From positions 1 through 24,908 of IMG/VR virus record IMGVR_UViG_3300008217_000082: a stretch of DNA of 24,908 bases, one strand, 5' to 3'. The notes beneath the pieces were generated by a model that was given only the letters and a program-made list of their open reading frames with translations, was not told the origin of the DNA and ran no database searches. Positions 1-24,908 of the stretch are shown in pieces. Numbering within the stretch: position 1 is the first letter of the stretch; every line of letters begins with the position of its first letter. Origin of the DNA: a virus. Made by a program: the position numbers and the translations under genes.

Positions 1-418
1 AGACGGGGAGATTGATATGTCCACATTATCCTAATATCCAACGTGGAACCGAAGGGCGGTGTTTCTTCAAGGCCTCGGATTAGCCGTCAAACTATATTCC
101 GGGGCCTTGAGCCTTTTAGAGGATATTGAGGAGCAGGTTCAAGAACAGCTCAGGTCTGCGGAAGAGGTGCTAGACGCTATCAAGGTGATCCGAGCTTTCC
201 AGATGTTTCTACTTTTTAGGTTGAGCAGTTTTCAAATTGCCCCTATTTAGGGTTGATCGGACGATAAGACTCGGAGCATCCCTTCATCTATCTACAATCG
301 AAAGTCCCCCTTGCGCTTGATACAGCAGGGAATCAAGACGCTCAGGGGACTGAAAGGAGACCCATGCGAACCCTAGCCCACACAGGGCATTGCCAGCCTA
401 GCATCTATACGTTATTAG
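1..418. other. Gene-poor left flank
   Basis: No gene here can be assigned with confidence. The stretch lies downstream of the whole leftward late operon. It has one open plus-strand frame starting with GTG at 59 and ending at 250 (63 residues). Its middle reads like an amphipathic helix (LEDIEEQVQEQLRSAEEVLD), but its start has only a weak, crowded GA/AGGG-like signal and I recognise no family. A 36-codon plus-strand frame (364-474) has a good AAAGGAG site but overlaps the end of the zinc/HTH gene on the other strand. The clearest structure is the long hairpin at 303-351, listed separately. Confidence 0.4.
303..351 (-). terminator. Long imperfect hairpin past the end of the late operon
   Basis: AGTCCCC (303-309) pairs with GGGGACT (345-351), GCG (313-315) with CGC (339-341), and CTTGA (316-320) with TCAAG (333-337). 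This gives 15 base pairs with a 3x3 internal loop, one bulged A and a 12-base loop. Read on the minus strand, the stem ends in GGGGACT followed by TTTCGATTG, a weak T-rich tail. That suits a terminator for the leftward operon, whose last gene stops at 419. Read on the plus strand it sits just before an AAAGGAG-ATG pair, so a structured leader is the alternative. The pairing is seen; the role is inferred. Confidence 0.4.
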
Positions 419-682
419 TCAAGACGCTGGCGTCTTCTGCCGTTTCATCAACCGCAAAATTGACCGCTGACTAACCGCAAACCGATTAGCAGCTTCTTCA
501 ATCGTTAGGTGTTCAGCAGATATGATGGCTGCCCGATACTGATCCTTATGGTTCTGTAAATGGGCCTTGTACCCGGCAGGGTCATCATATTTACATTCGG
601 GCAATGGACAGGTCAGGCATGAGTCACTGGCATCACATCCATCCAATGCTGACCAAGGCCGTCTACCTGACATCAGAGCCAT
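419..682 (-). CDS. Small zinc-binding helix-turn-helix protein, putative regulator
   Basis: An 87-residue protein with an N-terminal cysteine cluster (C16, C22, C25, C30; core CLTCPLPEC) followed by a predicted helix-turn-helix at about residues 59-83 (LTIEEAANRFAVSQRSILRL). The CLxCPLPxC pattern followed by a HTH is a recurring small DNA-binding protein type in phages and bacteria, so a DNA- or RNA-binding regulator is the likely role; the target is unknown. The start lies six bases after the stop of the tail hub gene and has no clear ribosome binding site, so translation is probably coupled to that gene. It is the last gene of the late operon. A short inverted repeat (421-436) overlaps its stop codon. 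Confidence 0.7.
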   Translation of the reverse strand: MALMSGRRPWSALDGCDASDSCLTCPLPECKYDDPAGYKAHLQNHKDQYRAAIISAEHLTIEEAANRFAVSQRSILRLMKRQKTPAS

Positions 683-687
683 GTCAT

Positions 688-1875
688 TTATTTGTTCTTT
701 TCCAATAGGTTCGCCCTAGCCAATATGGAACTGAGGTTGCCTGGTGGTCTGTCAGGGATGATATTGAGGCGATCCTGTATTGCATCATATGAAGTTTCGA
801 TGATGAAAAAGGTTCTCAAATCATCGAAAGCTGGGGTCGATACGGACTCTGGAACAAGGTCTTGTAGGCGTATAACATCACCGGCACGAACACGCCATTT
901 GGGACATTCAATCAGGCTGCCATCAGCGGTTCCGGGTCCAGCATCAGTACAATAGATAGCACCGACAATATCAAATCCATTGTCCTGGCGAGGAAGGTTG
1001 CGTTCTATCAAAGCTGCATCACGCGCGTCATTCTGAGCATTCGCTGGAGTCCCAGTTGGCAGACTTAATACCATATCACGCCTCGGATAAATAGCCTGGC
1101 TATCCGTATTATTGGCCGCTGTTCCTTCAGTGCCACCAACGGATGGGATGATGCGGTTGCGAATGTGCTTACCTTGCTGTTTTAAGGACCCGTTGTCGGT
1201 ATCATCAAGCCAAACAAAAATATCAACCTGGGAAATTGTCCGTTTTGTTAGCACCGGGATACGGTCCTCATAGATATAAAAAACTGGCACACTATCATCT
1301 GTATCTGATAATGGCATCAATGTGTCAACTATAATATCCTGAGGATAGGCACGGGTTTCCAAATTCAAGCCTGCTAAATCGCGGCTGAAGGTTTCAATCT
1401 GAGGCCAAGTATCAGATACAGAATTGATATCAGGACACGATTTGTCTAGCAGTTCTTTGACTATATCATGGAGTTCATGGCCGCTTCCAGAAGTCCAATC
1501 TGTATTACCAGCATCTTCAGAATCATACATTTGGTCTCGACACGATGACCAATAACCAAAGGCTTCGAAATCGATGCCTAATGAACCTGTTCCCCACCGG
1601 AGAGCAACATCAAGGATGCGACCTTCCCAGATGGTCCGCTTTTCTTCCGTTATCAATAGATGCTTGTAATGTACGCCTCGTTGGTTGTCCGTATGCAGAT
1701 AAGACCAAGCGTCAACCAACGACATATCGATGGATATGTTGCAGGTCGAGAACCCTCCATGTATTCGCGTCGTAAATGTCAACCCACTGAAGCTATCTGT
1801 AAAGTCCGCTTCTAGCGCAGCTTTGTTGTAGTCATCGTACAACTGCACTCTCAGGTTGGGCCAATACCGTGCCAT
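688..1875 (-). CDS. Tail tip hub (Tal/gp27-like) protein, probable
   Basis: A 395-residue protein in the position normally held by the baseplate hub or tail-associated protein, directly after tape measure and distal tail genes. The N-terminal part (about 1-110) is beta-rich and resembles the opening of hub proteins, which start with a short strand-rich segment describing a frame or offset. The C-terminal end (about 330-395, FIIETSYDAIQDRLNIIPDR) also fits a hub-like beta domain. No lysozyme or peptidase motif was seen, so a separate enzyme would be needed for cell wall entry. Its ATG overlaps the stop of the upstream gene (TAATG), indicating coupled translation. Assignment rests mainly on gene order and general character; a phage structural protein is near certain, the hub role is inferred. 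Confidence 0.6.
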   Translation of the reverse strand: MARYWPNLRVQLYDDYNKAALEADFTDSFSGLTFTTRIHGGFSTCNISIDMSLVDAWSYLHTDNQRGVHYKHLLITEEKRTIWEGRILDVALRWGTGSLGIDFEAFGYWSSCRDQMYDSEDAGNTDWTSGSGHELHDIVKELLDKSCPDINSVSDTWPQIETFSRDLAGLNLETRAYPQDIIVDTLMPLSDTDDSVPVFYIYEDRIPVLTKRTISQVDIFVWLDDTDNGSLKQQGKHIRNRIIPSVGGTEGTAANNTDSQAIYPRRDMVLSLPTGTPANAQNDARDAALIERNLPRQDNGFDIVGAIYCTDAGPGTADGSLIECPKWRVRAGDVIRLQDLVPESVSTPAFDDLRTFFIIETSYDAIQDRLNIIPDRPPGNLSSILARANLLEKNK

Positions 1876-4319
1876 TAAGCTTCAGCAACCTGGAGGAACT
1901 TGGGCAAATACGTGATCCCTATGGTCCATTTATCAGCTATGTCGGCAGCTCCATCATCGGAAACAAAATAGACGCGAGTGCCTTCGGGATGAGCTTCTGG
2001 TGGACGACCTACCTGGTCAGCTGGGAAAGACTGGATAACATCAGCACTGTTCATTATGTACAAACCTTTCGGATTCGACCGGCTATCAGCCCAGACAATA
2101 TTGGTAGCAAGCGTTTTATTGAGATAAGCAAATCCATTATCGACCGGCATTAACATCACCCAATCGACCCAAACACGATCTGTATAGGAGGGGCCACTTT
2201 TTGGATACATGGCAAGTCGCAGGGTCAACGTACCGACAGTGCCACCTCCAGGTGTTGCCACTGGAGGAACTGTTAATGTACCTATATCAATGATATGTCC
2301 AGTAGCAACGTTGATTGTTGTATAGTCCGCGGCTACTGCTGGGTCTTTCGTCACTCCACCATAAGCATAGCCGATGCTCATGCCAAATTGGTCACCAGCA
2401 TCAGGAGCCGCGACACGGGCAAGCACTCTGTATAAACCCTCTGGTGGTGTTGTCACATCTTTGGTAACAACTGTAGGAGATGCAGCCGTTGCACCAAACA
2501 TGGCAGACCTAAACGCCGCTGCTACTTGACACCAAGAAGCGGACCCGTCAGGAGAGTGGGTCATAGTGGTTGTGGTGCTTGTAGCAATTTCATAGGACGC
2601 TGTTGATTCCGGTGCGCTATTCTCGCCGAGATCAACTTGCCCAGCACCGGGTGTCCAGGCACGACTATTGCTGGTGTCAGAAGACACCATATCTATTACT
2701 ATATCGCCAGCAACCGTGGTAACGGCAACCGATGGTGTAGTGCCAGAGGCTCCGTCTGCGGTTGCATTAGAACGACGTGGATTAACTGCATCTACGCCGT
2801 AATAACTCGATGCACGAACAGCGATTTCATCAATAGTGCTTGCAAAACTGACGACGATGTTATTACTGCCAGTATCTGGATTTACCATGTAGAATATGGT
2901 TGCCGAAGCATTGTCTTTGGTAGATGTATCTATTTTGGTCAGTGCATCGCCTGCATACGTAATACCTGATGGCCCAGATGTGGAGGTATCTTTGGTGGCA
3001 ACACCAACAACCAACAAGCGACTGCCTTGTGCCGTCCCAACGGTATGAGAAAGAGTTATGCTAGTCGTAGACGTTGCTACTCCACCAGACTGTGCATCGA
3101 AGATGGTGCCATTTATCATCTCACCAATATTGCCAGACGATGGCGAGAGGTCAGTTGGTTCATCGCTAAAGGTCGCAAAATCCTCACCCTCATGCCAAAT
3201 CACAACATCACGCTGTCTGGTGGCATGTCTGGCACCGCACCAAAAATCCGTATGCCCTTCAGCTTCAGTAGCTTTGATTTGTAGAGGACATGGTGCATCA
3301 CCAGGGATGTTCTCGATATCGATGAAGTTCAACTTTGATTGCTGTATCTTGCCACCATCCTCATTGTTGTTGTAGACATTGCGACTGCTTACCCAGGCTG
3401 TTGGTGCCGTGGAACCATCGCCAAGATATGCCAAATCCATGAGGACAATATCATCAGTATCGGTACCGCTTGCTGCACGAATTCCTGCGGTGATGGATGT
3501 ATGGCTAGAACTATCGCGAGTAACTGTGGCTGTCCGTTGGGTATTATCTGGAGTGAGGGCTGTTACTGTGGTGCCACCACTATCAGTCAGGAATATCTCG
3601 TATTCTTCACCTCCATTGATCTTGTACGTAAGAGAGAAGATATGCACTCCGCCAGTCATTGTCTGCACTTGTGAACACTGGAATACTGAGCTAGACGTAT
3701 TAAGGGTTATCTTGCCCCAGACCGCTCCCTCTGGAGCACCACTGGCTTCAACAGCTCTCGTACCATTTGCAACAGTCCAGTCAGCAAATAGAGTACCAGT
3801 GCTGCACTCAAAACCAGGATCGTCAAGATAATTTTCAAGGCTTTCTTCTGTCCCTTGAGCAAAAGGCTCACACTCCACAATAAGACGAGCATCGCGAAGC
3901 CGTGTGTGCTTTTGCAAGAACACGCCCATCATGGTAGGCCCAAGATCAAGGTCACCCTGAAGCACATTGAAATAAACCGGGTTAGTTGCACTATTCCACT
4001 GGAACTTGACCTGAACTTGGTTACCTACTCCCACAGTGCTAAACTCTTTAGCCTTCCGGAGCAACGTGTGGACAGACTGAATACGGGTAGCAAGATTATC
4101 TGTGCTGGAGCCTAAAACTTGGAAGTTGATCTGGACTGTACGGTTATTGTATGCAAGGGATATTAGGTCCGAACCATGCCGAAAAAGATTGTCGCCGGTA
4201 TAGCTCGTCCGTGAAGTCGGTGGTGGACATTGAAAGCCGTTTTCATTGACCCAGGTATTGCTGAGATCATTGCAATCGAATGTTGTAGTCCCGTCTGTTA
4301 ACTGGACTGTCCACGCCAT
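1875..4319 (-). CDS. Distal tail (Dit-like) protein with large adhesion domains
   Basis: An 814-residue protein right after the tape measure gene. Residues 1 to about 160 look like a distal tail protein: a beta-rich opening, then an NRTVQINFQVLGSS strand, a helical segment and RLIVECEPF, as in Dit hexamer rings. It is then extended by at least three beta-sandwich units: about 163-315 (starting YLDDPGFECSTG, resembling carbohydrate-binding or jelly-roll modules), about 408-600 (FDAQSGG ... LLVVGVAT ... VQAAFRS-type domain) and about 605-814 (VVTKDVTTPPEGLYRVLARV). Such extended Dit proteins usually carry receptor-binding modules. The ATG overlaps the tape measure stop (ATGA) and has GAGGAG six bases ahead. 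Domain limits are approximate; receptor binding is inferred. Confidence 0.65.
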   Translation of the reverse strand: MAWTVQLTDGTTTFDCNDLSNTWVNENGFQCPPPTSRTSYTGDNLFRHGSDLISLAYNNRTVQINFQVLGSSTDNLATRIQSVHTLLRKAKEFSTVGVGNQVQVKFQWNSATNPVYFNVLQGDLDLGPTMMGVFLQKHTRLRDARLIVECEPFAQGTEESLENYLDDPGFECSTGTLFADWTVANGTRAVEASGAPEGAVWGKITLNTSSSVFQCSQVQTMTGGVHIFSLTYKINGGEEYEIFLTDSGGTTVTALTPDNTQRTATVTRDSSSHTSITAGIRAASGTDTDDIVLMDLAYLGDGSTAPTAWVSSRNVYNNNEDGGKIQQSKLNFIDIENIPGDAPCPLQIKATEAEGHTDFWCGARHATRQRDVVIWHEGEDFATFSDEPTDLSPSSGNIGEMINGTIFDAQSGGVATSTTSITLSHTVGTAQGSRLLVVGVATKDTSTSGPSGITYAGDALTKIDTSTKDNASATIFYMVNPDTGSNNIVVSFASTIDEIAVRASSYYGVDAVNPRRSNATADGASGTTPSVAVTTVAGDIVIDMVSSDTSNSRAWTPGAGQVDLGENSAPESTASYEIATSTTTTMTHSPDGSASWCQVAAAFRSAMFGATAASPTVVTKDVTTPPEGLYRVLARVAAPDAGDQFGMSIGYAYGGVTKDPAVAADYTTINVATGHIIDIGTLTVPPVATPGGGTVGTLTLRLAMYPKSGPSYTDRVWVDWVMLMPVDNGFAYLNKTLATNIVWADSRSNPKGLYIMNSADVIQSFPADQVGRPPEAHPEGTRVYFVSDDGAADIADKWTIGITYLPKFLQVAEA

Positions 4320-6688
4320 CAGGAACTCCTCACTTGTTCCTGATTCTCGGCAATCTCTCCCAGACGTTCATTGAGACGATTAGCAACTTGATCCGCAAAT
4401 TGTCGAGCCTGGTGCATATTAGAAGCATCAGCACCATTGATATTGATAGTGGCGTTCACGGTCGTTCCATTTGGATGACTAGGCGAGTGACTGGAATGGG
4501 AAGCTCCGTTAGATATGTTTGAAGAGTTACTTCGGTCAGGACGGTAATGCCACAATCCTGTTGGTATATCCGGAATTATGGGCGGAACATATGAAGGGTG
4601 TTGTAGACCGCTCCTGACATTGGACGTGCCACCAGGGATGTTTGGTATATCAGGCAACAAAGGAATCGCATTGATCTCATCAATACGGGCGTTAAGAAAA
4701 TCAATGAGTTCCTCCATTGCCCGTTTAATAGGACTGGCAAAGTCAATGCTAAAAGCATCTTTGATACCACCCCAGACAGCATTCCAGTTCTCCTTAATAA
4801 AAAGGATTGCCTTAATCAATGCTCCGCCAGGGAGTAACCACCCCCATTTGCTTTCGTAGGCAGTTTGAATACCAGTACCGGCAGCACTAAAGGTTGTTTT
4901 TACCCCATCCCATATGGGCTTCCAATTATCCCTGATCCATAGAATAGCCTTAATCAATGTTCCGCCAGGGAGTAACCACCCCCATTTGCTTCCGTAGGCA
5001 GTTTGAATACCAGTACCGGCAGCACTAAAGGTTGTTTTTACCCCATCCCATATGGGCTTCCAATTATCCCTGATCCATATAATAGCCTTAATCAATGCTC
5101 CACCAGGGAGTAACCATCCGAAATTGCTTTCGTAGGCAAATTTAATACCAGCACTGGCAGTGCTAAAAGCATCTTTTGCCCCATCCCATATGGGCTTCCA
5201 ATTATCCCTGATCCATAGAATAGCCTTAATCAATGCTCCGCCAGGGAGTAACCATCCGAAATTGCTTCCGTAGGCAGTTTTAATACCATCACAAGCAGTG
5301 CTAAAGGTTGTTTTTGTCCCATCCCATATGGGCTTCCAATTATCCCTGATCCATAGAATAGCCTTAATCAATGTTCCGCCAGGGAGTAACCATCCGAAAT
5401 TGCTTTCGTAGGCAGTTTTAATACCAGCACTGGCAGTGCTAAAAGCATCTTTTACCCCATCCCATATGGGCTTCCAATTATCCCTGATCCATAGAATAGC
5501 CTTAATCAATGTTCCGCCAGGGAGTAACCACCCCCATTTGCTTTCGTAGGCAGTTTTAATACCATCACTGGCAGTTTCAAAAACTGTCTGTGTTCCCTTC
5601 CATGCAGCACCCCAAACATCCTTAAGAAAAAGGATTGCCTTAATCAATGCTCCACCAGGGAGTAACCACCCCAATTTGCTGCGGTAGGCTTCAGAAATGA
5701 AGTCAAAGGCTATGGAGAGGCCATGTATAATATCATCCCATTTCTTCCATATCACGATGCCAGCCAATACGACTGCGGCCAACGCCAGGATGATCAGCGT
5801 AATCGGCCCCATTGCAATCGTGAGTGCAGCAAAAGCACCGGTTAAAATCGTAATGGAAGCAACCAGGGTTGGAAGGATAAGAAGGAAAACACCAGCAGCG
5901 AATGACATTGTTCCAAGGGCAGCGGCTGCGATAACGATAACTTTGGTCAAGTGTGGATGTTCTTCCGCAAATGCGGTAACCTTTACGGCTACTTTAGTCA
6001 AAAAAGCAGCCATCTTTTCAAGCGCAGGTAACAATCCAATGACTATAGCCTGATGAACATCGCCCATTGAATTTTTTAGTTGGATAAATTTATCGGCATC
6101 AGCTTCGGCATGACCGGCAGCAACACCCATGACGGCAGCCAATCTTTCTGTGAAATCAGCTGTCGCATCTACAGATACACCGGTTGCGTCCGAAGTATTA
6201 GTCAAACCAACCATGAACTTCGATAAGGTTTCAGAAACAGTAGTGGCTGATCGCCCAGAGAATGCAGCGGCATCAAGGACAGCAGGGAGAGCCTGAAGAG
6301 CCTTTTCTTCATCCCCGATTACAGCAACTAACCGAGTGAGAACTTCACGTTGTTCTTCATCGCCGAAGTTCGTCTTTCTCTGTAGAGAAGTGATAGTGCG
6401 TTCAATCTCTTTTCTACTACTTGCATAAGATGAACCAACCCCTTGTAGTGCAACGTCGAGTTTACGAATACCTCTCTCTTGCTCATTAACACTTTTGATA
6501 CCTAATGCAAGCACACCCAACGTTGCAAGGCCGAAACCAGTCAAGGCAGTTCCGAACCCTCGTATCTTTCCAGCATTTTGTTTGATGCTGTCATTAAACC
6601 GTGCGAACCGGCCTTGAGCTTGATCAAGCGATTTCTTGGATTCATCCTTGACCTTTAGCAGCACTGATAGAGTGGCAATATCAGCCAT
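4319..6688 (-). CDS. Tail tape measure protein with seven 46-residue repeats
   Basis: A 789-residue protein and the classic tape measure candidate: it follows the tail chaperone gene, begins with a charged helical region (about 1-45), has a hydrophobic segment near 46-65 and a long membrane-like block near 245-315 (VIVIAAAALG to VVLAGIVIWKKW). The middle consists of seven tandem 46-residue repeats carrying GWLLPGGxLIKAI and NWKPIWDG motifs, and the C-terminus is helical with an Asn-rich linker. Tape measure proteins fill the tail tube, set its length and may form a channel in the host membrane. ATG at 6688 has AAAGGAG four bases ahead. Length would suit a tail on the order of 120 nm by the usual 0.15 nm per residue rule. 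Confidence 0.93.
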   Translation of the reverse strand: MADIATLSVLLKVKDESKKSLDQAQGRFARFNDSIKQNAGKIRGFGTALTGFGLATLGVLALGIKSVNEQERGIRKLDVALQGVGSSYASSRKEIERTITSLQRKTNFGDEEQREVLTRLVAVIGDEEKALQALPAVLDAAAFSGRSATTVSETLSKFMVGLTNTSDATGVSVDATADFTERLAAVMGVAAGHAEADADKFIQLKNSMGDVHQAIVIGLLPALEKMAAFLTKVAVKVTAFAEEHPHLTKVIVIAAAALGTMSFAAGVFLLILPTLVASITILTGAFAALTIAMGPITLIILALAAVVLAGIVIWKKWDDIIHGLSIAFDFISEAYRSKLGWLLPGGALIKAILFLKDVWGAAWKGTQTVFETASDGIKTAYESKWGWLLPGGTLIKAILWIRDNWKPIWDGVKDAFSTASAGIKTAYESNFGWLLPGGTLIKAILWIRDNWKPIWDGTKTTFSTACDGIKTAYGSNFGWLLPGGALIKAILWIRDNWKPIWDGAKDAFSTASAGIKFAYESNFGWLLPGGALIKAIIWIRDNWKPIWDGVKTTFSAAGTGIQTAYGSKWGWLLPGGTLIKAILWIRDNWKPIWDGVKTTFSAAGTGIQTAYESKWGWLLPGGALIKAILFIKENWNAVWGGIKDAFSIDFASPIKRAMEELIDFLNARIDEINAIPLLPDIPNIPGGTSNVRSGLQHPSYVPPIIPDIPTGLWHYRPDRSNSSNISNGASHSSHSPSHPNGTTVNATININGADASNMHQARQFADQVANRLNERLGEIAENQEQVRSS
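4721..5686 (-). repeat. Seven tandem 138-bp repeats inside the tape measure gene
   Basis: The sequence ggagtaacca recurs at 4831, 4969, 5107, 5245, 5383, 5521 and 5659, exactly 138 bases apart, in frame (46 codons). Each unit begins Y(E/G/R)S and contains GWLLPGG(T/A)LIKAI and a WxxxWxG motif. The five central copies are nearly identical; the first (KDVWGAAWKG) and last (KENWNAVWGG) have diverged. Variable spots (KW or NF; DAFSTASAGIK, TTFSAAGTGIQ or TTFSTACDGIK) are reassorted between copies, which suggests unequal crossing over or gene conversion rather than simple divergence. Confidence 0.97.
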
Positions 6689-6705
6689 GCTGCTCCTTTG
6701 CTACC

Positions 6706-6943
6706 TTATTCATCTTCATCATCATCTTCATCCAACAGATCGGTCATCCACTTCCAGAGCTTCACTTGATCCGAAGTCAACTTGTCAAACCCTTTGTCCT
6801 GATTGATCTGTGCTTTGATAGCTTTCCATGACCGGTAAACATTAACCATCCGCACTTCTGTGACATTCTGTCCTTTTGCGGTTTCAAGGTCACAGTTAAA
6901 TGTTTCTGCGATCTCACTTAAAGTAGCGTCTGGGGGTTGGGGG
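6706..6943 (-). CDS. Frameshift extension of the tail assembly chaperone (gpGT-like)
   Basis: An open frame without its own start lies in the -1 frame across the end of the chaperone gene and stops at 6706-6708, just before the tape measure ribosome binding site. After a -1 slip at the second C run it adds 75 residues (PDATLSEIAETF ... DLLDEDDDEDE) to residue 178 of the upstream protein, giving about 253 residues. It has a tryptophan-rich helical segment (LWKWMTDLL) and a very acidic tail. In lambda and most siphophages the gene before the tape measure makes such a fusion (gpGT) that recruits tape measure and tube subunits. This stretch would otherwise be an unexplained coding-like gap of 230 bases. 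Confidence 0.85.
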
Positions 6944-7466
6944 TAGTCACCGTTACGGTCTGCGATATATCGGGCAAGAGCTGTGTACCGTTTTTTAGTT
7001 CATCATCCGATTGGTCATTTATAGACTGCACCATGAGATAAGCCAGTTCATCATTGGACAGGTCTTTGAACGCTGATGGATTGTTCCAAGGTTTTGGAAG
7101 AAGCTGACCTTGGAGGTCTGTCCAATTCCAATCAATAATGCGTCTTGCTAGAGACTCACAAGTTGCATCAATCCAATCAGTAGTTTCCTCCGCATCAATG
7201 TCTTTGCCACTCATACCTTGAAGCCTACTCAGCATAATCGATTCCCCAACGGTTATCACGGGAATATATTTGATCCATTCGCCGATGTGTACATAGGATA
7301 ACTGGCCTTCCTTAACAATCGCACCATCTGCAATGATCCTCCCGATGCTGATAGTGCAATCATCCGATTTACGACATATTGGAGGGATTTTCCAGTTAGG
7401 TTGTGGTGGGACGATCTCGCTATCCACCACAACCGCTGGCACTTGACTTTGATGTTCTTGCTGCAT
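6918..7466 (-). CDS. Tail assembly chaperone (gpG-like)
   Basis: A 182-residue protein placed between the tail tube genes and the tape measure gene, the usual place for the tail assembly chaperone. It is mostly helical and acidic, with a proline-rich start and a short central segment likely to be the tape-measure-binding domain (WIDATCESLARRIIDWNW, about 97-114). The end TPNPQTLL is encoded by the slip-prone C runs, so a minor longer product is expected. Start ATG at 7466 has AAGGAG six bases ahead. Function is assigned from position and the frameshift arrangement; the sequence itself is not one I recognise closely. Confidence 0.8.
   Translation of the reverse strand: MQQEHQSQVPAVVVDSEIVPPQPNWKIPPICRKSDDCTISIGRIIADGAIVKEGQLSYVHIGEWIKYIPVITVGESIMLSRLQGMSGKDIDAEETTDWIDATCESLARRIIDWNWTDLQGQLLPKPWNNPSAFKDLSNDELAYLMVQSINDQSDDELKNGTQLLPDISQTVTVTTPNPQTLL
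6931..6944 (-). promoter_or_regulatory. Putative -1 ribosomal slip site, two C5 runs
   Basis: On the coding strand the region reads ACCCCCAACCCCCAG, with zero-frame codons ACC CCC AAC CCC CAG. A CCC codon in the P site can slip back one base and re-pair perfectly at either run, entering the open -1 frame; the zero frame stops at 6918, five codons after the second CCC-CAG. It is not a textbook X-XXY-YYZ heptamer because each run has only five Cs. Confidence 0.75.
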
Positions 7467-7504
7467 TGGGTCTCCTTTACTTAGTTCTGTTATTTAGTCT
7501 TTAT

Positions 7505-7912
7505 TTAAGCTCTGGTCGGTGCGGCTCCATCAGCAGCAGCGGAGCCACCATTGTGCCGCAAACTGAGCGAATACTTGATAGCGTCGTTTACCGAGGCTGT
7601 GATTGAATAGCTGGTTACGATAGCGAAACCGTTATACCCTGTGGAGCCATCCGGCTCGAAGTCCCATTCTTCGCCTTCCAAACCCAACTCACCGAAGATC
7701 GTTGCATCGCCCTGGGACGATGCAGGGTCCCAAGCACCGTCTGCATCCATCGTAGCTGTAGGTTTGCCAGCTAGGAAGTTCTGCCACGAATCCGCAAAGG
7801 CTGTGATATCTGCTTCCGGAACACTGAAGTTGACCGTAGCGGAACTAAGTTCATCTTCTAACGCCACTGAATCAAAAGAGAAATCCGCATCTTTACCATG
7901 AGTTCTTGCCAT
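7505..7912 (-). CDS. Tail tube protein paralogue C
   Basis: A 135-residue protein, third of three tandem paralogues. It opens MARTHGKD, then has ADITAFADSWQNFLAGK (about 34-50) and WDPASSQG, the pattern of small siphophage tail tube proteins: strand, a DITAFAD helix start, then a loop and a second strand pair. Its first 75 residues match paralogue B closely, while the second half (about 76-135) has different loops (GLEGEEWDFEPDGSTGYN). Start ATG at 7912 has GGAGG six bases ahead. The tube is a stack of rings, so a single gene normally suffices; it may be the main subunit because it sits next to the chaperone, but this cannot be decided from sequence. Confidence 0.8.
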   Translation of the reverse strand: MARTHGKDADFSFDSVALEDELSSATVNFSVPEADITAFADSWQNFLAGKPTATMDADGAWDPASSQGDATIFGELGLEGEEWDFEPDGSTGYNGFAIVTSYSITASVNDAIKYSLSLRHNGGSAAADGAAPTRA

Positions 7913-7964
7913 TATGCACCTCCATAATTTGCCCTCTGAGGGCTTAAATTGGATTCTAGGGCTA

Positions 7965-8390
7965 TTACGACACTACCCTGGTAGTTGCACCGGAATTTTG
8001 GATAGAAGCCGAATAACTGGCTTTATCCCCGACAGGAAAAGAAATCGAAAGAGACGCTACCAGAGAACCGGTTGGGGCTGATGCTGCACATTGATACTCC
8101 GGATCATTGGTATCCGGCCCAGAACCAGTAGGGTCTAAAACGGTTGCAACTACTCCACCACCCACGGCATCAAATAGAGTATTGACACCCTGGCTGGCTG
8201 CTGGATCAAGAGAACCTCCAATATCAATCGTGACGTTTTTCTTGCCAGCCAGAAAGTTTTGATATATATCTGCAAAAGCCGTAATGTCGGCTTCAGCAAC
8301 CGCGAAGTTGATTGTCGCCGTATCGAGTTCATCTTCAATAGCCACTGCGTTGAAGCTGAAATTCAAGTCTTTGCCGTGCGTCCTCGCCAC
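7965..8390 (-). CDS. Tail tube protein paralogue B
   Basis: A 141-residue protein sharing MARTHGKD, ADITAFADIYQNFLAGK and GGSLDPAASQG with paralogue C, and the DITAFAD, LxGK and LDPAS motifs with paralogue A. The second half (GGGVVATVLDPTGSGPDTN ...) differs from both neighbours. The start is GTG at 8390, supported by a perfect GGAGG six bases ahead and by the conserved second to eighth residues. Tail tube or tube-like initiator or terminator ring subunit is the likely role. Confidence 0.8.
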   Translation of the reverse strand: MARTHGKDLNFSFNAVAIEDELDTATINFAVAEADITAFADIYQNFLAGKKNVTIDIGGSLDPAASQGVNTLFDAVGGGVVATVLDPTGSGPDTNDPEYQCAASAPTGSLVASLSISFPVGDKASYSASIQNSGATTRVVS

Positions 8391-8435
8391 TCTTCACCTC
8401 CACATTTAATCTAATGATCCGGATCAACCATGTCG

Positions 8436-9188
8436 TCAGTCATTATATTCTCGAACGCCGAAAGCTATCACAATGCTAAACGCCCTACTACCACCACCAG
8501 ACACAGTGGCCACCGCCCTCCAATATGTATCAGTGACCGTAGCTGTAATTTCTTGGACTTCATAGGTGGCTGTACTGGTCTGATTGAGAGTGGTAAAGGT
8601 AGCCCTGGTAGTTTCACCGCCTGCTGAAGCATTAGCATCACTCTCTATGGTAACCACCAGATCATTGCTTCCTGATCCTGATGGAGCAGCTAGCAATCGC
8701 AGGACTGCAACACCACGTTGACTGGCACCGATCGCTCCCTGTTGGTACTTGGTGCCAGTAGCAGTGGACGAAATAGCTGTAGCAGTATAGAGGATGATGG
8801 ATCGGTTTAAGGCATTATCACCCCGCCAGTTAACATCAAGAGTGATCGCTTCACCAATCGTGGATGCCCTGGCTTGATCGCCTGGATTAGTCAAACCTTC
8901 ATATCCGAAGGAACCAGCTACTGTATCTTGATAAATTCCCAATTGGCGGTCTACTGTCGTAAGGTCAGCAAACATTTCAATATCATAGCCACCAGAGGCG
9001 GGGTCAAGTAGACCACCTATGCTGGCTGTGAATCCTGGCTTGCCTTCCAGGTAGGTCATATCAGTATCAGCAAATGCAGTGATGTCAACTAACGCATTGG
9101 TTACGTCAATTGTACAAACATTGGATACACCAGAAAAATCAAATTCATCTACATAATGGGCAACTGATTTAGCATGGATTCTAGCCAT
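8436..9188 (-). CDS. Tail tube protein paralogue A, with C-terminal extension
   Basis: A 250-residue protein, first and longest of the three tube paralogues. It opens MARIHAKS and has VDITAFADTDMTYLEGK (about 34-50) and GGLLDPASGG, matching the smaller two. Residues about 120-250 are a further beta-rich region with Ser/Thr/Ala-rich strands (SIILYTATAISSTATGTKY; ITATVTDTYWRAVATVSGGG), which could be an Ig-like domain displayed on the tail surface or an enlarged tube barrel. ATG at 9188 has GAGG nine bases ahead. Found upstream of B and C in the same operon. Confidence 0.75.
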   Translation of the reverse strand: MARIHAKSVAHYVDEFDFSGVSNVCTIDVTNALVDITAFADTDMTYLEGKPGFTASIGGLLDPASGGYDIEMFADLTTVDRQLGIYQDTVAGSFGYEGLTNPGDQARASTIGEAITLDVNWRGDNALNRSIILYTATAISSTATGTKYQQGAIGASQRGVAVLRLLAAPSGSGSNDLVVTIESDANASAGGETTRATFTTLNQTSTATYEVQEITATVTDTYWRAVATVSGGGSRAFSIVIAFGVREYND

Positions 9189-9190
9189 AA

Positions 9191-9487
9191 TTATGTACCT
9201 CGCGACCGTTCATTTTTCTTACGTCTGAGCGGGTTGTCTCGTTTCTTTTTTATCGCAGCAGCACTCCGCACCAGTAAGGCTTTTTGTTCTGGAGACCCAT
9301 CATAGACTGCAATGGCTCCGGTGCTAAAAAGTCTTTCAGCATTAACACTTTCATCGCCATCCAGTTGGAACCTTTGCCCTGCCTCAACCTTGGTAGAACT
9401 CGGAATAGAACCTGGAGCATTCAGTATGTTTAGACGAACAAGTGCAATCAACCATTCTTCAGCTAATTCGTTCTGCGAATCCTCCAT
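9191..9487 (-). CDS. Small tail-region protein with LDGDE motif, copy 2
   Basis: A 98-residue protein whose central part (GQRFQLDGDESVNAERLFSTGAIAVY, about 36-62) matches a pattern in the gene just before it. The form is that of small phage proteins with a Gly-x-x-Phe-x-Leu-Asp strand followed by a helix and a Gly-Ala turn. The C-terminus is strongly basic (KKKRDNPLRRKKNERSRGT). Start ATG has AAGGA eight bases ahead and overlaps the previous gene by 29 bases. I do not know its role; it stops two bases before the first tube gene's start, so it belongs to the tail operon. Confidence 0.65.
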   Translation of the reverse strand: MEDSQNELAEEWLIALVRLNILNAPGSIPSSTKVEAGQRFQLDGDESVNAERLFSTGAIAVYDGSPEQKALLVRSAAAIKKKRDNPLRRKKNERSRGT

Positions 9488-9707
9488 CGATCAATTCCTT
9501 CTCAGTTAGTGGTTCGTCACCGTCTAGGCTGAATACATCACCATGCGAAATTATCAAGAATGTGCTAGAACTAGAAGGCCCATTCATAAGCCGGAACTTT
9601 TTCAATGCCTTTAACACAATACTAGGATATGTACCCAAGGTCTGACGTTGAACTTCTCCTTGCTTGCTCAGCTGTTCCAGGCGATCAGCTGCATCCTGAG
9701 CATTCAT
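9459..9707 (-). CDS. Small tail-region protein with LDGDE motif, copy 1
   Basis: An 82-residue protein beginning MNAQDAADRLEQL. The start at 9707 is chosen because AGGAG lies eight bases ahead; a longer frame to 9743 would run back over the preceding stop and has no such site. Its C-terminal GDVFSLDGDEPLTEKELIDG (with GFAERI after it) resembles the next gene's motif, so the two look like an ancient duplication that now overlaps by 29 bases. The role is unknown; position between tail terminator and tube suggests a connector-to-tail accessory protein. Confidence 0.65.
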   Translation of the reverse strand: MNAQDAADRLEQLSKQGEVQRQTLGTYPSIVLKALKKFRLMNGPSSSSTFLIISHGDVFSLDGDEPLTEKELIDGGFAERIS

Positions 9708-9717
9708 AGTTATACTC

Positions 9718-10143
9718 CTACGGCTCATCAGCCCAGATATCATAGAATGCTCCTACGTGGAACCAGCGTTCACGTCCAACGTGTTCAGAGAAGATCACAT
9801 CCCGCACTTTCTCGCAATAAAGGAAAGTATGATTTTCAATGCTCAAAGTAGCGCGATCCAGAAGATTGATAATCTGGCTCTGGATATCCTGGCCTGGTTT
9901 AGGCCATCCATCATCCGTAACAGCCTTCACAAGGTAACGAACTGTGTGGTATTTCTCGGTAGGACTGAAGGATCGAGAGGAATCCACATTGTCAACGAAG
10001 TTAAAGACCACGAATGGTGGTGCAGTCTCTTCCGGTGCTATCCAGTTATGCACTCCACCTGTTGCAAGACTAGTAACAGCAGATACATTTAAGGCTGTGA
10101 AAAGGCCCTTATCGCAAGCCTGCACTATATTGTCAGTCGACAC
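9718..10143 (-). CDS. Tail terminator / completion protein (DUF3168-like)
   Basis: A 141-residue protein with the arrangement of tail terminator proteins (HK97 gp10-neighbour or SPP1 gp17 type): an N-terminal helix (IVQACDKGLFTALNV), a strand (PPFVVFNFVDNVDSSRSF), then YHTVRYLVKAVTDDGW, a helix and a final strand pair ending in FYDIWADEP. Such proteins cap the tube and join it to the neck. The chosen start is GTG at 10143, since GAGGAG is ten bases ahead; longer ATG starts at 10167/10170 have no site. It overlaps the end of the gp10-like gene by 11 bases. Family membership is judged by size, fold pattern and position. Confidence 0.75.
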   Translation of the reverse strand: MSTDNIVQACDKGLFTALNVSAVTSLATGGVHNWIAPEETAPPFVVFNFVDNVDSSRSFSPTEKYHTVRYLVKAVTDDGWPKPGQDIQSQIINLLDRATLSIENHTFLYCEKVRDVIFSEHVGRERWFHVGAFYDIWADEP

Positions 10144-10480
10144 TGGTGAAAAGCTCCTCAATCTCATCATGAAATCGCGGCTTGACAGACAGGAGAGCTG
10201 GCACCATGTAAGGACGGGCTGGCATGTTGCGAGTGCCGAGTTCAAGGAAATGGGCGTAATCGGTGCCGGTGTTAACCTGACCACCGATTCCCATTGTATC
10301 TAATTCAGTGTGAATCGCTGCACGGTTTCTACCAGTATCGACAGGAGACCTCTTTTTAGCCTCAGCTTCAACCCTAAATAGGTTGCGCCGCACAATTTTC
10401 TTTAACTCCGGATGGACCGTATCTATTAATTTCTGTAGCTTCCGGTCATCAAGTTCGCTGCGAAAACTGACACTAATCAT
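10133..10480 (-). CDS. HK97 gp10-like neck / tail-joining protein
   Basis: A 115-residue protein with the hallmark of the HK97 gp10 family: a helix (LKKIVRRNLFRVEAEAKKRSP) followed by VDTGRNRAAIHTE, then TDYAHFLELGTRNMPARPYMVPAL. The VDTG and Y-x-x-F-x-E-x-G-T-x-x-x-P-A-R-P-Y/F motifs are highly typical. This protein sits at the head-tail junction, between head closure and tail terminator genes. The ATG overlaps the stop of the upstream gene (TAATG), so translation is coupled. Confidence 0.92.
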   Translation of the reverse strand: MISVSFRSELDDRKLQKLIDTVHPELKKIVRRNLFRVEAEAKKRSPVDTGRNRAAIHTELDTMGIGGQVNTGTDYAHFLELGTRNMPARPYMVPALLSVKPRFHDEIEELFTSVD

Positions 10481-10821
10481 TATGCGTTTTTCTCACCTAC
10501 TGAAATTTCTAGGTGACCAATACCAAAAGCCAAATTCGAAGGCTTCCGCACTCCTACAACCTCAAAGACACGCGATCCACTATCCATTGTGACCCTCTTT
10601 GTTTCATCAACCGCCACATCATGATTGGCATAGATAACGTATGTCCTCAGGTTATCTTCTCTGTTGAGCCGTATGGCTTCAGTGGTGCGACCACTGATTT
10701 CGGATAACCGGCCTTGAAAGGTGTTACCGTTGGCATAGCTACTGCTTCGCCCACCGTATCCATCGGCACTTAACGTCCGGTTCTGAATGGTAAATGTGGT
10801 ATCTAGGAGTCCTGTAAACAT
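10480..10821 (-). CDS. Head closure (head-tail adaptor, SPP1 gp16-like) protein
   Basis: A 113-residue protein with the typical head-closure layout: start MFTGLLDTTFTIQNRT, a GYGGRSSSYANG loop, RLSEISGRTTE, then RTYVIYANHDVAVDETKRVTM and a final FEVVGV strand. This matches the short beta-barrel proteins that seal the portal channel after packaging. It has no obvious ribosome binding site but begins close to the stop of the preceding gene. It is followed by gp10-like and terminator genes, the usual order. Confidence 0.88.
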   Translation of the reverse strand: MFTGLLDTTFTIQNRTLSADGYGGRSSSYANGNTFQGRLSEISGRTTEAIRLNREDNLRTYVIYANHDVAVDETKRVTMDSGSRVFEVVGVRKPSNLAFGIGHLEISVGEKNA

Positions 10822-10824
10822 GTA

Positions 10825-11076
10825 CTACGGCTTCGCTTTCGATTGCTTCGCTACATCAGCTTTTAGTACTGGCTCAACTAATCGGTATTGCAATATCGAA
10901 ACAATGGCATTGACTGACATATGGCCTAGTGCCTCAAGCTGTTTCGGATCGTCTATGGTTCCATCTTCGATTCTAGCCCGGGCATAACGGATAGTATCTC
11001 GCAGCTGTGTAAAACCTTGCCCTGGAACTAACCGTAAGATTGTTTCCACTAGTCGTTCCACTAATTTATTAATCAT
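10825..11076 (-). CDS. Unknown small helical protein
   Basis: An 83-residue protein, rich in helices, with an amphipathic start (INKLVERLVETILRLVPG) and a long helix from 56 to 70 (NAIVSILQYRLVEPVL). No membrane segment is long enough to be sure. The ATG has GAGGAG eight bases ahead. I do not recognise the family. It ends next to the head closure gene and belongs with the membrane cassette to its right, so a role near the host membrane or in lysis is possible but unproven. Confidence 0.7.
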   Translation of the reverse strand: MINKLVERLVETILRLVPGQGFTQLRDTIRYARARIEDGTIDDPKQLEALGHMSVNAIVSILQYRLVEPVLKADVAKQSKAKP

Positions 11077-11088
11077 GTTTTTTACTCC

Positions 11089-11298
11089 TCACCATAACAA
11101 CCATCGGGACAGAACTTCCATAGAAATAGCCCCAGTGCCGATCAGACCACCACCGGCCATCACCTTCTGCCGTGTTTTGTTTCCGCGTTCATAGAGTATT
11201 TCTACTCTGGCTTCCATAGCCTGGATGCGCTCTAAAAGGTTATCTTGGCTAACCTCTATTCGTCCCAACATGCGCTGAACATCATCCCAGGGAGTCAT
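11089..11298 (-). CDS. Small coiled-coil plus membrane-segment protein (XhlA/holin-accessory-like)
   Basis: A 69-residue protein with an N-terminal coiled-coil (DDVQRMLGRIEVSQDNLLER, then IQAMEARVEILY) and a glycine-rich hydrophobic end (AGGGLIGTGAISMEVLSRWLLW) that could span or dip into the membrane. This is the pattern of XhlA-type holin partners and other small phage membrane adaptors. ATG lies three bases after the stop of the previous gene, with a GGAG site about 12 bases ahead. Similarity is by layout, not by close sequence match. Confidence 0.65.
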   Translation of the reverse strand: MTPWDDVQRMLGRIEVSQDNLLERIQAMEARVEILYERGNKTRQKVMAGGGLIGTGAISMEVLSRWLLW

Positions 11299-11301
11299 TG
11301 G

Positions 11302-11454
11302 CTATTCATTCTCCAATACCTTCATCCCCAATGCGATAACCCCTCCGATGGTACCGGTGGCTATCTCAGGCATCCCCTCGGTAATGCCTACCACTGCAAG
11401 TCCACCAAGCACTATTATGGCGAGGAATATCTGCGGCCGTACCTTGCCGATCAT
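11302..11454 (-). CDS. 50-residue small membrane protein
   Basis: A short gene encoding MIGKVRPQIFLAIIVLGGLA followed by VVGITEGMPEIATGTIGGVI and ALGMKVLENE. One clear transmembrane helix (about 9-27) is followed by a second, weaker glycine-rich hydrophobic segment (about 32-44). It fills the gap between the membrane-anchored beta protein and the coiled-coil protein, with its ATG two bases after the previous stop (TAATCATG) and its stop three bases before the next ATG. Short proteins of this kind occur next to holin-like genes in phages. A holin or holin-like role is plausible but not shown. Confidence 0.7.
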   Translation of the reverse strand: MIGKVRPQIFLAIIVLGGLAVVGITEGMPEIATGTIGGVIALGMKVLENE

Positions 11455-11456
11455 GA

Positions 11457-12269
11457 TTACTTCACCGTCGTTTCGATCTCAATGTTGTTGTCGCCAGTGC
11501 TGTTTTTGACTGTCAAACTACTAAACAGGAAATCCGCCGTAGCTAGGCCGTCTCCTGTCCCGATCACCATGTTCTTTAGCGTCATCGTGCCTACGTTGAG
11601 GTCACTGATCACGCAATCCCCGCCAAAGGTGCGTACATTCGTTACTGTGAGCGTCTTGATGACTGCACCCGAGGTGCCGCCCCGAAGAATGATTTTATCG
11701 TACGTCTCATTGGTTGCAGTGAGGTTGGTATTGCCTCGGCTGGATGCTACCGACACGTTGCTCGGAGTGCCTACGGTCAAGGCGAAGCTATTTCCGTCGG
11801 CTTGGTTGTCCTCATAAATGAGATCATGGACGGTCGCATCGCTAACCGTGAGTTTTCCACAACGCAGTCCATCTACTGTCATGGTCTCAATCAGAGTGTC
11901 GCCAGTGCCACTAATCTCAAACACATTGACTACGCCACTAGCTACACCAACATCCAACTCGGATAGGTTGATGGTGCCGAACCGCTGTCCATCAATGGTC
12001 AGGTCGAAGCTGCGGGTTTCGGGGAGTTCTGCTAGATCGGAATTGCTGACCAGTGATCTGGGTGACTCTCGTAGATCGTAGATACCAGGATCGGGGATCG
12101 ATGCCCAGGTTTTGCCATTGGCAAACAGCAGAATGAGGCCCACGGTAACACCGAATGCTATCACCAGAGCCATGCCTACCCAGATCATGGGGTTGCTATG
12201 CCCCGTAGCCATTGTGGGCATCGAGTAACGATAAGCTTGACGGTCTAACATGCGGATGCGGAACTTCAC
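11457..12269 (-). CDS. Membrane-anchored beta-repeat protein of unknown role
   Basis: A 270-residue protein with a short basic N-terminus, one strong transmembrane helix at about 28-50 (MIWVGMALVIAFGVTVGLIL) and a 220-residue outer part made of short repeated strands with LTV, MTVDGLRCGKLTVSDATVHD and IKTLTVTNV patterns, like a right-handed beta-helix. With a positive N-terminus the C-terminal part would face outside the cytoplasm. The start is GTG at 12269, overlapping the previous stop (GTGA), with GGAGG six bases ahead. A membrane-tethered beta-helix among neck genes is unusual; it could be a surface or superinfection-exclusion protein, a spanin-like lysis factor or a displaced structural protein. 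None of these is proven. Confidence 0.7.
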   Translation of the reverse strand: MKFRIRMLDRQAYRYSMPTMATGHSNPMIWVGMALVIAFGVTVGLILLFANGKTWASIPDPGIYDLRESPRSLVSNSDLAELPETRSFDLTIDGQRFGTINLSELDVGVASGVVNVFEISGTGDTLIETMTVDGLRCGKLTVSDATVHDLIYEDNQADGNSFALTVGTPSNVSVASSRGNTNLTATNETYDKIILRGGTSGAVIKTLTVTNVRTFGGDCVISDLNVGTMTLKNMVIGTGDGLATADFLFSSLTVKNSTGDNNIEIETTVK

Positions 12270-12610
12270 TTGCCACCTCCATTAACGCCAGTGGCTGCGT
12301 TAGTATCCTTTACACCGCCCTCACTCACCCACCGGCGGAAAAGTTCTCCGAGGACTGCTCCAACAGGCAGGTTTAGGGCCGCTACAGGTATCATGAGTCC
12401 CTCCACGTTATCCAGGAGGGATATGTCTCCGAGAATCCTTAAGCTGATCATCAAAAGCAGGATGAGCCACATCCAGACCACGGGGACGGCGACGAGGGCA
12501 ACCAAAATTGTGGTGCCTGAAATGGTATCTGGTAACCCTCGCCCTGTTGGTTGTGCTGGTGGAGAAGGTGGTTGTGGTGGTGGTGATATATCGTCAGATG
12601 GTGTTGTCAT
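12266..12610 (-). CDS. Proline-rich small membrane protein
   Basis: A 114-residue protein with a Pro-rich, acidic start (DDISPPPQPPSPPAQP), a long hydrophobic stretch (about 33-57, TILVALVAVPVVWMWLILLL) and a second hydrophobic or amphipathic segment near 71-92 (GLMIPVAALNLPVGAVLGEL). One or two membrane helices are expected. ATG at 12610 has GGAGG seven bases ahead. It begins the small membrane cassette. It could be a holin, but the family is not recognised. Confidence 0.7.
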   Translation of the reverse strand: MTTPSDDISPPPQPPSPPAQPTGRGLPDTISGTTILVALVAVPVVWMWLILLLMISLRILGDISLLDNVEGLMIPVAALNLPVGAVLGELFRRWVSEGGVKDTNAATGVNGGGK

Positions 12611-12633
12611 GTATCGTCCTCCGATTTAATGCA

Positions 12634-12663
12634 AAACTCCCTGGACACAAACGCCAGGGAAGT
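12634..12663 (-). terminator. Hairpin between Com-like and membrane genes, possible terminator
   Basis: TCCCTGG (12638-12644) pairs with CCAGGGA (12654-12660) across a 9-base loop, and the stem can be extended by two pairs past a bulged A. On the coding strand it is followed by GTTTTGC, a short U-rich tail. It lies between the Com-like gene stop (12723) and the next start (12610), 12 bases before the GGAGG site. It could end part of the transcripts or control the cassette's translation. No strong promoter was seen between it and the next gene. Confidence 0.5.
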
Positions 12664-12722
12664 CATATTGACTACACCGACGCTCTAGGCGTTCATCGAA
12701 CCTCTTGGGTCTCTAGGGTGCT

Positions 12723-12959
12723 TTATTCGATTGTCGTAGAAGCTAGCTGTTTAATCCAACCACCTATGCCATCCGGAAGAAGTGCTACTTGTTCCTGGTC
12801 AACACCGAATTGATTGAGATGACTGCACTTGCACTGAATCTCAACGGACGATTTAAGTTCTAGATATAGTCGCTCTAGCTTCCGGTGGCACCGTTCACAG
12901 TAAACCCATTGCATCGCTTCAAGTTCATCTTCGGGAATGTGGATACGCACGATTTTCAT
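12723..12959 (-). CDS. Com-like zinc-finger protein
   Basis: A 78-residue protein with a two-part zinc finger: CERC (C21, C24) and IQCKCSHLNQF (C43, C45, H47). The spacing and the phrase 'VEIQC ... xxLNxF' recall Mu Com, a small RNA-binding protein that turns on translation of the mom gene. The second knuckle is C-x-C followed by H, not the usual C-x2-C, so H47 may replace a cysteine. ATG overlaps the connector stop (ATGA). Whether it binds RNA here is unknown; the hairpin 60 bases downstream is a candidate target. Phages use such proteins for many ends, so the assignment is modest. Confidence 0.6.
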   Translation of the reverse strand: MKIVRIHIPEDELEAMQWVYCERCHRKLERLYLELKSSVEIQCKCSHLNQFGVDQEQVALLPDGIGGWIKQLASTTIE

Positions 12960-13846
12960 AATACTGGGATTCCATAAGGGACCAAGGAATCCCAGATCGT
13001 TTCATATTCTTCCTTCACGCTGCCTTTGGTGTAGCTATAATCACCAAGTCGCTCTGCGGCCATGCCTTTACCAACTCGGCTATAAGCAAGCTCCGTCATG
13101 CGTAGCACAGCTTCCTGCACGGGGTACGGATATTCGTAGATATAGATATCACTGTTATTTGCGTGAGATGCTGCGGTCGTCCCATTGACACCACGCTCAA
13201 CGGTGAGATTGTGGGTAGAAATGGCCGAAATCCAAAGCTGTTCGGACTCAATAAGGATTGTTTGACCGACTTCAAACTGTGTTCCAGCATCAACAGTCAG
13301 AGTAGTATCGGTTGAATTAAAAACTTCATTGACATCTGTTCCGGCATCATTATAAGGCGTCGCAGACCTACCTGTTCCATAACCCCACAATGCAGCAATC
13401 TCAATGACACGCTGACCAGATGAAAATGTAGCATAGTCCCCTTGCCGTTCATCCATCTGAACACCGCGTTTAGGGAACCTGGAACTTTCAAAGGGCCAAA
13501 GAATGTAATCAGTTGCTGCCAGGGTGTCTTCGTATGTTGCATCCTGGTTAGAGTCCATCTTGATCGTGGTGACGCTTAGGATATCCGGCACCCACAGAGT
13601 GCGAGTATCGTCACGAATGATGGGCTGTAAACTGAATTCCTGACGTTGGCGGGTATTGTTGAAACGCTCCAGAGGAATGTCAAAATACTTGGTGTCGGTA
13701 AGAACGTAGAAATGTCTTCCACAATAACTGTCAACTTCTCGGCTAGCTGCCTCAAGACGGCGAAGAAGCTGAGCATCCCACGTGGTGGTAGCGGCAGCGA
13801 TGCTCAGGTTCTCCTTGATTTGATCTAATGTGGCGTATAAATTCAC
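12956..13846 (-). CDS. Head-tail connector protein with an inserted beta domain
   Basis: A 296-residue protein of the HK97 gp6 / SPP1 gp15 connector type. Helical opening (LDQIKENLSIAA, LLRRLEAASREVDSYCGRHFY) matches the start of these portal-binding adaptors, and the C-terminal part (VQEAVLRMTELAYSRVGKGM, then GSVKEEYETIWDSLVPY) matches their closing helices. In between, about 175-240, is an extra beta domain (TTLTVDAGTQFEVGQTILIE, LTVERGVNGTTAASH) found in other phage structural proteins. This makes it longer than the usual 100-150 residues. Start is GTG at 13846, right after the preceding TAG, with GGAGG 11 bases ahead. Confidence 0.85.
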   Translation of the reverse strand: MNLYATLDQIKENLSIAAATTTWDAQLLRRLEAASREVDSYCGRHFYVLTDTKYFDIPLERFNNTRQRQEFSLQPIIRDDTRTLWVPDILSVTTIKMDSNQDATYEDTLAATDYILWPFESSRFPKRGVQMDERQGDYATFSSGQRVIEIAALWGYGTGRSATPYNDAGTDVNEVFNSTDTTLTVDAGTQFEVGQTILIESEQLWISAISTHNLTVERGVNGTTAASHANNSDIYIYEYPYPVQEAVLRMTELAYSRVGKGMAAERLGDYSYTKGSVKEEYETIWDSLVPYGIPVL

Positions 13847-14086
13847 CTACAGGTTGTCCTCCCAGGCTTTTTCATCAAGTTCGATTTCTTTCCTGGTTCT
13901 ATGGGGTCCAACCTTCCAGGGCAATAATCCATATCGATCACGCAGCATAGCCGCTTGTTCATCTCCTGTCAGTAATTTCTTGTCCGGTGCTGCTTTGGTA
14001 ACTGATCTGGTTATCATCTTGTGATTCGGAGGACGTTCCAACAAATACTCCTGTGGGGATCGATTGGGTTTTCGTTGATTGTTCAT
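13847..14086 (-). CDS. Unknown small basic protein overlapping its neighbour
   Basis: A 79-residue basic, helix-rich protein beginning MNNQRKPNRSPQEYLLERPP and ending DEKAWEDNL. The ATG at 14086 is preferred because AGGA lies ten bases ahead; ATG at 14092 is possible, while the frame's TTG at 14107 has no support. It overlaps the end of the upstream 212-residue gene by 128 bases, in a +1 relation. The gene stops directly at the GTG of the connector gene. The role is unknown. A frameshift making a fused protein with the upstream gene is an alternative, see findings. Confidence 0.6.
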   Translation of the reverse strand: MNNQRKPNRSPQEYLLERPPNHKMITRSVTKAAPDKKLLTGDEQAAMLRDRYGLLPWKVGPHRTRKEIELDEKAWEDNL

Positions 14087-14597
14087 GACCATTCGATCCT
14101 GGGACAATTATGCTAGATAGCAAATCATGAGGATTGGCTTCCTTGCCATCTGGTGTTCGGCAGATATCTTGCAACCGTTCTTTAATCAGGGCCATATCCA
14201 TCCTCAGAGCAAATGGCCCTTGGCTATCTGTCCATTCTACAATCCAGTCATAGTCGGTCTGTTCCAGAGCAACCCAATCCAACTGATTAGCTAAGGTGTA
14301 TTGGAAGGCACGGATGACTGAAGCCGCTGATACCATACCACTAGCTCCCTCTATCCGCTTTGGCCTACCTTTATCATCGATATCATGACCATAGCCATCA
14401 TTAATCAGAAACATTACAACTTGAGCGAAGGTAGCTTCTTCAATCATGGCTTTGCTGTAGACGTTCGCACCAAGAGGCCATTGAGCAGCTCTGGCTTCTT
14501 CTAAAGATTCCCGCTGCTTACGAGCATCAGGGTCTACAATCCGAATAGGAAAACCTTCGACACCTAAAAAATCTGGGTGATATCTTATGTACTTCAA
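13959..14597 (-). CDS. Unknown phage protein, 212 residues
   Basis: A protein with a conserved-looking N-terminal domain (about 1-165; YHPDFLGVEGFPIRIVDPDA, VVMFLINDGYGHDIDD, LDWVALEQTDYDWIVEW) and a low-complexity Ser/Gln-rich tail (about 166-212) that is read through the start of the next gene. Position between the fibre-like genes and the connector suggests a head or neck accessory role, but I recognise no family. Translation begins at TTG (14597) just after GAGAGGAG, with spacing of four bases; no earlier ATG exists. Confidence 0.7.
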   Translation of the reverse strand: MKYIRYHPDFLGVEGFPIRIVDPDARKQRESLEEARAAQWPLGANVYSKAMIEEATFAQVVMFLINDGYGHDIDDKGRPKRIEGASGMVSAASVIRAFQYTLANQLDWVALEQTDYDWIVEWTDSQGPFALRMDMALIKERLQDICRTPDGKEANPHDLLSSIIVPGSNGHEQSTKTQSIPTGVFVGTSSESQDDNQISYQSSTGQEITDRR

Positions 14598-14628
14598 TGG
14601 TCTCCTCTCATTTCAGCACCTTCATGGC

Positions 14629-14844
14629 TTATCGGGCAGCCGCAGTGTCCAGCGCAGCAATGGCAGAAGCAGAAAAATCGGCCAACGGTAATGCCACAAT
14701 CCTGACCGAAGTAGCTCTCCGTGACGTAGCAGCGTCCACTACTTCACATTCAACCGTCAATTCGTAACTGACTGTGACGCTTTCATCTGCGTTTACGGTC
14801 TTCACCTTCCTCACCCTTGTCCACTCGTTATTCTCAATAGTCAT
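14629..14844 (-). CDS. Unknown small protein, 71 residues
   Basis: A small beta-rich protein (TRVRKVKTVNADESVTVSYE, then LTVECEVVDAATSRRATS) with an Ala-rich helical end (ADFSASAIAALDTAAAR). ATG at 14844 has GAGAGGGG ahead and overlaps the upstream gene by 11 bases. No family recognised. Its tight packing in the operon makes it a real gene. Confidence 0.65.
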   Translation of the reverse strand: MTIENNEWTRVRKVKTVNADESVTVSYELTVECEVVDAATSRRATSVRIVALPLADFSASAIAALDTAAAR

Positions 14845-15262
14845 TGCGTCCCCTCTCAGTTCGAATTCTCGTTTCCCGTCCGGTGCCGGTGGCTACTCGT
14901 GAAGGAGGCGTTTGATCCTTTAGCCTTGCTCTGACCACTGCCAGGGGTTCGCCGGTTTGGATAGCGACTTGGCGATACCATAGATATCGGGGCATATCAT
15001 GCTCCTCGCTATCCCAGGGCTGAACGCTGAAAATGTGTTGTTGGCGGTTATGGTCGAAATAAGCATCAACCGCTTCGAAATACTGGGGGAACATTGTCGC
15101 AAGGTCTCTTAACAGACAGCACATGCGGATACGAAGGGTCTGTCCTAGGTAGGGATTTGTCCAGTCCTGTATGTTGTGAAATGTACAATCACATAGATCA
15201 TCGCCATGCTGCCACCACGTTGTAGCAACAGGTTGTTGCAGAAGTTCTTGAAACGCTTGCAT
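14834..15262 (-). CDS. Unknown phage protein, 142 residues
   Basis: A protein rich in aromatic residues, Trp, His and Cys (WWQHGDDLCDCTFHNIQDW), with a central helical part (LRIRMCCLLRDLATMFPQYF) and a basic, Arg-rich C-terminus (TGTGRETRIRTERGRNDY). The family is not recognised. Its ATG follows the stop of the fibre-like gene by five bases, and its end overlaps the next start. The cluster of Cys and His residues near residues 19-28 could bind metal, but no clear zinc motif is present. Confidence 0.7.
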   Translation of the reverse strand: MQAFQELLQQPVATTWWQHGDDLCDCTFHNIQDWTNPYLGQTLRIRMCCLLRDLATMFPQYFEAVDAYFDHNRQQHIFSVQPWDSEEHDMPRYLWYRQVAIQTGEPLAVVRARLKDQTPPSRVATGTGRETRIRTERGRNDY

Positions 15263-15267
15263 CCTAC

Positions 15268-16716
15268 TTACCCCACATTGCTGACGGTGCCGTCAGCGAC
15301 AATTTTTTTCAGAACTCCAGATGCAGAGAATATCCCGCTCGCATTAGTAATAGCACCCGCAGGAGCAGTGCCGTCGCGCAGCACGATAGCGTTGGTCGGC
15401 TGCGTAGTGCCAAATGTCGACGCTGTCCCCATAGTGAGCTTGACGCTGCCGTTGGCTACATCAATCTGTTGTCCCGATGATCCCAACGTCATAGTTGCTG
15501 AGGTACACAAAATCGTTGATGCTTGAGCAAACGTCAAACCTCCAACATCGGTGAGGCGCATTTTTTCCCCAACGCTGCCCCCGGATCGCAAAAACCATGT
15601 AAACGCCGAGTCCTCATTCGCGGCATCAGTCCAGATAACGTTATTTCGACCTGCTGTCCGGCCCTCTGTTCCACCCTCATTTTCCAGAGCGAAGCTGAGT
15701 CCAACTCCGAAACCATCGGTCGCTGTGTTAGTCGAGGAGTGCTCCAGTTTGAGGGGCTGGATCGCCGCAGTAGTACCGGTATCATTGACATAGACATCCA
15801 GGTTTGTCGTAGCAGCACGATTAATGCCGACATTGCCATCAAACTGATAAGCCCCTCCCGCAAACGTCAGAGTATTGGACGCGTGAGTAATGGTTATGTC
15901 AGCAGAGGCAAAATTGACGACTGCGCCCGATGTAAGAAAAATGTCATCACCAGCATATATATCGCCTACTACCCCTAAACCGCCGTCGGTATGGATGGAG
16001 CCAGTCGTGGTGGAAGTGCTTTCAGTCGTATCATCTACGCTGATAAGACCCGACGACGTAATTGTTTGATCGTTAGCAATGGTTATGGCTGTGGTCATCG
16101 TGCCGCCACTGGTAGATGTTCGGAGGAGCATTTCTCCACCGATTTGATTTGCGGCTATGGACGAATCGTCGACCACAAATTCAATCTGAGCAACATTGGT
16201 TTCCAGGTCTACTCCATCGTCGGCAAAGGCGGCCACAACTCCTAGCACCTCATTGTCTGTGACGATGGTATGGCTACCAATACTGGCATTGCCACCTTTT
16301 ACAAGAGCCAACATCGGAGCGGCAGCATTGGTAGCCGTAGTAGAAAAGACCGCCGCCATAATTGTCCCATCGGCTTGCGCCGTCCCTAGCACTTGTAGTT
16401 CAGGTACTAAATCTGTTGCGCCATCTAGGGTAGATATGGTTTCTTGCGAGGTATGTCCAATAACTATTCCGTTGCCATTGTTGATTAGGAGGTTGCCTGC
16501 ATAGCGCAATCCAGATGCACTACCGTATAGCTCTATGGCAGGGATATCATCTGCCGAGAATCCAATGGAGATCGCAGAGTCACCATCAAGGTCAGTAATA
16601 GCAATCACATTGTTGGCATCATCATCGAAATAGGTGGATACCACTCCACCCTTCTTCTCACCCAGGATAAAAGTCTCGTGCGATTCCCCTGTATCAACAT
16701 GCTCGATATATCGCAT
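15268..16716 (-). CDS. Fibre-like beta-repeat structural protein
   Basis: A 482-residue protein, Thr/Ser/Ala/Gly-rich, with repeated short strands and phrases such as [20 protein letters not shown] followed by [10 protein letters not shown]. The 'TTGxxxxxGGxGVxGDxYxGDD' unit is typical of phage fibre or spike shafts found widely in aquatic phages. The N-terminal part (about 1-100, [19 protein letters not shown] ...) may be the virion-attachment part, and the C-terminal end ([20 protein letters not shown]) resembles shaft ends. It has no clear enzyme motif. GGAGG lies eight bases before ATG, and it starts three bases after the preceding stop. Because it lies within the head module, it may be a head fibre rather than a tail fibre. 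Confidence 0.75.
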
Positions 16717-16719
16717 CTA

Positions 16720-17121
16720 CTAAGCCTCCAGACTACCCAGCACATAAACTCGGACTATATATGTCGCATTATTAACATTTTGATTAGCGACTTTGAACGT
16801 CAGCACATCATCGGCTGCGACCGGAGGATTAACAGATGTGCCGGAGAACACGATACTTACCTTTTCCGTGCTAGAGGTATGTCGATTCGCTCCGACACCC
16901 TCCAGCACATCATGCCCATTCGCATCTACTATCGTAATGTCATAGTTACTCGTGGGAGCGGTTGACCCTGGATTTGTTTCCAACGCCAGCAGTCTACCGC
17001 TCATCCTGGCGGTGATGTCAGTATTTGGGACGGAACCATCCGAGCTATCTCCAGTACAACTCAACTCCACCACCGCCACGGGGCCACGCTTGGTTGCAGC
17101 TTGTGTAACTGTTCCAGCCAC
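16720..17121 (-). CDS. Small beta-rich virion protein
   Basis: A 133-residue protein with a beta-sandwich pattern: VAVVELSCTGDSSDGSVPNT, RLLALETNPGSTAPTSNYDI, then DGHDVLEGVGANRH-like and VLTFKVANQNVNNATYIVRV. Proteins with 'LETNPGxTAPTxNYDI ... DVLxGxGANR' are often seen next to capsid and fibre genes in phages, so a virion protein is likely, possibly a head decoration. The start is GTG at 17121, supported by AAGGAG six bases ahead. Confidence 0.7.
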   Translation of the reverse strand: MAGTVTQAATKRGPVAVVELSCTGDSSDGSVPNTDITARMSGRLLALETNPGSTAPTSNYDITIVDANGHDVLEGVGANRHTSSTEKVSIVFSGTSVNPPVAADDVLTFKVANQNVNNATYIVRVYVLGSLEA

Positions 17122-17131
17122 AGATTTCTCC

Positions 17132-18346
17132 TTATGAGGCTACTGTAGTGGGTATCAACCGACCGGACTGGTCTACAGCATCAGCTTCGTAGTTCTCAAA
17201 ACACATGCAGCTACCAGGGTCAAGCATCGATGCAAGGGTGCCTTCACCCATTAGGTTGTAAGCGATCATGCCGGTTGCAGCAGCCGTGAAGATGATCGCT
17301 GGCCCGTAAGTAAACCGGTTGCCAACGACCTCACATTGTGTCTGGGCAACGCCGGAGTTAATGGCTCCGGTGTCCCATCCGTTGGTGTCAGTGCCACCGA
17401 AGAACCGGCAATTGTGTATTAATACTTCGGTAACGATGGCTTCGATTTCAATCGCTGCATCGGCACCATTTGCCGTCACGACGAAGGTGCAACCAACAAT
17501 CTCGGCACCATCACCGTCACCTGTGATCGTAATTGATTCCAAGTTCGTGGAGCCGATGTCAAAGTGACAGTTTGAGACCTTACAGTTTGCAGCGTTGATA
17601 TCAATGGTTGCGCCACCAGAGGCGGGGGCGGTCGTCGCTTCGTTGAAGTAGAGATTATCTAGGACAACGTTGGCAGCATCTAGGGCGAAACAATCACCAG
17701 CCACGGCTTGCGTAAACTGAGGACGAGCCGACCCTTGCCCAAGGCCAAGAACCGAGATACCTGCGCTGTCCATTGTTGTCTCGTCGGTAATTGTTTCAGA
17801 ATGACCAGGCAAAACAAAGATCACATCGCCTTGACTAGCAGTACAAAGAGCTTCGGCAGATTCAACGTCTGCAATAGCTTTATCAGGGTGCATTCCATAT
17901 GACGAAGTGGTGCCGGTTGCTAGAGCGTTGCTGTCCACGAAGAACACATTGCCGGAGAAATAGTTGGCGTTAACAATGGAGGGGAGTTGACCAGGGGCTT
18001 GCTTCCAGAACAACCCAGTTCTGGAACCGACTATTGTGGCACCGCCTGCCACCATCGGGATTCCGTTACGAGCAAGCATCGCACTCTGGTAATGTCGGCG
18101 CATCCGTGACGGTAAACCGAAATACCAGGAACGTGTTGCCTGTCTATTCAGATGGCGTTGCTGGGCATACATGGGATTGCTGATTGCGCCAAACTGGAAC
18201 AAGAGGACACGTATGTAAAACAGCTTGATCCAATTGGGGAATCTTCCCAAATTCATATTGAGCGATACACGTACAACATCAAAAAGGGAACATAGGAGTA
18301 CCAGGGAGCGTATCCAAATGGGGCCTGAGAGACCGGCTCGTAGCAT
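17132..18346 (-). CDS. Right-handed beta-helix virion protein
   Basis: A 404-residue protein. The core (about 125-375) shows beta-helix coils: NVVLDNLYFNEATTAPASGG, ANCKVSNCHFDIGSTNLESI, GDGAEIVGCTFVVTANGADA, TEVLIHNCRFFGG, CEVVGNRFTYG. The region before it (NVFFVDSNALATG to DVIFVLPGHSETIT) is a form widespread in phage genomes beside the capsid gene. The first 120 residues are unusual, with a hydrophobic run (IWIRSLVLLCSLFDVVRVSL) and basic stretches. The start at 18346 has GAGG six bases ahead, while internal ATGs at 18256 and 18172 lack such a site. Probably a virion or surface protein; no catalytic residues are evident. Confidence 0.75.
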   Translation of the reverse strand: MLRAGLSGPIWIRSLVLLCSLFDVVRVSLNMNLGRFPNWIKLFYIRVLLFQFGAISNPMYAQQRHLNRQATRSWYFGLPSRMRRHYQSAMLARNGIPMVAGGATIVGSRTGLFWKQAPGQLPSIVNANYFSGNVFFVDSNALATGTTSSYGMHPDKAIADVESAEALCTASQGDVIFVLPGHSETITDETTMDSAGISVLGLGQGSARPQFTQAVAGDCFALDAANVVLDNLYFNEATTAPASGGATIDINAANCKVSNCHFDIGSTNLESITITGDGDGAEIVGCTFVVTANGADAAIEIEAIVTEVLIHNCRFFGGTDTNGWDTGAINSGVAQTQCEVVGNRFTYGPAIIFTAAATGMIAYNLMGEGTLASMLDPGSCMCFENYEADAVDQSGRLIPTTVAS

Positions 18347-18402
18347 TTCTAACCTCGCTTTTCAGGATTGGCCTTTGTTGCGAGTGGTGGATTATCTACT
18401 AA

Positions 18403-18822
18403 CTAGATTCCACCTCGCATTATGATGATTGTGTCACACAATTTACATCGCCTTGGGCGGTCATTCCAACGGGCACCGCAATGACCGCAGGTATAACCAT
18501 CATAATCATTAATGGTGCCGTAGGCAGCTGTCCTACTGTGGGGAAGCCTACCGTGCCTACGAGCTACCCTGAGTTCCCACCAAACATTGGTATTGGTTGG
18601 GAGTGACCCAGTTACATCAAGCCAGACTCGTGCTTTGGCTTTGACCCTCTGGAGTTCGTCCGGTGTGAGGTACTCAAACGATTCATCGTACCAGTAAACT
18701 CCGTCCAGAGGGTCATCTTGTTCCGCGTAATGATCTACCGCTTGTACAAATAGCTCAGTGGGAAGATCTTTAGGAGCCTCCCTTTTGTTGAGCTTCCAAA
18801 CCTTGATCCCGTCATCCGTCAA
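18403..18822 (-). CDS. Zinc-ribbon protein of unknown role
   Basis: A 139-residue protein with an acidic, tryptophan-rich N-terminal domain (VWKLNKREAPKDLPTELFVQ, then YWYDESFEYLT) and a C-terminal zinc ribbon: CGHC (C112, C115) and CKLC (C126, C129) just before IIIMRGGI. Start is TTG at 18822, four bases after the preceding stop, without an evident ribosome binding site, so coupled translation or a different start is possible. It lies between the decoration-like and beta-helix genes. No family recognised. Confidence 0.65.
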   Translation of the reverse strand: MTDDGIKVWKLNKREAPKDLPTELFVQAVDHYAEQDDPLDGVYWYDESFEYLTPDELQRVKAKARVWLDVTGSLPTNTNVWWELRVARRHGRLPHSRTAAYGTINDYDGYTCGHCGARWNDRPRRCKLCDTIIIMRGGI

Positions 18823-18825
18823 GTG

Positions 18826-19305
18826 TTATGACGGTCTCACGTACACTATGCTACCAGCGGATGCAGTTCCATCAAGCTGTTCGTGTGGGTAGTGGTAATC
18901 GTATCGGATAAAGACACCGAATACGTTGTCTGTTCCGCTATTACCACCTTCAGCCACATATAGGCGCACGTGGTTGAAATCGTTGCCAGCGTCCATCTTC
19001 TCTTGACGGGCTTCGATAATTACCTGATCGCCATCAGCATCGATAGGAGCGTCAGTATCGTAATTACCGCCACTGGCATCGGTGGTGAAATCCTTAACTC
19101 CAGTCCCAGAAGAGTCTGAAGCTTGCTGAATCCGGCATTCGTCCAGGTCATCGCCGGAATCCCAGGTGCCTAGCTCAACCTTAGCAAAGACACGGTCATA
19201 ACCGAGCATGGTGAGGTATCCACCCGCATTCTGGGCATTGGTGCCACCGATATCGGCTTGTTCCAGGAAATCAAAAGTCGCTATTTCCGAAAGTTCTCGT
19301 CCCAT
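18826..19305 (-). CDS. Small capsid-adjacent protein, possible decoration protein
   Basis: A 159-residue acidic, beta-rich protein directly after the major capsid gene. It has an FAKVELGTWDSGDDLDECRI strand-turn unit and QQASDSSGTGVKDFTTDASG, then VIIEARQEKMD and FNHVRLYVAE. This form, with a 'VExGTWxxxDDLDEC' motif, occurs in proteins next to capsid genes in other phages. Position suits a decoration or head-stabilising protein. ATG at 19305 has AGGAG seven bases ahead. Confidence 0.65.
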   Translation of the reverse strand: MGRELSEIATFDFLEQADIGGTNAQNAGGYLTMLGYDRVFAKVELGTWDSGDDLDECRIQQASDSSGTGVKDFTTDASGGNYDTDAPIDADGDQVIIEARQEKMDAGNDFNHVRLYVAEGGNSGTDNVFGVFIRYDYHYPHEQLDGTASAGSIVYVRPS

Positions 19306-19335
19306 ATCTCATCTCCTAGCCTATGGCTCTGTTAT

Positions 19336-20649
19336 TTAAGACCTGACTGCAAGCTCTACGAAGGGGCTGAGAGTGTTGCTGCCATTTTGTGGGGTCAGCG
19401 CAGAGATCATCCAGGGCTGACCATCGACTCGCTTTACAAACCTCCAGCAAATCTCGTCAGTGGTGAACTGCTGGTGCATTGACGAATCGATCCGCAAGTC
19501 CATTCGGTCACCGATCAGGTACTGGCTAAAGTCGGCCAACATGATGTCCCCGGCCGTTCCGAGAGTCTGGGCATGTTCGGTGTAAACGATTGGCCTACCG
19601 AGTAGGGTATCGGGCATGTCTGGCACTGAGGACTGCACCCACATGGCTGCTCCACCAGTACCAACGGCTAGGTTCATGGTCATTAACTGAGGGATAGTAT
19701 CCGAGTTGGCTACCCATACAGCCCTACCATAAGAAGTCGGCATGATTCTAGACCGCATCTTCACCACGTTCTCATAAACAACTGTGGTAGCAGCCTGAGA
19801 TGTTTCCTTAGCTACCGTGACACGGGCAGGTGAGTTCTGAATACCGAGTGGCTGACCTGCACCGTTGCCGGAGAGGAAACCGTCATCTTCGAACCAGCCT
19901 ATGGCTCGACCGAACAGCTGGAACAGTAGAGCTTCCAACCCAATGGCCGAGTCCTGCAAAAGTTCAGTGGTTGAATAAGTGAGACCGACGAGCTTCCGGC
20001 TTCGGAGTTCAACCGATCCCAAAGTGGGCTGAGAGGCGGTAAGGGTTGCGCCTTCGCCTACCCAGTAAGCTTGTACGCCACCGAAGACGGTGGATGCACG
20101 GCTGCTTTCATCAATCCTGGGAATCTTGACAAGATCGCCAGCCATTGGGATGACAGTAGCTCTGGGACGAACCACTGCTTCCTCCATAGCATTCTGGAGC
20201 AGTTGGGCGCGAAACTCATCAGGGACAAGGAATCCACCATCTGCGCCGATCCCTTCGCTGAGTCCGGTGGCTCTGGTTTCCACAATCCCTATATTCTGGC
20301 TTCCTTCAAGTCTGGGGTCATGTCGCCCAAACTGAGAATTGTGAACCGATACAAGGTACTCGCCAAAGGATTTAAACTTGTCACCGTTTTCGTACGGACG
20401 ACCGGTCGCATGGTCAACAGGGCCAGGAACAAATCTTTGGAGCGGATCGTTGGCTGGAGTAGGTGCGCGCCGACCACTGCGGTAATCATCGTGTTCTTCA
20501 CGACTCCGCTGACCGGCAGCATCCAAAGCATCCTTGATCTGTTGCTCCACGTTCGGGGAGAGGTTCTTGTTGGCCTTGTCTACCGCTTCGGCACTGGCCT
20601 CCTCGATCGCTCTGCGGACTGACTCCGGTAATTGTGCCTGCATGTTCAT
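19336..20649 (-). CDS. Major capsid protein, HK97 fold
   Basis: A 437-residue protein starting MNMQAQLPESVRRAIEEASA. An N-terminal helical part (about 1-110) is the delta (scaffold) domain, normally cut off by the prohead protease. The body matches HK97 capsid proteins: GGFLVPDEFRAQLLQNAMEE, RATVIPMAGDLVKIPRID, AYWVGEGATLTASQPTLGSV, ELRSRKLVGLTYSTTELLQD, IGWFEDDGFLSGNGAGQPLG, YGRAVWVANSDTIPQL, RPIVYTEHAQTLGTAGDIML and DFSQYLIGDRMDLRIDSS. The ATG at 20649 overlaps the protease stop (ATGA) with AGGAG seven bases ahead; the longer frame to 20688 would begin with an Arg-rich stretch and lacks support. Confidence 0.96.
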   Translation of the reverse strand: MNMQAQLPESVRRAIEEASAEAVDKANKNLSPNVEQQIKDALDAAGQRSREEHDDYRSGRRAPTPANDPLQRFVPGPVDHATGRPYENGDKFKSFGEYLVSVHNSQFGRHDPRLEGSQNIGIVETRATGLSEGIGADGGFLVPDEFRAQLLQNAMEEAVVRPRATVIPMAGDLVKIPRIDESSRASTVFGGVQAYWVGEGATLTASQPTLGSVELRSRKLVGLTYSTTELLQDSAIGLEALLFQLFGRAIGWFEDDGFLSGNGAGQPLGIQNSPARVTVAKETSQAATTVVYENVVKMRSRIMPTSYGRAVWVANSDTIPQLMTMNLAVGTGGAAMWVQSSVPDMPDTLLGRPIVYTEHAQTLGTAGDIMLADFSQYLIGDRMDLRIDSSMHQQFTTDEICWRFVKRVDGQPWMISALTPQNGSNTLSPFVELAVRS

Positions 20650-21938
20650 ACCGCTGCTCCTTCTTCTTCGGACTCGACTTCTTCCCAATGGGCAAAAAAT
20701 TGGTCGATTTCAGCTTGGGCTTCTGCGCCATTTCCGTTATCTTCTTGCTGCAATTCAGCAAAGAACTCGTCAATTATGATTTGCTCATCGTCTTTGGCCT
20801 GTTTAATTTCTTGAACAGATGCAAGAGTTCGTGCTTGCAGTATTTTATCCATGATCGACTTCGGTAAGTATCGGGTCAAGTTTTCTACAGAGGTGAGGGT
20901 CAAGAGTTCAACTACGGATTCCATCGTGGTTGCCAAAGACTCAGTCAAGCTGGGTTCTTCTTGACCATTGCGCTCCCAAGGTGGTGCGCCTTTATCAAAG
21001 TCCTTGTAATGCCTGGCGATATGGGACTTAACCTCAATTAGATCGTTATCGGAGATGTCGTCGTATTTACCACCTGCAATATCAGCAGCAACTGCCCGAA
21101 CGCCTTTCCAAACGGTGGCATGGTCGTCGCTGGCATCATGATGGATACCACGGTAGGATCGTTTCCTACGCGGTTTTCGCCCTTCAACATAAACAGCCAT
21201 GATCTCTAATTCATCAATCTCAGACTTAGCCACTTCATCGCCTTGCGACCATTCAACATCTTCGGGAGCCAGTGGATGCTTCTTATAAGGGATAGCATCC
21301 TTTTGCTCAAGATCATCGATGTCGCCAGGGCTAGTGTAAGAGAACGCCTTATTGGACGGTGTCCAAAGGCCAGCTAGGTTCAGCACATAGTTGCTGATAG
21401 ATTGTGCTTCATCAATGGACACTGCGCCGAGTGTAACAGCTTGCATAAGAGCATTGGCATTGGCAGGAACAGGCACTGCGGAAAGCTCTAGCAATTCCTG
21501 TTTTAGAAATATCTTGGGCATGAAAAATTGGGAGGGGTCATTGTCAGCTTCGTCGAGGAATTTCCACTCTTTGGGGATGAATCCTACTGAGACGGCAGCT
21601 AAGTAACCGCCTTTATATAGTTTATATATGGTGTCAGCGAATTCATATTCGGCAGATGTGGCAAACTGGATATCAAAGATAAGTTTGCCGTTCTCCGAGG
21701 TGATTACTTGGGCTTTCCCTATGGGAGGTGCGAAGTAATCGTGCGCCCACAAAAACACTGGGTTCTTGATAAAGTTGTCAAGCTCCCAGCCTTCAGCGAG
21801 GATACGATCACCGCCACGGTCTTGGCTTTCATCTGAACCAATAAAACGAAGCACTCGGTTCTTCTCTTCGCCCTCTTGCTTTACATTGTAGGAAAAAGAG
21901 AGCTGAACCTTCTCGCTCGACACATTAGCTTCAATCAT
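20646..21938 (-). CDS. Prohead protease (HK97 U35 type) with accessory domain
   Basis: A 430-residue protein. Residues about 20-170 form the HK97 prohead protease: a GSDESQDRGGDRILAEGWEL opening, His66 in FLWAHDY, Ser117 in AVSVGF, and a following LKQELLELSAVPVPANANAL, the family's catalytic neighbourhood. Residues about 214-320 (AIPYKKHPLAPEDVEW, YRGIHHDASDDHATVWKGV, IARHYKDFDKGAPPW) match an accessory domain seen after such proteases and sometimes alone. The rest is acidic and helical and could serve as scaffold. The start at 21938 has AGGAG five bases ahead; the TTG at 22028 lies upstream of the likely promoter's transcription start. The protease processes the capsid during maturation. Its stop overlaps the capsid ATG. 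Confidence 0.9.
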   Translation of the reverse strand: MIEANVSSEKVQLSFSYNVKQEGEEKNRVLRFIGSDESQDRGGDRILAEGWELDNFIKNPVFLWAHDYFAPPIGKAQVITSENGKLIFDIQFATSAEYEFADTIYKLYKGGYLAAVSVGFIPKEWKFLDEADNDPSQFFMPKIFLKQELLELSAVPVPANANALMQAVTLGAVSIDEAQSISNYVLNLAGLWTPSNKAFSYTSPGDIDDLEQKDAIPYKKHPLAPEDVEWSQGDEVAKSEIDELEIMAVYVEGRKPRRKRSYRGIHHDASDDHATVWKGVRAVAADIAGGKYDDISDNDLIEVKSHIARHYKDFDKGAPPWERNGQEEPSLTESLATTMESVVELLTLTSVENLTRYLPKSIMDKILQARTLASVQEIKQAKDDEQIIIDEFFAELQQEDNGNGAEAQAEIDQFFAHWEEVESEEEGAAV

Positions 21939-22018
21939 GGAAGCTCCTAATGTTACTCCCGTGACTACGATACTGCTGCTATGGGTCTCCAATAATAAGG
22001 GAGGTATAAGTTGTATAA

Positions 22019-22048
22019 AAAATAGCAAATTGCCTTACAACAAGTCAA
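22019..22048 (-). promoter_or_regulatory. Candidate promoter for the protease-capsid block
   Basis: On the minus strand TTGACT (22043-22048) and TATTTT (22019-22024) are separated by 18 bases. This is five of six and four of six matches to sigma-70 boxes. It lies after the two hairpins that follow the portal gene and before the protease start at 21938, so transcription would begin near 22012. A likely promoter, unproven. Confidence 0.45.
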
Positions 22049-22073
22049 TGGGGGAAATGTCCAGGCAATAAAT

Positions 22074-22104
22074 AGGCTCTCCGTATGGCGCAACCGGAGA
22101 GCCT
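22074..22104 (-). terminator. Hairpin downstream of portal gene, 10-bp stem
   Basis: AGGCTCTCCG (22074-22083) pairs with CGGAGAGCCT (22095-22104), a perfect 10-bp stem with an 11-base loop. On the minus strand it is followed by ATTTATTG, a weak U-rich tail, so it may act as a terminator or attenuator after the portal gene. It stands between that gene and the candidate promoter at 22019-22048. Confidence 0.55.
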
Positions 22105-22115
22105 TTGCAACGGAG

Positions 22116-22143
22116 GAGATACTGTGCTTCTACGCAGTATCTC
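22116..22143 (-). terminator. Second hairpin downstream of portal gene, 9-bp stem
   Basis: GAGATACTG (22116-22124) pairs with CAGTATCTC (22135-22143), a perfect 9-bp stem with a 10-base loop that can close further with a G-U and a G-C pair. It begins 16 bases after the portal stop (22159). It has no T-run of its own, so it may protect the mRNA 3' end or act with the neighbouring hairpin at 22074-22104. Confidence 0.5.
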
Positions 22144-22158
22144 AGGATGATTCTATCA

Positions 22159-24297
22159 TTATAAAATCACAGGAACAACAGTACACCGACAACTAGGATG
22201 GGCAGGAGGGTGGCTGAACCCACCAGGGAAATTCTTATGGAGATCAACGACGACACCATTCAAAGCTTCACAGATGGAGTCTTGCCGTCCATCCAAAGAA
22301 GTCAGCCATTCCATACCATCTACTACACCGGATTCGATATATCCCTCAACGGTGCCACGATTAGACATCGTAATGACTTCAGTACGGGCAATGTTTCGTG
22401 ATCGCCGCACAGATGCTTCGGACATGACGGAACGTATCCTCGATTGTAATGCCGGAATACCTTCTTCTGCGGTGAATCCTGCTAACAAAGTAGTAACGAC
22501 AGCTTTTCTCGTTATCTCATTGATTCCAACAATAGCTTCCCCAACATGTTTTCTAATCCAAACCATTGCTGTGGCATTTAATTGGACTTTCCGGATGCCA
22601 TCCGTATGTGGTTGTTCAGGATGTACCAATGCATCACCAGCATCTAAGCCTTGCTCAAACACGAAGATAAGCATGGGGAGAAGCTTTTCTTCCATGATTT
22701 CTGTAAATTCATCTAATGGAAAGATCAGGTCATCAATAGATGCAATGCCTTGTATACGTCGAACCAGATCATCTGCTTGATCTTCGAACAACTGTTGAAG
22801 AACCTTCACGACAGGGGCTTCCATTGCTTCTGTATCAGTTACAAATTGATGCCAGATGATTTCCTTCTGTTCAGTGGTGTATCGGCTCTTCGGCATCACC
22901 GGCAATGATTCATCATCATTGGTTGGCGCAGAATCAGATGAACGCCGATAAATAGTTTCTTCAGCACCGTTCAAAGCGCGGTTGATCATGCGTACCATGC
23001 CACCTTCAAACACATTCCGGTCCTCACCGATAGCCATCATCGGAGGTGGACGGTCCGCTGGGTTAACTGGCACTTCTATCAGTCCAGCAGCACGTAGATA
23101 AACGTCGCCTCCTGGTACCTGGTCGAAGCCTAATAACTTGCGATATTCGTTCACGGTAACAGCACCGGACGACAACTCCCTAGATGCTATGTTGACTTGC
23201 TCTACCCTGTTTTGCGGAGCAGGGTCGGTGAAATCAAGTTCAATATTACCACCAAACATAGGCACCAGAGTCATGTTGAGCTTGTTCCTGATACGTCGAA
23301 GCCTTGTTCTAAGCACATGCCTTCCATATACATTCTCGGCTTCTCGCGCATTGGCAAGATTGACGTTTTCAGACAGCCCCATAATGTGTTGAGGAACGCC
23401 GTACAAACCAAGAATATTGTCACGGCCAAGCTTCCTAAGATTAAGATGATCCATATCACGCGGACTTAGCGAAACGGCCTGATATTCCAGGTCACCAGTA
23501 AGCACGGCAATAGAGTGGGAAGCACCCCAGCCGCTGTACTGTTGTTTCCACATCTGCTTGATCTCTTCTTTTTGCTCTGGAGTGGTACGACCAGATTTGG
23601 TTCTTAGGATGCCTTCGGGTGTCGCAGAGTTAAATAGCATATTTCTGTTCCACTCTGTCGCAAACCGTTCGGTATCTAGTTCAGTTGCCATCGGAGCTAC
23701 GGGAGCCTGTCCACGGTACATATCTACAGGATTGGGGGTCTTGAAATGGATAACCTGTCCGATCTCTAAACGTTGACGAAAGTTCTGTAAGCGATACTCG
23801 TAGTGATCGATAAAATCAGTGGGCGAAGGCACCACAGTCATCCGACTGGGTGGAACGATCCATATTTCAGTTGGGATTCCTCGGTTGTCACGGTTCAGAA
23901 TCCAGAAGCTTTCACCAGGTAAATCCATATACATCTGATGAAGCTCTCGTACTTCATCGCCAGATTGGAAAGGATTGGCCTTACCTTCCAGCAATTCTAA
24001 AAGCGGATGGGATTCAAGCTGGCCCTGGCGTTCTCCATTACGGATGCTGTATAACTGCCAGTCAACTTCTGATACTGACGATGCGATCTTGGACACTACG
24101 GCATAAAGCCATCCAATCGAACCGAAGGCTTTTGTATAATCCTCGGCCCTCATGCGCGGGGGAATCTTCATCGTCATGTTGGTGGACATGGGAACTGGTA
24201 TGGATCGGAGGATAGGATTGGGAGAAGTAGCTAAGGCAAGGGATGCCTTATTCACCATTGATGGAACGAAGGATTTGATACCCGTGACAATGCTCAT
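22159..24297 (-). CDS. Portal protein fused to Mu-F-like head morphogenesis domain
   Basis: A 712-residue protein combining two proteins that are usually separate. Residues about 40-430 are an HK97-type portal: AFGSIGWLYAVVSKIASSVS, ESFWILNRDNRGIPTEIWIV, IGQVIHFKTPNPVDMYRGQA, LFNSATPEGILRTK, DILGLYGVPQHIMGLSENVN-like. Residues about 470-712 are a Mu gpF/SPP1 gp7-type domain: helical region, then RNIARTEVITMSNRGTVEGY, DGMEWLTSLDGRQDSICEAL and HPPAHPSCRCTVVPV, whose A-R-T-E and C-R-C motifs are diagnostic. The portal is the DNA gate; the gpF part is a minor head protein, sometimes injected with DNA. ATG has AAGGGG six bases ahead. First gene of the late operon. Confidence 0.93.
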   Translation of the reverse strand: MSIVTGIKSFVPSMVNKASLALATSPNPILRSIPVPMSTNMTMKIPPRMRAEDYTKAFGSIGWLYAVVSKIASSVSEVDWQLYSIRNGERQGQLESHPLLELLEGKANPFQSGDEVRELHQMYMDLPGESFWILNRDNRGIPTEIWIVPPSRMTVVPSPTDFIDHYEYRLQNFRQRLEIGQVIHFKTPNPVDMYRGQAPVAPMATELDTERFATEWNRNMLFNSATPEGILRTKSGRTTPEQKEEIKQMWKQQYSGWGASHSIAVLTGDLEYQAVSLSPRDMDHLNLRKLGRDNILGLYGVPQHIMGLSENVNLANAREAENVYGRHVLRTRLRRIRNKLNMTLVPMFGGNIELDFTDPAPQNRVEQVNIASRELSSGAVTVNEYRKLLGFDQVPGGDVYLRAAGLIEVPVNPADRPPPMMAIGEDRNVFEGGMVRMINRALNGAEETIYRRSSDSAPTNDDESLPVMPKSRYTTEQKEIIWHQFVTDTEAMEAPVVKVLQQLFEDQADDLVRRIQGIASIDDLIFPLDEFTEIMEEKLLPMLIFVFEQGLDAGDALVHPEQPHTDGIRKVQLNATAMVWIRKHVGEAIVGINEITRKAVVTTLLAGFTAEEGIPALQSRIRSVMSEASVRRSRNIARTEVITMSNRGTVEGYIESGVVDGMEWLTSLDGRQDSICEALNGVVVDLHKNFPGGFSHPPAHPSCRCTVVPVIL

Positions 24298-24327
24298 TGG
24301 ATACCCCTTCTAGTTACTGGTTGATTT

Positions 24328-24356
24328 ATTATATCAATTGCAGCAAGACGGTACAG
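24328..24356 (-). promoter_or_regulatory. Extended -10 promoter for the late operon
   Basis: On the minus strand TGATATAAT (24328-24336) is a perfect TATAAT preceded by the TGN of an extended -10 box. The -35 position (CTGTAC, 24351-24356, 17 bases away) is poor, as expected for extended -10 promoters or ones needing an activator. Transcription would start near 24321, about 25 bases before the portal ATG. Confidence 0.6.
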
Positions 24357-24360
24357 TCTT
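24345..24360. promoter_or_regulatory. Palindromic operator candidate over the late -35 box
   Basis: AAGACGGTACAGTCTT is a 16-base palindrome with only one mismatched pair (14 of 16 positions symmetrical). It covers the -35 box of the leftward promoter, where a repressor or activator would act. The symmetry is seen; the role and the binding protein are inferred. Confidence 0.4.
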
Positions 24361-24386
24361 AACATTGGCCTGTAAAACTAACAGTG

Positions 24387-24417
24387 TTGACAAACATTCT
24401 GGAGGAATGTTCATAAT
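24387..24417 (+). promoter_or_regulatory. Rightward promoter with inverted repeat in its spacer
   Basis: TTGACA (24387-24392) is a perfect -35 box; CATAAT (24412-24417), or TCATAA one base earlier, follows after 19 or 18 bases. The spacer is the perfect inverted repeat AACATTC-TGGAG-GAATGTT (24393-24411), typical of an operator between promoter boxes. The same stretch contains GGAGG ten bases ahead of an ATG at 24416 that opens only ten codons (MLHKELEGDL), so a ribosome binding site is the alternative reading. Confidence 0.5.
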
Positions 24418-24444
24418 GCTTCATAAAGAATTAGAAGGTGATCT

Positions 24445-24540
24445 GTGAAAGTAGTGATTTTGTGCGGAGGGTTTGGAACCAGGCTGCGCGAAGAGACAAA
24501 GGATGAGGCGGCGGAGAGGAGAGACCAACAATGGCGGTAA
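24445..24540 (+). pseudogene. Truncated start of a glucose-1-phosphate cytidylyltransferase-type gene
   Basis: From GTG at 24445, with AAGG six bases ahead, 18 codons encode (M)KVVILCGGFGTRLREET. This is the N-terminal nucleotide-binding signature of sugar-1-phosphate nucleotidyltransferases, closest to the RfbF (glucose-1-phosphate cytidylyltransferase) form, in which G-G-x-G-T-R-L-x-E-E-T binds the nucleotide phosphates. The next expected motif (P-K-P-M-V) is absent in all three frames; instead the frame gives 13 unrelated residues and stops at 24540. The fragment is therefore broken at about 24498. The GTG overlaps the stop of a ten-codon frame (TGTGA). A host gene piece carried by the phage is the likely meaning. 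Confidence 0.65.
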
Positions 24541-24679
24541 ACGCTTACCAAGTGAAAGTTGCGGAATGTTTTTGAGAAATGACCTTACTGAAGATGGCGA
24601 AGCGTATATAAGACAATGCGCTATTGACGGCGTTATTCTTCTGGAATGGCAAGAATGCTATTCCTACCTCGGCATATAA
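24531..24679 (+). CDS. Weak small ORFs, possibly joined by a slip
   Basis: ATG at 24531 has AGGAG nine bases ahead and encodes MAVNAYQVKVAECF before a stop at 24573-24575. The -1 frame continues from the T5 run there (TGT TTT TGA) as LRNDLTEDGEAYIRQCAIDG and on to YSYLGI, stopping at 24679; that frame also has its own ATG at 24566 without a good binding site. Joined, they give about 50 residues. A real but tiny or degenerate gene is possible; no family recognised. Confidence 0.3.
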
Positions 24680-24699
24680 TTTTGGAAAGCGAGATTGCT

Positions 24700-24908
24700 G
24701 TGATTTATGAATGTCCACATTTAGGATGCTCCGACAAAGTTCAAGGCGATGATATGCAATCGGTGATGCGACCTTTGGTAGATCAAAAGGTAACCTTTAC
24801 TGCTATCAAACCATTACCGCACGATTTTATTGATGCTGTTTTCGGTGTATCAGGTAGACAGGCTCATCGAAAACTCCAATGTTCTCAATGGTGCCGAAGG
24901 GGTCCTGA
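24700..24908 (+). CDS. Partial ORF running off the right end
   Basis: The frame is open from 24628 to the window end. GTG at 24700 gives a product beginning VIYECPHLGCSDKVQGDDMQ and containing CSQWC near the end, so four cysteines in two pairs may bind zinc. ATGs at 24646 and 24655 are other possible starts; none has a strong binding site. No family is recognised, and the protein is incomplete here. It is divergent from the late operon and may belong to an early or host region. Confidence 0.4.
   Translation, partial: MIYECPHLGCSDKVQGDDMQSVMRPLVDQKVTFTAIKPLPHDFIDAVFGVSGRQAHRKLQCSQWCRRGP

Follow-up and report, generated by a model that had tools for sequence, protein, structure and literature searches.

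Three tandem tail tube paralogues in a group of marine bacterial viruses, matched within genomes in a proposed inter-ring stacking loop: a possible mixed siphophage tail tube

Tail tubes or tube-like assemblies with more than one kind of tube domain are known from several systems. In SPP1, a plain tube subunit, gp17.1, is described as mixed 3:1 with gp17.1*, a form bearing an extra domain and generated by frameshifting (PMC8718954). This resembles the arrangement proposed below, in which plain subunits would be mixed with one carrying an additional domain. However, the extended form of SPP1 arises from a frameshift of one gene and displays an FN3 domain, whereas here the genes are separate and the additional domain is jelly-roll-like. 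In T5, two tube domains of common origin are present in one tube (PMC5717097), a situation comparable to that of the triplet, but pb6 fuses both domains and forms trimeric rings while the copies considered here are separate. Paralogous tube proteins can also share a ring, as in the Hcp heterohexamers of Bacteroides type VI secretion (title of PDB entry 9vne; PMC13323088); these belong to an effector-secreting contractile system, whereas the triplet belongs to a siphophage tail.

More than one tube gene per genome can likewise be found in annotated phages. Two major tail proteins are mentioned in the announcement of Gordonia cluster DJ (PMC10652937) and in the text on Microbacterium phage Damascus and other clusters (PMC11080557), and one major tail subunit gene is named in the text on Laroye (PMC5513430). 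A long gene followed by a short one was found in the Arthrobacter phages Ottawa, Waltz, Shrooms and Salgado, in Microbacterium phage ValentiniPuff and in Microcystis phage Mae-JY09. The labels of these genes vary between major tail, minor tail and hypothetical protein, four isolates having the long gene annotated as a major tail protein; in Sinorhizobium phage phi3LM21, a single major tail protein is annotated. Such long/short pairs (PHROG 9522 plus PHROG 10528, matches run on Ottawa and Mae-JY09) have the same gene order and the same two-part long protein as the triplet and, in the actinophages, a tape measure gene close downstream, as in the triplet. They comprise two tube genes where the triplet comprises three, and the records state no mechanism. 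A scan of IMG/VR with the long protein confirmed at least 240 loci; among the best 80, which were kept, the long-then-short order is present in 76, and the pair frequency is to be read as a lower bound. Three others of these 80 are cut off at most 124 bases past the long gene; the remaining one (L209) has its short tube gene interrupted after about 65 codons, from about position 3366, possibly by an inserted element or intron. The initial annotation held that a siphophage tube normally needs a single tube protein; three are indeed unusual, but the long and short pair is common in IMG/VR and annotated in actinophages.

The window, namely the whole 24,908-base virus record (IMG/VR) that was analyzed, harbors on its minus strand portal, protease, capsid and connector genes together with tail genes, as identified by PHROG and Pfam matches; all the tail and head genes discussed below are read on that strand. 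Three consecutive ORFs, here designated T1, T2 and T3, occupy positions 7505-9188 (Table 1), in agreement with the initial annotation, which had described them as three tandem, diverged tail tube paralogues. They are separate ORFs, each with its own start, unlike an SPP1-type decorated form produced by frameshifting of the same gene. As in the long/short pairs, a long two-part gene directly precedes a short gene, but there are two short genes here, and T2 and T3 each form their own clade.

Table 1. Features of the tube gene module and of its surroundings in the window.
Feature	Position	Strand	Evidence
T1, long tube paralogue, 250 aa	8436..9188	-	PHROG 9522 over residues 2-244, E 1.2e-21; model pLDDT 77.4
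T1 C-terminal beta-sandwich/jelly-roll-like domain (modelled), residues ~129-250	8439..8804	-	Structure matches 3j4u_H and 8cjz_A
T2, short tube paralogue, 141 aa, GTG start	7965..8390	-	PHROG 10528, E 1e-7; 48% identity with T3
T3, short tube paralogue, 135 aa, proposed main tube protein	7505..7912	-	PF06199, PHROG 9522, PHROG 10528
T1 residues 32-50, beta2-beta3 loop region, proposed inter-ring stacking loop	9039..9095	-	Alignment with T3; same-genome matching
T2 residues 32-50, beta2-beta3 loop region	8241..8297	-	Alignment with T3; same-genome matching
T3 residues 32-50, loop between strands 22-30 and 52-61	7763..7819	-	Model; same-genome matching
T3 residues 101-115, beta5-beta6 turn region, proposed receiving face	7568..7612	-	Same-genome matching, stronger in pairs
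Tail assembly chaperone candidate, 182 aa	6918..7466	-	Position; AAAAAAC at 6990-6996; open -1 frame
Tape measure protein, 789 aa	4319..6688	-	PHROG 28, E 8.5e-29
Tail terminator/completion-like gene, upstream of the module	9718..10284	-	PF11367, 25.2 bits (cut-off 24.5)

The module is flanked upstream by the terminator-like gene and downstream by the chaperone-like and tape measure genes, as expected from the position of a major tail protein. In the chaperone candidate, AAAAAAC is located near the gene end, from where the -1 frame is open almost to the start of the tape measure gene; in one relative (L011), for which only the frame was examined, an alternative frame is open at the same place. 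Siphophage tail assembly chaperones are usually arranged in this way, as a short gene with a -1 slip ahead of the tape measure gene, and chaperones are annotated in this layout in Ottawa. The candidate matches no PHROG or Pfam family, and the call is made from its position and the frameshift. With 0.15 nm per tape measure residue and 4 nm per ring, the tape measure protein predicts a tail of about 118 nm with about 30 rings, i.e., about 180 subunits if the rings are hexamers. Within its gene, a tandem repeat of 138 bases in about 6.3 copies (4809-5680, minus strand) encodes a 46-residue unit, and the protein contains seven GWLLPGG motifs; in two relatives (L005 and L006) it differs slightly from that of the window.

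Several other features of the neighborhood can be noted. Just upstream of T1, two small overlapping genes (9191-9487 and 9459-9743, minus strand) are similar to one another (33% over 45 residues) and have separate counterparts in L009, L010 and L011, thus forming a second paralogue pair beside the tube genes. Following the tape measure gene, two large genes (688-1875 and 1875-4319, minus strand) probably encode tail tip proteins, judging from their position; they have no PHROG or Pfam match and no meaningful similarity to two minor tail proteins of Salgado. The portal protein, with a C-terminal Mu F-like domain, is encoded by a single 712-aa gene (22159-24297, minus strand). The capsid and protease ORFs (19336-20688 and 20646-22028, minus strand) overlap and match the C- and N-terminal parts of PHROG 617, respectively, so the two may be fused in relatives. 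The counts of promoter- and terminator-like sites in the window are close to those of shuffled sequences.

Regarding homology, all three proteins open with MAR-x-H-x-K (MARIHAK in T1, MARTHGK in T2 and T3) and share, at the same distance from the start, DITAFAD (residues 35-41), L-x-G-K (47-50) and (L/W)DPA(S/A) (61-65), all of which had been noticed initially; the differing second halves also noted are borne out by alignment for T2 versus T3. Identity amounts to 48% over 136 columns between T3 and T2 (E 1e-37), 33% over 99 columns between T3 and T1 (E 3e-12) and 41% over 70 columns between T2 and T1 (E 7e-11), with profile-profile probabilities of 99.2% for T1/T3 and 100% for T3/T2. Given these pairwise E-values and profile comparisons, the similarity is not due to chance. 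All three match major tail families in PHROG: T1 matches family 9522 over its whole length, family 10528 is the best match of T2, and T3 matches 9522 (E 4.6e-11) and 10528 (E 5.9e-11) nearly equally, covering nearly the whole length of the latter, which has the same length as T3. T3 exceeds the cut-off of PF06199 (24.5 versus 23.8 bits), and T2 stays below those of the Pfam tube families. Among the family members at E <= 0.01, PF06199 is found in 18 of 37 for T3 and in 2 of 36 for T2, PF18906 is found in 9 of 36 for T2, and none of the 38 T1 members has a Pfam match. A weak match to SAM_HAT_C in 7 of 37 T3 members was taken as chance. Comparison of sequence profiles with solved structures gave no tube match; three weak unrelated rows from one such comparison were disregarded.

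Structure models were made for T1 and T3 as single chains, T2 being judged by sequence, and both models are tube-like. The T1 model (pLDDT 77.4) has a low-confidence stretch at residues 34-47. Its first ~130 residues (5-132) align with tube proteins, namely the monocin tube 8qhs_A (Z 9.8, rmsd 6.2, 124 aligned) and lambda gpV 7t4f_A (Z 9.2, rmsd 5.2, 120 aligned). The extra beta-rich C-terminal part described initially is likewise present in the model, residues ~128-247 being modelled as strands. This part resembles 3j4u_H, from a Bordetella phage capsid entry whose title mentions jelly-rolls (Z 10.6, rmsd 2.7, 114 aligned, model range 83-246), and 8cjz_A, from a Carin1 capsid entry (Z 9.3, rmsd 2.7, 116 aligned); the former chain is presumably the cement protein of the Bordetella phage. 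T1 is thus modelled as an N-terminal tube domain followed by a C-terminal jelly-roll-like domain, the latter being less conserved than the former (mean pairwise identity 0.516 versus 0.654). The model of T3 is of low confidence (pLDDT 58.8), but all seven of its Foldseek matches at E <= 0.001 are chains of tail structures (monocin, gene transfer agent and phage R4C), two of them titled tail tube, and it aligns with 6tba_50 of the gene transfer agent over 117 residues (Z 9.7, rmsd 4.3). The tube beta-sandwich with an alpha-helix and a long beta2-beta3 loop is recognizable in both models, with low confidence for T3, in which residues 32-50 lie between strands 22-30 and 52-61. Parts of residues 32-50 are among the lowest-confidence stretches of both models.

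The best Foldseek match of T1 is a chain of SPP1 Dit (2x8k_C, E 4.4e-6), and PHROG, Pfam and comparison with the Salgado minor tail proteins revealed no Dit after the tape measure gene. It could therefore be asked whether T1 is a Dit-like distal-tail hub, with a ring domain and a beta-sandwich domain, and not a tube subunit. This seems highly improbable, since upon realignment the Dit chain (Z 8.1, rmsd 4.7) is exceeded in Z by both 8qhs_A, albeit at the higher rmsd of 6.2, and 3j4u_H, T1 is homologous in sequence to the short tube genes, its counterpart is the annotated major tail protein of the four isolates, and its gene precedes the tape measure gene, whereas a Dit gene is expected after it. 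From family matches, predicted fold and gene position, T1, T2 and T3 are siphophage tail tube (major tail) proteins, as had been proposed, all three having PHROG matches and T1 and T3 tube-like model folds.

The initial annotation had suggested looking for the same triplet in related genomes. Four viral scans yielded 149 loci, i.e., 150 sequences with the window, which were scanned with profiles of T1, T2 and T3. All three genes are present in 130 of these, corresponding to 51 distinct triples, the better count since several loci share one contig; 42 of the triples are full length and nine are not. The order T1-T2-T3 is constant in all 51, and no sequence out of 150 has two genes of one class. 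Among the 20 sequences lacking the full set, 17 are cut by the end of the contig or locus beside the missing gene, and three are distant pair phages (L151 and the overlapping L085 and L086) with a long T1-like gene and a short gene. All ten longer records (19-43 kb) show exactly three matches in a single cluster; the terminase profile PF03354 had no match in these ten records, where a profile miss is not proof of absence. In a tree of 23 genomes, each paralogue groups as a single clade, with bootstrap support of 100% for T1, 100% for T2 and 96% for T3 (200 replicates). T3 changes least (mean pairwise identity 0.806), compared with T2 (0.663) and the tube domain of T1 (0.654). Taken on these sequences, the triplet is an old, fixed module in a group of marine bacterial viruses. 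In the phage collection, no near-identical DNA was found, tblastn of T1 gave no match and tblastn of T3 gave two (phi3LM21 and Mae-JY09); in bacterial and archaeal genomes, none of 280 stretches fitting a pattern was confirmed as a relative of T3. The gap between T2 and T3 is short in the window and most relatives; in one relative the two genes are separated by about 1.2 kb (L008:5590-6773) that contains two ORFs, of 155 and 126 aa. The pair genes do not resolve in the tree into a clean long clade and a clean short clade; in Mae-JY09 and in L151, the long gene groups with the short gene of the same genome. Long branches are flagged there, and the pattern may reflect within-genome matching or separate origins.

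If the paralogues are older than the split of the genomes and evolved independently, the T3 of a given genome should be no closer to its T2 than the T3 of another genome. For the triplets, genomes more than 90% alike were dropped, reducing 42 to 23, and stricter sets of 12, 9 and 7 were also used. At residues 32-50, T2/T3 identity is 0.826 within genomes versus 0.676 between genomes in the set of 23, and the difference is found again in the more separated sets (0.855 versus 0.645 with 12, 0.865 versus 0.637 with 9 and 0.872 versus 0.655 with 7). Smaller excesses are seen at residues 1-17 and 18-31, not all of which are contact elements, and at residues 101-115 (0.328 versus 0.265, 12 genomes; the turn segment was bounded at 101-125 in the 23-genome comparison and at 101-115 in this later one). 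No excess is found at residues 76-100. The own T3 is the best or tied-best partner of T2 for the loop in 10 of 23 genomes, compared with 3 of 23 for residues 76-100. With T1, the excess in the loop is weak but repeated (0.467 versus 0.423 for T1/T2 and 0.481 versus 0.441 for T1/T3); for the beta5-beta6 turn of T1/T3 it is not significant in the triplets.

The same comparison in long/short pairs, leaving out Shrooms and the four of the 80 loci without a detected short gene, was based on 83 pairs, thinned to 51, 27 and 17 by removing those more than 90, 70 or 55% alike. In the 17 pairs less than 55% alike, identity within and between genomes is 0.712 versus 0.460 for the loop, 0.616 versus 0.388 for beta5-beta6 and 0.399 versus 0.275 for beta2; residues 71-105 show no excess (0.199 versus 0.199), and smaller excesses are present at residues 1-22, 55-70, 106-115 and 131-143. 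Within-genome matching is strongest in the beta2-beta3 loop, the beta2 edge and the beta5-beta6 turn. Judging from the tube fold, the segments showing none (residues 76-100 of T3 and 71-105 of the pairs) would lie on the outer face, where the baseline identity is low, leaving less room for matching to show.

In known tubes, the beta2-beta3 loop is described as mobile in monomers and, SPP1 and 80alpha apart, as the largest contact between rings; in T5, tubes no longer form once it is deleted (review, PMC8718954). The same review assigns beta2 of the gene transfer agent to the ring edge. In JBD30, a hinge loop fits between loops of the following disc (PMC11445458), and these receiving loops would correspond to the beta5-beta6 turn here. 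By analogy, the stacking loop, the beta2 edge and the beta5-beta6 turn would be the contact elements of the proteins studied.

The initial annotation had left three options for the triplet: a mixed tube, separate rings at tip and neck, or surface-exposed variants used for adhesion. With rings confined to given positions, T3 would make the tube, and T1 and/or T2 one or a few special rings at its head-proximal or distal end. Tube paralogues located near the baseplate exist in contractile systems, T1 is the paralogue nearest the neck genes and has weaker translation signals on average, and one face of an end ring would still need matching. However, an end ring needs one face only, whereas the pairs match in both the loop and the beta5-beta6 turn, which suggests that long subunits have short neighbors on both sides rather than forming one end ring; moreover, T2 closely resembles T3 in the loop and at residues 18-31. 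Rings specific to the tip or neck are thus less favored than a mixed tube and appear rather unlikely, the matching of the loop, beta2 and the turn within genomes pointing to the mixed tube.

How far the matching reflects gene conversion can be judged from synonymous positions. T2/T3 identity at fourfold sites is raised within genomes at residues 32-50 (0.497 versus 0.295) and 51-75 (0.436 versus 0.281); gene conversion between T2 and T3 has therefore very likely happened, and this test rules out pure selection as the explanation of their match. Permutation p-values, which treat the genomes as exchangeable without a phylogenetic model and are thus optimistic, and which are uncorrected for the many segments and thresholds tried, indicate no significant rise at the fourfold sites of the loop for T1/T2 (p 0.10) and T1/T3 (p 0.16), but codon identity at shared loop residues is raised for both (0.505 versus 0.400, p 0.0025, and 0.476 versus 0.411, p 0.025, respectively), so that conversion involving T1 may also have occurred. 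In the pairs, most segments show raised codon matching, with beta3 and beta5-beta6 the highest, and shared codon usage may be behind part of it.

It could thus be argued that the paralogues are mere duplicates kept alike by gene conversion, with no separate role and no selection on contacts, a reading to which the raised synonymous identity of T2/T3 at residues 32-75 and the raised codon identity of T1 with its paralogues and in the pairs lend some weight. It is nevertheless improbable, as all three genes are kept in 51 of 51 distinct triples, T1, T2 and T3 each form an old clade, the proteins match unevenly along their length and the loop fourfold sites of T1 are not significantly raised. Conversion accounts for some of the matching between T2 and T3 and possibly for some of the remainder; pure conversion throughout is disfavored, the fourfold sites and the codon identity of T1 pointing in different directions. 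The contributions of conversion and selection overlap and are not cleanly separable in these data.

On these grounds, the reading judged to stand slightly better than even is that of one mixed tube, with T3 as main subunit, T2 as second subunit and T1 as decorated minority, whose contacts are kept compatible by conversion and selection. T1, T2 and T3 would be three subunits of one siphophage tail tube, T3 most likely being the main one and T2 a second one fitting the same lattice, whereas T1 would be scarcer and combine the same tube domain with a jelly-roll-like domain pointing outward. All three would polymerize around the same tape measure protein, as suggested by the contact elements staying compatible within each virus; gene conversion would maintain part of this compatibility, probably together with selection, while the rest of the proteins diverges. 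Mixed rings are conceivable because beta2, part of the ring edge, is also matched in the pairs, and the data would fit either mixed rings within the tube or alternating rings.

Concerning the abundance of the subunits, median anti-Shine-Dalgarno energies are -11.6 for T3, -10.2 for T2 and -9.1 for T1, and GTG starts are found in 2 of 37, 3 of 39 and 21 of 38 genes, respectively, T1 starts without a clear motif having been placed by a sequence pattern. T3 being the most conserved and having the strongest start signals on average, and T1 the weakest, T1 is probably the minority subunit. This does not apply to every genome: in the window, T1 starts with ATG and T2 with GTG, the energies of T2 and T3 are equal, and in one relative (L037) the signal of T1 is stronger than that of T3. 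A more specific version of the mixed tube, which remains tentative and on the unlikely side, is that T2 and T3 share rings, e.g., in alternation around the ring as an unfused equivalent of T5 pb6, with rings or single subunits of T1 interspersed, their contacts being kept interchangeable by concerted evolution while the outer faces specialize, the same rule applying to the pairs.

As for the role of the additional domain, the idea of surface-exposed variants used for adhesion fits T1 through its C-terminal domain, but does not fit T2 and T3. In its full form, in which this domain would be an adhesin and the choice between T2 and T3 would tune the surface, it can be given hardly any weight: the lower conservation of the domain and the lack of within-genome matching in the presumed outer-face residues are in line with it, but none of the T1 members has a Pfam match at the threshold given above, and nothing links expression to conditions. 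In the mixed tube favored here, the jelly-roll-like domain would decorate the outside of the tube.

Two tube genes in one genome were already known from annotators, as was a mixed plain and decorated tube from SPP1. What is new is the presence of three tube genes, two of them short, and the matching of paralogues from the same genome in the stacking loop; no description of a set of three tube genes, or of contact elements being matched, was found in the open-licence literature, which holds few subscription journals. Tail tubes are usually modelled as strictly symmetric helices of one protein, whereas two or three tube genes kept together and matched in their contact elements predict copolymers, which could blur symmetric cryo-EM averages. 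If this is true of the widespread long/short pairs, many of the siphophage tubes now regarded as homopolymers would in fact be copolymers. Since isolated Arthrobacter phages carry the two-gene form, the prediction is open to direct testing, and the triplet and the pairs would provide a natural experiment on how several subunits of a filament are kept compatible.
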